Source: Nocardiopsis ansamitocini (GTDB taxonomy: Bacteria; Actinomycetota; Actinomycetes; Streptosporangiales; Streptosporangiaceae). Taken from it: a stretch of DNA of 64,000 bases. The first letter of the stretch is position 1; the number at the start of each line of letters is the position of its first letter. Below the pieces are notes generated by a model, which made no database searches, was not told the DNA's origin, and was given only the letters and a program-made list of their open reading frames with translations. Position numbers and translations under genes: made by a program. The DNA lies in assembly GCF_030268225.1 (NCBI RefSeq), contig NZ_BSQG01000004.1, forward strand, positions 1-64,000. The letters are read 5' to 3'. Of this stretch, positions 1-64,000 are shown one piece after another.

Positions 1-1
1 T

Positions 2-2848
2 GGGTCGTTGGTGAGGGGGTTGGGTGGGTTGTTTGTGGGTGGGGTGGATGTGGATTGGGGTCCGTTGGTGGGTGGGGGTGGGGGTGTGGTTCTGCCTACG
101 TACGCCTTCCAACACAACCGCTACTGGCCCACCACCCCACCGTCGATCGGGACGGTCTCCGCTGTCGGTCTGACCAGTGCCGGTCATCCCCTCCTGGGTG
201 CGCTGTCCCCGCTGCCCGGGTCTGGTGGTTTGTTGCTCACGGGCAGGCTCTCCACCGCGACCCACCCCTGGGCGGCCGGGACCGCGCCGGTCGGAGCGCC
301 GGCTGGCATCCTTCCCGAACTGCTGTTCCGTGCCGCCGACGAGGCCGGATGCGACGCCGTGCACGAACTGACCGTCGACGAGGCGATCCCTCTCCCCGCG
401 GACAGCGCACTACGACTGCACGTCATGGTGGCCGCGCCGGACGATGCCGGGCTCCGCCCGGTCGAGGTGCACACCCGAGCCGAGAACGCCGCCCCCGAGA
501 CGCCGTGGACCCGCAACGCCCGGGGCCTGCTCGCCGCACACGGTCCCCGCCCGGACGCTTGGCCGCACACCTGGCCACCGTCGGGAGCAGAGCAGCTCGA
601 CATCGATGCTCTCTACGACGAGCTGACCGATGCCGGACTCTCCTGCGTTCCCGACGCACGTTTCCTGCACACTGCTTGGAGCCTCGGTGACCAGGTCTTC
701 GCCGAGGCCGGAATCGACGCGGAGCACGGCGACGGCGAACCGGGGTTCGGCCTGCACCCGGCGCTGTTGGACGCGGCGGCCCACGCAGCCGCCCTCTGCC
801 TTTCCCCCGCAGAGGCGCGACGTCCCCTGCTGCCCACCGCCTGGGCGGGACTGGTCCTGCACGCGTCCGGTGCGACGCGTCTGCGGATCCGGGCGACCCG
901 CACCGGGCCCGCGACCACCAGTCTGGAGCTGGCCGACGACTCCGGTGCCCCGGTGGCCTCCGTCGCCTCACTGACCCTGGAACCGGTCCCACGCGGAACC
1001 CGCCCCCCGGGCACCGACTCCCTGCTGCGGGTGCGCTGGGACATCCTGTCCCGGCCCACGGACCGGGCGGACACCCGCACGAATACGCGGTGGGCCGTGC
1101 TGGGACCCGCCGGGAGCGCGCGGCCGCTGTCCCAAAGCCTTGGGGAGCCGGTGACCGCCTACCCCGACATCGAGTCGTTGGCCGACGCGATCGAGGACGG
1201 CGCCCCCGCACCCGAACTCGTTCTGGCGGACATGGGCGGTCCCGCGGTCGCGCCGGACGCCGACGACGTGCACGCCGCGGTCGCCCGCGGTCTGGGCCTG
1301 ATCCAGGAGTGGGTGGCCGAGGCGGGACTGCGCGGGGCGCGGTTGGTCGTCCTGACCCGGAAGGCCGTTGCGGCGGGAGGCCCGACGGACGTCCCCGACC
1401 CGGTGGGTGCCGCGATCTGGGGGCTGCTGCGCTCGGCGCAGTCGGAGTACCCCGATCGGGTGCAGCTGGTGGACACGGACGACGACGTCCAGCTGGAACT
1501 GCTGCTCACGGTGGCCGCGGCCGGGGAGCCGCAGGCGGCCGTCCGTGCCGGCACGATCCTGCTTCCCCGCCTCGAACGGGTCACCGCCTCGGCCCCACAC
1601 GCACTCCCCGTGCTCGCGCCCGCGGGCACCGTACTGGTCACCGGAGGCACCGGGGCCCTGGGTGGACTCCTCGCGCGCCACCTCGTCGAGGCGCACGGGG
1701 TGCGCAACCTGCTGCTGGTGAGCCGCCGTGGCTCCGACGCAGAAGGTGCCGCCGGCCTGACCCAAGAGCTCAAGAGGTTGGGCGCCGAGGTCACCGTGCG
1801 GGCGTGCGACGTCGCGGACCGTAGTGCGCTGGCCGCTGTACTCGGCGACATTCCCGCTGCCCACCCGCTTACCGCTGTGGTACACACCGCCGGCCTGGTC
1901 GACGACGGACTCATCCCCGCACTCACCCCGCAGCGGCTGGCGGCGGTGTTCGCGCCCAAGGTGAACGCGGCGCTGAACCTGCACGAGTTGACCCGGGAGA
2001 CCGATCTCGCAGCCTTCGTGATGTTCTCCTCGGCCGCCGGTGTCCTGGGCAGCCCTGGTCAGGGCAACTATGCCGCGGCCAACGCCTTCCTGGACGCCCT
2101 GGCGCACGGCCGTCGCTCGGCGGGCCTGGTAGCGACCTCGCTCGCGTGGGGGATGTGGGAGAACCCCGACGGTATGGGCGGCGCACTCGACCCCTCCGAC
2201 CTGCGCCGGATGGCCGGCCAGGGCCTGCGCCCTCTTTCGGCCGCCGAGGGAACGGCGCTCTTCGACGCCGCACTGTGCCTCGACGACGCGGTGTCGGTGC
2301 CGATGCACCTGGACGTCGCCGCCGCGCGTTCCTACGCGAACGCTGCGCTGGGCGGTGCGGTTCCCCCGTTGCTGCGCGCCCTGGTGCGCCCGGCCCGGAA
2401 CGGCGTCCGACCAACGGCTGGACGCGCGAGCCGTTCGCTGGCCGACCGCCTGGTCGGGCGCACACCGGTCGAACAGGAGCAGGTCGTCCTGGACCTGGTG
2501 CTCACCGTCACGGCCCTCTCCCTGGGCGCGACCGAGCGGATGGCACCCGACCACTCCTTCTGGGACGTGGGGTTCGACTCCCTCATCGCGCTGCAGTTCG
2601 CCAACAGGCTCAGTACGGGCACCGGTCTGGCGATCGGTGCGGCGCTGATCTTCGACCACCCGACGCCGACCGCGCTCGCGGGGCACCTGCTCCCATTGAT
2701 CCTGGCCAAGGGGCACGTGTCCGGTGAGGAACTGCTCGCGCAACTCGATGTACTGGAGCGCGCCCTCGCCGCCGCGGAGCCCGAGGACGACGACACGCGG
2801 GAGAGCATCGCGGCCCGTCTCGACACAATCGCCGCCCGTATGCGGTGA
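2..2848 (+). CDS. Modular type I polyketide synthase, C-terminal end of last module (partial; remnant DH-KR-ACP)
   Basis: The frame is open to the left edge, so the gene starts outside the window; 948 codons are visible. Order: post-AT linker ending [13 protein letters not shown] (about residues 31-43), a dehydratase region (about 60-330), a ketoreductase with [14 protein letters not shown] near residue 541 and FSSAAGVLG...GNYAAANAF catalytic Ser/Tyr, and an ACP with GFDSL (Ser860). The KR carries VDD where B-type ketoreductases carry LDD. In the DH the catalytic HxxxGxxxxP reads [12 protein letters not shown], so the His is a Thr and the domain is probably dead, although the second motif [11 protein letters not shown] is kept. 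There is no thioesterase; the next gene encodes an amide synthase. The module should therefore leave a beta-hydroxyl, as at C3 of ansamitocins (inference). Confidence 0.95.
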
Positions 2849-2882
2849 ACCGTCCATCGAGCAGAGCAGGAGAACACCGCCA

Positions 2883-3689
2883 GTGCCACCGCGAAAGCCC
2901 CGGCCCTTCGACGCCGCGACCTACCTGCGACGCCTGGGCTACTCGGGCCCCCTCGAGCCCACGCTCGCCACACTGTGCGCCCTGCACCGCAGCCACCTGC
3001 GGTCGATCCCCTACGACAACACCCGGTTCCCCGAAGAGGGCGGTCCGTTGCCCGGGAACCTGGCCGACGTGGACCCCGATGCCGCCTTCGACAAGATCGT
3101 GGTGCGCGGGGTCGGAGGGATCTGCTTCGAGCTCAACCTCCTGATGCAGCTCCTCCTCGACACGCTGGGGTTTGCCACCCTCTCCCTTGCCGCGGGCGTC
3201 GCCCAGGACGACGGAACGTTCAGCCCGGACCTGTCGCACCGGTTCATCGGTGTCCACGTCGACGACGAACTGTGGCTGGCCGACGTGGGTTTCGCGGGCC
3301 CCTCGTTCATCGAGCCCGTGCGGGTGAGCCCGCAGGAGCAGGTGCAGTACGGCTGCCGGTTCAAGGTGACCGAGCAGGGATCGCGGTTCGTGCTGCACCG
3401 GAAGGGCGCGACCGGCGACTGGCGCGCGCTCTACCGCTTTCGGAAGCGGAGTCGAACGGTAGGCGAGTGGGACGGTTTCACCGAACGTTTCCAGCGCTTC
3501 CTGGGCGAATCCGGCATCGTCAGCACGACCATGGTCGGCCGGGCCACCGATACCGGCCACATCGTCGTCGTGGGCCGCCGTCACCTCAAGGTGGACGACG
3601 GGCACGAAACGGTCAGCGTGCTTGGCCCCGGCTCCTACGACGCCGTTGTCGGCGCCGTCCTGGGCCGGGGCGGGACGGCAGTCGGATGA
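2883..3689 (+). CDS. Ansamycin amide synthase (arylamine N-acetyltransferase family)
   Basis: 268 residues from a GTG at 2883, chosen because AGGAG at 2868-2872 lies 10 bases upstream. The NAT-family catalytic triad is visible: Cys81 in GGICFELN, His119 in LSHRFIGV and Asp134 in LADVGF. In ansamycin pathways this family (RifF, Asm9) takes the finished polyketide from the last ACP and closes the macrolactam by amide bond formation with the aromatic amine of the starter unit. Its position directly after a thioesterase-less terminal PKS module supports that role rather than drug acetylation. The 3' end faces the regulator at 3699, only 9 bases away. Confidence 0.92.
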   Translation: MPPRKPRPFDAATYLRRLGYSGPLEPTLATLCALHRSHLRSIPYDNTRFPEEGGPLPGNLADVDPDAAFDKIVVRGVGGICFELNLLMQLLLDTLGFATLSLAAGVAQDDGTFSPDLSHRFIGVHVDDELWLADVGFAGPSFIEPVRVSPQEQVQYGCRFKVTEQGSRFVLHRKGATGDWRALYRFRKRSRTVGEWDGFTERFQRFLGESGIVSTTMVGRATDTGHIVVVGRRHLKVDDGHETVSVLGPGSYDAVVGAVLGRGGTAVG

Positions 3690-3698
3690 TCGGCCTTC

Positions 3699-5837
3699 CT
3701 ACCGGTGTACAGCTGCCCGGGACCACCCCATGATCGGACCAGTCGGGGCGCGAGTCGCGGAGAACGCGGGGCGGTGGTGGCGTGACTCCGGTTGGTGATC
3801 GGACGGATCGGCCCGGGCGTCCAGCGTGATGATTGTGGAGTCGAACGTTCCTTTCCCCCAAGCAGGCCGGTTGTGCAGGAGGTCGGGATGTGCCATGGCG
3901 ATCACCAGGAGCGGAACCGGACTGATCTGCTCGACGAGACCGCCGATGAACTCTACGAGTGCTTCGTCGGCACGGTGCAGATCCTCCACGACGACGATCA
4001 ACGGCCGCTGGGCCGCGATCTCCTCCAACAGCCATCGCACGGCCTTCAACGTCTCGGCCGAGCCCTCGTCCCTGAGCAGCAGGGGCAGCAGGTGCACGAT
4101 CATCCAGGCCGCCAGGTCCCCGGCCCCGACCAGGCGCTGCACGGACTCGGTGAGCTTGCCTTCGGCCACGCTGTCGGAATCGGAGTCGAGGACGCCCGAG
4201 TAGGACCGGACGATCACCGCCAGTGCGGTGGCACCGGCGGCCCCGTCGGCAGGGGAGGCACCACCCCCGAGCAGGCGTACCACCGTCGGATACGACTGCA
4301 CCGTCTCCTGCAGGCCCATCAGCAGGCCGGCCGCCCGGGGGGAGCCCGGCTCCGCCAGCAGGGTCACCAGGTGCGGGCGGTTACGGCGGCGGACACGTTC
4401 GAGCAGGCCGCGCAGGACCCCGAGATCGTGGTCGACAACCGGTTCGGGGCCGGTGTCGTGTTCCTCGGGGAGCACGCCGAGGGGTTCCCACCCGCCGGCA
4501 GGGGCACGTTCGGCGGAGTAGAGAATCACCCCTCTGCTGTCCTCGTTGGTGGAGTCGCAGACCAGCACGCCGCCGGCCGGCGCGAACGCCAGCAACCGCA
4601 CGCACCCGTCGATCACCTCCGCGGCCAGCGCCCGGGGCGGGGCGGTGTCGTCCGGCCGGGCGAACAGCACGACATCGCCGGTGGACACCGCTGCCCGGAC
4701 CGCGACCCCCGCCCGTGCGTCCTGCCCGAACCGTTCCCTGATGGCAAGTGCCGCGTGCACCGCACGCTCGGCTCCGCCGGCCTCACCGTTGGGCGGCAGA
4801 CCGAACAGACCCAGAACCATCGAACCGACCGTCCCCGCAACGGTTCCGCCGCACCGGTCGATCTCCGCGCACGTGGTGGCCACTGCCCGGTCGAACACCG
4901 TCTCGGAGTCGGCGTCGGTCCCCGTCCCGGTCGACATCCGTGTCGTCACCAGCAGCGCGCTGAGTCGGGTCCGTCGGGGCGGCTGTCCGTCGGTGCCCGG
5001 TCCTGTTTCCGCGGCGATGCACGGGGCTCCGGAGGAAGGCGGGGTCTGCACCGTGACCGATCGGCTCCCCGGGGGAAGATCCAGTGCCTGGTCGTGATCG
5101 AGAATCATCCGATGCAGTTCGCGCAGTTCCCGCCCGGGCTCGATCCCGAGGTCGTCGACCAGCGCCGAGTGGGTGCGCCGGTAGACCCCCAGAGCGTCGC
5201 TCTGCCGACCCGATCGGTAGAGCGCGACCATGAGCTGACCGTGCAGCCGCTCGCGCGGCGGCTCCGTTTCGGCCAGGGTCTCCAGTTCGCCGACGATCTC
5301 ACGGTGGTGGCCACAGGCCAGTTCGGCGTCGAAACAGTCCTCAAGCGCTGCGAGCCGCTGCTCCTGGACCGCGGCCAGTTCCGGCCACCGGATTCCCTTT
5401 TCGACCAGGTCGGCAAGTGCCTCGCCTCGCCATAGTCCCAGGGCCTCGCGCAGTGCCGCTGCCGCCGGCTGCCATGCCCCGGCGGCCAGGTCGCGGCGGC
5501 CCTTCGCCGTCAGCAGCTCAAATCGTCGCAGGTCGATGGAGTCGGCGTCGACGTGCAGCAGGTACCCGGGAGCGTGGGTCAGCAGCGCGGCCGAGGGGGT
5601 GCCCGCGGTGTCGGTGACGAGCAACCGGCGGATGTCGGTCACGGCGTTCTGCAGCATCTTGCGCGCGGTCGGCGGGGTGTCGTGCTGCCAGAGGGCTCTC
5701 AGCAGTCGACTGGCCGCAACCACCTGGTTGGCGTGCAACAGGAGGAATCCGAGCGCGGCTCGTTGTTTCACGCCGCGCAGTGGTACGGGATGGCTGTCAT
5801 CGATGACCTCTAAGGGGCCAAGCAAATGAAACTGCAT
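3699..5837 (-). CDS. SARP-type transcriptional regulator with degenerate cyclase-like and ATPase regions, C-terminally truncated
   Basis: 712 residues from ATG 5837, with GGGAGA five bases upstream. Residues 1-250 are a SARP DNA-binding plus bacterial transcriptional activation domain: MQFHLLGPLEV at the start and GIEPGRELRELHRMIL at the end. Residues about 290-430 resemble a class III nucleotide cyclase (GGTVAGTVGSMVLGLFGLP) but lack the metal-binding Asp pair. Residues about 470-680 resemble the ATPase module of AfsR-like regulators, with a Walker B-like LIVVVEDLHRAD, but the P-loop position reads AEPGSPRAAG without GKS/T. The protein stops in a low-complexity tail instead of the ATPase end and TPR region usual for the family. 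Likely the pathway activator (inference); the truncation makes activity uncertain. Confidence 0.85.
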   Translation of the reverse strand: MQFHLLGPLEVIDDSHPVPLRGVKQRAALGFLLLHANQVVAASRLLRALWQHDTPPTARKMLQNAVTDIRRLLVTDTAGTPSAALLTHAPGYLLHVDADSIDLRRFELLTAKGRRDLAAGAWQPAAAALREALGLWRGEALADLVEKGIRWPELAAVQEQRLAALEDCFDAELACGHHREIVGELETLAETEPPRERLHGQLMVALYRSGRQSDALGVYRRTHSALVDDLGIEPGRELRELHRMILDHDQALDLPPGSRSVTVQTPPSSGAPCIAAETGPGTDGQPPRRTRLSALLVTTRMSTGTGTDADSETVFDRAVATTCAEIDRCGGTVAGTVGSMVLGLFGLPPNGEAGGAERAVHAALAIRERFGQDARAGVAVRAAVSTGDVVLFARPDDTAPPRALAAEVIDGCVRLLAFAPAGGVLVCDSTNEDSRGVILYSAERAPAGGWEPLGVLPEEHDTGPEPVVDHDLGVLRGLLERVRRRNRPHLVTLLAEPGSPRAAGLLMGLQETVQSYPTVVRLLGGGASPADGAAGATALAVIVRSYSGVLDSDSDSVAEGKLTESVQRLVGAGDLAAWMIVHLLPLLLRDEGSAETLKAVRWLLEEIAAQRPLIVVVEDLHRADEALVEFIGGLVEQISPVPLLVIAMAHPDLLHNRPAWGKGTFDSTIITLDARADPSDHQPESRHHRPAFSATRAPTGPIMGWSRAAVHR

Positions 5838-6412
5838 GAGATCTCCCGATTTTTTGCCGGCTTTTCAGCGATCCCTGCCGAGGGCGCAGTTTTCGCTATT
5901 TTTTCGGGTGGAAAATAGGCAGGCTCACCCCGAGATGGCTTCTCGTGGGCGTCGGCCGATGGGGCGGGTGCGTTCGGTTGCGGCGGTATGGGCCAATCGA
6001 ACTATTTTGCCGTCGATGCCGCTGGGGAAACATGGAAATCGGCGGCATTGTGCAGGTCGGAGCGGTTGAGAGTTCTGGTGGACGCTTCGTTGTCAAAATC
6101 GGTCATAAGGCTCGAATGGGGGTCATCCGTAGTAATTATCAATTTTTGTAAATAAAGAAATGATCGTCGCTGGTAATGATTCTTTCGCTGTTTTGATGTT
6201 GCTGTGCTACCTACCCCGGCTGCAGCTCTCCCATGTTTATAGGAAAGCTCCCATCCGATGTCCAGAGAGAGTAATATCACTGTGCTCCGGCAGTTGATTT
6301 TATTTTTCGGACACAAGTTCCGTGGTGCGCGGAAAATAAAAACGTACCCGGAAACGCCAATGCGGCGCCCGGCTGCCTGGACGGCCCGGACACCGCACGG
6401 TGACGCATTGCC
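5838..6412 (-). promoter_or_regulatory. AT-rich regulatory gap between fkbH and the SARP gene
   Basis: About 575 bases with clearly lower GC than the flanking genes and no convincing gene. It must hold the promoter of the SARP gene at 5837. Near 6294-6348 the segments TTTTATTTTTC and GAAAATAAAAA can pair, which may form a terminator downstream of the fkbH operon (transcribed leftward, stop at 6413). A 34-codon frame starting MTDFDNEAS on the minus strand near 6103 is possible but has no supporting feature. Confidence 0.5.
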
Positions 6413-7522
6413 CTAGGGGGGCTGCATCCCCTCCCGTTCGGCCAGGTCGGGCGCTTCGACCAGCATGGTCGTCGGAGCCGGGCGGGGGGCCGGGGTGAGG
6501 TGCAACCGGAGGACACCCGGGGAGGCGTCCGCCGGTACTAAGTGGCACGCGCACTCCTCTTCGCCGAATCCGGCGAATCGGTAGGCGACCTCCATGATCC
6601 GGTTGCGGTCGGTGGGCCGGAAGTCGGCGACCAGATGGACGCCCGCTCGGCTCGCCTGATCGACCAGCCAGTTCACGATGACCGTCCCCACCCCGAACGA
6701 GACCACCCGGCACGACGTGGCCAGCAGCTTGAGGTGCCACATCTCCCGATGCTTGTGGACAAGCAGTACGCCCACCGCGCCGTGCGGGCCGAACCGATCG
6801 GCGAGGGTGGCGACCAGTACCTCGTGGGCGGGGTCGGTCAGCAGCCGCCGCAGTTCTGCATCGGGGTAGTGCACACCGGTGGCGTTCATCTGGCTGGTGC
6901 GCAGCGTGAGTTCCTCCACGCGAGACAGTTCGGCCCCGCTCGCCCGTGCCACGCACAGCACCAGTTCCAGCGAGCGGAGGAAGTCCTCGTCGGGGCCGGC
7001 GAAGGAGGCGCGCTCGGCCGCGCGCTCGAACCCCGCCTGGTAGAGACGCCGGCGCTGCTGCGAGTCCACCGTGGTCGTCGCGGGGGTGAACTCGGGAAGA
7101 CCCGACAGGCGGGTCGCCTGTTCCGCAGGGTAACAGCGTACGTCGGGCAGGTGAAAAGCCACCTCGGCACGTTCGGCAGGCTGGTCGTCGATGAATGCGA
7201 TCGTGCTGTGGGCGAACCCCAACTGTTCGGCGATCCGCCGTACCGAAGCAGACTTGACGCCCCACCCGATCTCGGGCAGCACGAAGAATTCGGCCACCCC
7301 CAGCGCGTGCAACTGTTCCCAGGCGGTTTCGTGGTCGTTCTTACTGGCCACCGACTGCAGGATGCCGCGCGCGTCCAAGGCGCGGATGGTGGTCAGCACC
7401 GCCTCCGGCAGGGTGACGGTTTCGTCCTCCAGCAGAATTCCCTGCCAAAGCGTGTTGTCCAAATCCCAGACCAGGCACTTCACCGGTACCTGGGGCGACG
7501 GCGCGACCCTTCCCGCGCTCAC
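6413..7522 (-). CDS. fkbH: FkbH-like HAD-family glyceryl-ACP synthase (methoxymalonyl-ACP pathway)
   Basis: 369 residues. The GTG start at 7522 overlaps the stop of the upstream dehydrogenase gene in a GTGA, indicating translational coupling. The HAD phosphatase motif DLDNTLWQG is at residues 20-28 (Asp20, Asp22), followed by SKNDHETAWEQL and the FIDDQPAERAEV motif, the FkbH-family signature. The C-terminal part, with LTLRTSQMNATG and a GNAT-like fold, is also family-typical. FkbH proteins take 1,3-bisphosphoglycerate, dephosphorylate it and load the glyceryl unit on the dedicated ACP, the first step to methoxymalonyl-ACP. The four genes fkbK-J-I-H read as one leftward operon. Confidence 0.93.
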   Translation of the reverse strand: MSAGRVAPSPQVPVKCLVWDLDNTLWQGILLEDETVTLPEAVLTTIRALDARGILQSVASKNDHETAWEQLHALGVAEFFVLPEIGWGVKSASVRRIAEQLGFAHSTIAFIDDQPAERAEVAFHLPDVRCYPAEQATRLSGLPEFTPATTTVDSQQRRRLYQAGFERAAERASFAGPDEDFLRSLELVLCVARASGAELSRVEELTLRTSQMNATGVHYPDAELRRLLTDPAHEVLVATLADRFGPHGAVGVLLVHKHREMWHLKLLATSCRVVSFGVGTVIVNWLVDQASRAGVHLVADFRPTDRNRIMEVAYRFAGFGEEECACHLVPADASPGVLRLHLTPAPRPAPTTMLVEAPDLAEREGMQPP

Positions 7523-8661
7523 GGGGCGATCCCGGGGAGGTCTTCCCTCGTCTCCAGCGCGTGCTGGGCGAGGATCAGCTGACAGATCTCGTTGCTGCCT
7601 TCGATGATCTCCATCAGTTTGGCGTCGCGGTAGGCCCGTGCCACCACGTGGCCGTCGTCGGCCCCCGTCGAGGCCAGGACCTGCACAGCAGTGGCCGCCC
7701 CGTGCGCGGCCTGGACCGCACTGGTGTGCTTGGCCAGTACCGATGCCAGCACCAGGTCGGGGGAGGCGTCGTCCCAGCAGCTGCTCGCATGCTCGCACGA
7801 CCGGGCGGCGATCTGTTCGGCCACGACGAGTTCGGCGATGTGGCGGGCCACGAGTTGATGGTCGCCCAGCCGTTTGCCGAACTGCCGCCGGGTACGGGCG
7901 TGGGCCGTCGCCGCCCCCAGACAGGCCCGAAGAATACCGACGCAGCCCCAGGCCACGGACAGCCGCCCGTAGGTCAACGCCGAGGTGACCAGCAGCGTCA
8001 GCGACCAACCGGAGCCTCCCAGCAGGTTGGCTGCGGGGACCCGGGCATCGGTGAATTCGACGTCTGCGTGCCCTGCGGCACGGCAGCCCAGCGGGTCGGC
8101 GATCCGGCGCACCCTCACCCCGGGCGTGCCAACCGGCACGATCACCGCGGCCGCGCCGTCGTCACAGATACCGAAGACCACAATGAGGTCGGCGTAGTGG
8201 GCGGCCGTCACCCACGTCTTTTGGCCGGTGACGACGACCTCGTCGCCGTCGACCCGAAACCGGGTTCCCATCGCCGCCAGATCACTGCCGGCGCCGGGCT
8301 CGCTGAACGCCACGGCCGCCAGGCCCCCGCTGGTCAGGACAGGAAGGTGTGCTTTGCGCTGCTCGGCATCGCCCAGACGCTGAACAGCCCACGCAGCCAT
8401 TCCCTGGGACGTCATCACGCTGCGCAGCGAACTGCAGAGACTGCCGGCATATGCGGTGAGCGCTCCGTTGCCCGCGCTGTTCAGGCCGCGGCCGCCATAG
8501 GCGCCGGGTACCTGTGCGCACAGAACACCCTCGGCGCCCAGCCGGCGAAGAACCGTCACGGGCAGCACACCCGACCGGTCCCAGTCCGCCGCTCGGTCGC
8601 CCACCGCTTCGGCGACCGACGTGCTCAACCCGCGGACCGGGCACGCCTCTCCTTCAGGCAT
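7519..8661 (-). CDS. fkbI: Acyl-CoA dehydrogenase family protein FkbI (glyceryl-ACP pathway)
   Basis: 380 residues from ATG 8661; GAGGAGG at 8668-8674 gives a six-base spacing, better than the GTG directly in front. The acyl-CoA dehydrogenase fold is shown by AFSEPGAGSDLAAM, VTGQKTWVTAA, the RRQFGKRLGDHQLV helix and IIEGSNEICQLILAQHALE near the C-terminus. In the methoxymalonyl pathway this enzyme works with FkbK to oxidise glyceryl-ACP to hydroxymalonyl-ACP. The start lies inside the ACP gene (8-base overlap) and the stop overlaps the fkbH start. Confidence 0.92.
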   Translation of the reverse strand: MPEGEACPVRGLSTSVAEAVGDRAADWDRSGVLPVTVLRRLGAEGVLCAQVPGAYGGRGLNSAGNGALTAYAGSLCSSLRSVMTSQGMAAWAVQRLGDAEQRKAHLPVLTSGGLAAVAFSEPGAGSDLAAMGTRFRVDGDEVVVTGQKTWVTAAHYADLIVVFGICDDGAAAVIVPVGTPGVRVRRIADPLGCRAAGHADVEFTDARVPAANLLGGSGWSLTLLVTSALTYGRLSVAWGCVGILRACLGAATAHARTRRQFGKRLGDHQLVARHIAELVVAEQIAARSCEHASSCWDDASPDLVLASVLAKHTSAVQAAHGAATAVQVLASTGADDGHVVARAYRDAKLMEIIEGSNEICQLILAQHALETREDLPGIAP

Positions 8662-8941
8662 CACCGCCCTCCTCGGCGTCCCCGCCCAACCGCAGCACCA
8701 TCGACGACATTGCGCGGACCGTGCGAAAATTCTCCATCCGCAGGTCAGGGCCGCCGATCATGACCCCGAACGCTTTCTCCAGATACACGACGAGCTCCAT
8801 CGCGAACAGAGACGACAGCGCACCGGAGGCGAAGAGATCCTCCTCCGGTGCCCACGACCTCTTGGTCCGCTTCTCCAGGTGGCACGACAGTTCCTGTTCG
8901 ATCTCCTGCGCCGTCGCGGCCCCGGTCGACGATGTGGTCAC
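8654..8941 (-). CDS. fkbJ: Dedicated acyl carrier protein for methoxymalonyl extender (FkbJ)
   Basis: 95 residues. The GTG start at 8941 overlaps the fkbK stop as GTGA. The phosphopantetheine site is Ser44 in SGALSSLFAMELV; the Asp that usually precedes the attachment serine (DSL) is a Ser here. The protein carries the three-carbon unit from glyceryl to methoxymalonyl for transfer by a PKS acyltransferase. It is acidic and helical, as expected for an ACP, and sits between the two oxidation enzymes. Confidence 0.92.
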   Translation of the reverse strand: MTTSSTGAATAQEIEQELSCHLEKRTKRSWAPEEDLFASGALSSLFAMELVVYLEKAFGVMIGGPDLRMENFRTVRAMSSMVLRLGGDAEEGGDA

Positions 8942-9792
8942 AGCAGTGTCTCTCCGTACTCGTAGAATCCCCGGCCCGTTTTTCGGCCCAGGTGGCCCGC
9001 CTCGACCTTGTCCACCAGCAGCGCGGTGGGACGGCAACCCTCGTCTCCGGTCCGCTCGTGCAGGACCCGCAGCGAGTCGAGGAGGTTGTCCAGACCGATG
9101 AGGTCGGCGGTTCGCAGCGGGCCGGTCCGGTGGCCCAGACAGCCCTGGAGCAGGGCGTCGACCTCTTCCGCCGTCGCGGTCCCGCTCTCGACGACGCGCA
9201 CCGCGTCGTTGATCATCGGGTGCAGGATGCGGCTCGTCACGAATCCCGGGGTGTCGCCCACCACAACCGGCGTGCGCTTCAGTGCGCTGAGCAGTCGCAG
9301 GGCGGCGGCCAGCGCGAGCTCCCCGGTCCGCTTGCCGCGGATGACCTCCACGGTGGGGATGAGGTACGGGGGGTTCATGAAATGGGTGCCCAGCAAGGAC
9401 TCCGGACACGACACGGAGTCCGCCAACTCGTCGATGGGGATCGAGGACGTGTTGGAGATCAAGGGAGTGCCGGGTGCCACGATCATGGCCGCCTCCGACA
9501 GCACCTCGGCCTTGCACGCGCCGTTCTCGGTGACCGCCTCCACCACTGCCGCCGCGTCGGCGGCGCCGGCCAGTGACGCACTCGTCGCGAGCCGGGCCGG
9601 TGCCTCCTCCGCCGGTAATGCTCCCGTCAGGCGGGCGAGGCGCAGATGCTGGTGGACCCGGGCCGGCGCACCGGCCAGGCGGGAGGCGTCGGTCTCGACC
9701 AGAAGCACGGGCACTCCGTGGCCCAGGGCGAGCGACGCTATCCCCACCCCCATCACCCCGGCGCCGACGACCGCCAGCCGTGGCGCTGTCAC
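8938..9792 (-). CDS. fkbK: 3-hydroxyacyl dehydrogenase FkbK (hydroxymalonyl-ACP formation)
   Basis: 284 residues from GTG 9792. This start places the Rossmann motif VVGAGVMGVGIA at residues 8-19, as in the 3-hydroxyacyl-CoA dehydrogenase family. Further family motifs are NTSSIPIDELA, GTHFMNPPYLIPTVEVI (catalytic His), VVVGDTPGFVTSRIL and GRKTGRGFYEY at the C-terminus. In this pathway the enzyme oxidises the glyceryl-ACP alcohol. It is the first gene of the leftward four-gene operon and is divergent from fkbG. Confidence 0.92.
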   Translation of the reverse strand: MTAPRLAVVGAGVMGVGIASLALGHGVPVLLVETDASRLAGAPARVHQHLRLARLTGALPAEEAPARLATSASLAGAADAAAVVEAVTENGACKAEVLSEAAMIVAPGTPLISNTSSIPIDELADSVSCPESLLGTHFMNPPYLIPTVEVIRGKRTGELALAAALRLLSALKRTPVVVGDTPGFVTSRILHPMINDAVRVVESGTATAEEVDALLQGCLGHRTGPLRTADLIGLDNLLDSLRVLHERTGDEGCRPTALLVDKVEAGHLGRKTGRGFYEYGETLL

Positions 9793-10051
9793 CGGCCCGC
9801 CCCGCTCTCCGTGCGGGCCCGTGCGTCGGTCGCGCCCAGACGCCCCGATAGCGGTTTTCCTGCGAAACAGGATCGAAATGTCCCGTGGGCCAAAGACATC
9901 GGCGCCGTTCCAATCGATTCGATGTGCGTTGCCGCGATAATTCTCGACCGCAGTGGCGGTATAAACAGTGTCTTCGACCCATTCGGTACCCATTCCCCGG
10001 TAATTGGGGTGCGGCCCTCGATTTTTCCGTGCGCACTGCTAGCGTCAGAGT
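9793..10051. promoter_or_regulatory. Divergent promoter region between fkbK and fkbG
   Basis: 259 bases, relatively AT-rich, between two divergent operons of the same pathway. TAGCGT at 10040-10045 is a good actinomycete -10 element and lies only six bases before the fkbG ATG at 10052. No Shine-Dalgarno sequence is visible there, so a leaderless fkbG transcript is likely. No strong -35 was found. Confidence 0.5.
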
Positions 10052-10729
10052 ATGGCCCATCAGGTTGACGCCAATGCCGAACTACTTGATTATGTCCGGG
10101 AATTCTCCCTGCGTGATGACGACATCTTGCGCGACCTCCGCGGAGAGACCTCGGGACTGCCCGCGGCGCAGGCCATGCAGGTCATGCCCGAAGAGGGGCA
10201 GCTGCTCGGTCTGCTCGTCGCGCTCACCGGTGCCCGCTCGGTCCTCGAACTCGGCACCTTCACCGGGTACAGCACCCTGTGCATGGCCCGTGCGCTCCCC
10301 GCCGGCGGCCACCTGGTCACCTGCGACATCAGTGAGAAGTGGACCCGCGTCGCCGCGCGCTACTGGGAGCGGGCCGGGGTCGCCCACCTGATCGACGTGC
10401 GTCTCGGTCAGGCAGCCCACACCCTGCGACAACTCGCCGAACAATCGGGACCGGACTCCTTCGACCTGGCATTCATCGATGCGGACAAGGCCAACTACCC
10501 CCGCTATTACGAAGCGGTACTCGGCCTGGTCCGTCCCGGCGGCCTCGTCGTCATCGACAACACCCTGTTCTTCGGCAGGGTCGCCGACCCCGAGGCCCAG
10601 GACCCCGACACACTGGCGGTACGCGCACTCAACAGACTGCTGGCAACCGACCGGAGGGTGGATCTGAGCATGCTCCCCATGGCAGACGGGATCACTCTCG
10701 CCCGTAAGAGGGTGCCCGCCCAGCGGTGA
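10052..10729 (+). CDS. fkbG: SAM-dependent O-methyltransferase FkbG (hydroxymalonyl-ACP O-methylation)
   Basis: 225 residues, the usual size of the caffeoyl-CoA/catechol O-methyltransferase family. Motif I is [16 protein letters not shown] (SAM binding); the metal-binding segment is [18 protein letters not shown] and the third ligand region is [15 protein letters not shown]. FkbG/Asm17-type enzymes methylate the 2-hydroxyl of hydroxymalonyl-ACP, completing the extender unit built by the divergent fkbKJIH operon. The first ATG is used; it has no clear ribosome-binding site and a -10-like TAGCGT just upstream. Confidence 0.92.
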
Positions 10730-11023
10730 CCGCTCCCGCTGCCCCGGCGGGGCGGCACGTCGAGGGTGATGGCGCCGCCACTGACCCCAAAATGGCATGA
10801 AAATGACTGGCGGCAATTGTCAGTCATCGGATCCCACCTCTATGGTGACGATCGAATCGACGATTGACGGCGGTGTATATATCCCGGTTTTTTGTGTTTT
10901 CCGAAATGGATCGGCCAGATTTCCGGTCGGTGGACGACGGGAAATCCGGGGACGTTTTCGGCCGCCCTGTTCTGTCCCGGCGAATTTCGCCGAGATACGC
11001 GTCTAGGGAAGAAGAGGTAGGCA
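10730..11023 (+). promoter_or_regulatory. Intergenic region upstream of the halogenase gene
   Basis: 294 bases without a supported gene, AT-rich towards the 3' half. A TTGACG at 10864-10869 could be a -35 element but no good -10 is properly spaced. The region probably starts the halogenase-monooxygenase-methyltransferase transcript, because fkbG ends well before it and the halogenase has its own AG-rich ribosome-binding site. Confidence 0.4.
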
Positions 11024-12343
11024 ATGTCCAGTGCCACGCTCGACGCGGTGGTCGTGGGAGGAGGGCCGGCCGGCGCCGTCTGCGCCACGCTTCTGGCCCG
11101 CGAAGGCGCCTCGGTCACCCTGTTGGAACGTGACGAGTTTCCGCGCTTCCACATCGGCGAATCCATGCTGCCCTACATGGTCGGCCTGCTGGAGCGCCTG
11201 GACCTGCTGGACGCGGTCCAGGCGCAGGGCTACGTCATCAAACGCGGCGGCGAGTTCATCGACCCCACCGGGACCAAGTTCTTCAGTCCGGGAGTGTTCA
11301 GGGCCGACTTCTCCAAACAGGGGGAGGGACGCCACGCCGAGACCTTCCAGGTCGAACGGGCCCACTTCGATCGTGTCCTCATCGAGCAGGCCAAACGCGC
11401 GGGAGCCCGGGTCCTGCACGGCGCCCAGGTGACCGGATTCCTTGAGGAGGGCGAGCGCCTCACCGGTGTCCGTTACCGCCACCGGGACACGCCGCACGAG
11501 CTCCAGGCGCGCTACGTCGTGGACGCGAGCGGCCGCTCCGGCCGGATCGCGCAGCGGTTCGGCCTGCGCAAGACCATCGACGAACTGCGCATGGTCGCGG
11601 TCTTCCGGCACTACGAGAACCTCGACGAGGTCCACAACCCCGGTCACGAAGGGGACATCCAGATCGGCAGCCACGCCGACGGGTGGGTATGGGCCATCCC
11701 GCTCTCCGCCCACACGATCAGCGTCGGAACGGTGATGCCCCGCGCCGTTTTCCGCAAGGGGGCCGCCGAGGAGCTGTTCGACCAGCACGTCGCGCGCATC
11801 CCACGCATCACCCAACGCCTCAAAGGGACCCGGCCGACCATGGGCCTCAAGGTCGAGACCGACTACTGCTACCACACCGACACCGTCACCGGGCCGGGAT
11901 GGCTGATGGTGGGTGACGCCGGATGCTTCGGTGACCCGATGTTCTCCGGCGGGGTCCTCGTCGCGATGACCACCGCTACCCGCGCCGCCGAGACCATCAC
12001 CCAGGCGTTGGCCGACCCGGCGTCCGAGACCCGGGTCCTCGACACCTATTCCAACTTCTTCAAAACCGGCTACGACACCTACATCCGGTTGATCCACTCG
12101 TTCTACCAGAGCGAACTCCTCAGCGCGCTCGCCGACGCCAAGGGTCCCCGCGAGGAGCTGGAGACCTACATGGTGCGGCTGATGGGCGGCGATTTCTGGA
12201 GCGGGGACAACCCCATCTCCCAGGCCTTGCGCGCCAACCCCCGCTGGGACACCTTCGCCCCCTTCGAACCGGTCTTCGGCTGCCCGATCTACCCCGAGAA
12301 CACGCCCCGGAACCGCGCCGCGGTCGCCGCGGCCACGGGCTGA
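11024..12343 (+). CDS. Flavin-dependent halogenase (ansamitocin Asm12-like, predicted aromatic chlorination)
   Basis: 439 residues. FAD-binding VVGGGPAGAVCA is at the N-terminus, the halogenase signature WxWxIP is present as GWVWAIPL (about residues 221-227), and GWLMVGDAGCFGDPMFSGGV is the second flavin-contact motif. HIGESMLP fits this halogenase group. It would use reduced flavin, oxygen and chloride to chlorinate an electron-rich ring; in ansamitocin assembly the corresponding enzyme chlorinates the benzenoid ring (established for that pathway, inferred here). AGAGG precedes ATG 11024. It is first in a three-gene rightward set of tailoring genes. Confidence 0.9.
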   Translation: MSSATLDAVVVGGGPAGAVCATLLAREGASVTLLERDEFPRFHIGESMLPYMVGLLERLDLLDAVQAQGYVIKRGGEFIDPTGTKFFSPGVFRADFSKQGEGRHAETFQVERAHFDRVLIEQAKRAGARVLHGAQVTGFLEEGERLTGVRYRHRDTPHELQARYVVDASGRSGRIAQRFGLRKTIDELRMVAVFRHYENLDEVHNPGHEGDIQIGSHADGWVWAIPLSAHTISVGTVMPRAVFRKGAAEELFDQHVARIPRITQRLKGTRPTMGLKVETDYCYHTDTVTGPGWLMVGDAGCFGDPMFSGGVLVAMTTATRAAETITQALADPASETRVLDTYSNFFKTGYDTYIRLIHSFYQSELLSALADAKGPREELETYMVRLMGGDFWSGDNPISQALRANPRWDTFAPFEPVFGCPIYPENTPRNRAAVAAATG

Positions 12344-12386
12344 CCCGTCCCGGCCATGCCCTGACCACCCGAGGAACTGGAGTCGT

Positions 12387-13910
12387 ATGCAATCGCCCGT
12401 ACTCGTCATCGGTGCCGGGCCGACCGGCCTCGCGCTCGCCTGCGGACTGCGCATGCGCGGAACCCCGGTGCGGATCCTCGACACCAACAGCGAGCCGGCA
12501 GCCACCTCCCGGGCGCTGGGCGTCCAGCCGCGCGGCGTGGAAGTGCTCAACCGCCTCGGTGCGCTGGGCGACCTACCCGAGCGGTCGATCTCCCTGAGCG
12601 AGGTGCGGATCTACATCGGGCACCGGCTCGTGTCCACCATGCCCATGCGGCGCATGGCGGCCCAGGAGCGTTCGCCCCTGCTCATCTCGCAGGTCGAGGT
12701 GGAGGCTTCACTGCGTCGACGGTTGGTCGAGCTGGGTGGACGCGTCGAGTGGGACCACGAGCTGGTGGGGGTCACCCAGGACGACACCGGGGTGAACGCC
12801 CTCCTGCGCACGCCCACGGGGTTGGAGAGCGTCCGGGCCTCCTGGGTGGCCGGCTGCGACGGCGCGCACAGCCTGGTCCGCAAACTGGCCGGCATCGGTT
12901 TCCCGGGCGCACCTGTCGCCGAGAACTTCATCCTCGCCGATGTGCGCACCGGCTGGGACGCCGACCGCGAGATCATGAGCAGCTGGACCCACGGCGGCGG
13001 CATGATCAGCGTGTGCGCGCTTCCCGGGGAAGGCCGGTGGCGGCTGATGTCGCCCTCCCCGCCGGGCACCTCCACCGTGGTGCAGGGCGAGGCGGCCCTG
13101 GAGCAGCTCCGCCGCCAACTGGGCGACTGCACCTCGTTCTGCCCGGACCAGATCGACAAGGTCGAGTGGCTCTCCAGCTTCCGTATCCACCGTCGCCTGG
13201 CCGACTCCTACCGCCAAGGGCGGCTGCTCCTCGCCGGGGACGCCGCCGCGATCCACCACCCCTTCGGCGGCCAGGGCATGAACACCGGCCTCGGAGACGC
13301 GGAGAATCTCGCCTGGAAGCTGGCCCTGGTCATGGCGGGGCGCGCCGACGAGCGACTGATCGACAGCTACCAGGCGGAACGGCGACCGATCGCCGACGCC
13401 GTCGTCTCGGCCACCACCGCCACCTCCCGCGTCGTCCTCGGCGACACCCCGGGGATTCGGGTGCTGCGCGACTCGCTGATCCTTCCCCTCATGGACCACC
13501 CCAAAGTGCAGGAGTACCTGTGGCGCAGCGCCTCCCAACTGGGCGTGCACTACCGGGGGCGGTCCCTGGCGGCCAAACGCAGCCGTTTCAAGGCCGGGCC
13601 GCGCCCGGGGGAGCGGGTCCCCGACATCGCCTGCCGCCTCGTCGACGGCAGCCACACCACCGTTCACCAGGCGCTCCGGGGTAGGTGGGCGCTGCTCGCA
13701 CCACCCGGACACGAGGACAGCATCGCCGTCGCGACCGAGCGTCTGGGAGAAGAACTCGTCACGCTGTACCCCGAGCATCCCGGCCTCACCGACGTCCTGC
13801 TGGTACGCCCCGACGCGCATCTGGCCTGGCGCGGGAACGCCGACCCCACGGGCCTGTGGGGCTGGCTGGACGGTGTCCTCACGGTCGGCGCGGCCCCCCG
13901 GCGGGCCTGA
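12387..13910 (+). CDS. FAD-dependent aromatic-ring monooxygenase (PHBH/rifampicin monooxygenase family)
   Basis: 507 residues from ATG 12387 with GGAG four bases upstream. The N-terminus VLVIGAGPTGLALACGLRM binds FAD; SWVAGCDGAHSLVRK is the DG motif and LLAGDAAAIHHPFGGQGMN the GD motif of class A flavoprotein hydroxylases. The C-terminal thioredoxin-like domain (from about residue 400) is usual for anthracycline and rifampicin hydroxylases. It probably oxygenates the ansamycin skeleton or its aromatic ring; ansamitocin clusters carry a similar gene (asm11) beside the halogenase. The exact position cannot be told from sequence. Confidence 0.88.
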   Translation: MQSPVLVIGAGPTGLALACGLRMRGTPVRILDTNSEPAATSRALGVQPRGVEVLNRLGALGDLPERSISLSEVRIYIGHRLVSTMPMRRMAAQERSPLLISQVEVEASLRRRLVELGGRVEWDHELVGVTQDDTGVNALLRTPTGLESVRASWVAGCDGAHSLVRKLAGIGFPGAPVAENFILADVRTGWDADREIMSSWTHGGGMISVCALPGEGRWRLMSPSPPGTSTVVQGEAALEQLRRQLGDCTSFCPDQIDKVEWLSSFRIHRRLADSYRQGRLLLAGDAAAIHHPFGGQGMNTGLGDAENLAWKLALVMAGRADERLIDSYQAERRPIADAVVSATTATSRVVLGDTPGIRVLRDSLILPLMDHPKVQEYLWRSASQLGVHYRGRSLAAKRSRFKAGPRPGERVPDIACRLVDGSHTTVHQALRGRWALLAPPGHEDSIAVATERLGEELVTLYPEHPGLTDVLLVRPDAHLAWRGNADPTGLWGWLDGVLTVGAAPRRA

Positions 13911-13946
13911 GCCGATGCCCACCGATCGAATCCGATGAGGAGTGAC

Positions 13947-14822
13947 ATGGTGCTGGAACACGAACGGCTCCCGACCATCGCCGACGAGAGCTGGACGGCA
14001 CTGGGCAACGTCGCCGCACGCGCCGAGGAGACCCGCAGGCCGGCCGGACTCTTCAGTGACCCGCTCGCCGAGCGGTTCTCCGCGGCCCTGGCCGCCCCGG
14101 GACAGCGGGACGACAGGCGGAAAGCGGAAACCTGGTCCGGCGACCTGCTCGACATGATCGCCGACACCATCATCATCAAGACCCGGTTCCTCGACGAGTT
14201 CCTCGAACAGGCCAGTGCCGCCGGGTGCCGCCAGACCGTGTTGCTCGCAGCGGGGCTGGACACCCGTGCCTTCCGGCTCCCCTGGCCCCCCGGGCAGCGC
14301 GTGTTCGAGCTGGACCTTCCCGGTCTCCTCGATTTCAAGGAGGCGGTCCTCGCCGACGCCGGAGCCCGTCCAACCTGCGAGCGCACCGTCGTGCGCGCCG
14401 ATCTTCGCGACGACTGGCCCGGCGCGCTGCTCGCGGCCGGGTTCGACCCTCGGCGCCCCACCGTCTGGTTGGCGGAAGGAACCCTGGGCTTCCTCACCGA
14501 GGAGGCGTGCGACGAACTGATGACGGAGTTGGGGCGGCTGTCCGCACCGGGAAGCCGACTGGGATTGGACCACACCCACGACGGAGAGGTCCACACCGAT
14601 CGGGTCCGCCCCTTCGTGGAGCAGGCGGGCTTCCACATGGCCGACATGGTCAAAGGCGGCCCCACCCTCCCAGCCGACCAGTGGCTCACCGGGCACGGTT
14701 GGCAGGTCGAGGGGCACGACATCGTCGAGCGCGCTGCGGCCTACGGGCGCCCAACCCCGTACCTGTTCCGCGGTGAGCGCTCCGCGCACGGTCGCATCTT
14801 CTTCACCGCGGAGCGCGGGTGA
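13947..14822 (+). CDS. SAM-dependent methyltransferase, leucine carboxyl methyltransferase (LCMT-like) family
   Basis: 291 residues. ATG 13947 is preferred to the ATG twelve bases earlier because GAGGAG lies four bases before it. The family signature is clear: ARAEETRRPAGLFSDPLAE near the N-terminus, LLAAGLDTRAFRLPWP for SAM binding, VFELDLPGLLDFK, and TVWLAEGTLGFLTEEA. Members methylate small-molecule hydroxyl, carboxyl or amine groups. As the last gene of the tailoring set it is a candidate for an O- or N-methylation of the macrolactam; which one is unknown. Confidence 0.85.
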   Translation: MVLEHERLPTIADESWTALGNVAARAEETRRPAGLFSDPLAERFSAALAAPGQRDDRRKAETWSGDLLDMIADTIIIKTRFLDEFLEQASAAGCRQTVLLAAGLDTRAFRLPWPPGQRVFELDLPGLLDFKEAVLADAGARPTCERTVVRADLRDDWPGALLAAGFDPRRPTVWLAEGTLGFLTEEACDELMTELGRLSAPGSRLGLDHTHDGEVHTDRVRPFVEQAGFHMADMVKGGPTLPADQWLTGHGWQVEGHDIVERAAAYGRPTPYLFRGERSAHGRIFFTAERG

Positions 14823-14824
14823 GC

Positions 14825-14855
14825 AAGGGGACACCCGTGTCCAGGGTGCCCCCTT
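14825..14855. terminator. Hairpin between convergent genes at the cluster boundary
   Basis: AAGGGGACACCC and GGGTGCCCCCTT pair with one mismatch around a seven-base loop. It lies three bases after the methyltransferase stop and before the convergent oxidoreductase stop, so it can serve both strands. Confidence 0.6.
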
Positions 14856-14883
14856 CGGTCTCGGCCATCAGCGGCGAAGGAGA

Positions 14884-17202
<2,319 letters not shown>

Positions 17203-17347
17203 CGGAATCGGCTCCTCGTTGCTGCTGTCGTTTGGGGGCGGACCTGCGCGGTGTGGCACGCCCTTGATCCGTATTGTCGCAAAGTTCCTGGCGGGGTGCT
17301 GTGCGGGGCACCTCCTGAGGGCGCCGGATAACCCCTGGTTGGGGACC

Positions 17348-17376
17348 TGGTCACCCGAGAACCGTTGTGCTAATCT
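17348..17376 (+). promoter_or_regulatory. Candidate promoter of cspA
   Basis: TGGTCA (17348-17353), a 17-base spacer and TAATCT (17371-17376, preceded by TGTGC as in extended -10 promoters). Transcription from here would give cspA a leader of about 150 bases, as is usual for cold-shock genes. Confidence 0.5.
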
Positions 17377-17421
17377 GACCAGCGGGTTGCAGTCGTTGAT
17401 TTCGCTTTGATCGCATGTGAT

Positions 17422-17454
17422 CGCCCGCGGAGTTCTTGACAAGCGGGCGTTTTT
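17422..17454 (+). terminator. Terminator-like hairpin in the cspA leader
   Basis: CGCCCGC and GCGGGCG pair perfectly around a 14-base loop and are followed by TTTTTCTTT. It lies between the candidate promoter and the coding start, so it could act as a transcription attenuator or temperature-sensitive leader element. Confidence 0.55.
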
Positions 17455-17532
17455 CTTTGAAGAAGGTTCCGCAGCACCCGCAGACTTGCAAAGTGCGAGT
17501 CTGGAACTGTCTCCAAAGAATTGGGAGATCGC

Positions 17533-17736
17533 ATGACGCAGGGAACCGTCAAGTGGTTCAACGGCGAAAAGGGCTTCGGCTTCATCAGCCAGGACGCCGG
17601 TGGCCCCGACGTTTTCGTGCACTACAGCAACATCGCGGGTAGCGGCTTCCGCAACCTCGAAGAGAACCAGCGCGTCGAGTTCGACGTCACGCAGGGCCCG
17701 AAGGGCCCGCAGGCCGAGAACGTCCGCGCTCTCTAG
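17533..17736 (+). CDS. cspA: Cold-shock protein CspA
   Basis: 67 residues, the normal length of a single cold-shock domain. The RNA-binding motifs KGFGFI (RNP1) and VFVHY (RNP2) are intact. ATG 17533 is preceded by GGGAG five bases upstream. The protein binds single-stranded nucleic acid and keeps mRNA unfolded. The gene stands alone with its own leader and a strong terminator downstream. Confidence 0.97.
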
Positions 17737-17854
17737 TCTGCTCGTTCCAAAGCCGCATAACGAGCCCCCTCACGGTAGGGCACGTTCCGGCTTGCGGCTT
17801 CCTCACCGTCCCGGTTCTGTTTACCGGCCGGGACGGCGGGAGCCGATGAACCGC

Positions 17855-17898
17855 CCCGCGGGGGTCGATCGTTCGCGATCGGCCCCCGCGGGTTTTTT
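17855..17898 (+). terminator. Rho-independent terminator of cspA
   Basis: A 17-base-pair stem (CCCGCGGGGGTCGATCG against CGATCGGCCCCCGCGGG, one G-T wobble) with a TTCG loop is followed by six T residues. It ends exactly at the stop codon of the convergent gene. Confidence 0.93.
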
Positions 17899-19121
17899 CA
17901 CCCCTTGGCCAGCGCGCCGGCGAGACTGCCCGCCAGCGGCAACCGTGGAAGCAGCACCGTCTGGTAGGCGTGGTAGGCGTCGGGCTTGCCGCTCCAGGTG
18001 GCGCCCTCGGGGACCCCCAACGACACCGCGTCGAGTTCGTGGTGCCAGCTCCCCTTCTCGGTGTCGATCAGGTGCGCCGCGGCATGGTCCCACCACACCC
18101 GGTACCAGTGCTCATAGCGCTCGTCGCCGGTGCGCAGACCCAATACCGCCGCAACCGCGATCGCCTCGGCCACCACCCAGTGCATCCGCGCTCGGACCAC
18201 CGGGGTGTCGTCGTAGTCCAGGGTGTAGACGAAGCCTTCCGCGCCGTCCACCGACCAGCCGCGCTCCACCGCGAAGGAGAACATCGCCTCGGCGTCGGCC
18301 AGGAGCCAGTCCGGCGCCTTCTCCAGCGAGGTCTCCAGGTTCACCAACAGGCGGGCCCACTCCAGCACGTGCCCCACCGTCACCCCGTAGGGACGGAACG
18401 GGTGCGCGCGGTCGTCGGAGTTGTAGTCCGCGACAGGCTCCCAGTCCGTAGTGAAGTGCTCGGGGAGCCGCCATCCGCGTGTGCCCGCGACCTCGTGCAC
18501 GAAGAACTCCGCGATCCGCAGTGCGCGCCGGGCCCACACCGACGATCCGGTGGCGTCGGCGGCGGCAAGGAACGCCTCCACCATGTGCATGTTGCTGTTG
18601 GCGCCCCGGTAGTCCTCGGTCGCCCCCCAGTCACGGGTCCCCCCCTCGCGACAGCGCCCGGTCGCCTCGTCCCAGAACCGCTCCTCGATCACGTTGCCGA
18701 TATCGGTGAGCAGGGCATCGGCGCCGGGGCGCCCGGCCAGTGCCGCGCTGCTGGCGGCCAGCAGGACGAACGCGTGCTGGTAGGCGTCCTTGCGGTCGTC
18801 GGAGGGGGACCCGTCGGCGTTCAGCGCGGCGAACCAGCCGCCGTGCTCGTCGTCGCGCAGCGCACCGCGCAGTGCCTGCACACCGTGGTCGGCCAGCCGG
18901 CCGGCCCCGGGGACCCCGTCCAGGTGGGCCAGGGCGAAGACGTGCGTCATCCGCGCGGTGACCCAGGTGTGCACGCCCTGCTCGGCGACGACGGAGCCGT
19001 CGGCCCCCAGCCAGCCGAACCCGGTTGCCGGGTGGTCGGCGGCGGAGACGAATTCCAGGAGGCGCAGGGCTTCGTTGTCCAGCCAGACGCGGTGCATGCG
19101 CGAAGTGGTCCACTGAGGCAT
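17898..19121 (-). CDS. AGE-family sugar isomerase/epimerase (N-acylglucosamine 2-epimerase-like)
   Basis: 407 residues, the usual length of the (alpha/alpha)6-barrel AGE family. ATG 19121 is taken because GGAG lies nine bases upstream and homologues begin shortly before the conserved Trp. Conserved His-containing segments NSNMHMVEAFLAA, GVTVGHVLEWARLL and KGSWHHELD correspond to the catalytic histidines of YihS-type aldose-ketose isomerases and AGE. The substrate may be mannose, glucose or a derivative; sequence alone does not decide it. The gene stands alone and faces the cspA terminator. Confidence 0.88.
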   Translation of the reverse strand: MPQWTTSRMHRVWLDNEALRLLEFVSAADHPATGFGWLGADGSVVAEQGVHTWVTARMTHVFALAHLDGVPGAGRLADHGVQALRGALRDDEHGGWFAALNADGSPSDDRKDAYQHAFVLLAASSAALAGRPGADALLTDIGNVIEERFWDEATGRCREGGTRDWGATEDYRGANSNMHMVEAFLAAADATGSSVWARRALRIAEFFVHEVAGTRGWRLPEHFTTDWEPVADYNSDDRAHPFRPYGVTVGHVLEWARLLVNLETSLEKAPDWLLADAEAMFSFAVERGWSVDGAEGFVYTLDYDDTPVVRARMHWVVAEAIAVAAVLGLRTGDERYEHWYRVWWDHAAAHLIDTEKGSWHHELDAVSLGVPEGATWSGKPDAYHAYQTVLLPRLPLAGSLAGALAKG

Positions 19122-19676
19122 CGAGGGTGGCTCCAATCGGGTCGGGAGAATCGGGCCATCCTTTCGCATCGCCCGCGCGCCGCTTCCCCCGGCACCGGGT
19201 GGAGCCGCCTGTTCCCGGAAGGGAGGCCACCGCATCCGCGTACGGATCGGGGGCGGCGAACAGCGAACAGGACCCGCCATCCGGCAACTCCGCGTTGTTC
19301 GTGGCCTTCGCCGGTATCGCCGGGGCCGGCGAGGTCGCTAATCGCGGCGGCGGGCGGGAGGACCCTCCGACGCCGGCGGGGCGCTCGGGCCGCACGTGCC
19401 GAACACCGTCTTTGGTACGGCCCGGTGACCGTCGCCGAACCGATGGGGCACACCGGCACCGCCCTGCCCGCCGACGAGACCACAGCACCGGAAAGGCTTG
19501 CCCGCGATCGGTGTGCAGGCCAAAAGCCCTCGCGCGATCCTGCGCCGGTGTTCCTCGGTCCCCGGACGCAAAACCGCCGGCCGTTTGCGCCGACGGGAAC
19601 GGCCCCACCCTGGGCGTGGCAGGCGCCGGAGACCGGATACCCGTCATTGCGAGTCGTGCGCAGCGCCGTACGCGAG
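19122..19676. other. Gene-free gap
   Basis: About 555 bases with no frame that looks like a protein and no clear hairpin or repeat. It should contain the promoter of the sugar isomerase gene, but no convincing element was identified. Confidence 0.4.
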
Positions 19677-20288
19677 TCAGATCGGCGCGGCCCAGGCCCG
19701 GGCGAAGGCCAGCCGTACGAGTTCGGCGGGGCCGAGGCGGGAGTCGCGCAGCTCGGCGGAGAACAGCACCGCCCCCACGCAGTCGTTGAGCAGTACCCCC
19801 GCCAGCCAGCGCGGCGGAAGCGCCGGATCCAGCAGTCCCGCCTCCTGGGCCCGCGCCATCGGCCCGGCCAGCTCGTCCAGGCACGCCCCGTAGCCCGACT
19901 CCGCGCTGCCGGTGACCGTGTCCTGGTTCAGGCCGGGGCCGTTGACGAGCACCGGGTAGATCTGCACCGCCCGCATCGCCACCGCCACAGCTCGGTCCAG
20001 CAGCTCGTCCTGCGGGCAGGTCTGTAGACCTGCCTCGGCCACGAGGCGCTGGGTGCCTGAGAAGGCCGTCGCGTAGACCTCGGCCACCAGCTGTTCACGA
20101 GCGTGGAAGTGCCGGTAGACGGTCGTGCGTCCGAGCCCGGTCGCCGCGGTGAGCTCGTCCATGCCGGCCCCGGGGGAGGCGGCGAGCAGCTCGGTCGCGG
20201 CCCGGATGATCTGTTCGTGGTTGCGGCAGGCGTCCGAGCGCTGTCCCCGTGTCCCGGCCCTGATCGGCTGACCCCTCATGCCTTTCAT
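19677..20288 (-). CDS. TetR-family transcriptional regulator
   Basis: 203 residues from ATG 20288 (the ATG at 20279 is an alternative; neither has a strong ribosome-binding site). The N-terminal helix-turn-helix is clear: IIRAATELLAAS followed by GMDELTAATGLGRTTVYRHFHAREQLV. The C-terminal ligand domain is not recognisable. A palindrome at 20296-20307, just upstream of the start, suggests autoregulation. No target gene is adjacent in a divergent orientation, so the regulon is unknown. Confidence 0.88.
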   Translation of the reverse strand: MKGMRGQPIRAGTRGQRSDACRNHEQIIRAATELLAASPGAGMDELTAATGLGRTTVYRHFHAREQLVAEVYATAFSGTQRLVAEAGLQTCPQDELLDRAVAVAMRAVQIYPVLVNGPGLNQDTVTGSAESGYGACLDELAGPMARAQEAGLLDPALPPRWLAGVLLNDCVGAVLFSAELRDSRLGPAELVRLAFARAWAAPI

Positions 20289-20295
20289 GGTGCCA

Positions 20296-20307
20296 TGGTC
20301 CAGACCA
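20296..20307. promoter_or_regulatory. Candidate TetR operator
   Basis: TGGTC-CA-GACCA is a perfect palindrome a few bases before the regulator start. Related elements CTGACCAG and CTGGCCA follow in the next 45 bases, so two or three sites may be present. Confidence 0.45.
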
Positions 20308-20356
20308 ATTTTTCCCACTGTGCTCTGACCAGTTACGGACACTCTGGCCAAAGAAA

Positions 20357-20383
20357 GGGGTGCGCCCGAAAAGGGCGCACCCC
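20357..20383 (-). terminator. Terminator of the DUF574 methyltransferase gene
   Basis: GGGGTGCGCCC and GGGCGCACCCC pair perfectly around GAAAA. Read on the minus strand the stem is followed by TTTCTTT. It isolates the methyltransferase gene from the tetR gene downstream. Confidence 0.85.
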
Positions 20384-20397
20384 CGAGGGAAGTCCGG

Positions 20398-21213
20398 TCA
20401 GACCTTCTTGAACAGGCCGCCGATCTCCCAGATGTCCTGCGGTGGCTGGGCCTGCTCCACACCCCACGTGCGCACGTCGATGAACCCCGGAGCCAACGGC
20501 TCCAGGTCGCCGACCAGGTCGGCGGCCTCCTGGGGGCTGCGGACCCGGCCCCAGTTGCCGTGCGTGTTCTCCAACATGGTGTTGGTCAGCTCCGCCGCGG
20601 CCGAAGGATTGTCGCTGACCAGGTGGGAGTAGGCCAGGTAGCTTCCGGCGGGGACCGCGTCCATCATCGCGCTGATGCAGCGGGCGGGGTCGGCCTTGTC
20701 GGGGATGCAGTGCAGCAGCGCGATGAACAGCACGCCCACCGGGCGGTCGAAGTCGATCAGCTCCCGCAGCTGCTCGTTGCCCAGGATCTCTTCCGGCCGG
20801 GTGGCGTCGGCGGTGAAGACGGTGGTGTTCTTGTTGTCGGCCAACAGCGCGCGGCCGTGCGCGAGCACGATGGGGTCGTTGTCCAGGTAGACCACCCGCA
20901 CGTCGGGATTGACCCGCTGGGCGACCTGGTGGGTGTTCTCGGCGCTGGGCAGCCCGGAACCCACGTCGATGTACTGGTCGATCCCGAGCTCGTCGGTCAT
21001 GTGGTGCACGACCCGCGACAGCCACGCCCGGTTGTCCAGGGCGACCTTGCGGATCTCGGGCAGCCCTTCCAAGATCATCTCGGCCACGGCTCGGTCAGCA
21101 GCGAAGTTGTCCTTGCCGTAGAGCAGCGCGTCATAGATCCGCGCGGTGGTCGGCACGGTCATGTCGATGTCGGGGATGACGGGCTGATCTGCGTCCTTCT
21201 CGAGTCCGGCCAT
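20398..21213 (-). CDS. SAM-dependent methyltransferase, DUF574 family
   Basis: 271 residues. The opening IDMTVPTTARIYDALLYGKDNFAADRA is typical of the actinomycete-specific DUF574 family (PF04672), followed by QYIDVGSGLPSAENTHQVA as the SAM-binding loop and RVVYLDNDPIVLAHGRALLA. The substrate of this large family is mostly unknown. The gene is single, with its own terminator. Confidence 0.9.
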   Translation of the reverse strand: MAGLEKDADQPVIPDIDMTVPTTARIYDALLYGKDNFAADRAVAEMILEGLPEIRKVALDNRAWLSRVVHHMTDELGIDQYIDVGSGLPSAENTHQVAQRVNPDVRVVYLDNDPIVLAHGRALLADNKNTTVFTADATRPEEILGNEQLRELIDFDRPVGVLFIALLHCIPDKADPARCISAMMDAVPAGSYLAYSHLVSDNPSAAAELTNTMLENTHGNWGRVRSPQEAADLVGDLEPLAPGFIDVRTWGVEQAQPPQDIWEIGGLFKKV

Positions 21214-21339
21214 GAGGGAGGGGTACCTCGCGTATTCTGCTGGGCGTTGAGGGGCGGTTCGCTCTAACCGCGAATTTTAACCGCGAATCCCCTGTGTTTA
21301 CGGCATTCCTCGTGTTTCTTGAAACTTGTGCCGCTATGG

Positions 21340-22104
21340 TTACCCCGCTTCGTCGACGCCGGAGACCTGTTCCCCCGGGCCCTGCGCGGTCAGCGCACGC
21401 AGGAGCGGTGCCACCGCTGCGGCGACCTCTTCCACTCCTTTGGGGGCGAACGGCGGCGCGACGGTCACCCGGTGCGGGCGGGGCAGTGGGGGAGCCGACC
21501 AGAACTCCCGTGGATCGTCGGGAAGCGGGGCCGCTGCGACAGTCGCGGGCGGCGAGGGTTCGGTGCCTGCGGACACCGGTTCCGCGCCGGCGCGCGCCCT
21601 CAGCCGCATCTGTGACAGCAGTGCGGCCCGGTCCCGGCCCAGCCACGCCGTGAGCAGGAAGGGGTCACCGTCCAGCCGCTCGGCCATAACGTACAGCGCG
21701 GCAGCCGTGTGCTTGCACGGGTGGCCCCAGTCCTGGCACGAGCAGGTCAGGACGAGGTCGTGCAGCCCCCGCGGGAACAGGTCCAGGCCCAATACGTCGA
21801 ATACCTGCTCCACCTCCGCGGGTAGTTCTCCCGACAGCAGCCGTGCCCGAAACAGTGGTTGTCCGGCGAGGGCGGCGACCACCACCTCCCACTGGGCGTC
21901 ATCGAGTACCCGCCCGATCAGGCTCACCCGGTAGGGCCGGGACCGGCTCCCCCGAACTGAGGCCACCACCTCGCCCGGTCGCACCTTCACCTCCAGCACC
22001 GCGCCCGAGGCGGCGTAGGCGCGTCCCCGGGCCAACCGTCCGTCCTCGGTGCCCGACTCCAGGGCCGAGACGAAACGCTGCGACCACCACCGCCGCGCGC
22101 TCAC
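21340..22104 (-). CDS. SWIM zinc-finger protein
   Basis: 254 residues. GTG 22104 overlaps the stop of the SNF2 gene as GTGA, so the two are translated together. The SWIM motif is CSCQDWGHPCKH (CxC...CxH) at about residues 120-131. The rest has few conserved features and the C-terminal third is Pro/Ala-rich. SWIM proteins next to SNF2-family helicases are a recurrent actinobacterial pair, probably acting together on DNA. Confidence 0.88.
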   Translation of the reverse strand: MSARRWWSQRFVSALESGTEDGRLARGRAYAASGAVLEVKVRPGEVVASVRGSRSRPYRVSLIGRVLDDAQWEVVVAALAGQPLFRARLLSGELPAEVEQVFDVLGLDLFPRGLHDLVLTCSCQDWGHPCKHTAAALYVMAERLDGDPFLLTAWLGRDRAALLSQMRLRARAGAEPVSAGTEPSPPATVAAAPLPDDPREFWSAPPLPRPHRVTVAPPFAPKGVEEVAAAVAPLLRALTAQGPGEQVSGVDEAG

Positions 22105-25088
22105 GGGGTGACCGCCTCGGGGGACAGGCGCACGACCTCGCGCAGTTGCGCGGTGGAGAGCCCGGTCAGCCACTCCTCACCGGTGCCCACGACGCTCTGG
22201 GCCAGGGCTTTCTTACGCTCGATCATCTCGTCCACCCGCTCCTCCAGGGTCCCCACACAGATCAGTTTGCGCACCTGGACGTCGCGACGCTGGCCGATGC
22301 GGAACGCACGGTCGGTGGCCTGGTCCTCCACCGCGGGATTCCACCACCGGTCCACGTGCACGACGTGGTTGGCCCGGGTCAGGTTCAAACCGGTCCCCGC
22401 GGCCTTGAGCGACAACAGGAAGACCATCGGCTCGGCCGACTCCTGGAACCGACGTACCATCTCCTCGCGCCGAGGCCGCGGCGTCCCCCCGTGCAGCCAC
22501 AAGACCTCCCGGTCCAGCCGCGCGGCGAGATAGGGGGCGAGGCGGTCGCCGAAAGCGGCGTACTGGGTGAAACACAGGGCCTTGTCGCCCTCGGCCAGCG
22601 CCTCGGTGAGCAGATGCTCCAACCGGTCCAGCTTGCCCGAACGTCCCGCGAGCGCCGAGCCGTCGCCCAGGAACTGCGCGGGATGGTTGCAGATCTGCTT
22701 CAGCCGCGCCATCGTCGCCAGTACCAGCCCCTTGCGTTGGATCCCGTCGGCATCGTCGAGACGCTCGCTCATCTCGTCCACCACGGCCTTGTACAGTGAC
22801 GCCTGCTCCGGGGTGAGGGTGCACCAGGTGCGCATCTCCAGCTTCTCGGGGAGGTCGGAGATGATGCTCTTGTCGGTCTTGAGGCGCCGCAGGACGAAGG
22901 GACCGGTCAACCGTTTGAGCAAGGCGGTGCTCTCCTCGGAGCCCTCCACGTCGTCCCGTCCGGCTTTTGCCGCGATCGTCCGGTCGAAGGCCGCGGCCGG
23001 ACCGAGCAGGCCGGGGTTGGCGAACTCCATGATCGACCACAGCTCGCCCAGGTTGTTCTCCACCGGGGTGCCGGTCAATGCGATCTTGGTGTCGGCCCGG
23101 AGCTCGCGTACGGCGCGGGCCTGCCGGGTGGAGCTGTTCTTGACCGCCTGGGCCTCGTCGCACACCACCCGACGCCAGGGGATTCCCGCCAACTCCTCGA
23201 CGTCGCGGGTCACCACGCCGTAGGTGGTCACCACCAGGTCGGTACTGCCGAGCAGGCGCGCCAGGTCGTTGCCGCGGGGGCGATCGGGACCGTGCTGCAC
23301 GTGCACTCGCAGAGCCGGGGCGAACCGGGCGGCCTCGCGCTGCCAGTTGCCCACCAGCGATACCGGACAGACCAGCAGGGTCGGCCCATGGGCGTTTCGT
23401 GCCTGCTCCTCGGCCAGGAGCGCCAGCAGTTGAACCGTCTTGCCCAGCCCCATGTCGTCGGCCAGGATCGCGCCCAGCCCGAGGTCACCGAGGAAGCGCA
23501 ACCATGCGGCGCCACGCTCCTGATAAGGGCGCAACGTCGCGCCGAACCCGTCCGGAAGCCGCAGCGGCTCCAGCGTCCGCTCCGCCGTACCGTCCAGGAG
23601 CGCGCCCAGAGCACCGTCGGCGGTCACCTCGGTGACGGGTACCTGCTCCCGGGCATCGGCGGTCACCGCCAGACGCAGCACCTCGGACCGGCGCATCCGG
23701 CCTCTGCCCCGGCGGCGCAGGAAGTCCAGTGCGCCCTCCACCGCCGCGGGGTCGATCTCCACCCATCGTCCGCGCAGGCGCACCAACGGCTGTTTGAGCC
23801 GGGCCAGTTCGGTCAGGGCCGCCACGTCCAGACGGTCGCCGTCGAGGATCGCCGTGAAGGAGAAGTCCACGAGATCCTCGGCACCGATCCCGCCCCCCTG
23901 GGCGCTGGGGCGCTCGTGGGCGTCCAAGGCAAGGCTCAGCGCGGGCCGGCCCGCCCACTCCGGCAGCACCACGGAGAAGCCGGCCGCGGCCAGCCGGGGG
24001 GCGATGTCGCGGATGAAGACATAGGCCCCACCGCGGCCGAGTTCGATGTCGGAGGGGGCGAGTTCGCGCAGCACGCGCCGTAGCGCGGGATAGTGCTGGG
24101 CAGCCCGGGCGAGCTCGCGCAGGGCCGTGGCCTCCGCCTCGGGGCCCAGCCAGTCCCCGCCCGCCCCCTCCCAGAGGTCGCGCAACGGGAGTTGCAGACT
24201 CGGGTCGGTCGCCGATCCCACCCAGAACTCCACCCGCCACACCTCGTCGGCCTCGGCGGTGTCGGGGGCCTCGACGGGCTCGGTCAGGCGCAGCAGCAAC
24301 CGGGGTTGTCCGTCGCCGTGGCGCGCAGAGTCGAACCAGGAGCGCAGCCCGCTCGCCAGTGCGGGGTCGGGATCGAGCAGGCCCGCCTCGGGAGTGCGCA
24401 ACGCAGCGGTCCAGGCGGCGGTGCCGGACGGCCGGGGCGCGCGTCCCAGCCGTTCGCGCGCGGTTTCGTCGACAAGCGCGTTCAACACGGACAGGGCGTG
24501 CTCGCCGGCGGACGGTCGGGCAAGAGGGTCCAGATGCGCGCGGGCCACGGGGGGCCATGCCTCCGCGAGTGCGGTGAAGAACGCCGCGTCGGTGCCGGTG
24601 ATCAGAGGACGCCATCGGGCCGTCGGCGGGTCGCCCAGCACCAGGGGGAGCACCCGCCCTCCCGCCACCAGCCGGCGGGCGAGGTCGCGTACGGCGACGA
24701 GGTGGCGGGTCCCGGCGCCGATCGCCACATCGCCGGTGACGGCGCTCTCCATGCGTCCCAGTACGGTGGTGACGCTCTCGGCGAAGGCCAGTGCCGGAAC
24801 GCGCCAGCGGCGCAGGGCCGGCGTGCGTACGGCGGGCGGTTCGGTCAGCGGTTCCAGCCCGGGGGAGGGGAGGGGATGGCGCGCCGAACCGGGCAGGTGC
24901 AGTTCGAGCTCTGTGGTCGCCGCCTTCGCGGCGAGGGCGGGACCCAGTGCGGCGGCCAGCCCGTCGTGTCCCAGCGCATAGGGGTGCGGGGCCGCTGCGG
25001 CCCGGGATCCGGTGGCGGGGGGAGCGGTGGAGTCCTCGGCCCATACGGCCAGTGCGTGGTCCAGCCACGCGGCGTGCAACACCAGCAC
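22101..25088 (-). CDS. SNF2/RapA-family DEAD-box helicase
   Basis: 995 residues from GTG 25088. The helicase core lies in the C-terminal half: Walker A LADDMGLGKTVQLLALL (about residue 570), VVCDEAQAVKN in place of DEAH, ALTGTPVENNLGELWSIMEF, and motifs V/VI GTGLNLTRANHVVHVDRWWNP and DRAFRIGQ. The long N-terminal region includes the SNF2-associated domain of bacterial members. It should be a double-strand DNA translocase; the biological target is unknown. It is coupled to the SWIM protein gene downstream. Confidence 0.92.
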   Translation of the reverse strand: MLVLHAAWLDHALAVWAEDSTAPPATGSRAAAAPHPYALGHDGLAAALGPALAAKAATTELELHLPGSARHPLPSPGLEPLTEPPAVRTPALRRWRVPALAFAESVTTVLGRMESAVTGDVAIGAGTRHLVAVRDLARRLVAGGRVLPLVLGDPPTARWRPLITGTDAAFFTALAEAWPPVARAHLDPLARPSAGEHALSVLNALVDETARERLGRAPRPSGTAAWTAALRTPEAGLLDPDPALASGLRSWFDSARHGDGQPRLLLRLTEPVEAPDTAEADEVWRVEFWVGSATDPSLQLPLRDLWEGAGGDWLGPEAEATALRELARAAQHYPALRRVLRELAPSDIELGRGGAYVFIRDIAPRLAAAGFSVVLPEWAGRPALSLALDAHERPSAQGGGIGAEDLVDFSFTAILDGDRLDVAALTELARLKQPLVRLRGRWVEIDPAAVEGALDFLRRRGRGRMRRSEVLRLAVTADAREQVPVTEVTADGALGALLDGTAERTLEPLRLPDGFGATLRPYQERGAAWLRFLGDLGLGAILADDMGLGKTVQLLALLAEEQARNAHGPTLLVCPVSLVGNWQREAARFAPALRVHVQHGPDRPRGNDLARLLGSTDLVVTTYGVVTRDVEELAGIPWRRVVCDEAQAVKNSSTRQARAVRELRADTKIALTGTPVENNLGELWSIMEFANPGLLGPAAAFDRTIAAKAGRDDVEGSEESTALLKRLTGPFVLRRLKTDKSIISDLPEKLEMRTWCTLTPEQASLYKAVVDEMSERLDDADGIQRKGLVLATMARLKQICNHPAQFLGDGSALAGRSGKLDRLEHLLTEALAEGDKALCFTQYAAFGDRLAPYLAARLDREVLWLHGGTPRPRREEMVRRFQESAEPMVFLLSLKAAGTGLNLTRANHVVHVDRWWNPAVEDQATDRAFRIGQRRDVQVRKLICVGTLEERVDEMIERKKALAQSVVGTGEEWLTGLSTAQLREVVRLSPEAVTP

Positions 25089-25405
25089 GATCCCCGCCTG
25101 TTTTCGCTCGTCGGCACGGTTGTCCGTTCCAGTATGGCCGCAGACGGGGACAACGGTGGCGTGACGGACGCCTCCGTCCGCTTCCCAAGTGATCTACATT
25201 GTAAAGCTAGTTGTTTGAGCAATTATCAAAAAACCACGCAATCGCCCCGCATCCTGCCCGCGACGGGACGATCACTTCTTCGCTGACGGGTACTCGGCGA
25301 AACCCGATGAAGAATTTTCGGCGAAGCTGTCGATTCGGCCTCCTGCCGTTCGACATAGGGGTGAGAAGCGGGGAAATCCCTCGCGATCACGACAGAGGAG
25401 TCACC
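25089..25405. promoter_or_regulatory. Divergent intergenic region between SNF2 and DGPF-protein genes
   Basis: 317 bases. The segment around 25190-25250 is AT-rich for this genome and is the likely place of the promoters. No convincing -10/-35 pair or palindrome was identified. Confidence 0.35.
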
Positions 25406-25762
25406 ATGCCGCGCTACCTGACGATGATCCGACTCGACGAGCAGAACCCTCCTGCCGAGGAAGACGGCCCCGAGTTCGCCGAGCGCATGGGCGCGCTGTA
25501 CGAGGAGATCACCAAGGCCGGGGTCATGCTGGACACGGGCGGTCTCGCCCCGACCGCCGAAAGCACCCGGGTCACCTGGTCCGGCGGCACACTCAGCTCC
25601 ATCGACGGGCCCTTCACCGAGAGCAAGGAGGTCGTCGGCGGATACTCCATCATCCAGGCCAAGGACAAGGCCGAGGCCCTGGAATGGGCCAGGCGCTTCC
25701 TCCAGGTCCACGACGAGCACTGGACCATCACCGCCGAGATCCGCGAAATCACCGAAGGCTGA
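25406..25762 (+). CDS. YCII-related DGPF-domain protein
   Basis: 118 residues from ATG 25406, with AGGAG five bases upstream. The family motif DGPFTESKEVVGGY is intact and the N-terminus MPRYLTMIRLDE is typical. DGPF proteins are small dimeric alpha/beta proteins of unclear chemistry that are encoded next to ECF sigma factors of the ECF42 group, as here. The sigma factor gene starts 48 bases downstream, so the two form an operon. Confidence 0.92.
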   Translation: MPRYLTMIRLDEQNPPAEEDGPEFAERMGALYEEITKAGVMLDTGGLAPTAESTRVTWSGGTLSSIDGPFTESKEVVGGYSIIQAKDKAEALEWARRFLQVHDEHWTITAEIREITEG

Positions 25763-25810
25763 CCCGAGCGTGCTTGCCCTGCCCGCGCACGGCTGCTCTG
25801 ATGGGGAGCT

Positions 25811-27049
25811 GTGAGGGCAGCAGGCACGAACGAAACGGTCGCAGCGGTGTTTCGGATCGAATCCGCGCGGATCATCGCGAGAGTCGCCCGCATCGTCCGC
25901 GACGTGGGAATCGCCGAGGAAATCGCGCAGGACGCACTGGTCGCCGCGCTGGATCAGTGGCCGGAGTCGGGCGTCCCGGACAGTCCGGGCGCCTGGCTCA
26001 TGGCCACCGCCAAGCACCGCGCCGTCGACCTGGTCCGCCGTAAGGAGACCTACGCGCGCAAGCTGGCCGAGGTCGGGCGGACGCTTGAGGACGCGCCGCC
26101 GCCCGAGCCGAGGGACGCCGACGGTATCGATGACGACCTGCTGCGGCTGATCTTCACCGCCTGCCATCCCGTGCTGTCGACGGAGGCCCGGATCGCGCTC
26201 ACCCTCCGACTGCTGGGCGGACTGACCACCCAGGAGATCGCCCGAGCGTTCCTGGCCGCCGAACCGACGATCGCCCAGCGCATCGTCCGCGCCAAACGGA
26301 CACTCGCCACGGCCGGCGTTCCCTTCGAGGTCCCGTGCGGCCGGGACCGTACGGCCCGCGTCGCATCGGTCCTGGAGGTCATCTACCTCGTCTTCAACGA
26401 GGGCTACTCCGCGACAGCCGGTGAGGACCTGGTCCGTCCGGCGCTGTGCGAGGACGCGCTCCGGCTGGCCCGCGTCCTGGCGGACCTGATGCCCCAGGAG
26501 CCCGAGGCCCACGGTCTGGCGGCGCTCCTGGAACTGCAGTCCTCTCGCATCGCGGCCCGGACCGGTCCCGACGGCGCGCCGGTACTGATCGCCGACCAGG
26601 ACCGCGCAAGATGGAACCGGATGCTCATCCTCCGCGGCATCGAGGCCCTGCGGCGTGCGGGCAGCGGCCCCTACTCCGTCCAGGCCGCGATCGCCGCGTG
26701 CCACGCGCGGGCGCTCCGCTATGCCGACACCGACTGGGGGATGATCGCCGCGCTCTACGGCCGGCTCGTGGAGATGGTCCCCTCCCCGGTGATGGAGCTG
26801 AACCGGGCGGTCGCCGTCTCGATGGCGCGCGGGCCCGCTGACGCCCTTCCGTTGGTGGACGCCCTGGGAGGGGAACCTGCCTTGAAGAACTACCACCTGC
26901 TGCCGAGCGTGCGCGGGGACCTGCTGGAGCGCCTGGGCCGGACGGCGGAGGCCCGCGGGGAGTTCGAGAGGGCGGCGTCGCTGACCCGCAACGCGCGCGA
27001 GCGGGATCTCCTCCTGGACCGGGCAGCCCGCGCCGCAACCGAGTCCTGA
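25811..27049 (+). CDS. ECF42-type RNA polymerase sigma factor with C-terminal TPR-like domain
   Basis: 412 residues from GTG 25811. Region 2 is in ARIVRDVGIAEEIAQDALVAAL and WLMATAKHRAVDLVRR; region 4 is LRLLGGLTTQEIARAFLAAEPTIAQRIVRAK. The extra 230 residues contain LEVIYLVFNEGYSA and a helical repeat region typical of the ECF42 group, in which the extension replaces an anti-sigma factor. It probably directs transcription of its own operon with the DGPF gene. The distance from a possible GGGAG to the GTG is short, so the start could be slightly different. Confidence 0.92.
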   Translation: MRAAGTNETVAAVFRIESARIIARVARIVRDVGIAEEIAQDALVAALDQWPESGVPDSPGAWLMATAKHRAVDLVRRKETYARKLAEVGRTLEDAPPPEPRDADGIDDDLLRLIFTACHPVLSTEARIALTLRLLGGLTTQEIARAFLAAEPTIAQRIVRAKRTLATAGVPFEVPCGRDRTARVASVLEVIYLVFNEGYSATAGEDLVRPALCEDALRLARVLADLMPQEPEAHGLAALLELQSSRIAARTGPDGAPVLIADQDRARWNRMLILRGIEALRRAGSGPYSVQAAIAACHARALRYADTDWGMIAALYGRLVEMVPSPVMELNRAVAVSMARGPADALPLVDALGGEPALKNYHLLPSVRGDLLERLGRTAEARGEFERAASLTRNARERDLLLDRAARAATES

Positions 27050-27852
27050 ACCGATGCAGGCGACGTGTCGGCCCTGGCGTCCGGTTGTGCGGTGCGGAGA
27101 GCGTCCGCACGGTGCCGTGCAGGGGAGCGGTTCAGGACGTATGGGCACGCAGATGGGCGCGTTCGCCCTGCCGGCCGAAGTGGACTCGCTGTCGGGGCCC
27201 TCGACCGGGATCACCTGGAAGACGGCCAGCGCGCGGTCCTGGGACACGCCGACGGGCGCGCCCCCCTGCCTCCAGTTCGGCCTCCGGGGTGTCCAGGTCG
27301 GGTCCGACCATGTCCAGCATCCCGGCCGTCTCGGCCTCTTCGCGGGCGCCGGCGATCTCCTCAACGCAACCGCGGCAGTGACCCTGTCCGATGACCGTTC
27401 GGCCCCGACGCCCCCGAGGCGCGGCTGAGGCGCGACCGTGGCCTGCTGATGCGCTCGGCACCACACCGTCTGCCACAGCAATTTGCCGGCGGCGGATCGC
27501 CACCGCGCCCGCGCCAAGTCCGACCTCAAGCCACTCTTCCGCAGCCTTCCACCAGGGGCGCCGGCAGCGCCGAATCCGGCCACCGGACTCGGAACCGCCG
27601 CCAAGTCACTGACGGTCAAGAAACTGTGCACTCCAGGTTGAGGACAACGCCGGTGGTCGACTCCATCCTTGAGGCATGGGGCACATGCGCCACACGGTCA
27701 CCTGTACTCCTGCCGCCTCGGGTCCGAAGCGGCACAAGCTGGACTCGGGTCCGGCGGCGGGTCTGTAGAAGCACAGGCCCCGCGGCCGTGGCCCGCTTGT
27801 CTCTGTTCTTCGTGGGACAGATCCACATCCCCACCTCTGAAAGGCGTCCGCC
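27050..27852. other. Gap with a possible decayed gene on the minus strand
   Basis: About 800 bases without an intact recognisable gene. On the minus strand, near 27360-27260, the frame reads CVEEIAGAREEAETAG and MLDMVGPDLDTPEAELEA. It continues in another frame, after a run of six G, as APVGVSQDRALAVFQVIPVE. One base removed from that run would join them, so a frameshifted or degraded gene of unknown family is possible. Confidence 0.3.
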
Positions 27853-28104
27853 TTGCGTTACCTGTCGCGTTTCCTGCCCTTGGCCGTCGCGGTCGGCTTC
27901 GCTGTTCCGTTTGCCGCCGCGCCCGCAGCGGCCTCCGCCGCCGCGCAGCAGGGCCCGATCGTCGCCGCGCCGCGGGAGAAGGTCATCGGTTACTACCCGA
28001 CCCAGCGCGCGTGCAACGAGAGTGGCCGCCGCCTGGGGGGCGAGGCATACCGCTGCGCCAGGAACCAGTACGGCGAGTGGATGCTCATCGTCTGGCGGGC
28101 CTGA
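27853..28104 (+). CDS. Small secreted protein
   Basis: 83 residues from TTG 27853, with AAAGG about eight bases upstream. Residues 1-30 form a good signal peptide (MRYLSRFLPLAVAVGFAVPF, then AAAPAAASAAA). The mature part of about 50 residues contains two Cys (in RACNESG and YRCARNQYG) that could form a disulphide, and ends with EWMLIVWRA. No family recognised. It stands alone before an inverted repeat. Confidence 0.65.
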   Translation: MRYLSRFLPLAVAVGFAVPFAAAPAAASAAAQQGPIVAAPREKVIGYYPTQRACNESGRRLGGEAYRCARNQYGEWMLIVWRA

Positions 28105-28111
28105 CCCCTCC

Positions 28112-28161
28112 GGGCCGGTCCACCCAAGCGACGGGGCGCCGACGCTGAAGTGGACCGGCCC
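28112..28161 (+). terminator. Inverted repeat after the small secreted protein gene
   Basis: GGGCCGGTCCAC (28112-28123) and GTGGACCGGCCC (28150-28161) pair perfectly around a 26-base loop. There is no T tract, so this is a weak or factor-dependent terminator. Confidence 0.5.
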
Positions 28162-28497
28162 TCTGACACGCGGAAAACCCTCGTTCTTCTGACGCGTTCC
28201 CGAAGGGCGGGGGCGTCGTCGTGTGCGGCGTCAGATGGAGGTCCTGCCGTCGGATCCTGAGGCAGCCCTCCTGCGTCTCTGGGATCCTTCTCGTATTTCC
28301 CGGACGCATACCGGTACGCGCATGGTGGTGGAGTCGATGTCCGAGGTCCACCCCTCACCGATGTCGACGGCAGTACGATGACCGCGCCTCCTTTCACCCG
28401 GTGGGGGAGAGGGCCGAAAACGCGACGTGCGGGCTCCACCCGACGGAGCCGGACACGCCGGGCCGCGGGGGCCTGGCGGGGTAAGGACGCTCGCCGG

Positions 28498-28545
28498 GCC
28501 CCGACCGCATCCGAACGGGAGGCCCCGCTCGGATGCGGTCGGGGC
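28498..28545. terminator. Long perfect hairpin downstream of the merR gene
   Basis: GCCCCGACCGCATCCGA and TCGGATGCGGTCGGGGC pair over 17 bases around a 14-base loop. It ends five bases from the reconstructed merR stop at 28551, which supports that stop as the true gene end. The rest of 28162-28497 holds nothing recognisable. Confidence 0.7.
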
Positions 28546-28550
28546 GGATA

Positions 28551-29293
28551 TCAGGACCGGTCGGTGCCGGGCGATTCGTCGAGGAGCGGCTGTAGGCGGC
28601 GGAGGACGTCGATCTGGGCGGGGTTGTAGACGTCCTTGAGGGCCGTGCTGAGCGTCTGCTCGAAGAACCGTGCTCCCCCGGGGCCTCGGCCTTGATCTCC
28701 GCCAAATGGGGATGCCCGGTGCGGAGCTCGCGGAGATAGGGAACCATGCGTTCGGCCACGTCCTGGCGGGTCGGTTCGTCGGCGTCGGCCGGCAGGTCGT
28801 CGAACTCGGAGGCCGTCGGATCCTCGGGGAGTTCCTTCAGCAGGTCGGCGTAGGCCTGCATGCCTTGGGGGCCGAGGATCCGGGTCAGGACGACGATGAT
28901 CGAACGGTCGGCGTCGGACAGTTCGGCTTCGGCAGCGGCCTGGGCGAAATCGGTGGGCAGGTCGGTGGGCGCGGACTGGCGCAGGATGACGCCGAGTTCG
29001 AGGCGGACCCGCTGGAGGCGTTCGATGGTGGTGGCGAGCTCGGCGTCGAGGGTGCGCAGGGCCTCTTCCGGGTGGTCGTCGGCGTCGCCCATGTCGGCGA
29101 TCTGGGCCAGCGAGAACCCGAGGTCGGTCAGGCGTTTGATGCGCAGCACCCGGACGAGGTGGGCGACGCCGTACTGCTTGTAGCCGTTGGCGCGCCGTTC
29201 GGGTTCGGCGAGCAGGCCGACCTCGTGGTAGTGGCGTACCGCCCGCAGGCTCGTGCCGGCGAGCTCGGCGATCTCACGGGTACTCCACGCCAC
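28551..29293 (-). CDS. MerR-family transcriptional regulator, frameshifted near the 3' end
   Basis: About 247 residues when repaired. The start is taken at GTG 29293 (GCGAGG eight bases upstream). The N-terminal winged helix is typical: STREIAELAGTSLRAVRHYH, EVGLLAEPERRANGYKQYG and LVRVLRIKRLTDLGFSLAQI. The upstream frame runs to ..HLAEIKAEAPG and then becomes Ser/Arg/Pro-rich. The next frame, entered near 28676 if one G is added to a run of five, reads RFFEQTLSTALKDVYNP and ends LLDESPGTDRS with a stop at 28551. A homopolymer sequencing error or a recent mutation explains this. It is divergent from an MFS gene, with two GTGCCGTnACGGCAC palindromes between. Confidence 0.85.
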
Positions 29294-29358
29294 GCGTGAC
29301 ACCTCGCTTCGGGGTTCCAGGTGCGGCACGGTCGTGCCGACGTTCTCTGGCCGCAACT

Positions 29359-29373
29359 GTGCCGTCACGGCAC
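29359..29373. promoter_or_regulatory. MerR operator candidate, copy 1
   Basis: GTGCCGT-C-ACGGCAC is a perfect palindrome. On the minus strand it follows TTGACC directly, the place where MerR proteins bind between -35 and -10 elements, so it may control merR itself. Confidence 0.65.
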
Positions 29374-29435
29374 GGTCAACCGCAAGTCGCCCAAAACGGG
29401 GGAGTGGCGTGGATCACTCCACCCGGGGGTTGAGT

Positions 29436-29450
29436 GTGCCGTAACGGCAC
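29436..29450. promoter_or_regulatory. MerR operator candidate, copy 2
   Basis: GTGCCGT-A-ACGGCAC repeats the palindrome of copy 1, 77 bases away. On the plus strand TTGAGT (29430-29435) precedes it and TCTTCT follows after 19 bases, the long spacer typical of MerR-activated promoters. It would drive the small gene and MFS transporter downstream. Confidence 0.65.
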
Positions 29451-29504
29451 GGCGTCTTCTGGTTCCCGTCATCCCGCGTTCCCGAACACGAACGAGAGGA
29501 ACAG

Positions 29505-29697
29505 CATGGCACTGCCCGACCTGATCGCGGTCGAGCGCTTCCTCGCCCGGCACCTGGGGGGACGCGCCGGCCATGACTGGCCCCCGCCGCCGGGGCCACC
29601 GCCACGATCACCCCGCCGGCGATGCCGCCCCCGGTGGCGTCCGATCGGGCGTTGCACCGCTCTAGTACGCGCGGCTCGCCGACTCCGCCGGCGCTGA
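29505..29697 (+). CDS. Small ORF of unknown function, possibly spurious or a gene remnant
   Basis: 63 codons from ATG 29505 behind GAGAGG with good spacing. The first 25 residues, MALPDLIAVERFLARHLGG onward, look protein-like, but the rest is Pro/Arg-rich, as in an out-of-frame reading. It may be a leader peptide, a frameshifted remnant, or chance. It lies between the MerR-type promoter and the MFS gene. Confidence 0.3.
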
Positions 29698-29822
29698 AAC
29701 CACCACGCGGCCCCCAGCGGTCCACCCGGTATCGGCCCGCAGGAGAACCGAACCACCGATCCCCCCTGCGCATGCGACGACCGTCGGCATGCGCACCGAC
29801 CACCGTCAGGAGGCGAGGAACA

Positions 29823-31157
29823 ATGCGTCGCAGCCCCGCGGTCTACTTCGCCTCGTACGCGCTGTCCCTGCTGGGCAAGGGCATCGCGAGCGTCGTGATG
29901 CCGCTGCTCGTCCTCGACCGCACCGGCGACGTCCTGGCAGCAGGCGTACTCGCGACCGTGACGATGGCGGCCTCCGCCGCAACCGGCCTCTTCGCGGGAC
30001 TGCTCGTGGACCGGGTCGACCGCCGGACGGTGTCGGTGACCTCCGACCTGCTCGCCGCGCTGTCGGTGGCGGCGCTGCCGCTCATCGACGTCGTCTGGGG
30101 CCTGGACCTGACCTGGTTCCTGGTGATGGGCACCGTCGGGGCGGTGATCCGTGTGCCGGGGACGACCGCCCAGGAGACGCTCCTGCCCACCCTGGCGCGA
30201 CTCGGACCCCCACGACCGGGCCGCCCGGCTCGGCTGGACCGCCTGATCGCCACCCGCGAGACCGTGGGCAGCGTACTACTGCTGGCCGGGCCCGGCCTGG
30301 GCGGACTGTTCGTCGGACTGTTCGCGATGTCCCCGACCCTCCTGCTGGCGACCGCCGCCACGAGCCTGCTCGCCGCCCTGACGACGCTCGTACTCGACCC
30401 GCGGACCGGCCACGTCCCACGGCGCGCCCCCGTCCCCGCCGATACGGCCGGGGGCGCGGTGCGCCGGGCGGCAGCCGACCTGAGGGACGGGTGGAAGTTC
30501 CTCGGCGCCAACCGACTCGTCCTCGGCGCCACCCTGGTCAGCGGGGTATTCATCGCCGTCCTGAGCTCCCTGCAGAGCACCCTCATGCCCGCCTACTTCA
30601 CCGGTGAGGACCTTCCCGAGCTGACCGGGCTCACGTTGAGCGCGATCGCTGCCGGCAGCATCACCGGCTCCGCGCTCTACGCCGCCTGCGCAGACCGGAT
30701 CCGCCGCCGCACCTGGTTCGTCATCGGGATGACCGGCACACTCGTCGGGTTCGGCGCGGTGGGCACCATGGCCTCACCGTGGCTGGTACTGGGCGCGGCG
30801 GCCCTGGTCGGACTCACCTTCGCACCGGCCTCGGCCGTGCTCGGCGTCCTGACCGTCGAAGCCACACCGGACGCCATGCGCGGCCGTGTCCTCGGCGCGC
30901 AGAACACCGTCATGCTCACCGCACCCGCGCTCACCAGCGCCCCGCTCGCGGCCGTCGCAGCCACCGCCGGCCTGCCCGTCGCCGGAGCGGTGATCGCCGT
31001 ACTCGTCGGCGTCACGGCCCTCACCGCTCTCGCCGCGCCGGCGTTTCGCTCCCTCGACGACCCGCGGAGGGATGAGGCGACCGGAGGCGTTCGCGACGGC
31101 CGACGTGTGGTGGATGGGAGTCCGACGGCAGGGGTCGTGGCGGACCCGAACCGCTGA
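29823..31157 (+). CDS. MFS transporter (drug-exporter type)
   Basis: 444 residues from ATG 29823, with AGGAGG and GAGG just upstream. About twelve hydrophobic segments are visible and the MFS loop motif GLLVDRVDRRTVSV follows the second. Tyr/Ser-rich N-terminus and a hydrophilic C-terminal tail (last 40 residues). The family includes multidrug and macrolide exporters. A divergent MerR regulator with two identical palindromes between suggests ligand-induced export, as in TipA/BmrR-type systems (inference). Confidence 0.87.
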   Translation: MRRSPAVYFASYALSLLGKGIASVVMPLLVLDRTGDVLAAGVLATVTMAASAATGLFAGLLVDRVDRRTVSVTSDLLAALSVAALPLIDVVWGLDLTWFLVMGTVGAVIRVPGTTAQETLLPTLARLGPPRPGRPARLDRLIATRETVGSVLLLAGPGLGGLFVGLFAMSPTLLLATAATSLLAALTTLVLDPRTGHVPRRAPVPADTAGGAVRRAAADLRDGWKFLGANRLVLGATLVSGVFIAVLSSLQSTLMPAYFTGEDLPELTGLTLSAIAAGSITGSALYAACADRIRRRTWFVIGMTGTLVGFGAVGTMASPWLVLGAAALVGLTFAPASAVLGVLTVEATPDAMRGRVLGAQNTVMLTAPALTSAPLAAVAATAGLPVAGAVIAVLVGVTALTALAAPAFRSLDDPRRDEATGGVRDGRRVVDGSPTAGVVADPNR

Positions 31158-31454
31158 CAGGGCCCGGTTCTCCCGGAGGAGCGGGAACCAGGGGCAACCG
31201 GGAGTGGTTTCGGCTGCCCTTCTGTGCACAAGGCTCGCCGCCCCGGGAGACCAGCGATGAGCTCTTCCTGGTGGGCCGCCGCAGTTCCACCTCTCGTCGT
31301 CCTCCTCCGGCCGCCCGCGGACGGCCGGTTCACCGACGTCGAGGGGCAGCCGGAAGCGGTTCCCGTGCAGAATGCCTGCCGCCCATCGTCTGACCGCCGC
31401 GGGATGTCCGGAGCCCCTCCTCCCCGGCCTTGTGGCCGTCGGGCCCGCATCGGG

Positions 31455-32033
31455 CTACCCGCGGTCGATGGCGGCTTCGACGGCGGTGCCGATGCGGCGC
31501 AACGTCGCCAGTTCGTGGGGGTCGAGCCCGTCCATCAGGTACTCGCGGACCGCTGCGACATGGCCCGGTGCCGCCTCCACGACCTCCTCGTAACCGGCCT
31601 CGGTCAGGATCGCGTTCGTGCGCCTGCCGGAGCCGGGGATCCGGGCTCGTGAGAGCAGCCCGCGTTTCTCCAGGCGGCCTGCGACGTGTGACAACCGCGA
31701 CAGCGACGCCGACGTCCGCGTGGCCAGGCCACTCATCTGCATCGTGTGATCCGGCTCCTCGGACAGGACCGAGAGCACCATGTACTCGAAGAAGGTCAGT
31801 CGGGTCTCGCGCTGCATCCGCGCGTCCAGCGCCGCCGGCAAGCTGATCATGATCGCTGAGGTGGCCAGCCATGCGGCCCGCTCGTCGCGGCTCAGCCATC
31901 GTGTCTCGGTGGCCGGTCCAGTGGGTTGCCCCGTGCAGGCCCCTTCCACGGCGGGACCTGGTGCATCGGAGGTCGACGCGTTTCGCGTGCTACGGCGGCG
32001 TCGCCCGTTCGTGCCGGCTGTGCTCTCTGCCAT
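31455..32033 (-). CDS. MarR-family transcriptional regulator
   Basis: 192 residues from ATG 32033; residues 1-50 are a poorly conserved extension, so the true start may be internal. The winged helix is typical: LTFFEYMVLSVLSEEPDHTM, MSGLATRTSASLSRLSHVAGR, LEKRGLLSRARIPGSGRRTN and AILTEAGYEEVVEAAPGHVA. It is divergent from an aldo-keto reductase gene with two palindromes in the shared promoter, a layout in which MarR represses its neighbour until a small molecule binds. The 297-base gap to the MFS gene (31158-31454) holds nothing recognisable. Confidence 0.9.
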   Translation of the reverse strand: MAESTAGTNGRRRRSTRNASTSDAPGPAVEGACTGQPTGPATETRWLSRDERAAWLATSAIMISLPAALDARMQRETRLTFFEYMVLSVLSEEPDHTMQMSGLATRTSASLSRLSHVAGRLEKRGLLSRARIPGSGRRTNAILTEAGYEEVVEAAPGHVAAVREYLMDGLDPHELATLRRIGTAVEAAIDRG

Positions 32034-32055
32034 AAGGCCACACTAACCCCTCTTG

Positions 32056-32067
32056 TTGACGGGTCAA
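32056..32067. promoter_or_regulatory. MarR operator candidate, site 1
   Basis: TTGAC-GG-GTCAA is a perfect palindrome in the divergent marR/aldo-keto reductase promoter. Its centre is 29 bases from that of site 2, about three helical turns. Confidence 0.55.
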
Positions 32068-32084
32068 GTTCAAGGGTGTACATG

Positions 32085-32096
32085 TTGATGCATCAA
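32085..32096. promoter_or_regulatory. MarR operator candidate, site 2
   Basis: TTGATGCATCAA is a perfect 12-base palindrome sharing the TTGA/TCAA ends with site 1. Both sites lie 22-63 bases from the marR start. Confidence 0.55.
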
Positions 32097-32215
32097 GTTC
32101 ACTTCGCTCCGGGGAAGCTCCGGCATCCGTCCTGTGTCCGGTGCCGACCGTCTCGAAGAGCGGTCCCCGTATCGAGGCGGGGGACCGGCGAACCGATCCA
32201 GGAAAGGACGACCAG

Positions 32216-33187
32216 ATGCACATCACGTCGCTAGGAGGGCTCGACGTCTCGCGTATCGGTCTCGGAGTCATGGGGATGTCGGTGTTCTACACGGGCGCCG
32301 GCCGTGACGATGCCGAGTCGATCCGTACCATTCGTCGCGCCGTGGATCTGGGCGTCACACATCTGGACACCGCTGAGGTGTACGGGCCCTACGTCAACGA
32401 GGAATTGGTGGGGCGCGCCGTCAAGGGACGCCGGGACGAGGTCGTTCTCGCCACCAAGTTCGGCCTCGTCTCCCACACCGGCCGAGCGGGCCCGGACAGC
32501 ACGCCGGCCAGTATCCGTGCAGCTCTTGACGGGTCCCTGCGGAGGCTCGGGACCGACTACGTCGACCTCTATTACCAACACCGGGTCGACCCCGACACTC
32601 CCGTCGAGGAGACGGTGGGAGCGCTGAGCGAGTTGGTGGCCGCGGGCAAGGTACGCCACATCGGACTGTCGGAGGCGGCAGCGGCGACGATCCGTCGGGC
32701 TCATGCGGTTCATCCGGTGGCCGCCGTCCAGACCGAGTACTCGCTGTGGACCCGCGACCTGGAGGTCGAAGTACTGCCCGCGCTACGGGAACTCGGGATC
32801 GGTCTGGTCCCCTATTCGCCGCTCGGGCACGGCTTCCTCACCGGTGGCATCCGCTCCCTCGACGGCCTGGACGCCACCGACTGGCGTCGCACCAATCCCC
32901 GGTTCACCGGCGACAACCTCACGCGCAACCTGCGCATCGTCGACGAGGTGAGCGAGGTCGCCCATGAAGTCGAGGCCACGCCCGCGCAGGTGGCTCTGGC
33001 CTGGCTGCTCGCACAGGGAGACGGCATCGCGCCCATTCCGGGCACCAGGCGTGTCGACCGGCTCGAGGAGAACAGCGCGGCCGACAGTATCCGGCTCACC
33101 ACCGAACAGGTCGCCCGTCTGAACGACCTGACACCGGCGTCCGGCGATCGGCATTCCGCACCCGACATGGCCGCCATCGACCGTTGA
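32216..33187 (+). CDS. Aldo/keto reductase
   Basis: 323 residues from ATG 32216, behind AGGAAAGG. The catalytic tetrad is in place: Asp and Tyr in [15 protein letters not shown], Lys in [10 protein letters not shown] and His in [11 protein letters not shown]. The phosphate-binding C-terminal segment [16 protein letters not shown] indicates NADPH use. Members reduce aldehydes and ketones on sugars, quinones or xenobiotics. Control by the divergent MarR protein is likely from the operator palindromes. Confidence 0.93.
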
Positions 33188-33194
33188 GAAGGGT

Positions 33195-33217
33195 GTGGGG
33201 CGAAAGATCCGCCCCAC
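33195..33217 (+). terminator. Hairpin after the aldo/keto reductase gene
   Basis: GTGGGGCG and CGCCCCAC pair perfectly around AAAGATC, starting eight bases after the stop codon. No T tract follows. Confidence 0.55.
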
Positions 33218-33419
33218 GCTCTCGGGCGGGCGAGCCGTAACAGGTCCGGCCGCCGAGATCTGGACGGGCGCATCCATCAACGTGGGAGAGGTGTACGCCA
33301 GTCCGGCCCGCGACATCGTGGACAAGCCCCGCCGCACTCCTGGCTTCGGACACGCCGTCCACAACAGCCGCCTTATCGCCCGGGTCGAAGAGGCGGCGCG
33401 AACCGGCGTTTGGCAGTGA
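33195..33419 (+). CDS. Possible gene remnant, 74 codons
   Basis: Opens with GTG inside the hairpin above and has no ribosome-binding site. The stretch GPAAEIWTGASINVGEVY to LIARVEEAARTGVWQ looks protein-like, while the first 15 residues do not. It could be the 3' end of a lost gene. I do not recognise the family. Confidence 0.3.
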   Translation: MGRKIRPTLSGGRAVTGPAAEIWTGASINVGEVYASPARDIVDKPRRTPGFGHAVHNSRLIARVEEAARTGVWQ

Positions 33420-33619
33420 AGGCGTTCGGTCGAGCCCCGATACTGTGTCTCCCGCCGCAGGGGAGCGGCCCAAGGGAGCGGTCCGGCCGAACCTTCCGGC
33501 AGTGGGGGACGGGCGTGCTGCTGCACCTTTGGGAGCGACTGCGGTCGCGCGGGCAACTGCGGCGAGGAATGGCGAGACGAGAACTGCCCGGTCGGTTCCT
33601 GCGAGCCGGAAGAAGCAAC

Positions 33620-33790
33620 AGCGAGGCCGGTTTTCTTTTAAAAATCTACAACGTAAAGGTGGCCTTGTTGTTGAAAAACAACACAACGGCAAAAATCGAG
33701 TGGCAAGCCACCCGAAAATTCTTGGGCTCCGCCCAAAAAAGCGACATTAGACCCCAAAACTCTTGATTTTTGGGGCTGTTCGGCTACGTG
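33620..33790. other. AT-rich island with several short hairpins
   Basis: Roughly half the bases are A/T, against about a quarter to a third around it. Hairpins: GTTGTT-GAAA-AACAAC, GTGGC-AA-GCCAC, TTGGGC-TCC-GCCCAA and CCCCAAAA-CTCTTGAT-TTTTGGGG, all within 110 bases. No gene is supported. It could be a multi-element terminator, a structured RNA or the scar of an inserted element. Confidence 0.45.
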
Positions 33791-33914
33791 AAGTTCCGTC
33801 GATTACACCCCGTAGGGGCACGGTGTGGTCCGATGGCAGGGAAGTGGAGTCAGCTGCCGGCTCGGGGGTCCTGTGCGGGCAAGAAGCGAAGAGTCGTGGT
33901 GGAGAGCGGTGGTC

Positions 33915-34562
33915 ATGGCCGAGTGGACGTGGGCCGTCGGCGCGGACGGCCCATGGGTGAGTGCGGACGGTGCACCGGGCCGGGCCCGGGGGGTCGTGCT
34001 GCTTCTGCACGGCGGCGAAGTGGTCGATGACTCGGCGACCGGCACGTGGGACGCGTCGGTGCTGCGCATGCTGCCGTTCGGGTGGGCTTTGCGGAACTGG
34101 GGTGCCGCTCGCGGTCTGGCCGTCTGGCGGGTGCGCTTCCGGGTGCGGGGATGGAACGGGAGGCGGGCCGACCCCACGCATGACGTCGCTGTGGTTATGG
34201 AAGAGGTGCGGCGCCTGCACGGGGACGTGCCGGTGATTCTGATGGGGCACTCGATGGGGGGACGCGCCGCACTGCTGCGGGCCGGTGACCCTGGGGTGCG
34301 CGGAGTGCTCGGACTCGCACCATGGATCGAGCCCGGTGACCCGGTGGAGGGTGTGCGGGGGCGGCACCTGTTGATCGCGCACGCGGCCGGGGACGTGCAC
34401 ACGAGCGCACGGGAATCCCGGCGGTTCGTGGAGCGGGCACGCGGGCCGGCGGCGAGCGCCGATTTCGTGGGAGTGGCGTTGGACGCGCACCCGATGCTGC
34501 GGGTGCGCAGGTGGAACGAGGTGGCGGTGGCTTTCGCCGCCGGGGTGCTCGGCTGGGCGTGA
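33915..34562 (+). CDS. Alpha/beta-hydrolase fold protein
   Basis: 215 residues from ATG 33915, with GGAGAG upstream. GVVLLLHGGEVVDD forms the oxyanion region, the nucleophile Ser is in ILMGHSMGGRAALL and the catalytic His is probably in ALDAHPMLR; an Asp is available in IAHAAGD. This small esterase/lipase-like hydrolase has no recognisable signal peptide and is probably cytoplasmic. Substrate unknown. It stands alone. Confidence 0.82.
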   Translation: MAEWTWAVGADGPWVSADGAPGRARGVVLLLHGGEVVDDSATGTWDASVLRMLPFGWALRNWGAARGLAVWRVRFRVRGWNGRRADPTHDVAVVMEEVRRLHGDVPVILMGHSMGGRAALLRAGDPGVRGVLGLAPWIEPGDPVEGVRGRHLLIAHAAGDVHTSARESRRFVERARGPAASADFVGVALDAHPMLRVRRWNEVAVAFAAGVLGWA

Positions 34563-34759
34563 AGGGGCCCCGGCCCGCGGGTATCTGGCCGGGACCGGCC
34601 GAGCCACCGCGGACGGCCCTGCGCCTCGAGCGTCCCTACCTCTACCGGTCCTGTTCGATGCGACCGTCGACCTCAAGGACGTCGAGGCCGCCGGTCCCGA
34701 CCGGCTCGGCACCGAGGTCTGGCCGGTCTGCCACGGGGGTGCGTCGCGCTGCGACCGCT

Positions 34760-35125
34760 TCAGGGCAGCACGGCCACGGCCTCGACCTCGACGAGGTAGC
34801 CCGGTGCGGCCAGCGAGGCGACCTCGATCCAGGTGCTCGGCTGCTGGAACTCCACGCCCAGTGTCGCGGCCGCTCGATCGCGCCCGATGACGAACTGCTC
34901 GGCCTTGGCCTCGTCGAGGTCGACGCTGTAAACGGTGACCGTGGCCAGGTCGGCCGCCGTTGCCCCGGCGGCGATGTTGAGGGAGCACTTCTCGGCCTGC
35001 GCGGCGACGTCGTCGCGGCCCGCGAGGTTGCCCTCGGTGTCCCAGGACACCTGTCCGGCCAAGTACACGGTGCGCGAGCCCTGCGTAACGCCGACCCGAT
35101 GGTGGACATGCTCTGGGCGCTGCAC
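34760..35125 (-). CDS. RidA family protein (YjgF/YER057c/UK114), short N-terminus
   Basis: 121 residues. The family core is clear: TVYLAGQVSWDTEGNLAG, DVAAQAEKCSLNIAAG, LATVTVYSVDL and FLVEVEAVAVLP-like YLVEVEAVAVLP at the end. RidA proteins deaminate reactive enamines and imines. GTG 35125 is the first possible start because a TGA lies two codons upstream; homologues have about 15-20 more residues, so the 5' end may be damaged. No good ribosome-binding site is seen. Confidence 0.8.
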   Translation of the reverse strand: MQRPEHVHHRVGVTQGSRTVYLAGQVSWDTEGNLAGRDDVAAQAEKCSLNIAAGATAADLATVTVYSVDLDEAKAEQFVIGRDRAAATLGVEFQQPSTWIEVASLAAPGYLVEVEAVAVLP

Positions 35126-35300
35126 GGTTCACACGACGGCACCAATTCTCCGGGACGGAGTAACGCCGTCGTCGTACGGGTGGGTTCGAGGCGGGGGGCG
35201 AGAAAGGGGGCGAGCTCGGCCCGCCCTCGCGTCCCTTCCGACGGATCGGTTGCGTCGCCGGTCGTGGTTCCGGTCAGCCGGACGACGGCCGGGCTCGGCG

Positions 35301-36038
35301 TCAGCGAGGGGTGAGGACGCAGAACTCGTTTCCCTCCGGGTCGGCCAGGACCGTCCACGGTACGTCGCCTTGCCCCAGGTCGACGTCGGTGGCACCGAGG
35401 GCCCGCAACCGGTCCGCCTCCACGGCCTGATCGTCGCCGGGGTAGGGCCGGAGGTCGAGGTGGACGCGGTTCTTCACGGTCTTCGCCTCGGAGGAGTGAA
35501 CGAACTCCAGATACGGGCCGACACTTTTGGAGGAGCGCAGCAGCGCGTGTGCGTCGGTCACCTCGTGCACGGTCCAGTCCGTCGCCCGGCCCCAGAAGCG
35601 TGCCATGGCCCTCGGGTCGGCGCAGTCGACCACCACCGCAGCCATCGGGCCGGTGTCCCGGTAGAGCGATCGGGGTTCCAGCACGCGGAACTCGTTTCCC
35701 TCCGGGTCGGCCAGGACCGTCCACGGTACGTCGCCTTGCCCCAGGTCGACGTCGGTGGCACCGAGGCCCTTCAGGAGCGCGAGCAGGTCCGCCCGGTGGG
35801 CCGCGGAGGTGGTGGCGAGGTCGACGCGCACGCGGTTTCGCACCGTCTTGGGTTCGGGCACACGAAGGACATCGACGCAGAGCGCGACTGGGTCGGGGTA
35901 GTCGAAGCCTTGGGGTTCCAGGTTGGTCACGCCGGGCCCCTCGCTGGAAGTCCCCCAACCGAGTACCCGTGCCCAGAAGCGGCCGACTGCGGCGTCGTCC
36001 TGGGCGTTCATCGCGATTTGGACAAGTCGTGTGGCCAT
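35301..36038 (-). CDS. Two-domain VOC (glyoxalase-like) protein
   Basis: 245 residues from ATG 36038. Two tandem copies of the glyoxalase/bleomycin-resistance fold are visible: the first opens RLVQIAMNAQDDAAVGRFWARVLGW, the second AAVVVDCADPRAMARFWGRATDW. Both end in the identical block LGATDVDLGQGDVPWTVLAD followed by PEGNEF. The identity extends to DNA (79 identical bases, separate entries). Function could be antibiotic binding or a dioxygenase-like enzyme; unknown. Confidence 0.88.
   Translation of the reverse strand: MATRLVQIAMNAQDDAAVGRFWARVLGWGTSSEGPGVTNLEPQGFDYPDPVALCVDVLRVPEPKTVRNRVRVDLATTSAAHRADLLALLKGLGATDVDLGQGDVPWTVLADPEGNEFRVLEPRSLYRDTGPMAAVVVDCADPRAMARFWGRATDWTVHEVTDAHALLRSSKSVGPYLEFVHSSEAKTVKNRVHLDLRPYPGDDQAVEADRLRALGATDVDLGQGDVPWTVLADPEGNEFCVLTPR
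35322..35400. repeat. 79-base direct repeat inside the VOC gene, copy A
   Basis: Identical to 35688-35766, 366 bases away (122 codons, in frame). It encodes the conserved end of the second VOC domain. Confidence 0.9.
35688..35766. repeat. 79-base direct repeat inside the VOC gene, copy B
   Basis: Identical to 35322-35400. It encodes the end of the first VOC domain; perfect identity across silent positions indicates recent duplication or gene conversion. Confidence 0.9.
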
Positions 36039-36381
36039 GGTGCCGATCCTATGCCTGTGCGGATCGGGGAGCCCGCCCGCGTTCACCGGTTGTTGCGGGC
36101 GGTCCCGGCCGGGCTCATCCGGTCGTCTTCTTCGAGGGGTGACCGGTCCCAGGTCGTGGTGGTGGGAGCGGGGGGCAAGGTGTTCCTCTGAGCCGTGACC
36201 CCTGGTTGGTCCTTGGGCGTTTCAGGAGCTGCTTTGCCCTTGGCGGTGGTCTCGGGGGACCGGGTCGGAAGCGGGGTGGGGCGAGCGTGCTCGCCCCACC
36301 CCCCGTGGCTCGGGAACGACGTCCGTCGTTAGGTGATGTGCGGTCCGGCCGGGGCCACCGGCGGGTTCGGTGCCGGCCCGC
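36039..36381. other. Intergenic region upstream of the VOC gene
   Basis: 343 bases with no gene seen. It contains the promoter of the VOC gene (not identified) and the terminator of the peptidase gene at 36273-36302. Confidence 0.4.
36273..36302 (-). terminator. Terminator of the peptidase gene
   Basis: GGGGTGGGGCGAGC and GCTCGCCCCACCCC pair perfectly over 14 bases with two bases between, 80 bases after the stop at 36382. No T tract. Confidence 0.65.
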
Positions 36382-37923
36382 TCAGGCCGGGCAGAGCGTG
36401 TCCTGTGATGGTAGGTCGCCCTCGACCAGGAAGGCCGTGGTCACGTCCTGCCCGCATGTGTTGTCGCCGTTGACGTAGACGCCGTGTCCGCTCCCGTCGA
36501 CGCTTACCAGTCGGGAGCGCTGTGCGAACTTGTCGTTGAGCATTTCTCCGCCGAGGTGCGGTGTGACCGGGTCGCGCTGGTTCTGCACGATCAGGATGTT
36601 GCTCGGTCCGTCGTCGACGATCTCCACTGGCGGCTCGGCCGGCTCGTGCGACCAGTAGGCGCAGGGCATGATGTTGGCGCTGGCGGCGCCGTACAGCGGG
36701 TATCTTTCCCGGTCCTGGGCGACGCTGCGCTGGTAGGTGTCGAGGTCTTCGGGCCATTCGACGTCGTTGCAGGTTACGGCGAGGAACACCGACCAGGCGT
36801 TGTCGAACGGCGACGGTTGTGTCTTCGGTTCGGTGGCGGGGGCCGGTGCACCGGGAGGCTGGGTGTCGTGCGGCTGTTCTTGGACCGGTGCCTCGTCGGA
36901 GGCGAGTATGGACTGCCAGCCTTGCGCTGCCTGGGGGTAGAGCGACTCGTGGTAGAGGGTCGCGAAGGTGGCGAGTCGGAAGGTGCTGCCGTCGATGGGG
37001 CCTTCTTCCGTGTCCGCGGGGTTCTCGTCGAGCCGCTCGGCGAGTGCGAAGTAGGTCGCGCGCACCTCTTCCGGCGTGGTTCCGAGGCCGTAGTCGTCGT
37101 GGCGTTGTGCGGCCCATTGCGCGAAGTCCGGGAAGGTCTGTTCGGCGCCCAGGCCGTACCTGCGCATTCCTTCGTGGTCGAGGTGGGTGTCGCCGATGTT
37201 GCTGTCGAGCACGATGCGGTCGGAGCGGTCGGGGAACAGCGAGGCGTATGCGGCGCCCAGTGCCGTGCCGTAGGACGCGCCGTAGAAGCTGATCTGTTGT
37301 TCGCCGAGTGCGGCTCGGATCCGGTCCAGGTCGCGGGCCATGTTCGCCGTGGTCAGGTGGCGCAATCGGTCGTCGGTGTCGTTGTGCGCGCACTGGTCGG
37401 CGGCGGCCTCGGCGGTTTCGGCCTGCTCGGCCACGGCTGTTTCGTCGACTGCGTACGGTGGGATGTTGCCGCGGTAGTCGGTGGTGAAGCCGCAGCTCAC
37501 CGGGGAGGAGTATCCGACGCCGCGGGTGTCCATGCCGATCAGGTCGTAGCTGTCGGAGACGTCGGTGGGCAGGCCCCGAGAGACCAGGTCCGTTGGCATC
37601 GTCAGCCCGGACCCGCCTGGGCCGCCGGGGTTGAACAGCAGTACGCCGCGTCTCTTGTCGGGGTCGGGGCTGGCCAGGCGGGACACCATGATCTGGATTT
37701 CGGTGCCCTTGGGGTCGGTGTAGTCCAGGGGCACCGGTAGTAGGCCGCACTCCAGCTGGGGTGCCTCGGCCGCCACGTCCTCGGGGCAGGTGCCCCATTC
37801 CACCGGTGGTGTCGGCTCGCCGTTTTGGTCCTGGGCCGTGGCTGGTGCCGCGACCAGTGAACCGGCGAGGCCGATCGCTATAGCGGGTGCCAGGTACCGG
37901 CTCGGGCCATGTCTTCGTCCCAC
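36382..37923 (-). CDS. Secreted alpha/beta hydrolase, tripeptidyl aminopeptidase-like (S33 family)
   Basis: 513 residues from GTG 37923, chosen because AGGAGG lies six bases upstream and this start gives a clean signal peptide (RRHGPSRY, then LAPAIAIGLAGSLVAAPATAQ). The ATG 47 codons earlier does not. The nucleophile Ser is in FYGASYGTALGAAYAS after the oxyanion motif LFNPGGPGGSGL; Asp is in VQNQRDPVTP and His in DGSGHGVYV. SlpD/Tap-type enzymes remove tripeptides from the N-terminus of secreted proteins in Streptomyces. A C-terminal Cys pair (NTCGQD, DTLCPA) fits an extracellular protein. Confidence 0.92.
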   Translation of the reverse strand: MGRRHGPSRYLAPAIAIGLAGSLVAAPATAQDQNGEPTPPVEWGTCPEDVAAEAPQLECGLLPVPLDYTDPKGTEIQIMVSRLASPDPDKRRGVLLFNPGGPGGSGLTMPTDLVSRGLPTDVSDSYDLIGMDTRGVGYSSPVSCGFTTDYRGNIPPYAVDETAVAEQAETAEAAADQCAHNDTDDRLRHLTTANMARDLDRIRAALGEQQISFYGASYGTALGAAYASLFPDRSDRIVLDSNIGDTHLDHEGMRRYGLGAEQTFPDFAQWAAQRHDDYGLGTTPEEVRATYFALAERLDENPADTEEGPIDGSTFRLATFATLYHESLYPQAAQGWQSILASDEAPVQEQPHDTQPPGAPAPATEPKTQPSPFDNAWSVFLAVTCNDVEWPEDLDTYQRSVAQDRERYPLYGAASANIMPCAYWSHEPAEPPVEIVDDGPSNILIVQNQRDPVTPHLGGEMLNDKFAQRSRLVSVDGSGHGVYVNGDNTCGQDVTTAFLVEGDLPSQDTLCPA

Positions 37924-38129
37924 GTCCAACCTCCTGGGTGTCGGTCTTGCCGTTGCTCCCGGCGGCTTGTGACCGTGCCTCGTTGCTGCGGGCCCGGTTG
38001 CCACCGCTGTGGATGCTCCCCAGAGTGCTGTCATCACGTTGTGCTTCACAGTGACATCTGTCATGAGTCCTTTGCTGGGAGTAACGGCGTGGGACGGCTG
38101 GGGACGTGTGGGCGGTGGGCGGGGGCGGG

Positions 38130-38525
38130 TCAGTCGGGAGGGGGAGGGAGCACGAGGAGGTCGGTGAGGCGGCGGGACTCGGCGTCCGGGTCGTGGGTGA
38201 GGCCGGTGTGGATGGGGCCGGGTTGGACGGTGGTGCTGCGTGGTGCGGTGAGCCAGCGGAAGCGTTGGCCGCGGGGTTGGTCGGCGGCTGGTCCGTGCGG
38301 GGCTGTGGGGTGGCAGGTGGCCTCGATGGCGGCGAGGGCGTCCTCGATGGCGGCTGCGTCTGCGTGGGGGTGGAGGGCGTGCAGGCGGGGCCGGTCGAGG
38401 TGGGTGCGGGCGGAGAGGTGGTCGTGGTGCTGGCTGTAGAGGATGACGCCGGCGTTGATGACCTCGCCGCGGCGGAGGTCGGGGATGACGCGGATGAGGG
38501 CGTATTCGTAGGGGTGGCGGGTCAT
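38130..38525 (-). CDS. DUF3037 family protein
   Basis: 131 residues from ATG 38525, overlapping the kinase stop in an ATGA. YEYALIRVIPDLRRGEVINAGVILY is the family signature, and the C-terminal half has LAAIEATCHPTAPHGPAA and RFRWLTAPRSTTVQPGPIHTG. Function is unknown; genes of this family are often found next to HipA-like kinases, as here, suggesting a partner or substrate. Confidence 0.9.
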   Translation of the reverse strand: MTRHPYEYALIRVIPDLRRGEVINAGVILYSQHHDHLSARTHLDRPRLHALHPHADAAAIEDALAAIEATCHPTAPHGPAADQPRGQRFRWLTAPRSTTVQPGPIHTGLTHDPDAESRRLTDLLVLPPPPD

Positions 38526-39277
38526 CGGGGGAGCTCCGGGAGCCAGGCGCGGTTGGTGGCGCGGGCGAGGAGGTGGTCGGTGTAGGCGGTGCGGACGTCG
38601 TCGGGGGTGGGGAATCCGGGTTCGTCGGTGAGCCATTGGTCGGGGATGAGGCGGGTGACCTCGGTGAGGAGGTCGTGGGTGATGCGGGGGGCGAGGGCGG
38701 TGTCGGCGGCTTTGAGGTCGGGGTGGTCGTTGATGAGGACGTGGTCCTGTGCTTGGTAGGGGCGGGTGAGGGTTGCGGGTGCGCCTGGCCAGTTGTGGTG
38801 GAAGATCAGGCTGGCTCCGTGGTCGATGAGGTAGGGCTTGCGGTGCCAGAGGATCAGGTTGGGGTTGCGCCAGGTGCGGTCGACGTTGTTGGTGTAGGCG
38901 TCGAGCCAGAGGATGTGGCCGGCGAGGTGGGGGTCGGTGGTGTGGGTGGTGGGGTCGTAGCCGATGGAGTGGGGGAGGTAGTCCATGGCGAGGTTGAGGC
39001 CGGCGCTTGCGCGGAGGAGTTCTTGGATCTCGGGGTCGGGTTCGGCGCGGGCGATGAGGGGGTCGAGGTGGATGAGGGCGAGTTCGGGGACGGGGAGGTC
39101 GAGGCGGCGGGCGAGTTCGCCGGTGATGATTTCGGCGATGAGGGCTTTGCGGCCTTGGCCGGCGCCGGTGAATTTGATGACGTAGGTGCCGAGGTCGTCG
39201 GCTTCGACGATGGCGGGGAGCGAGCCGCCTTCGCGGAGGGGGGCGATGTAGCGAGTGAGGGTGAGGTTGTGGAGCAC
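38522..39277 (-). CDS. HipA-like kinase family protein
   Basis: 251 residues from GTG 39277. The kinase core is VIKFTGAGQGRKALIAEIIT (ATP-binding Lys), GHILWLDAYTNNVDRTWRNP (catalytic Asp and Asn) and YLIDHGASLIF (metal-binding Asp). It is about half the size of HipA and lacks the adjacent HipB antitoxin. TAAGAT lies seven bases upstream of the GTG with no ribosome-binding site, so a leaderless transcript is likely. It is translationally coupled to the DUF3037 gene. The 172-base gap to the divergent MFS gene is G-rich with no site recognised. Confidence 0.87.
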   Translation of the reverse strand: MLHNLTLTRYIAPLREGGSLPAIVEADDLGTYVIKFTGAGQGRKALIAEIITGELARRLDLPVPELALIHLDPLIARAEPDPEIQELLRASAGLNLAMDYLPHSIGYDPTTHTTDPHLAGHILWLDAYTNNVDRTWRNPNLILWHRKPYLIDHGASLIFHHNWPGAPATLTRPYQAQDHVLINDHPDLKAADTALAPRITHDLLTEVTRLIPDQWLTDEPGFPTPDDVRTAYTDHLLARATNRAWLPELPR

Positions 39278-39449
39278 GGGGTTGATCTTATGGGGGGTGA
39301 CGTGGGGTTTTTGGGGTTGGTTGCCGGGGGGGTAGTGGAGGTCACTCTTTTTGGGTGGTTGTTTGTGGATGGTTGGGGGGTTCAGGGTTGTTGGGTGTCT
39401 TTGGTGCCCCGTGAACTCAGGGGTCCGGTGATCCCATGTAAGGAGTGCA

Positions 39450-40760
39450 GTGACGCACAGCGTGGTCGGTTCCCCGGCCGAGCGGTCGAGCGTGTCCATC
39501 TCTTCGGTTCCTGCTGCGGATGATTCTGCGGCGCCGCCTTCTGCGGTGCGGCCACGGCGTTTTGTGGCGTTGCTGGTCCTGGTGCTGGGGGTGCTGACGG
39601 CGGTTGGTCCGTTGGCGACGGATTTGTACCTGCCGGCGTTTCCGATGATCGCTGCGGATCTGGGTGCGTCCGAGTCGCGGATCCAGTTGACGCTGACGGC
39701 GATCATGGTGGGGTTGGCGCTGGGGCAGTTGGCGTTGGGGCCGATGAGTGACGCCTGGGGGCGGCGTGTGCCGTTGCTGGTGGGTGTCGCGGTGTTCACG
39801 GTGGTGTCGTTGGCGTGCATGTTCGTGGAGTCGGCGCAGGCGTTCGTGGTGTTGCGGTTCGTGCAGGGGGTCGCGGGTGCTGCGGGGGCGGTGATCTCGC
39901 GGGCGGTTGTGCGTGATCTGTTCGAGGGGGACGAGGCCGCGCGGTTCTTCTCGCGGTTGATGTTGGTGACGGGGTTGGCGCCGATGCTGGGGCCGATTCT
40001 TGGTGGGCAGTTGCTTCTGGTGGGGCCGTGGCAGTTGAGTTTCGCGGTGCTGGCGGGGATGAGTGCGCTGAGTTTCGTGTTGGTGCTGGTGTGGTTGCCG
40101 GAGAGCCTGCCGGCTGAGCGGCGGCGGCGTCAGGGGCCCGGCGTGCTGTTGGCCACGGTGGGGCGGTTGGTGCGGGATGTGCGCTTCATCGGTCCGACGG
40201 TGACGTTGGCGTTGAGTTTCGGGATGATGTTCACCTATATTTCGGCGTTCTCGTTCGTGTCGCAGAAGGAGTTCGGGGCTTCGGCGCAGGACTTCAGTTT
40301 GATGTTTGCGGTGAACACGGTGGGTTTGATGGTGGGGACCCAGGTGAACGCGTTGTTGATCGGGCGGGTGGAGACGGTCAGGCGTCTGGTTGCCGGGTTG
40401 GTCGTTGGTGTGGTGAGTGTGCTGGTGCTGGCCGGGTTGGCGGTGTGGGGCGGCGTTGGCCTGGTGGGGTTGACGTCGGTGCTGTTCGTGATGATGTTGG
40501 GGATGGGTCTGGTGTTTCCCAATGCGATGACGTTGGCGATTTCGTCGCAGCCGCCGCAGGTTGCGGGGACGGCTTCGGCGTTGGTGGGGGCGTTGCAGTT
40601 CGCGGTCGGTGGTGGTGTGTCGGCGATGGCGGGGTGGACGGCCACGGGTGAGGCGTCGTTGGGGAGTATGTCGGTGGTGATGGTGTCGGCCGGGGTGTTG
40701 GCGCTGGTGGTGTTTGCCTGGGCGTCGTGGCGGTCGAGGCGGTTGGCGGCCGCCGTGTAG
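39450..40760 (+). CDS. MFS drug-resistance transporter, Bcr/CflA family
   Basis: 436 residues from GTG 39450, with AAGGAG four bases upstream. After a 35-residue hydrophilic N-terminus come twelve membrane segments. The Bcr/CflA signature TDLYLPAFPMIAADLGAS is in the first and GPMSDAWGRRVPLL is the MFS loop motif; RAVVRDLF after the fourth helix is also typical. The family exports chloramphenicol, bicyclomycin and other drugs. A hairpin with a T tract follows, so the gene is a single transcription unit. Confidence 0.92.
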   Translation: MTHSVVGSPAERSSVSISSVPAADDSAAPPSAVRPRRFVALLVLVLGVLTAVGPLATDLYLPAFPMIAADLGASESRIQLTLTAIMVGLALGQLALGPMSDAWGRRVPLLVGVAVFTVVSLACMFVESAQAFVVLRFVQGVAGAAGAVISRAVVRDLFEGDEAARFFSRLMLVTGLAPMLGPILGGQLLLVGPWQLSFAVLAGMSALSFVLVLVWLPESLPAERRRRQGPGVLLATVGRLVRDVRFIGPTVTLALSFGMMFTYISAFSFVSQKEFGASAQDFSLMFAVNTVGLMVGTQVNALLIGRVETVRRLVAGLVVGVVSVLVLAGLAVWGGVGLVGLTSVLFVMMLGMGLVFPNAMTLAISSQPPQVAGTASALVGALQFAVGGGVSAMAGWTATGEASLGSMSVVMVSAGVLALVVFAWASWRSRRLAAAV

Positions 40761-40774
40761 TTGGGGGTGCTGGG

Positions 40775-40814
40775 GCCGGGTGCCTGTCCGTGGGGGCGGG
40801 GTGCCCGGCTTTTT
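40775..40814 (+). terminator. Terminator of the Bcr/CflA gene
   Basis: GCCGGG (40775-40780) and CCCGGC (40804-40809) pair with a long inner part and are followed by TTTTT, 14 bases after the stop codon. Confidence 0.6.
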
Positions 40815-40981
40815 GTATGTCTGTGGGGTATTGGGGCTGGTTGTGAGGTTGTTGCTGGCTTGCCGAATAGTGACCGATGCGGGCACAGTAGGGCTTCATC
40901 CAGGTGGTCGAGGGGTTCTGTCGGGTTGTGTCTGTGGTTGGGCACTTGGGCGGGTCCCCCTTGCTGAGGAGTGTCGAGGGT

Positions 40982-42904
40982 ATGCGCCAGTCGGGTTCCA
41001 CCCGCGTTGGAGAGTCGTCGCGGCCGGAGTCGTTGGGGGAACTGGTTTATTGGGCGGCTGCTCGGTCGGCCGCGGGGCCGGTGTTCGACCGGTTGTCGGG
41101 TGAGGGTTGGGACGGGGTGTCGGCGACTGCGTTCTTGACGGAGGTGACGGGGGTCGCCAAGGGGTTGATCGCTGGTGGGGTGAGTAGTGGCGACCGGGTG
41201 TTGGTTGCTGCGCGTTCGGGTTATGAGCAGGTGGTGGCGGCCTGGGCGGTGTGGGCTGTTCGGGGTGTGGTGGTGAGTGTTCCGGGGGGGTGTGCGCCGG
41301 GGTTGTTGCGTCGGGTGGCGCGGTTGACGCGGCCGGCTGCTGCTGTGGTGCAGACGCAGGCGCAGGCGCGGGTGATGGGGGAGTTGCAGCAGGAGCTGGT
41401 GGATCTGGGGCGGACGTTCACGTTGGAGTCCGGCGGGGTGGAGGCGGCGGTGAAGACGGGCGCCTACATGGACGGTACGGCGGTGCGCCTTCGGGTTGAT
41501 GAGTGCCGGGGGGATGATCCGGCGCTGGTGTGTTTCACGGTGACGCGTGACCGGTTGGTGCGGGGGGCGGTGTTGACGCACGCCAATGTGTTGGCGGGTG
41601 TGTTCGGTGTGGTGGAGCGGTTGTCGCCTGCGGTGACGGGGTTGGCTGCGGGGGATGCGTCGACGCTGGTGCGGGGCGGCGCGGGTGGGTTCGAGCCGTT
41701 GGCGGTGGCGGCTGCGTGTTTGTGGTCGGGCGTGCGTATGGGGTTCGGGCGTGCGGTGGACCATGTGGGGTTCGGGGAGGACATGCGCCGGTATCGGCCG
41801 AGTGTGCCGGTGGTGGGGGCGGATTTCTTGGCGTGGCTGTATGAGTGGGAGAAGGGGAAGACGAAGGAGGGGGGCTGGGACGGTGTGCAGATGTTCAATG
41901 CCGCGACCCAGCTGGCGGTTGATTATGACAAGCAGGGCAAGCGGGGGGCCCGGGGTGCGTGGCAGCGGATGTCGCGGGCGATGTACGAGTGGGCGTATGG
42001 GCGGTTGAAGGAGGCGTTGGGCGGTCGGGTGCGGGTGATCGTGTGCCCGATGGGGGGTTTGGAGGCGCGGTTGACGCATTTCTACGCCGGTGCGGGGTTG
42101 CCGGTGCTGGAGGGTGCGGGTCTGGTGCAGGCGGGGGGTGCGGTTGCGTGGAACGTGTGGGGTGCGCATCGGCCCGGGACGGTGGGGGCGCCGTTGTCGG
42201 GGGTCGAGGTGGGTGTGTCCGATGGTGGGGAGTTGTTGGTGCGGGGGCCGGGGGTGTTCTCGGGGTATTACGGGGATGCGCAGGAGTCGGGGGTGGCTTT
42301 GGCTGATGGGTGGTTGGTGTCGGGGCTGCTGGGCGGGGTGCAGGAGTCGGGCGATGTGGTGGTGAGGGAGCGGCGTCGGGCGCATTTCGCTGCGCCGCGG
42401 CGGGGGCCGGCGGAATTGGAGAGGGCGGCTCCGGCCCGGGGGGCGGTGGTGGCCCGGGTCGAGGGGATGGGGGTGGAGTCCGGGGAGGGCGGGGTGCCTG
42501 ATTTCGTGTCGTTGGAGACGCGGTTGTTGTCGCATCCGTTGATCAGCCAGGTGATTGTTCTGGCGGAGGGGCGGCCGTACGTGAGTGCGTTGATCACGTT
42601 GAAGCGGGAGCAGTTGGAGTACTGGCGGTTGGTGAACGGGCATCCGTTGTCGACGCCGTTGAGCGAGATCGCGTTCGCGCCGGAATTGGGGGTGGAGATC
42701 CGGCGGGCGGTGGAGGATGTGAACACGAGTGTGTCGGCGGGGTCGGCGATCCGGGCGTTTCATGTGTTGCCCGAGGAGTTCAGTCCGTCGTCGGGTTTGT
42801 TGTTGCCGTCGGGGCGGTTGCGGCGGGACGCGGTGTTGCGGGCGTTCGCCGAGGAGATCGAGGCGTTGTATGCGGGGCCGCCGTCTGGGAGTGGGGCGGG
42901 TTAG
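40982..42904 (+). CDS. Degenerate AMP-binding (long-chain acyl-CoA synthetase-like) protein
   Basis: 640 residues from ATG 40982. Overall layout follows long-chain fatty acyl-CoA ligases: ESLGELVYWAAARSA, a Trp/Tyr-rich insert AMYEWAYGRLKEALGG, and a C-terminal domain ending SSGLLLPSGRLRRDAVLRAF. The key motifs are lost: the P-loop region reads FTVTRDRLVRGAVLTHANV instead of YTSGTTGxPKG, and the adenylate motif reads ADGWLVSGLL without the Asp of TGD. It is therefore probably a pseudoenzyme, or a scaffold that binds acyl chains. TTG/GTG/GGG codons dominate, as in its neighbours. Confidence 0.85.
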   Translation: MRQSGSTRVGESSRPESLGELVYWAAARSAAGPVFDRLSGEGWDGVSATAFLTEVTGVAKGLIAGGVSSGDRVLVAARSGYEQVVAAWAVWAVRGVVVSVPGGCAPGLLRRVARLTRPAAAVVQTQAQARVMGELQQELVDLGRTFTLESGGVEAAVKTGAYMDGTAVRLRVDECRGDDPALVCFTVTRDRLVRGAVLTHANVLAGVFGVVERLSPAVTGLAAGDASTLVRGGAGGFEPLAVAAACLWSGVRMGFGRAVDHVGFGEDMRRYRPSVPVVGADFLAWLYEWEKGKTKEGGWDGVQMFNAATQLAVDYDKQGKRGARGAWQRMSRAMYEWAYGRLKEALGGRVRVIVCPMGGLEARLTHFYAGAGLPVLEGAGLVQAGGAVAWNVWGAHRPGTVGAPLSGVEVGVSDGGELLVRGPGVFSGYYGDAQESGVALADGWLVSGLLGGVQESGDVVVRERRRAHFAAPRRGPAELERAAPARGAVVARVEGMGVESGEGGVPDFVSLETRLLSHPLISQVIVLAEGRPYVSALITLKREQLEYWRLVNGHPLSTPLSEIAFAPELGVEIRRAVEDVNTSVSAGSAIRAFHVLPEEFSPSSGLLLPSGRLRRDAVLRAFAEEIEALYAGPPSGSGAG

Positions 42905-43017
42905 CGGGGCGGCGGGGTTTCAGGCGGGAGGGCGGGGTAGCGGCGTGTGTGGCGGGGGTCGCGCCGGCTGGTGCGGCTCCTGACGATGTACGTCGATTGG
43001 GAAGGACGGTTGCGAAC

Positions 43018-43608
43018 ATGTCCGAGGTAATCGAAGCGGTCGAGGTCGATGTCCCGGTTCGTCAGGTCTATGACCAGTGGACGCGTTTTGAATCGTTTCC
43101 TGAGTTCATGGGGGGCGTGGAGCGCATCACGCAGCAGGACGACACGCATTCGCTGTGGGAGGTGTCGGTCGGGGGGCAGCACCGTGAGTTCGAGGCGGTG
43201 GTGACCGAGCAGGTGCCCGATGAGCGCATTGCGTGGAAGAGCGTCGACGGGGTTTCGCATGCGGGCGTGGTGACGTTTCACCGGATCGGTCCGCAGCGCA
43301 CGCGGGTGACGTTGCAGTTGCATACGGCGCCTGAGGGCGTGGTGGAGCAGTTGGGCGACAAGCTGGGTGTGGTGAAGGCCCGGGTGAAGAGCGATATGAA
43401 GCATTTCCGGGAGTTCATCGAGTCGCATGGGGGGCCGGCGCAGGGCGGTTGGCGCGGTGAGGTTGCCCCGGGGCACGGCGAGGTGCGTCCTGATGGGGGT
43501 GGGGACGCGATCCGGCCGTCTGCTGCGCCCAAGCCGGGGCCGGGGACGTTCGGTGCTCCTGGGGGTCCGGACGCGCCGGGTGCTGGAGGGCGCGGGCCCG
43601 CTGTGTAG
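43018..43608 (+). CDS. SRPBCC family protein (polyketide cyclase/dehydrase-like)
   Basis: 196 residues from ATG 43018. The START-like fold covers residues 1-140: IEAVEVDVPVRQVYDQWTRFESFPEFM, then VTEQVPDERIAWKSVDG and GVVTFHRIGPQRTRVTLQLH. The last 55 residues are Gly/Pro/Ala-rich and probably disordered. These proteins bind hydrophobic ligands; many lack enzymatic activity. No polyketide genes are near, so a biosynthetic role is not implied. Confidence 0.9.
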   Translation: MSEVIEAVEVDVPVRQVYDQWTRFESFPEFMGGVERITQQDDTHSLWEVSVGGQHREFEAVVTEQVPDERIAWKSVDGVSHAGVVTFHRIGPQRTRVTLQLHTAPEGVVEQLGDKLGVVKARVKSDMKHFREFIESHGGPAQGGWRGEVAPGHGEVRPDGGGDAIRPSAAPKPGPGTFGAPGGPDAPGAGGRGPAV

Positions 43609-43623
43609 CGGTTGATGGTGGGT

Positions 43624-43653
43624 GAGGGGGTGGACCGGGTGGTCCGCCCCCTC
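43624..43653. terminator. Terminator between convergent genes
   Basis: GAGGGGGTGGACC and GGTCCGCCCCCTC pair (one G-T wobble) around GGGT, followed by TTCGTT. It serves the SRPBCC gene and possibly the response-regulator gene. Confidence 0.75.
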
Positions 43654-43671
43654 TTCGTTGTGTGGTGGGGG

Positions 43672-44316
43672 TCAGTCGTTGAGGTAGGTGAGGACGGCCA
43701 TGACGCGTCGGGAGTCGTCGGGGGAGGGTGGGAGGGAGAGTTTGGCGAAGATGTTGTTGATGTGCTTGCTGACGGCTTTGTCGGTGATGAAGAGGCGGGT
43801 GGCGATGGCGGAGTTGGAGCGGCCTTCGGCCATTTCTCCGAGGACTTCGCGTTCGCGGGCGGTGAGGGCGCCCAGGGGGCTTTCGGGGGTGTGTTTGGCG
43901 AGGAGTTGGGCGATGACCTCAGGGTCCATGGCGGTGCCGCCGGCGGCGACGCGGCGGATGGCTTCGATGAATTGGTTGATGTCGAAGACGCGGTCCTTGA
44001 GGAGGTAGCCGACGCCGCCTTGTCCGCCGGAGAGGAGTTCGCGGGCGTAGAGCTGTTCGACGTGTTGGGAGAGGACGAGGACGGGGAGGCCGGGGACGCG
44101 TTGGCGGGCGGCGATGGCGGCTTTGAGTCCTTCGTCGGTGTGGGTGGGGGGAAGGCGTACGTCGACGACGGCGACGTCGGGGCGGTGGTGCAGGAGTGCG
44201 TGGAGGAGGTCGGGGCCGGTGTCCACGGCGGCGACGACGGTGAAGTCGTGGGCGTCGAGCAGGCGGATCAGTCCGTCGCGGAGGAGGGCGAGGTCTTCGG
44301 CGATGACAACGCGCAC
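43672..44316 (-). CDS. NarL/LuxR-family response regulator
   Basis: 214 residues from GTG 44316, with GGAG five bases upstream. The receiver domain has VVIAEDLALLRDGL (acidic pocket), phosphoacceptor Asp in DVAVVDVRLPPTH and VGYLLKDRV (Lys). The C-terminal LuxR helix-turn-helix is LTAREREVLGEMAEGRSNSA followed by IATRLFITDKAVSKHINNIF. The start lies within the sensor kinase gene (49-base overlap), so the pair is tightly coupled. Confidence 0.95.
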   Translation of the reverse strand: MRVVIAEDLALLRDGLIRLLDAHDFTVVAAVDTGPDLLHALLHHRPDVAVVDVRLPPTHTDEGLKAAIAARQRVPGLPVLVLSQHVEQLYARELLSGGQGGVGYLLKDRVFDINQFIEAIRRVAAGGTAMDPEVIAQLLAKHTPESPLGALTAREREVLGEMAEGRSNSAIATRLFITDKAVSKHINNIFAKLSLPPSPDDSRRVMAVLTYLND

Positions 44317-45401
44317 GGTAGCTCCATGGTGATGATGGTGGGGCCTGCGGGTGGGCTGAGGAGAGTCATCGTCCCATCGAAGGCTGCGAGGCGGCGTTGG
44401 ACGCCGGTGAGGCCGGTTCCGGTTGCGGGGGTGGCGCCGCCGTGGCCGTTGTCGCCCGCGACGATGACCATGCGGCCCAGGCCGTAGTTGATGCGGACCC
44501 AGGCGCGGGTGGCGTTGGCGTGTTTGGCGGTGTTGGTGAGGATTTCGGCGATGGCGAAGTAGGCGGCGGATTCGACGGGGTCGTCGGGGCGGCCGGGGAG
44601 GTCGATGTCGACGTCGATGGGGAGTTGTTGGGCGATGGCGAGGGCGTGGACGGCGCCGGGGAGTCCGCGTTCGACGAGGACGGGCGGGTGGATGCCGCGG
44701 ACGAGGTCGCGGATTTCGGTGAGGGCCTGGCGGGTGGAGTCGCGGGCTTCGGTGAGGAGTTTTTGGGCGGCTGCGGGGTTGGTGGTGAGCATTTGTTCGG
44801 CCATGCCCAGGCTCATGCCGAGGGCGACGAGTCGGGCTTGGGCGCCGTCGTGGAGGTCGCGTTCGATGCGGCGGACTTCGGAAGCTTGGGTGCGGGTGGC
44901 GTCGGTGCGGGTGGCGGCGAGGTGGGTGATGCGTGCGGTGAGGTCGGCGTTGGTGGTGGGGGCGAGGAGGAGGCGGTTGAGGCGGGCGTAGGTGTGGATG
45001 AAGGGTGGGGTGGTGGGCCAGATGAGGAGGAGGACGAGGGAGGCGAGCAGGAGGATGGTGCCCAGGGTTGCGTTGAGGAGGAGCCAGGCGAGGTCGCGCC
45101 AGGTGGCGGGGTCGCGGGCGATGGCGATGGTGCGGGAGTCGAGTGCGGTTGGGAGGGGGCGGTAGGGGGTGGGGACGGGGGTGGTGAGGAAGGGGGTGAG
45201 GAGGGTGCGTTGGTAGTTGGCGTAGCGGCGGATGAGTGTGGTGGCGCCGACGAGGAGGGGGAAGCCGACCCAGAGCAGGGTGGTGAGGGAGGCGAGGAGG
45301 AAGAGGGCGGCGAGGATGATGCCGAGGAGGCCCAGGGGGAGGAAGGTGAGGGCCCAGCCGATGAGGGAGAGGCGGTTGGGCCGGTGGTCCTGGGCGGCCA
45401 T
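44268..45401 (-). CDS. Sensor histidine kinase, HisKA_3 (NarX/DesK-like) family
   Basis: 377 residues from ATG 45401. Two pairs of membrane helices occupy residues 10-60 and 105-135, with a short sensor region of the type found in actinomycete cell-surface kinases. The phosphoacceptor His is in VRRIERDLHDGAQARLVALG; the ATPase has EILTNTAKHANATRAWV and VAGDNGHGGATPATGTGLTG. The signal is unknown. It forms a two-component system with the overlapping response regulator. Confidence 0.94.
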   Translation of the reverse strand: MAAQDHRPNRLSLIGWALTFLPLGLLGIILAALFLLASLTTLLWVGFPLLVGATTLIRRYANYQRTLLTPFLTTPVPTPYRPLPTALDSRTIAIARDPATWRDLAWLLLNATLGTILLLASLVLLLIWPTTPPFIHTYARLNRLLLAPTTNADLTARITHLAATRTDATRTQASEVRRIERDLHDGAQARLVALGMSLGMAEQMLTTNPAAAQKLLTEARDSTRQALTEIRDLVRGIHPPVLVERGLPGAVHALAIAQQLPIDVDIDLPGRPDDPVESAAYFAIAEILTNTAKHANATRAWVRINYGLGRMVIVAGDNGHGGATPATGTGLTGVQRRLAAFDGTMTLLSPPAGPTIITMELPCALSSPKTSPSSATD

Positions 45402-45510
45402 GGTGGTCCTGTCCTGTGGGTGGGTGGGTTTTCATTGTCGTTGATGGTGGGGGCGGGGTCGGTGGTGTGGTGACCACTGTGGGGTGGACGTGGGCTCCCC
45501 CATGCCCTAT

Positions 45511-45549
45511 GTTGTTCTCAGATAGAGAAAATCTCTATCTGAGAACAAC
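45511..45549. promoter_or_regulatory. Perfect 39-base palindrome, operator of the NUDIX-regulator operon
   Basis: Arms GTTGTTCTCAGATAGAGA and TCTCTATCTGAGAACAAC (18 bases each) are exact reverse complements separated by AAA. It ends eight bases before the NUDIX gene start, is AT-rich compared with its surroundings, and lies where a repressor would block transcription. The adjacent NrtR-like regulator is the obvious ligand. Confidence 0.85.
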
Positions 45550-45557
45550 TGGGGGTT

Positions 45558-46325
45558 GTGGTGGCCGAACATCCGGGCGGCGAGGCGGGGTTCCTCGCCG
45601 GCTACGATCCGCGGGCGTATGCGCCGGTGGCCGTCACCGTGGACGTGGTCGCCCTGACCATCCGCGGCGGCGAACTGCACGTGCTGTGCGTGCGCCGCGG
45701 ACAGGAACCCTTCCGGGGGGCATGGGCACTGCCCGGGGGGTTCGTGCGCCCCGACGAGGACCTGGCGGATGCGGCCGTGCGCGAGCTCGCCGAGGAGACG
45801 TCGGTGCGCGCGGGCCTGCACCTGGAGCAGTTGGGCGGGTACGGGGCGCCGGGGCGCGACCCGCGCATGCGCGTGGTGTCCATGGCCTATGTGGCCTTGG
45901 CCCCGGACCTGGGAGAGGCGGTGGGCGGGGGGGACGCGGGAGACGCGTCGTGGCTGCCGGTGGCGGGGCTGGCCGCGAAAGTGGGGGCGTTGGCCTTCGA
46001 CCACGACCAGATCCTGGCCGACGCGCTGGAGCGTGCCCGCGCCAAACTGGAGTACACGCCCCTGGCCGCGGCGTTCTTGCCGCGGGAGTTCACCATCGCC
46101 CAGTTGCGCGGGGTGTACGAGGCGGTGTGGGGTCGTGAGCTGCACGCCGCCAACTTCCACCGCAAGGTCGTGTCGGTGCCGGGGTTTGTCACCGACACCG
46201 ACAGCCGTACGGAGTCGGGGGGTGCGCGCGGGGGACGGCGCGCGCGCCTGTACACGCGCGGCGCGGCCACGCTGTTGCATCCGGCGCTGCTGCGCGGCAC
46301 CCCGGGACCCCGGGAGGAGGGGTGA
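45558..46325 (+). CDS. NUDIX-domain transcriptional regulator, NrtR-like
   Basis: 255 residues; GTG 45558 or the next GTG at 45561 (better spaced from GGGGG). Residues 20-150 are a NUDIX fold with ALPGGFVRPDEDLADAAVRELAEET, close to the Nudix box GX5EX7REUXEEXGU. The C-terminal part EFTIAQLRGVYEAVWGREL and HAANFHRKVVSVPGFVTDT is the winged helix seen in NrtR, the NAD-metabolism repressor that binds ADP-ribose. A perfect palindrome directly upstream suggests autorepression. The stop overlaps the next start (GTGA), so the operon of four genes begins here. Confidence 0.9.
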   Translation: MVAEHPGGEAGFLAGYDPRAYAPVAVTVDVVALTIRGGELHVLCVRRGQEPFRGAWALPGGFVRPDEDLADAAVRELAEETSVRAGLHLEQLGGYGAPGRDPRMRVVSMAYVALAPDLGEAVGGGDAGDASWLPVAGLAAKVGALAFDHDQILADALERARAKLEYTPLAAAFLPREFTIAQLRGVYEAVWGRELHAANFHRKVVSVPGFVTDTDSRTESGGARGGRRARLYTRGAATLLHPALLRGTPGPREEG

Positions 46326-47410
46326 GTACCGAGGAGGAGTTCGCCCGGGCGGAGCGGCGGGTGCTGGGGGCCCGCGAGGCCCACGAGCTGTTCGGGCCCG
46401 CGCCCGGGGTGGGGGGCGAGCCGGGGGAGCAGGCGGCGCGGTGCTGGCGTGCTCTGGCGCGGTCCCTGCACCCCGATGCGTGCCCGCCGGGCATGCGCGG
46501 GCGGGCGTCGGTGGCGTTCGCGCGGTTGGGGGTGCTGTGGGGCGGGTACCGCGGGGCCGGCGGCGAGCAGCAGGTGCGCATCGCCACCGCGCAGCGCTCC
46601 TACCGGGTGGGGGCGTTGGTGGCGCGCGGGGACATCGCCAACGTCTACCGGGTGAGCTACACGCGCAAGGGCGGGGAGCAAGGCGAGGCGGTGATGAAGA
46701 TCGCGCGGTCGCCGGGCGACAGCGACCTGATGGCGGCCGAGGCGCACGCGTTGGCGCGTCTTGAGTCGCACGGCCCAGGGCACACCCGCGCCTACGTCCC
46801 GCGCCTGGTGGAGTCGTTCACCCACCGCGACGAGTCCACGGGGGCGCGTCGCGGGGTGACGGTCATGGAGCCCCTGGCGGGGTTCTTCACGCTGGCCGAG
46901 GTCGCGGCGGCCTACCCCGAGGGGGTGGACGCCCGTGACGCGGCGTGGATGTGGCGGCGCCTGCTGGTGGCGCTGGGCCACGGGCACCGGGCGGGGCTGG
47001 TGCACGGTGCGGCCCTGGGCGCCAACGTGCTCGTGCACCCCGGCGAGCACGGGCTGGTCCTGGCCGACTGGTGCTACTCGGTGCGGGCGGGGCAGCCGTT
47101 GGCGGCGATGGTGCAGGGCCAGGAGCGCTGGTACGGGCCGGAGGTGGCCGCGCGGGGGCCGGCCACCGCGGCCACCGACATCTTCACCGCGACCCGCACC
47201 ATCGAGGCGTTGGTGGGCACGCGGATGCCGCCGCGGTTGGCGGTGTTCGCGCGCGGATGCGCGTTGGCCAATCCCGCGGCGCGTCCCGGCGACGCCTGGG
47301 CGCTGCTGGAGGAGTTGGACGAGGTGTTGGAGGAGTTGTGGGGGCCGCGGCGGTGGCGGCCCTTCGCGATGCCCGCCGGGGCCGCTGCCGAGGGTGTGGC
47401 GTCCCGGTAG
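46322..47410 (+). CDS. J-domain-like/pseudokinase fusion protein
   Basis: 362 residues, coupled to the NUDIX gene by GTGA. Residues 15-75 resemble a J-domain, AREAHELFGP followed by CWRALARSLHPDACP, with the HPD tripeptide at 50-52. Residues 95-345 follow a protein-kinase fold: beta-3 Lys126 in GEAVMKIARS, helix C Glu in AAEAHALARL, but the catalytic loop reads LVHGAALGANVLVH (HRD replaced by HGA at 228-230) and DFG is ADWCYSV. Phosphotransfer is therefore unlikely; a scaffold or allosteric role is more plausible. The gap to the next gene is 73 bases. Confidence 0.85.
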   Translation: MSTEEEFARAERRVLGAREAHELFGPAPGVGGEPGEQAARCWRALARSLHPDACPPGMRGRASVAFARLGVLWGGYRGAGGEQQVRIATAQRSYRVGALVARGDIANVYRVSYTRKGGEQGEAVMKIARSPGDSDLMAAEAHALARLESHGPGHTRAYVPRLVESFTHRDESTGARRGVTVMEPLAGFFTLAEVAAAYPEGVDARDAAWMWRRLLVALGHGHRAGLVHGAALGANVLVHPGEHGLVLADWCYSVRAGQPLAAMVQGQERWYGPEVAARGPATAATDIFTATRTIEALVGTRMPPRLAVFARGCALANPAARPGDAWALLEELDEVLEELWGPRRWRPFAMPAGAAAEGVASR

Positions 47411-47483
47411 CAGCGGGACACCGCGAAGGGCCGCGAGTACGCCGTTTTCAGAGTCGGATCGATTACGAGAGCAGGGAAGAACC

Positions 47484-48488
47484 ATGGGAAGCGGACACTG
47501 GTCCACCGATGTGTACGGGGCGGCGCGGGCCTATCGCGCCAGTACCGGGGCGAGCGCGTTCGGCTACACCGACGACGTCAGCGCCAAGGCGCCGCGCAGT
47601 TCCTGGAAGGCCCACCCCAGCCTGGACCCCAAGGGGGTGGGGGTGCGGGAGAGCCGTGATTCCGATGAGCACCCGCTCTCCCAGGCCGTGGCGGTGCTGT
47701 TCGACGTGACCGGGTCGATGGGGCACATTCCGCGTGGTTTGCAGGCCAAGCTGCCGGAGCTGTTCGGGTTGCTGCTGCGCAAGGGCTACTTGGCCCACCC
47801 CCAGATCATGTTCGGCGGTATCGGGGACGCCACGTGCGACCGTGCGCCCTTGCAGGTGGGGCAGTTCGAGTCCGACAACCGTATGGACACCCAGTTGGGC
47901 GACATCCTGTTGGAGGGCGGGGGTGGCGGCCAGATGATGGAGTCCTATGAGCTGGCCATGTACTTCATGGCGCGGCACACGGCCATGGACTGCCTGGACA
48001 AGCGGGGCCGGCGCGGTTACCTGTTCCTCATGGGCGACGAGCTGGCCTATCCGGTGGTCAAGGCCAAGGAGGTGCGTGCGGTGATCGGGGACGACATCCA
48101 CGACGACATTCCCCTGGCCCAGATCGTGGCCGAGCTCAAGGCGAAGTTCGAGGTGTTTCACATCGTGCCGGCGGGCGCCTACCACGCCAAGGACACGCGT
48201 CTGGAGGAGTTCTGGCGGTCGCTGTTCGGCCAGAACGTGATCATGTTGGAGGACCTGGACGCGGTCAGCGAGACGATCGCGGTGACGATCGGGTTGGCCG
48301 AGGAGGCCATCGACCTGGCGCAGGGGCTGGCCGACCTGGGGGACGTGGGGTCCTCGGCGGGGGAGGCGGTGTCCAAGGCGTTGGCGCCCATCGCGCGCGG
48401 GCGCACGGTGGCGGTGCGCGGGGGGCTGCCCGCGGACCTGGGCGGGGGCGACGACGAGGCGGGTCCGGCACGCACCAGGAGACTGTGA
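47484..48488 (+). CDS. vWA-domain protein with DVTGS MIDAS motif
   Basis: 334 residues from ATG 47484, behind AGGGAAGA. AVAVLFDVTGSMGHIPRGLQ (MIDAS residues 74-78) is a metal-ion site variant DxTGS; further ligands probably lie in MFGGIGDATCD and YLFLMGDE. The first 60 residues are Ser/Ala-rich (HWSTDVYGAARAYRAS). No signal peptide or membrane segment, so it acts in the cytoplasm. vWA proteins paired with kinases occur in tellurite/Ter stress systems. The next gene begins one base after its stop. Confidence 0.88.
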   Translation: MGSGHWSTDVYGAARAYRASTGASAFGYTDDVSAKAPRSSWKAHPSLDPKGVGVRESRDSDEHPLSQAVAVLFDVTGSMGHIPRGLQAKLPELFGLLLRKGYLAHPQIMFGGIGDATCDRAPLQVGQFESDNRMDTQLGDILLEGGGGGQMMESYELAMYFMARHTAMDCLDKRGRRGYLFLMGDELAYPVVKAKEVRAVIGDDIHDDIPLAQIVAELKAKFEVFHIVPAGAYHAKDTRLEEFWRSLFGQNVIMLEDLDAVSETIAVTIGLAEEAIDLAQGLADLGDVGSSAGEAVSKALAPIARGRTVAVRGGLPADLGGGDDEAGPARTRRL

Positions 48489-48489
48489 G

Positions 48490-49764
48490 ATGCAGTCCCC
48501 GGTGATCGTGGTGGACCTGGGGTTCGGCGACGCGGGCAAGGGCACGGTCGTGGACTGGTTGTGTGCGCGCGACGGTGGGCGTCCGGCGTCGGTGGTGCGT
48601 TTCAACGGCGGGGCCCAGGCCGCCCACAACGTGGTGACCCCCGATGGGCGCCACCACACCTTCGCGCAGTTGGGGGCGGGGATGTTCACCCCCGGCACCG
48701 TGACGTTGCTGTCGCGGTTCATGCTCGTGGACCCCTTGGCGTTGGCGGCCGAGGCCGCGCACCTGCAGCAGTTGGGGGTGGTGGCGCCGTTGTCGCGGGT
48801 GATGGTGGATGCCGACGCGCTCGTCACCACCCCCTATCATCGGGCCGCCAACCAGGCGCGGGAGCGTGCCCGGGGTGCGGGGCGCCACGGGTCGTGCGGT
48901 ATGGGGGTGGGGGAGACCGCGCGGTACGGGGTGTGCCACGGCGAGCAGGCGCCGCGGGTGGGCGACTGTGCCGATCCGGTGCGCATGCGGCGTCTGCTGG
49001 GGGTGTTGCGCGAACGGTTGGAAGCGGAACTGGGGCCTTTGGGCGGGCCGTCGGTGCAGGAGTGCGCGCAGGTGTTCGCCGCGTTCGCCCAGCGCGTGGA
49101 GGTGGTGGGCGGGGGGCGCTTGAAAGAGTTGGTCGCGCGGGGGCCGGTGGTCATGGAAGGCGCCCAGGGGGTGTTGTTGGACGAGTGGCACGGCCTGCAC
49201 CCCTACACCACGTGGTCGACCACCACCAGCGCCAACGCGCGCGTCCTCCTGGAGGAGGCGGGGGCCGATGCGCCCTACACGTTGGGGGTGGTGCGCACCT
49301 ACACCCCGCGCCACGGGCCGGGGCCGCTGCCCACGGAGGACCCGGGGCTGGGGCGTGCGCTGGTGGAGGCGCACAACGGCACCGGGCCCTGGCAGGGCGC
49401 GTTTCGGGTGGGGCACTTCGACGGCCCGTTGCACCGCTATGCGGTGGCGGCCACCGGGGGGGTGGACGGGGTGGCGTTGACGCACGTGGACGCGCCCGAA
49501 CGGGCGGGGCTGCGGCTGTGTACCGGTTATGACACCGAGTGGGGGCCGATGGAGGAGGTGCCCGCGGCGGTGGTGGGCGATTTGGAGCGTCAGCAGGAGT
49601 TGGGGCGGGTGTTGGACAAGGCGGTACCGCGACTGGTGGAGGTGGGCGCCCGGGAGTGGCCGGGTGTGGTGGAGCAGGCGCTGGGCGCACCGGTGGTGGT
49701 GGCGTCGAGGGGGCCCGGGCGCGGCGACAAGCAGGTGCGTGCGGCGGGGCGCGCGGTGGTGTGA
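48490..49764 (+). CDS. Divergent adenylosuccinate synthetase-like protein (PurA paralogue)
   Basis: 424 residues, normal PurA length. The N-terminal loop GFGDAGKGTVVDWL retains the catalytic Asp14 (PurA: GDEGKGK) and FNGGAQAAHNVV retains His46. IMP-contact EGAQGVLLDEWHGLHPYTTW is recognisable. Two sites differ: the aspartate-binding RRRRTGWLD of PurA is QGAFRVGHFD (about residues 302-311), and the GTP base motif TKLD is THVD (about 329-332). Purine biosynthesis is therefore unlikely to be its main job. It may act on a modified nucleotide, as the phage enzyme PurZ does (inference). It is last in the operon. Confidence 0.88.
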   Translation: MQSPVIVVDLGFGDAGKGTVVDWLCARDGGRPASVVRFNGGAQAAHNVVTPDGRHHTFAQLGAGMFTPGTVTLLSRFMLVDPLALAAEAAHLQQLGVVAPLSRVMVDADALVTTPYHRAANQARERARGAGRHGSCGMGVGETARYGVCHGEQAPRVGDCADPVRMRRLLGVLRERLEAELGPLGGPSVQECAQVFAAFAQRVEVVGGGRLKELVARGPVVMEGAQGVLLDEWHGLHPYTTWSTTTSANARVLLEEAGADAPYTLGVVRTYTPRHGPGPLPTEDPGLGRALVEAHNGTGPWQGAFRVGHFDGPLHRYAVAATGGVDGVALTHVDAPERAGLRLCTGYDTEWGPMEEVPAAVVGDLERQQELGRVLDKAVPRLVEVGAREWPGVVEQALGAPVVVASRGPGRGDKQVRAAGRAVV

Positions 49765-49836
49765 AGCGGGGGCGTCGGTCGGGGGCCGCGCCCGGGCCTT
49801 GCCCTTCGTGGTCGCCTTCACCGCGGCTGCGGTGGC

Positions 49837-50142
49837 CTAGGAGGCCAGCTGTTCGCGTGCGCTGTGATCGGGGCCGGTCGGCTCGTCGGCGCCGTGCTCG
49901 GGCCGGTTGATGTCGGCCCACACCGTGTCGAGGGAGAGGCCGAGGACGTCGGCGATCGCGGCGATGGTGGGGAAGGCGGGGGTGGCTACGCGGCCCGACT
50001 CGATCTTGCGCAGGGTTTCGGGTGAGACGCGTGCGTCGAGTGCGGTCTCAAGCATCGAGCGTTCTCCCCTTGCGCGACGCAATAGGGCGCCGAGGCGCTG
50101 TCCGCGCTCGACCTCTGCGGGTGTGAGCGGCAACCTGACCAT
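49837..50142 (-). CDS. XRE-family helix-turn-helix regulator
   Basis: 101 residues from ATG 50142. The helix-turn-helix reads RGQRLGALLRRARGER, METALDARVSPETLRKIESG and PAFPTIAAIADVLGLSLD. The C-terminal 25 residues are acidic and probably unstructured. It is divergent from a methionine aminopeptidase gene with repeated CCGGGATA between them, so it probably controls that gene and itself. Confidence 0.9.
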   Translation of the reverse strand: MVRLPLTPAEVERGQRLGALLRRARGERSMLETALDARVSPETLRKIESGRVATPAFPTIAAIADVLGLSLDTVWADINRPEHGADEPTGPDHSAREQLAS

Positions 50143-50208
50143 GGCTGCGACTCTAGCACCGGGATAATATGGCCGGGATAGTTATTGGTCGCATGAGGAG
50201 GGTGCCGC
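50143..50208. promoter_or_regulatory. Divergent promoter with CCGGGATA direct repeats
   Basis: CCGGGATA occurs at 50159-50166 and 50173-50180 (14 bases apart). TAATAT at 50165-50170 is a plausible -10 for the rightward gene. AGGAGGG close to the ATG at 50209 is the ribosome-binding site. Confidence 0.5.
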
Positions 50209-50991
50209 ATGATCGAGATCCTGAACCCCACCAGCCTGCCCCAGGCAAGAGAGACGGGTGCCCTGGTCGCGGACATTTTGCAGACCATGAGGAGCCGTAG
50301 CGCCGTGGGCACGAACCTCCTGGACATCGACCGGTGGGCCAAGGCCATGATCGCCGAGGCCGGGGCGCAGTCCTGCTACGTCGACTACGCGCCGTCCTTC
50401 GGGCGCGGACCGTTTGGCCACTACATCTGCACGGCCGTCAACGACGCCGTGCTCCACGGACGGCCCCACGACTACGCGCTCGGGGACGGCGACCTGCTGA
50501 CACTCGACCTCGCCGTCTCCAAGGGCGGAGTCGCGGCAGACGCCGCCATCAGCTTCATCGTGGGCGATTTTACGCCCCCGGAGAGCGTCGCGCTGATCAG
50601 CGCGACCGAACGGGCGTTGAGCGCGGGCATCGCGGCGGCCGGGCCCGGAGCGCGCATCGGCGACATCTCCCATGCCATCGGCACGGTCCTCAGCGAGGCG
50701 GGGTATCGGATCAACACCGAGTTCGGAGGTCATGGCATCGGATCGACGATGCACCAGGACCCGCACGTCTCGAACACCGGACGCCCCGGCCGCGGATACA
50801 AACTGCGTCCCGGGCTGCTGCTCGCACTGGAGCCGTGGGTCATGGCCGACACCGACGAGCTCGTCACCGATGCCGACGGGTGGACGCTGCGAAGCGCGAC
50901 GGGCTGCCGGACGGCACACAGTGAGCACACGATCGCCATCACCGAGGACGGAGCCGAGATCCTCACCGTGGCGGGGCGGGCGCAGCCGTGA
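50209..50991 (+). CDS. map: Type I methionyl aminopeptidase
   Basis: 260 residues from ATG 50209. The five metal ligands are present: Asp pair in LTLDLAVSKGGVAADAAISF, His in FGGHGIGSTMHQDPHVSN, Glu in LLLALEPWVMADT and Glu in RTAHSEHTIAITEDG. YICTAVNDAVLHGRP is also family-typical. It removes the initiator Met from new proteins. Because the organism surely has a housekeeping copy elsewhere, this regulator-linked copy may be accessory or resistance-related (inference). Confidence 0.93.
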   Translation: MIEILNPTSLPQARETGALVADILQTMRSRSAVGTNLLDIDRWAKAMIAEAGAQSCYVDYAPSFGRGPFGHYICTAVNDAVLHGRPHDYALGDGDLLTLDLAVSKGGVAADAAISFIVGDFTPPESVALISATERALSAGIAAAGPGARIGDISHAIGTVLSEAGYRINTEFGGHGIGSTMHQDPHVSNTGRPGRGYKLRPGLLLALEPWVMADTDELVTDADGWTLRSATGCRTAHSEHTIAITEDGAEILTVAGRAQP

Positions 50992-51109
50992 GGGACGCAG
51001 CCGCGCCCGTCCCGGCGCCTCGCCGCGGAGCGCCGGTGGGAAGAACGGTTGTTCGCCGTCCCACGCCGACCGCCGCACCCCATCCGCAACGGCGCGCCCG
51101 TGTGCCCGA

Positions 51110-52114
51110 TCAGTGCGCTTGGGCGGGGACGGCGACCAGGGCGCAGAAACCGGCGTCCAGGTGCAGGACGTGGGCCAGGTCGAGGTGGGCCCGGGTGCAC
51201 AGGGCGGCGTACTGGTCGCGGGTGCGTTCGCGTCCGCCGGTGATGGCCATCATGTGCAGGTCGTGGGCGATGGACAGGGTGGAGTCGGGGCTGAGCAGGC
51301 GTTCGACGACCAGCAGGCGCGCGTGTGCGGGCATGGTCGAGCGGATGCGGGTGAGGATGCGCGCGGCGTCGGCGTCGTCCCAGTTGTGCAGGACGCGGCT
51401 GAGCGTGTAGACGTCGGCGGGCGGGGCGGCGTCGGTGAAGAAGTCGGCGGGGCGGGTGCGGGCGCGCCCCTGGGCGACGAGGCGGTCCATGGCGGGGTCC
51501 AGGCGGGCGAGGACGTCGGCGCGGTCGGTGAGGGTGCCGCTGAGGTGGGGGTGGTGGGCCATGAGGGTGGCCAGGAAGCGGCCGTTGCCGCCGCCCACGT
51601 CGGTGAGGGTGCGGGCGGTGGTGAAGTCGTGGTCGGTGGCCAGACGGGTGGCCGCGGTGTGGGAGGCGGCGGCCATGGCGGTGTCGAAGACGGCTGCGTC
51701 GTCGGGGGTGGCGTGCAGGTAGGGGTAGACGGGGGCGCCGTTGGCGTGGGGGAAGGCGGCGTGCCCGGTGCGGATGGTGTGCTCCAGGTGCTGCCAGGCG
51801 CTGGTGATGGCGGGCAGCGCGTAGAGGCGGGCCAGGGGGGCGAGGCTGTGGGGGTGGGCGCGGGTGAGCAGACGCGCGGCGGGGGCCAGGGCGTGACCGT
51901 CCGGGTGGGGGGTGACCAGGTGGGTGGCGGTGAGCAGGCGGAGCAGACGTTCGAGGGAGGGGGCGTGGGTGCGGGTGCGGTGGGCGATGTCGCCGGTGGT
52001 GCGGGGGCCCTCGTCGAGGATGTCGAAGACGCCGATGCGCAGTGCGGTGTGCACGGCGTGGGTGGTCCAGGGGGCGGTGAGCAGGGCCAGGACGGTGTCG
52101 GCGTCGGATCGCAC
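51110..52114 (-). CDS. SAM-dependent O-methyltransferase (plant-type, family 2)
   Basis: 334 residues from GTG 52114; TACCAT six bases upstream and the lack of a ribosome-binding site suggest a leaderless transcript. The N-terminal dimerisation domain is ALRIGVFDILDEGPRTTGDIA and SLERLLRLLTATHLV; SAM binding is LTDVGGGNGRFLATLMAHHP; the catalytic region includes YTLSRVLHNWDDADAARIL (His). Members methylate aromatic polyketides and phenols. It is isolated from any biosynthetic cluster in the window. Confidence 0.9.
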   Translation of the reverse strand: MRSDADTVLALLTAPWTTHAVHTALRIGVFDILDEGPRTTGDIAHRTRTHAPSLERLLRLLTATHLVTPHPDGHALAPAARLLTRAHPHSLAPLARLYALPAITSAWQHLEHTIRTGHAAFPHANGAPVYPYLHATPDDAAVFDTAMAAASHTAATRLATDHDFTTARTLTDVGGGNGRFLATLMAHHPHLSGTLTDRADVLARLDPAMDRLVAQGRARTRPADFFTDAAPPADVYTLSRVLHNWDDADAARILTRIRSTMPAHARLLVVERLLSPDSTLSIAHDLHMMAITGGRERTRDQYAALCTRAHLDLAHVLHLDAGFCALVAVPAQAH

Positions 52115-52200
52115 GCCCCAATGGTAACGGTGGGTGAGAGGGGGTGTGGTGAGAGCGGCGGACTGCCGGTGGGCGGCCCGCCGCTGTGGCGCGGCAGGGG

Positions 52201-53166
52201 TCAGGGCCAGCGCATGTCGGTTGAGTGGGGCAGGGCGCTGACGCGGGTCTCGGGGTGGGCGTTGAGTTCGGTGTGGAGTTGGGTCCATGCCTGGGCGGGG
52301 GTGTTGTCGGTGCCGGTGCAGCCGCGTTGGGCGCAGGCTTTGGACTGGGACATGGCGCCGGCGAAACGCAGGGCGGGTGCACCGGCGCGTTTTCCCCATG
52401 CGCTGATGTGGGACCACTGACGGGCCTGGACGCCGTCGGTGCGGTAGATCTGGGGGATGACGTGCATGCGGGCGGGGGCCGCGCCTCCGGCCACGTAGTG
52501 GACGTCGCCGGTGGTCCAGCCGTTGTGGCAGGTGGTGGAGGAGGACCCGTAGAAGGGGCAGCCGTCGGCGGAGTTGGCGGCGTAGAGGTCGACGGTGGCG
52601 CTGGTGGTGAAGGCGCGCACCCAGTCGCGGGCCCAGGCGGGGGCGGACCAGGAGGGTTCGGCGTCCACGGCCCCGGTGATGGTGACGGCGTCGGTGGTGG
52701 CGCGGCGGGCGGCCTGGTTCACGGTGGTGGCCCAGGCGCGTCCGGCGGTGGCACCACCGACGCCGCCGTCGGACTTGTTGTTGACGCCCAGCGCCAGGAG
52801 GGCGGTGGCGCCTGCGGTGCGGCAGTCGGTGAAGCCGCGGGCCCAGGCGTGGGCGGCGTCGATGGCGCGCGAGGTGGGGACGCGACTGGTCGTGGTGGCC
52901 GCGGTGGTCCCGGGGTGGCGCAGGACTCCGCCGGCTTCCTGGGTGCCGAAGAACAGGACGCGCAGTCCCGAGCGTCCGCTCGTGCCTTGGGCGCATCCGG
53001 CGCCGCGGGCGTGGTCGAGGTCGGAGGCCGCTCCGGTGAGGGTGAGGTAGTGGCTGGTGGTGGCCGCAGGTGCGGTTGCGGCGGTGGCGGGGGCGAGGGG
53101 GGTGAGGGCCAGGGCCGCCACCAGGAGGGGCAGGGCTGCGTGTGCGGGGCGCGGGGCGGGTGCCAT
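52201..53166 (-). CDS. Secreted protein of unknown function, glycosidase-like motif
   Basis: 321 residues from ATG 53166. Residues 1-32 form a signal peptide (ALPLLVAALALTPLAPATAA). The mature part has several Cys (GAGCAQG, FTDCRT, DGCPFYGSSSTTC, KACAQRGC) likely in disulphides. The segment VTITGAVDAEPSWSAPAWARD, with VHYVAGG and HVIPQIYRTDGVQ, resembles the barrel of lysozyme-like hydrolases, with an acidic pair at DAE. Assignment to a family is uncertain. Confidence 0.75.
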   Translation of the reverse strand: MAPAPRPAHAALPLLVAALALTPLAPATAATAPAATTSHYLTLTGAASDLDHARGAGCAQGTSGRSGLRVLFFGTQEAGGVLRHPGTTAATTTSRVPTSRAIDAAHAWARGFTDCRTAGATALLALGVNNKSDGGVGGATAGRAWATTVNQAARRATTDAVTITGAVDAEPSWSAPAWARDWVRAFTTSATVDLYAANSADGCPFYGSSSTTCHNGWTTGDVHYVAGGAAPARMHVIPQIYRTDGVQARQWSHISAWGKRAGAPALRFAGAMSQSKACAQRGCTGTDNTPAQAWTQLHTELNAHPETRVSALPHSTDMRWP

Positions 53167-53468
53167 GGCGGACGTCCTCGGGTGGTCGGGGCCGGGTGGT
53201 GCTGCCTATTGAGCCCCGGGTGCGGGGTGCGGGGCCACCCGACGTGCAAAACGGGCGTTTCTGCCGCTCATGGTGGGCAAGTGGGGTGTTGGGGGTGGAA
53301 TCGGCGGGGGGTCGGGGCGATGTCATCCAATGGCTACACGGCGGCGACGTCCCGGAAAAACACGGCGGCTATAACGAGTCGCTAGGCGTGGTCATCGATG
53401 CCGCTGATCAGGCCCGACTCGTTGGGGGCGCTTGAGTGCGCGCCGGAGCCGATCCATGGGGAGGCAAC
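53167..53468. other. Intergenic region upstream of gpgS
   Basis: 302 bases between divergent genes. No gene, strong promoter or hairpin was identified; only the ribosome-binding site at 53457-53463 is clear. Confidence 0.35.
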
Positions 53469-54434
53469 GTGCTGGCAGAGGTAGAGGCATGGCTGGACAA
53501 GCGCACCAGCCGCGCACAGGACTGGGACGCGCGGGAGCTGGCCGCGGCCAAGGGACAGCAGAGAGTCACCGTGGTGTTGCCCGCCCGTAACGAGGCCGCG
53601 ACCGTGGGGTCGATCGTGGCGAGTATCCGCACCGCCCTGTGCGAGGAGGTGGCGCTGGTCGACGAGATCGTGGTCATCGATTCGCGCAGCAGCGACGACA
53701 CCGCGCAGGTGGCGCGCGGGGCGGGCGCCACCGTCTACCACCAGGACGCCATCCGGCCCGACCTGGCCGGAGGGGAGGGCAAGGGGGAGGCGTTGTGGAA
53801 GTCGCTGTTCGTGGCCACCGGCGACATCCTGGTGTTCGTCGACGCCGACCTGCTCAGTTTCACGCCTTCCTACGTGACGGGGTTGCTGGGGCCGCTGATC
53901 AGTGATGACACGGTGGCCTACGTCAAAGCCTGCTACGACCGCCCGCTCAAGGGCACCCCTGGGCAGACGTTCAACGGGGGCCGGGTGACGGAGTTGGTGG
54001 CGCGCCCGCTGCTCAACCAGTACTGGCCGCGCCTGGCCGGGTTCGTGCAGCCGCTCTCGGGCGAGTACGCCGGGCGTGCCCACGTGCTGCGGGGTCTGCC
54101 GTTCGTGTCGCACTACGGCGTGGAACTGGGGTTGTTGGTGGACCTGGTGGAGCAGTACGGGTTGGATGCGATGGCGCAGGTGGACCTGGGGCGGCGTGAG
54201 CACACCAACCAGACCACCCCCGACCTGGGGGTGATGGCCGCCCAGATCCAGCACACCGCGCGTCTTCGCCTGGTGCGTTCGGGCCGGTTGGTGGAGCCCC
54301 AGGGGGAGGCGGCCACGACGCTGGTGCAGTACGTGCGTTCGGGGGCCGGCGAGGGCGACTACGCGCCGCGTCCACGCGAGACCGCCATCACCGAACGCCC
54401 GCCCGCCGACACCTTGGAGCCCGTCCTGGTGTGA
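53469..54434 (+). CDS. gpgS: Glucosyl-3-phosphoglycerate synthase
   Basis: 321 residues from GTG 53469, with GGGGAGG about five bases upstream; the earlier GTG at 53436 lacks one. GT81-family motifs: VTVVLPARNEAATVGSIVAS, EIVVIDSRSSDDTAQVA, GKGEALWKSLFVATGDILVF and the metal-binding DAD in VFVDADLLSF; YVKACYDRPL and GELVARPLLNQYWP-like ELVARPLLNQYWP are also conserved. It makes glucosyl-3-phosphoglycerate, precursor of methylglucose lipopolysaccharides or a stress solute in actinobacteria. Confidence 0.94.
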   Translation: MLAEVEAWLDKRTSRAQDWDARELAAAKGQQRVTVVLPARNEAATVGSIVASIRTALCEEVALVDEIVVIDSRSSDDTAQVARGAGATVYHQDAIRPDLAGGEGKGEALWKSLFVATGDILVFVDADLLSFTPSYVTGLLGPLISDDTVAYVKACYDRPLKGTPGQTFNGGRVTELVARPLLNQYWPRLAGFVQPLSGEYAGRAHVLRGLPFVSHYGVELGLLVDLVEQYGLDAMAQVDLGRREHTNQTTPDLGVMAAQIQHTARLRLVRSGRLVEPQGEAATTLVQYVRSGAGEGDYAPRPRETAITERPPADTLEPVLV

Positions 54435-54492
54435 GGTGGCGCGCCCCCGCCCGCGCCGCGCCAAGGAGCGGGCGGGGTTAGCGTTGGGTCCT

Positions 54493-55665
54493 ATGCGAAG
54501 CGGTGGTGGGGCGCTGGCGTGGTGGCGCGGTCCCGGCGTGGTCGTCGACGCGCTGGTGGCGGCGGGGTTATGCGTCACGGTGGTGCACTGGCTGTGGCAG
54601 TGGCGTCCGGGCGGGGGGTTCGATCTCGCCGGGCCGGTCGTGGCCATGGTGGTGACGTTCGGTGCGCTGGCGGCGCGCCGGGTGTGGCCGTTGCCGGTGG
54701 CGGTGCTGGTGAGTGCGGGCGTGGTGGCGTGTGTGGCCACGGACATCGTGCGGATGCCGTTTGTGCTCGCCCACGGGATCAGCGTGTACTCGGTGGCGCG
54801 TCATCGCGGGCGCGCGGCCGGGATGACGGCCGCGGGTGTGGGGTCGGCCGCGGTGGCGGTGGCGTACACGTGGTGGGACGGGCAGCCGCTGCTGGACCCC
54901 ATCGGGACGGGGTGGGTGGTGTGGCTGTTGTTGGCGTTGGCGGTGGGCGAGGCCGCCCGGGTGCGCCGCGACTACGTGGTCGAGGTGGAGGGGCGGGCCC
55001 GTCGCGCCGAGGAGTCGCGCGAGCAGGAGGCGCGTCGGCGCGTGGTGGAGGAACGGCTGCGGATCGCGCGTGAACTCCATGACGTGGTGGCCCACCACAT
55101 TGCGGTGGTGAACGTGCAGGCGGGGGTGGCCACGCATCTGATCGGGCACAATCCCGGGGCCGCCGAGGAGGCGCTGGGGCATGTGCGCCGCTCGGGGCGG
55201 GCCGTCATGGTGGAGCTCAACGCGCTGCTCAACGTGTTGCGCCAGTCGGGGGAGCCGGTGGCGCCCACACGGCCTACGCCGGGGGTGGCGCAGTTGGAGG
55301 GGTTGGCGCGGTCGTTCGCCGCGGCGGGACTCCAGGTGGAGTGGGAGGTGGGCGGGCACGCACGTCCGGCACCGTTGGGGGTGGAGCTGGTGGCCTACCG
55401 GTTGGTGCAGGAATCGTTGACCAATGCCCACAAGCACGGCCGCGGGTCGGGGGCGCAGGTGGTGTTGGACTACACCGACGATTCGCTGCGTATCAGGGTG
55501 CGCAACGACCGTGAGCGCGAGATGGGCGAGGGCGGGGCTCCCGGCAGCGGGTTGGGGTTGGTGGGGATGCGTGAGCGGGTGGCTGCGGTGGGTGGGACGC
55601 TGAGTGCGGGCCCCACCCGTGAAGGGTTCGTGGTGGAGGCGGTGCTGCCCATCACCGAGCGGTGA
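54493..55665 (+). CDS. Sensor histidine kinase, HisKA_3 family
   Basis: 390 residues. ATG 54493 is chosen; TAGCGT at 54479-54484 lies eight bases before it and no ribosome-binding site is present, so the message is probably leaderless. Five or six membrane helices cover residues 15-150. The phosphoacceptor His is in RLRIARELHDVVAHHIAVVN; the ATPase has QESLTNAHKHGRGSGAQVV and GSGLGLVGMRERVAAVGG. The stop overlaps the response-regulator GTG. Confidence 0.93.
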   Translation: MRSGGGALAWWRGPGVVVDALVAAGLCVTVVHWLWQWRPGGGFDLAGPVVAMVVTFGALAARRVWPLPVAVLVSAGVVACVATDIVRMPFVLAHGISVYSVARHRGRAAGMTAAGVGSAAVAVAYTWWDGQPLLDPIGTGWVVWLLLALAVGEAARVRRDYVVEVEGRARRAEESREQEARRRVVEERLRIARELHDVVAHHIAVVNVQAGVATHLIGHNPGAAEEALGHVRRSGRAVMVELNALLNVLRQSGEPVAPTRPTPGVAQLEGLARSFAAAGLQVEWEVGGHARPAPLGVELVAYRLVQESLTNAHKHGRGSGAQVVLDYTDDSLRIRVRNDREREMGEGGAPGSGLGLVGMRERVAAVGGTLSAGPTREGFVVEAVLPITER

Positions 55666-56378
55666 GGGCGGGGACGACGACAAGTGGGGGCGACGGGTTG
55701 ATTCGGGTGCTGTTGGCTGATGATCAGACCCTGATCAGGGCCGGGTTTCGGGCCCTGATCGATTCGGCGCCGGACATGGTGGTTGTGGGGGAGGCCGCGA
55801 CGGGCGCCCACGCGGTCGAGTTGGCGCGCTCGACCCGGTGCGACGTGGTGCTGATGGACATCCGTATGCCGGGCATGGACGGGTTGGCGGCCACGCGCGC
55901 GATCACCGCCGACGAGGACCTGGCGGGGGTGCGGGTGTTGATCTTGACGACGTTCGAGATCGACGAGTACGTGTTCCAGGCGCTGCGGGCCGGTGCCAGC
56001 GGGTTCTTGGGCAAGGACGTGGAGCCGGTGGAGTTGTTGGATGCGGTGCGCCGGGTGGAGCAGGGCGACGCGTTGCTGTCACCGGTCGCCCTCAAAGGTC
56101 TGATCGCGAACTTCCTGGCCCAGCCCGATGCCAACCCGTTGGCTGCCAGCGCGCGTCTTGGGGCGTTGACCGCGCGCGAGCGCGAGGTGATGGCGTTGGC
56201 GGGTGCGGGCCTGGGCAACGACGCGATCGCGGAGCGGTTGTTCGTGGCGCCGTTGACGGTCAAGACGCACATCAACCGGGCCATGGTGAAGTTGGGGGCG
56301 CGTGATCGCGCCCAACTGGTGGTCATCGCCTACCAGACGGGGCTGGTCAGCCCCGGGGAGTTCCCTGAGGCGCGGTGA
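55662..56378 (+). CDS. NarL/LuxR-family response regulator
   Basis: 238 residues from GTG 55662, in GTGA overlap with the kinase stop; a TTG at 55698 would give a shorter, also plausible form. Receiver: IRVLLADDQTLIRAGFRAL, phosphoacceptor in DVVLMDIRMPGMDG and ASGFLGKDVEPVELL. LuxR domain: LTAREREVMALAGAGLGND followed by IAERLFVAPLTVKTHINRAM. Forms a two-component system with the kinase upstream. Confidence 0.95.
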   Translation: MRAGTTTSGGDGLIRVLLADDQTLIRAGFRALIDSAPDMVVVGEAATGAHAVELARSTRCDVVLMDIRMPGMDGLAATRAITADEDLAGVRVLILTTFEIDEYVFQALRAGASGFLGKDVEPVELLDAVRRVEQGDALLSPVALKGLIANFLAQPDANPLAASARLGALTAREREVMALAGAGLGNDAIAERLFVAPLTVKTHINRAMVKLGARDRAQLVVIAYQTGLVSPGEFPEAR

Positions 56379-56382
56379 GGTG

Positions 56383-56418
56383 TGGTGTTCCCCGGGCCGG
56401 TGGGCCCGGGGAACACCA
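56383..56418. terminator. Bidirectional terminator
   Basis: TGGTGTTCCCCGGGCC and GGCCCGGGGAACACCA pair perfectly over 16 bases around GGTG, five bases after the response-regulator stop and before the convergent transporter stop. Confidence 0.88.
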
Positions 56419-56470
56419 TCGGTCCCACGGTGCGCGGGCCGGCCCGGGTTGCGTGCCGGCGTGGCCGGCC

Positions 56471-57361
56471 CTAGCGGTGGGACGTGTGGAGGAGGCGCCG
56501 GGTGGGGCGGGGCGCCTCGGGTGGGGCGGGAACGCACAGGAGGACGACGCCGCGCGCGGCCACGATGGCACTCAGCAGCGCCACCCCCGCCCCCCACGGT
56601 CCGCCCGCGTAGGTCTCGCCTATGAACAGCAGGCCCGCGCACACCGATGCCAGCGGGTTGGCCAAGGTCATGGTGGCCAGGGGCGCGCCCACGTCCATGC
56701 GGGAGTAGGCGGCCTGGGACAGCAGTAGGCCCGCGCCGGCGAGGAGCGCGGTGGCGGTCGCGGCCAGGCTCAGCGCGCCCCAGGGCCCGGCTGCGGCTAC
56801 CGCGTCCAGGACGGTCTTGGCCAGGGCCGAGGCCGCCCCGAAGGACACTCCTGCCGCGGCTGCCAGCAGCAGGCTGCGCGTCACCGCCGTGTGTGTCGCG
56901 GTGCTCGCGCCGGCGAGTGCGGCGACCACCGCGCCGGCGGTCGCGCTCAACGCAAGCACGCGGGTGTCGGTGAGGGTGTGTCCGGCGGTTCCCGCGCCGG
57001 CGGTGACCACCAGGACCGACAGGGCCAGGACGGTCAGCAGCGCGCCGTGCCACTGGCGTGGGCTGACACGGCGTGCGGCCAGCCACGCCGACCAGGGCAG
57101 GGCGATGACCAGGGTGAGGGTGCCCAGTGGCTGCACCACGATGAGGGTGCCGTAGGCCAGGGCGACGGCGTGCAGGATCGCGCCGGTGCTGTTGAGGGCG
57201 ACCGAGATCCACCACAGGCGGCGGGTGAGCAGCCGGGAGAGGGGGCGGTGGGGGACGGTGGCGTCGAGTTGGGCGGCCAGGTGGCGCTGGGCCACGGCTC
57301 CGCCCGCGTATCCCAGTGCCGAGACCGCCGAGAGTCCCACGGCGATGCACAGTGCGCTCAC
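56471..57361 (-). CDS. DMT-superfamily (EamA-like) transporter
   Basis: 296 residues from GTG 57361. About nine or ten hydrophobic segments in two halves; the junctions IVVQPLGTLTLVIALPWSAW and MTLANPLASVCAGLLFIGET resemble EamA repeats. The C-terminus is basic and Pro-rich. Substrate unknown. It is a single gene; the 287-base gap upstream (57362-57648) includes an inverted GCTACT/AGTAGC and little else. Confidence 0.85.
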   Translation of the reverse strand: MSALCIAVGLSAVSALGYAGGAVAQRHLAAQLDATVPHRPLSRLLTRRLWWISVALNSTGAILHAVALAYGTLIVVQPLGTLTLVIALPWSAWLAARRVSPRQWHGALLTVLALSVLVVTAGAGTAGHTLTDTRVLALSATAGAVVAALAGASTATHTAVTRSLLLAAAAGVSFGAASALAKTVLDAVAAAGPWGALSLAATATALLAGAGLLLSQAAYSRMDVGAPLATMTLANPLASVCAGLLFIGETYAGGPWGAGVALLSAIVAARGVVLLCVPAPPEAPRPTRRLLHTSHR

Positions 57362-57648
57362 TCCCGCTCCCCTCGTGCGCGCTCGTGGTCGGTGACGGTC
57401 ATGGCTCCACTGTGGCGGTGGGGCGTCTGCGGTGTCGTCGTCCAGGGCGAGACTGTTGCGGCTACTGCGTTGGTAGTAGCACTACGTAGAAGATGCCCTT
57501 TTTTCGGGGTTCTCATCGTTGTTGTGGTGGGTCGTGCCCGGGTGCGGGGCGGGTGATCGCGGTGGTGGGCGGGCTGGGCGGCTTGGTGAATTGCGGCACG
57601 GATTCGCGCGACTTGCGCCTGTTGATTTCCCGTGACGTATGCGGACCT

Positions 57649-58095
57649 GTGATCATTACCAGCGTGTGGCGTTTATTGATCGGTGACCTGTATCCCGACG
57701 CGGAATTCTCCGAGCCGGCGAAGGAGGCTGTGTTCTGGCAGATCGAGAAGGCGTTGGGCCTTCCCGTGCCGCTGGACCTGGTGGAGCTGCTGCGTGAGAC
57801 CAACGGGGTCGCCAACGAGTACGGCGACGCGGTGGTGTGGTCGGCTGAGCGCATCGTGGAGGACAACCTCGCGATCCGCGCCGAGCCCGACTACCGGGAG
57901 TTGTATGCGCCCTTTGACGATCTGCTGTTCTTCGGCGACTCCGACATGGGGCCGCAGTTCGCCTACGTGCACACCGGTTACGGGGCGGGCATCGTGGTGT
58001 GGGACCACGAGACCGACGAGCGCACGCTCACGGTGGTGTCGCTGCGCGACTACCTGGTGCGGTGTTTCAACGACGGCAACGACTGGTTCCGCTGA
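57649..58095 (+). CDS. SMI1/KNR4 (SUKH)-family protein
   Basis: 148 residues from GTG 57649; GTG 57664 is possible. PVPLDLVELLRETNGVANEYG near residues 38-58 is the SUKH core, followed by APFDDLLFFGDSDMGPQFAY and GIVVWDHETDERTLTVVSLR. Bacterial members include immunity proteins against contact-dependent and polymorphic toxins, but no toxin is encoded nearby, so it may be a solitary or regulatory member. Confidence 0.85.
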   Translation: MIITSVWRLLIGDLYPDAEFSEPAKEAVFWQIEKALGLPVPLDLVELLRETNGVANEYGDAVVWSAERIVEDNLAIRAEPDYRELYAPFDDLLFFGDSDMGPQFAYVHTGYGAGIVVWDHETDERTLTVVSLRDYLVRCFNDGNDWFR

Positions 58096-58157
58096 AGCGG
58101 TCAGGGGCGGTGGTGGCACACTGGCCCCCGGAGACGGCGGCCGGTGCCGTTTGGGCC

Positions 58158-59384
58158 TCAGCGCACCGTTACCGGGGCGGGAGCGGGGGATCGGCCGGCG
58201 TGTCTGCGCCGGTCCAGCAGCCCTGAGGCGCCCATGAGGCCCAGGCCCAGCACCGCCAGCACCGACCCCACCAGGTTGGGGGAGGCGTAGCCGTAGCCGG
58301 CGGCGATGACCAGCCCGCCCAGCCACGCGCCCGCGGCGTTGGCCAGGTTCAACGCGGAGTGGTTGAGGGCCGCTGCCAGCGACGGGGCGCCGTGGGCGAC
58401 GTCGATGAGGCGGGTCTGCAGGGCGGGGACCAGGGCGCTGCCGGCGACCCCGATGAGCAGGACGGTTGCGACTGCGGTGACGGGGTGGCGCGCGGTGACG
58501 TAGAACAGCGCCAGCAGCACGATCATGGCGGTGAGGGAGGCGTACATGGTGGCCATGAGGCGGCGGTCGGCCAGGCGCCCGCCCAGGACGTTGCCCACGG
58601 TCATGCCTACGCCGTAGACGGCCAGCACGAGGGGGACCGCGGCCACGTCCAGGCCGGCGACCTCGGTCATCATGGGTTTGATGTAGGTGTAGGCGGCGAA
58701 CATGCCGCCAAATCCCACGGCTCCGGTGAGCAGGGCCAGCCACACCTGTACGCGTTTGAGTGCGCCCAGTTCCGAGCGCATGGTGGCCTGGGGGGCGGGT
58801 GGGGTGCGCGGGACGAAGACCGCGAGCAGGGCCAGGGTGAGGGCGCCCACGCCCACCACGATCCAGTAGGTGCTGCGCCAGCCCAGGGTCTGGGCGGCCA
58901 GGGTCGCGGCGGGGACCCCCACGATGTTGGCGATGCTCAACCCCACCAGGATCATCGAGATGGCCTGGGCGCGTTTGTGCGCGGGGACAAGGCCGGCGGC
59001 CACCACCGAGCCGATCCCGAAGAACGTCCCGTGGGGGATGCCGGTGAGGACGCGCGCGGCCAGCAGCGTGGTGAAGGTGGGGGCCAGGGCGGCTGCTGCG
59101 TTGCCTACGACGAACAGCACCATGAGGGCGATGAGCAGGAATTTGCGGTCCACGCGTGCGCCCAGGGCGGTCAGCAGCGGGGCGCCCACGACCACGCCCA
59201 GGGCGTAGCCGGAGATGAGGTGGCCGGCCGAGGGGATGGACACGCCGAAGTCGGCTGCGACTTCGGGCAGGATGCCCATGGCGACGAATTCAGTCGTTCC
59301 GATACCGAATCCGCCGGCGGCCAGGGCAAGGATCGCGAGGCCGGCCGGGCGCGCGGCGGCGGAGGTGGGGGCGGTGGTAGGCAC
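58158..59384 (-). CDS. MFS transporter, DHA1 family (AraJ/YdhP-like)
   Basis: 408 residues from GTG 59384. Twelve membrane segments. The first contains GFGIGTTEFVAMGILPEVAA, the signature of the AraJ/YdhP group, and ALGARVDRKFLLIALMVLFV is the MFS loop. Members export sugars and drugs. It lies directly next to the chlorinated-pyrrole genes on the same strand as the ligase, and might be the self-protection exporter of that cluster, but the link is only by position. Confidence 0.9.
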   Translation of the reverse strand: MPTTAPTSAAARPAGLAILALAAGGFGIGTTEFVAMGILPEVAADFGVSIPSAGHLISGYALGVVVGAPLLTALGARVDRKFLLIALMVLFVVGNAAAALAPTFTTLLAARVLTGIPHGTFFGIGSVVAAGLVPAHKRAQAISMILVGLSIANIVGVPAATLAAQTLGWRSTYWIVVGVGALTLALLAVFVPRTPPAPQATMRSELGALKRVQVWLALLTGAVGFGGMFAAYTYIKPMMTEVAGLDVAAVPLVLAVYGVGMTVGNVLGGRLADRRLMATMYASLTAMIVLLALFYVTARHPVTAVATVLLIGVAGSALVPALQTRLIDVAHGAPSLAAALNHSALNLANAAGAWLGGLVIAAGYGYASPNLVGSVLAVLGLGLMGASGLLDRRRHAGRSPAPAPVTVR

Positions 59385-59451
59385 GATAGGGGGGAACGGT
59401 CGAGGCGCCGACGATGTTCCTCATCGGGTCATCCCAGGTGTGTGAGTCGTG

Positions 59452-60942
59452 TCATGGATGTCGGTGTGGTGGGGGCTGGGCGGCGAGCACGCGCCGGTCC
59501 ACCTTGCCGTTGGGGGTGCGGGGCAGGGCCCGGAGATAGTGGGCGGCGTCGATGACCATGGATCTGGGCAGCCGGGTGGCACAGTGGCTCTTGAGGTCGA
59601 CGATGTCGGGACGGTGGCTGCCCGCGGGGACCAGGAAGGCCACCAGGCGGGCCTCCAGGCCGGCGCCGGTCACCACCACTGCCGCGGCTGCGAGGTGGGG
59701 GTGGTCGTGGAGGACCGACTCGATCTCGCCCAGTTCCATCCGGTGGCCGCGAACCTTGACCATGGAGTCGTTGCGCCCGAGATAGTGGTAGTCGCCCTTG
59801 CTGTCCTCGACCACTCGGTCGCCGGTGGGGTAGGGGCCGGTTTGGGGGGCGCGGCCCCAGTACCCGAGCATGACCGTTGGGCCGCGCACGACCAGTTCGC
59901 CTTCTTCGCCCGCCTCCACCCGGTCGCCGTTCTCGTCCACGGCCCAGACCTCGTTGTCGCAGCAGGCGCGGCCGATGGCCACCGGGTGGATCCGGTCGGC
60001 GGGGATCTGGTCGACTTCCCAGAAGGTGCACACGTTGGTCTCGGTGGGGCCGTAGAAGTTGAACAGGCGCGCGTGGGGCAGGTGCGCGCGCAGGCGGCGC
60101 AGGTGGGGAAGCGGGTAGGGCTCGCCGGCGAACGCCACGACGCGCAGCGCCGGGAGAGGCGTGTGCAGGAGGCCGCCGTAAAGGGCCATCAGCATGAGCG
60201 CCGACGGCACCGAGTACCACACGGTGATCTCGTTGTCCTGCGCGAAGCGCACCAGTGACCGCGCAGCGTAGGCGGCGTCCTCGGGGACCAGGTAGACGCA
60301 GGCACCGGACCGGAAAGCGGTGTAGAGGTCGAAGACCGACAGGTCGAAATGCAGGGGGGCGTGGCAGGACAGGCGGTCTGTGGCGGTGAGCCGCAGCTCG
60401 GCCGCGGCCCAGTCGACGAACGCCATGGCGTTGGCGTGTGACAGGCATACGCCTTTGGGGCGGCCGGTGGACCCCGAGGTGTAGAGGATGTAGGCGAGGT
60501 CGCCGGGGCCGTCCAGTGCCGGGAGCGGTGCGGGCGTGGATCCCGGCACGTCCCCGACGTGCAAGGAATCGGCGCACAGCAGAGCCGTGTGCGCCCCGGC
60601 CTCGGTGAGTATGCGCAGGCGGGGGGTGTCGGTTGCCACCGCGGCGGCGGCGCAGTCGTCGATGATGTGGCGGGCCCGCTCCAGGGGCGCACCGGGGTCG
60701 ATGGGGACGTAGGCCGCCCCCAGGCGGAGGGCGGCTTGGGTCACGGCGACCGCGTGCACGGACTTGGTCATCCACATCGCGACCCGGTCGCCGGCTCCCA
60801 CCCCAAGCCCGGCCAGTGCCGCGGCCAGCCGGTCGGCTTCGGTGTCGAGGTCGCGGTAGGTGAATGCGGCGGTGGCATCGACCACCGCGCGGGCGTGCGG
60901 GGTGCGGCGGGCGGCCGCGCGCACCAGGGCCTCCAGCCTCAC
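59452..60942 (-). CDS. pltF: L-prolyl-AMP ligase (PltF-like adenylation enzyme)
   Basis: 496 residues; GTG 60942 overlaps the dehydrogenase stop (GTGA). Stand-alone NRPS adenylation domain: LAYILYTSGSTGRPKGVCLS (P-loop), HFDLSVFDLYTAF (with the Asp that binds the alpha-amino group), LFNFYGPTETNVCTF, YPTGDRVVEDSKGDYHYLGR and catalytic Lys in RTPNGKVDRRVLA. Proline is inferred because the neighbours are a prolyl-PCP dehydrogenase, a PCP and a pyrrole halogenase, as in pyoluteorin and aminocoumarin pathways. Confidence 0.92.
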   Translation of the reverse strand: MRLEALVRAAARRTPHARAVVDATAAFTYRDLDTEADRLAAALAGLGVGAGDRVAMWMTKSVHAVAVTQAALRLGAAYVPIDPGAPLERARHIIDDCAAAAVATDTPRLRILTEAGAHTALLCADSLHVGDVPGSTPAPLPALDGPGDLAYILYTSGSTGRPKGVCLSHANAMAFVDWAAAELRLTATDRLSCHAPLHFDLSVFDLYTAFRSGACVYLVPEDAAYAARSLVRFAQDNEITVWYSVPSALMLMALYGGLLHTPLPALRVVAFAGEPYPLPHLRRLRAHLPHARLFNFYGPTETNVCTFWEVDQIPADRIHPVAIGRACCDNEVWAVDENGDRVEAGEEGELVVRGPTVMLGYWGRAPQTGPYPTGDRVVEDSKGDYHYLGRNDSMVKVRGHRMELGEIESVLHDHPHLAAAAVVVTGAGLEARLVAFLVPAGSHRPDIVDLKSHCATRLPRSMVIDAAHYLRALPRTPNGKVDRRVLAAQPPPHRHP

Positions 60943-62066
60943 AATCCCAGCTCCTTGGCGATCTGCTCCAGTTGGATGTCGCAGGTGCCGGAGAAGATCG
61001 TGGCGGCCACGGCGTCGTCGAGGTCGCGGCCCACTCCTGAGGCCGCGTGTACGCCGTGGCCCGCGAAGATCCGTGCCGTGTCCAGCGCGGCGGCGAGAGA
61101 GCCTTCGGCGACTTCGTGTTTGGCCATGGCCACCTCCAGGCGGGCGGGCCGATCGCGGTCCAGGAGCCAGCACGCCCGCCACAGCAGCAGCCTGGCTGCG
61201 TCGAGGCGGATGCGCATGCGCGCTATGCGGTGCGACACGGCCTGATTGGCGGCGATGGAGCGGCCGAACTGGCGGCGCTGGCGCGCGTGGGCGATGCAGC
61301 GGTGCAAAAGACGCTCGGTGCGGCCGAGGTAGGCGGCGAACAGGCAGGTGCGCTCCCAGCGCATGCCCTGTTGGAATATCGCCGCACCCTGGCCGGGGGC
61401 GCCCAGGAGGGCGGCTGCGGGCACCGTACAGCGGGTGAGGTGGACGTGCGAGGCCGGGCAGCGGCGCAACCCGGTTTTGGCGAAGGGCGCGCCGACGGTG
61501 AGGCCGGGGGCGGTGCGCTCCACCGCGAAGGCGCTCACCCCCAAGTGCCCCAGGGAGGGGTCGGTGACCGCGTAGACCACGAACACGTCGGCCAGGGGGC
61601 CGTTGCTGACGAACGTCTTGGTGCCGTTGAGCTCGTAGTGGTCGCCGACCCGGTGCGCCCGCGCGGTCATCGCCATCGCATCGGACCCGGCGGTGTCCTC
61701 GGTGATGGCGTTGGCGCCGATCCATTGCCCCTCGCACAGCAGGGGGAGCATCCTGCGACGGGTCTGGTCGTGTCCGTACTCGGCGATGGGCATCGCGCAG
61801 GCGAAGAGGTGGGCCAGGGCGCCGAAGAGCAGCCCCATGTCGGTGCCCGACCGGCCCAGGCCCTCTGCGGCGTGCGCCGTCTGCAAGAATCCCCGTCCGG
61901 CTCCCCCGTAGCGCCGGGGAACGCTCAACCCCATGACGCCCAGCTCGGCATAGCGTTTCCACTCGTCCTTGGTGAAGTATCCCGGCGCGGGGCAGGGCAG
62001 GGCGTCGGCGCCCAGCCGCATACGGTTGTACTCCTCGTTTTCCTGTTCGGTCCAGTCGAAGTCCAC
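60939..62066 (-). CDS. pltE: L-prolyl-PCP dehydrogenase (PltE-like acyl-CoA dehydrogenase)
   Basis: 375 residues from GTG 62066; TACTGT seven bases upstream and no ribosome-binding site suggest a leaderless message. ALAHLFACAMPIAEYGHDQT, NAITEDTAGSDAMAMTA, MRWERTCLFAAYLGRTERLL, SHRIARMRIRLDAARLLL and ATIFSGTCDIQLEQIAKEL closely follow the PltE/CloN3 group. These flavoenzymes convert prolyl-S-PCP to pyrrole-2-carboxyl-S-PCP by two successive oxidations. The gene is coupled to the ligase and divergent from the PCP gene. Confidence 0.93.
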   Translation of the reverse strand: MDFDWTEQENEEYNRMRLGADALPCPAPGYFTKDEWKRYAELGVMGLSVPRRYGGAGRGFLQTAHAAEGLGRSGTDMGLLFGALAHLFACAMPIAEYGHDQTRRRMLPLLCEGQWIGANAITEDTAGSDAMAMTARAHRVGDHYELNGTKTFVSNGPLADVFVVYAVTDPSLGHLGVSAFAVERTAPGLTVGAPFAKTGLRRCPASHVHLTRCTVPAAALLGAPGQGAAIFQQGMRWERTCLFAAYLGRTERLLHRCIAHARQRRQFGRSIAANQAVSHRIARMRIRLDAARLLLWRACWLLDRDRPARLEVAMAKHEVAEGSLAAALDTARIFAGHGVHAASGVGRDLDDAVAATIFSGTCDIQLEQIAKELGL

Positions 62067-62367
62067 GGGCAGTACAGTAATCCGGTTCCGGGTCTTTTTC
62101 CTCAGTAATTGTGTGGCAACCGTGGGATTTTTTCTTCCGCCTATTGGGGGAGAGGAAGAGTCCGATGCGGCCAATTTTCTCCTCTTCATGGGCGATGGAT
62201 TCACCCGAAATGGTGATGCGGGGTCGATCATTGAGAGTGGGGGAGTCGTGGGGAATCCAGGGAAAATCATCCGTATGCCGGACGCGTCGTGGCGCGTCGA
62301 GTGCGTAGGCTCTGCCGGGGCGTGTTCATCACCCCCCAGTCGCAGGGCGTTTGGACGGAGTCGTCAC
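62067..62367. promoter_or_regulatory. Divergent promoter region of the pyrrole genes
   Basis: 301 bases, more AT-rich than the genes. It should contain promoters for both arms. An imperfect inverted segment GAGGAAGAG...CTCCTCTTC lies near 62151-62190. GGAG at 62357-62360 is the ribosome-binding site of the PCP gene. Confidence 0.45.
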
Positions 62368-62637
62368 GTGGGTGAAACCGATATCCGTGAAATTCTGCTC
62401 GATTATTTGACGAAGGAGGTGATCGAGTCTCCCGGTGCTCGTGTGCGGCCCGACACCGCACTCCTGGAACTCGGAATCCTCAATTCGCTTTCCACGATGA
62501 GGCTCACGTCGTTCATCCATCGCAGGTTCGAGGTGGAGATTCCACTGGAGGACATGGTGGGCCGCAACTTCAAGGACGTGAACTCCATCAGCAGGCTCGT
62601 GGCCGGCCTGCTCGAAGGTTCCAGCGAACAGGGGTAG
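62368..62637 (+). CDS. pltL: Peptidyl carrier protein (PltL-like)
   Basis: 89 residues from GTG 62368 with GGAG seven bases upstream. Phosphopantetheine attachment is Ser40 in LELGILNSLSTMRL (NSL in place of DSL). The helix after it, FIHRRFEVEIPLEDMVG, is typical of carrier proteins. It holds proline during oxidation and chlorination by the neighbours. Four bases separate it from the halogenase. Confidence 0.93.
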   Translation: MGETDIREILLDYLTKEVIESPGARVRPDTALLELGILNSLSTMRLTSFIHRRFEVEIPLEDMVGRNFKDVNSISRLVAGLLEGSSEQG

Positions 62638-62641
62638 TCCC

Positions 62642-63979
62642 ATGACAGATTTCGACATCGGCGTCATCGGCGGCGGTCCCGCCGGGTCCACCATGGCCTC
62701 CTACCTGGCCAAGGCGGGATTGTCGTGTGCGTTGTTCGAGAGCGAACTGTTTCCCCGGCCGCACGTGGGCGAGTCGTTGATCCCGGCGACCACCCCCGTC
62801 CTGGAGGAGATCGGGGCGTTGGAAAAAGTTGATTCCGCCGGGTTCCCCCGCAAATACGGTGCGGCGTGGACCTCGGCGGCCGCCGCCCAGATCCCCACGA
62901 TGGGCTTCGAGCTCTCGCACGGGTTCCGTGCGGCCGACGTCATGTTCAACGAGCGTGATCAAAGCGGCGTCAAGCAGGATTACACCTACCACGTCGATCG
63001 CGGGGCCTTCGACCTGCTGTTGTTGCAGCACGCGGAGTCGTTGGGCGCCAAAGTTTTTTCCGGGGTGCGGGTCACCCGCGTCGACGTCACCCGGCCCGCG
63101 CCCGAGATCGTGTTCGCGATGGGGCGCCGTGAGCAGACGGTGCGGGTGAAGATGGTCGTCGACGCCAGCGGGCGCAGCACCCTGCTGGGGCGCCAACTCA
63201 AACTCAAAGTCGCCGACCAGGTCTTCAACCAGTACGCCATCCACACGTGGTTCGAGGGGCTCGACCGGTCGGCGCTGGCGGTCGGGGACAAACAGCAGGA
63301 CTATATATTCATTCATTTCCTGCCCATCACCGACACCTGGGTCTGGCAGATTCCCATCACCTCCACCGTCACCAGTGTCGGGGTGGTCACCCAGAAGAAG
63401 CATTTCACCGACGCCAAACAGCAATGGGAGAAGTTTTTCTGGGAGTGCATGGAAAGTCGCCCCGAACTCGCCGCAGCGCTCAAGGACAGCAAACGCGTCC
63501 GCCCCTTCAAGCCCGAGGGCGACTACAGCTATTCCATGAAGCAGATCTGTGGCGACAGGTGGCTCATGGTCGGGGATTCGGCACGTTTCGTCGACCCGAT
63601 CTTCTCCAGTGGCGTCAGCGTGGCGATGAACAGTTCGCGGATCGCTTCCCACGACATCGTCGCCGCAGCCGAGCACGGAGATTTCACCAAGCCGTCGTTT
63701 TCCGCCTACGAAACAAAATTGCGTCGTGCCGTGAACAACTGGTACGAGTTCATTGCCATCTATTATCGGCTGAACATTCTTTTCACGGCTTTCGTCGCTG
63801 ATCCGCGTTATCGCGGTGACGTCCTGCGCATGCTCCAGGGCGACGTCTACGACGGCGGTGAACCGGTGGCCCTGACCAAGATGCGCGCGATCACCCGGCA
63901 GGTGGAACAGGACCCCGACCACCTCTGGCATCCGCACCTGGGGACGCTGCGCGCCTTCAGCCAGAGCGCCATGTTCTGA
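62642..63979 (+). CDS. pltA: Flavin-dependent pyrrolyl-S-PCP halogenase (PltA-like)
   Basis: 445 residues. GVIGGGPAGSTMASYLAKAG binds FAD and the halogenase motif WxWxIP is DTWVWQIPI near residue 234. YIFIHFLPITDTWVW, VTSVGVVTQKKHFTD, RFVDPIFSSGVSVAMNS and WYEFIAIYYRLNILFTAFV match the PltA group, which chlorinates pyrrole-2-carboxyl-S-PCP one to two times. It is distinct from the halogenase at 11024. Nothing readable remains in the 21 bases after its stop, so the cluster continues outside the window. Confidence 0.95.
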   Translation: MTDFDIGVIGGGPAGSTMASYLAKAGLSCALFESELFPRPHVGESLIPATTPVLEEIGALEKVDSAGFPRKYGAAWTSAAAAQIPTMGFELSHGFRAADVMFNERDQSGVKQDYTYHVDRGAFDLLLLQHAESLGAKVFSGVRVTRVDVTRPAPEIVFAMGRREQTVRVKMVVDASGRSTLLGRQLKLKVADQVFNQYAIHTWFEGLDRSALAVGDKQQDYIFIHFLPITDTWVWQIPITSTVTSVGVVTQKKHFTDAKQQWEKFFWECMESRPELAAALKDSKRVRPFKPEGDYSYSMKQICGDRWLMVGDSARFVDPIFSSGVSVAMNSSRIASHDIVAAAEHGDFTKPSFSAYETKLRRAVNNWYEFIAIYYRLNILFTAFVADPRYRGDVLRMLQGDVYDGGEPVALTKMRAITRQVEQDPDHLWHPHLGTLRAFSQSAMF

Positions 63980-64000
63980 CCGCCGAAAGGACTCCGACCG

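Follow-up and report, generated by a model that had tools for sequence, protein, structure and literature searches.

The PurA-like gene of the window

Does a second adenylosuccinate synthetase (PurA)-like gene in an actinomycete make adenylosuccinate, or has the enzyme been turned to another reaction? This question is raised by the window, the whole stretch of 64,000 nucleotides of Nocardiopsis ansamitocini DNA analysed here, in which the following gene was examined.

48490..49764, + strand: PurA-like protein of a third clade, neither PurA nor PurZ (Pfam, equivalog scores, conservation, model, tree)

The open reading frame spans exactly these positions and encodes 424 aa from an ATG start, with the N-terminus MQSPVIVVDLGFGDAGKGTVVDW. 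Residues 6–411 matched Pfam PF00709 (5.5e-59, 199 bits), while the canonical PurA of the same genome (5.53 Mb, 42 contigs), located on another contig, scored 609 bits, and the two proteins were 31% identical. The gene is thus a genuine PurA paralogue, as an earlier note on this DNA had proposed. The PurA equivalog TIGR00184 gave 127.7 bits, far below its cut-off of 395.55, and the amino_Aden_PurZ model barely matched the protein (39 of 300 bits). An AlphaFold2 model built with 43 sequences reached a mean pLDDT of 89.6 and a pTM of 0.90. PurA structures were the best PDB matches of this model (1iwe: Z 40.1, rmsd 2.5, 392 aligned residues, 23% identity), followed by PurZ structures with Z of 26 to 32, indicating that the protein is predicted to adopt the full-length PurA fold.

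Catalytic residues are kept and the aspartate site is replaced

Residues are numbered as in E. coli PurA unless stated otherwise. In about 100 actinomycete orthologues, Asp13, Lys16, His41, Gln224, and Asp333 were kept, fixed or nearly so; the first three correspond to Asp14, Lys17, and His46 of the PurA-like protein, of which Asp14 and His46 had been correctly recognized before. Also fixed or nearly so were the changes Asn38 to Gln, Thr128-Thr129 to Ser-Cys, Pro135 to Glu, Val273 to His, Thr300-Thr301 to Trp-Gln, Arg305 to Phe, Trp309 to His, and Lys331 to His, and Arg303 was missing by alignment. In the numbering of the window protein, W301, Q302, H275, S135, C136, H309, and H332 were invariant among these orthologues, and the altered motifs QGAFRVGHFD (residues 302–311) and THVD (331–334) read exactly as reported in the note.

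A deeper set comprised 44 clade members, including phage and plasmid copies, two of which were without the Asp13/Lys16/His41 region. Asp13, Lys16, and His41 were kept in 42/42 and Gln224 in 44/44, and Asp333, which contacts guanine, was kept in 42/44. We take Thr301, Arg305, and Arg131 of E. coli PurA to be aspartate-site residues, and Asn38, Thr129, and Arg143 to be ligands of the 5ʹ-phosphate. Thr301 was replaced by Gln in 43 of the 44 members and Arg305 by Phe, Leu, or Met in 40, while Val273 was His in all 44, Thr129 was Cys in 42, Asn38 was Gln in 40, and both Arg143 and Arg131 were lost in the clade. Arg303 was absent from 44/44, the placement of this one-residue deletion of the aspartate loop (303, 304, or 305) being dependent on the alignment. 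In PurA, Arg303 contacts the ribose of IMP and the free aspartate (PMC8342488).

Because the changes are invariant in about 100 orthologues, with Q302 and H275 kept in 43/44 and 44/44 of the deep clade, they have been selected and reflect neither chance nor decay or drift. From the conserved catalytic residues and the clade-wide replacement of aspartate-site residues, we infer that the chemistry of purine activation is kept and the aspartate site rebuilt; much of the predicted 5ʹ-phosphate site is changed as well. Of the altered amino-acid and GTP sites described in the note, the former was borne out by the replacement of the aspartate site, whereas the guanine site is less altered: His replaces Lys331, yet Asp333, Ser414, Gly416, and Pro417 are largely retained. 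Among the substrates that the note had proposed, another amino acid or nucleophile is well supported by the alignments, in which every aspartate-site residue checked is replaced across the clade. Another nucleotide is plausible in view of the lost 5ʹ-phosphate ligands, and another phosphate donor gains little from a clade that keeps the guanine-contacting Asp333.

The clade is separate from PurA and PurZ

An IQ-TREE phylogeny was built from 52 sequences (44 clade members, six canonical PurA, and two PurZ, with no archaeal PurA). The 44 clade members lay on one side (100/99), PurA on another (96/91), and PurZ on a third (100/100), and the stem of the PurA-like clade measured 1.38 changes per column. 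In this tree the clade is separate from both PurA and PurZ, and the root, drawn arbitrarily, gives no order of branching. All phage members of PurZ carry Ser in place of Asp13 (PMC12884076). The same column of our alignment held Ser in the S-2L and phiVC8 PurZ and Asp in 42/42 members of the PurA-like clade. The parallel with PurZ that the note had drawn therefore points the wrong way, as PurZ loses Asp13, whereas the PurA-like clade retains that residue and has lost the aspartate loop instead. In a 2026 tree of viral PurA homologues, 402 of 767 sequences fell into PurA or PurZ groups (PMC12884076), and the PurA-like clade may be part of the remaining sequences.

The name ‘2-aminooxy adenylosuccinate synthetase’ is used in PHROG 1211, in RefSeq records of C1 phages, and for the true PurZ of phiVC8. 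Because the true PurZ bears the same name, we suggest that the name has spread by similarity and was apparently copied from it. About 190 PurA-like genes of cluster C1 mycobacteriophages (e.g. phage I3, locus L113, 11992–13320) are labelled either PurA-like or with this name; their residues and the tree argue against PurZ function.

A conserved cassette with Nudix, kinase-like, and vWA genes

The PurA-like gene is the last in a cassette on one strand, in which it is preceded, in this order, by the following genes.

45558..46325, + strand: Nudix and NrtR-type winged-helix (wHTH) protein, probable operon repressor (Pfam NUDIX 6.7e-20, NrtR_WHD 5.6e-13; 77/78 loci)
46322..47410, + strand: J-domain-like and protein-kinase-like protein, possible pseudokinase (weak Pfam Pkinase/APH; PHROG 3043 kinase 2.9e-46; 76/78 loci)
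47484..48488, + strand: vWA protein with MIDAS motif DVTGS and Met-Gly N-terminus (PHROG 2971 4.1e-72; AlphaFold model; fold match)

All of the 78 loci longer than 9 kb had the vWA and PurA-like genes; 77 also had the Nudix gene and 76 the kinase-like one. The median gene spacings in orthologous cassettes were −4, 10, and −4 bp, so the genes overlap or nearly abut. Neither purB nor any further purine gene turned up in the cassette, whether among the window neighbours or at the orthologous loci. Directly downstream of the PurA-like gene, a small HTH gene lies on the opposite strand (49837–50142, −), and a type I methionine aminopeptidase gene (TIGR00500, 210.8 bits) occupies 50209–50991 of the window.

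The J-domain assignment of the kinase-like protein draws on a conserved HPD motif and on weak matches to DnaJ among its homologues from phages and Agrobacterium. Its kinase part keeps the Lys, the Glu, and the DFG-type Asp, and because HRD, with its Asp, is replaced (HGAxxxxN/H), the protein may be a pseudokinase. The vWA protein had no Pfam match, and PHROG 2971 is a family of unknown function. In its AlphaFold model (pLDDT 92.5), a vWA/I-domain fold was recognized from about residue 64 on (residues 65–274; Z 15.7 to an integrin beta I domain), and the MIDAS residues D74-x-T76-x-S78 were invariant across 59 vWA sequences.

A search with PADLOC for known defence systems gave no match for the PurA-like or vWA protein, only weak generic kinase and Nudix matches, and a known defence system was rejected as the identity of the cassette. 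We found no description of the PurA-like/Nudix/vWA/kinase cassette in open-licence PMC papers, a search scope that may have missed an existing one. The cassette, with its copies in phages and on plasmids, does not figure in the earlier note and is more informative than what the note describes.

A palindrome upstream of the Nudix gene

45511..45549, no strand: 39-bp perfect palindrome GTTGTTCTCAGATAGAGA-AAA-TCTCTATCTGAGAACAAC, probable operator (ends 8 bp before the Nudix start)

The arms of this palindrome scored 18, compared with at most 8 in shuffled sequences, and its core pattern occurred once in the whole genome, at the PurA-like cassette. A site resembling TTCTCAn4GAGAn3TCTCn4TGAG was present in 50/80 orthologous upstream regions versus 109/16,000 random windows (0.7%), for the most part 33 to 40 bp upstream of the start, and several of the remaining regions contained one half. 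The Nudix box of the Nudix-wHTH protein is intact, and its score against the NrtR equivalog NF050029 (126 of 400 bits) is below the cut-off. By analogy with NrtR, the natural reading is that this protein is a putative autoregulating repressor of the cassette. In the cassettes of the Rhodococcus and Tsukamurella plasmids, the Nudix gene comes last, and a different palindrome is located just before the kinase-like gene (locus L114, 5690–5830: TTTTAGTCGTTTAGACTAAAA; locus L116, 7700–7830: TTTCTAGTCGTATAGACTAGAAA).

Distribution among actinomycetes, plasmids, and phages

The cassette was present in about 80 actinomycete genomes. Within the family of the window organism, 67 of 201 sampled genomes contained a strong PurA-like orthologue, and the vWA gene was detected in 2/296 genomes sampled across the phylum Actinomycetota, depicting a patchy distribution. 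Cassette genes were also carried by plasmids of Rhodococcus, Tsukamurella, Variovorax, Agrobacterium vitis, and Acetobacter, and by phage records of Mycobacterium (189, cluster C1 type), Rhizobium (10), and Vibrio (6), for which the counts from the PurA-like and vWA queries agree. In phage I3 they are genes 270, 271, and 273. The Rhodovulum sp. MB263 plasmid pRSMBA (locus L122, 6101–9029) carries Nudix, kinase-like, and vWA genes with an IS3 transposase nearby; its vWA protein starts with MGNG, and no PurA-like gene was found beside these genes. Some C1 phages (e.g. CharlieB gene 252, Yassified gene 258, Wally gene 259) have a vWA match that is split into two parts over about 1.7 kb, and an HNH endonuclease is annotated underneath some of the split matches; a homing endonuclease has apparently inserted into vWA there.

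A scan of viral contigs gave 239 PurA-like and 324 vWA relatives. For the best 80 of each, two sets that overlap in some contigs, the other gene lay within about 8 kb in 76/80 each way, and a kinase-like gene lay within about 8 kb in 55. Pairwise distances of the vWA, PurA-like, and kinase-like proteins were correlated with r of 0.68–0.79, while all of 500 permutations gave at most 0.23. Because these correlations exceed every permutation and the genes co-occur in viruses, there is good evidence that the three genes are inherited as one unit. Clustering of the viral neighbours gave no further near-universal partner beyond the cassette genes. Recurrent neighbours included a nicotinamide/nicotinate phosphoribosyltransferase gene (7/80 PurA-like loci), RtcB, and a poly(A)-polymerase/tRNA-nucleotidyltransferase-type gene, counts that have no background rate for large phages. 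In Vibrio phage phiKT1024 (locus L118, 5038–5682 and 11403–12911), a NADAR gene is located three genes before vWA and a TROVE (Ro60-like) gene downstream of the vWA/PurA-like pair. Together with the Nudix regulator, the NADAR, TROVE, and phosphoribosyltransferase neighbours, counted without a background rate, hint at NAD or RNA-end metabolism.

Proposed function

The clade, the residue changes, the cassette, the co-diversification of its genes, and the upstream palindrome are established. For the function, we give about even odds to the reading that the PurA-like protein is a GTP-dependent purine-activating ligase using a nucleophile other than aspartate and working with the vWA protein in a regulated cassette. 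It is the simplest reading that accounts at once for a catalytic core that is kept, an aspartate site that is lost, and partners that are near-obligate. The enzyme would phosphorylate the 6-oxo group of a purine with GTP, as PurA does, and an amine or other nucleophile, not free aspartate, would displace the phosphate; the purine would probably be unlike IMP around the 5ʹ-phosphate. The vWA and J-domain-kinase-like proteins would present or select the target, with the PurA-like protein as the catalytic end, and the Nudix-wHTH repressor would sense an ADP-ribose- or NAD-like nucleotide and control the operon. The system may act in a nucleotide conflict between phage and host. An entirely new pocket might nevertheless accommodate aspartate.

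A less likely reading, to which we nevertheless assign an appreciable minority chance, is that the protein is a non-catalytic GTP/purine-binding subunit, its PurA fold serving as a nucleotide sensor or switch for a complex of the vWA and J-domain-kinase proteins. The loss of substrate-site residues, the co-diversification of vWA and PurA-like proteins, and partners that look like scaffold or chaperone proteins, including a kinase-like protein without the HRD Asp, are consistent with it, and this loss of the HRD Asp together with the patchy distribution (2/296 genomes) would also fit a regulatory, non-enzymatic complex. However, the phage and bacterial members, highly diverged as they are, share without variation the residues of phosphoryl transfer (Asp13, His41, Lys16, Gln224), beyond what binding needs, and the new residues Gln301 and His273 are just as fixed, which is the pattern of an active site. 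Improbable in our judgement is a second, conventional adenylosuccinate synthetase whose aspartate loop has drifted. Such an enzyme would explain the PurA fold and the core catalytic residues, but the replacements at all aspartate-site positions checked are fixed, the TIGR00184 score is 127.7 against a cut-off of 395.6, the clade is separate, and the genome already has a canonical PurA while the cassette has no purB or other purine gene. A PurZ-like enzyme making a modified nucleotide for phage or host DNA, the rival least consistent with the data, was rejected as very improbable: the family is common in large phages and carries the PurZ name in phage databases, but that name is apparently copied from phiVC8, Asp13 is kept in 42/42 members where all phage PurZ have Ser (PMC12884076), the clade branches apart from PurZ, the PurZ model gives 39 of 300 bits, the family also occurs in actinomycete chromosomes, and no datZ- or mazZ-like gene was found among the window neighbours scanned.

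If the PurA-like protein is a purine ligase with another nucleophile, one specific acceptor, which we regard as a long shot, would be the N-terminal glycine amine of the vWA partner, joined to C6 of a purine nucleotide to give a protein–nucleotide conjugate. Of 200 distinct vWA sequences containing a MIDAS motif, 196 had, at the expected distance, an ATG codon with Gly-x-[Gly/Ala/Ser/Thr/Asn] after it, and the other four had none. The search demanded Gly after ATG, so that 196/200 counts the sequences in which such a start exists; 16 further viral rows, in which the MIDAS expression found no match, were left out of the count. A chance ATG-Gly start in a stretch of that length should be uncommon, by a rough estimate a few per cent. 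The N-terminal consensus was Met-Gly-[Ser/Gly]-[Gly/Ser]-x-[Trp/Phe/Tyr], and translation upstream of the ATG looked unrelated between loci. An initial Met is as a rule cleaved off when Gly follows it, so that Gly would become the first residue of the mature protein; its exposed alpha-amine would be chemically like that of aspartate without the side-chain carboxylate expected to be bound by the lost arginines. The N-terminus was modelled as fairly ordered (mean pLDDT 88 for residues 1–10), and an ordinary structural element is at least as likely as conjugation. The Met-Gly start also occurs in vWA proteins of loci with no PurA-like gene seen nearby, which is neither for nor against the conjugate, as that gene may lie elsewhere.

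A textbook enzyme fold apparently serves a different ligation here, in a cassette common to actinomycete chromosomes, plasmids, and many large phages, among them about 190 sequenced cluster C1 mycobacteriophages, for which a laboratory strain serves as host. The database names adenylosuccinate synthetase and 2-aminooxy adenylosuccinate synthetase are unsupported by the sequence.

Comparison with known systems

The ARG-centred counter-ADP-ribosylation systems (PMC9503650, section 3.8) also combine a Nudix-wHTH regulator with a vWA protein in an operon. That section does not include a PurA-like or J-domain-kinase protein, and no ADP-ribosylglycohydrolase was found in the PurA-like cassette. With NrtR, an ADP-ribose-sensing Nudix-wHTH repressor, the first cassette gene shares its domain architecture and an upstream palindrome, but it falls far below the equivalog cut-off and the sole exact site in the genome is at its own cassette. 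PurZ and PurZ0 of Z-genome phages likewise belong to the PurA superfamily, are often phage-borne, and have altered substrate sites, whereas PurZ has Ser13 in place of Asp13 and occupies a separate branch. Compared with PurA (EC 6.3.4.4), the PurA-like protein shares the whole fold (Z about 40), Asp13, His41, Lys16, and Gln224, and the guanine-contacting Asp333. It differs in the loop, TTGRxRR in PurA and WQG-xFR with one residue fewer here, in the changes of Thr129 to Cys, Asn38 to Gln, and Val273 to His with the loss of Arg143 and Arg131, and in forming a separate clade that resides in a cassette with vWA, J-domain-kinase, and Nudix proteins.
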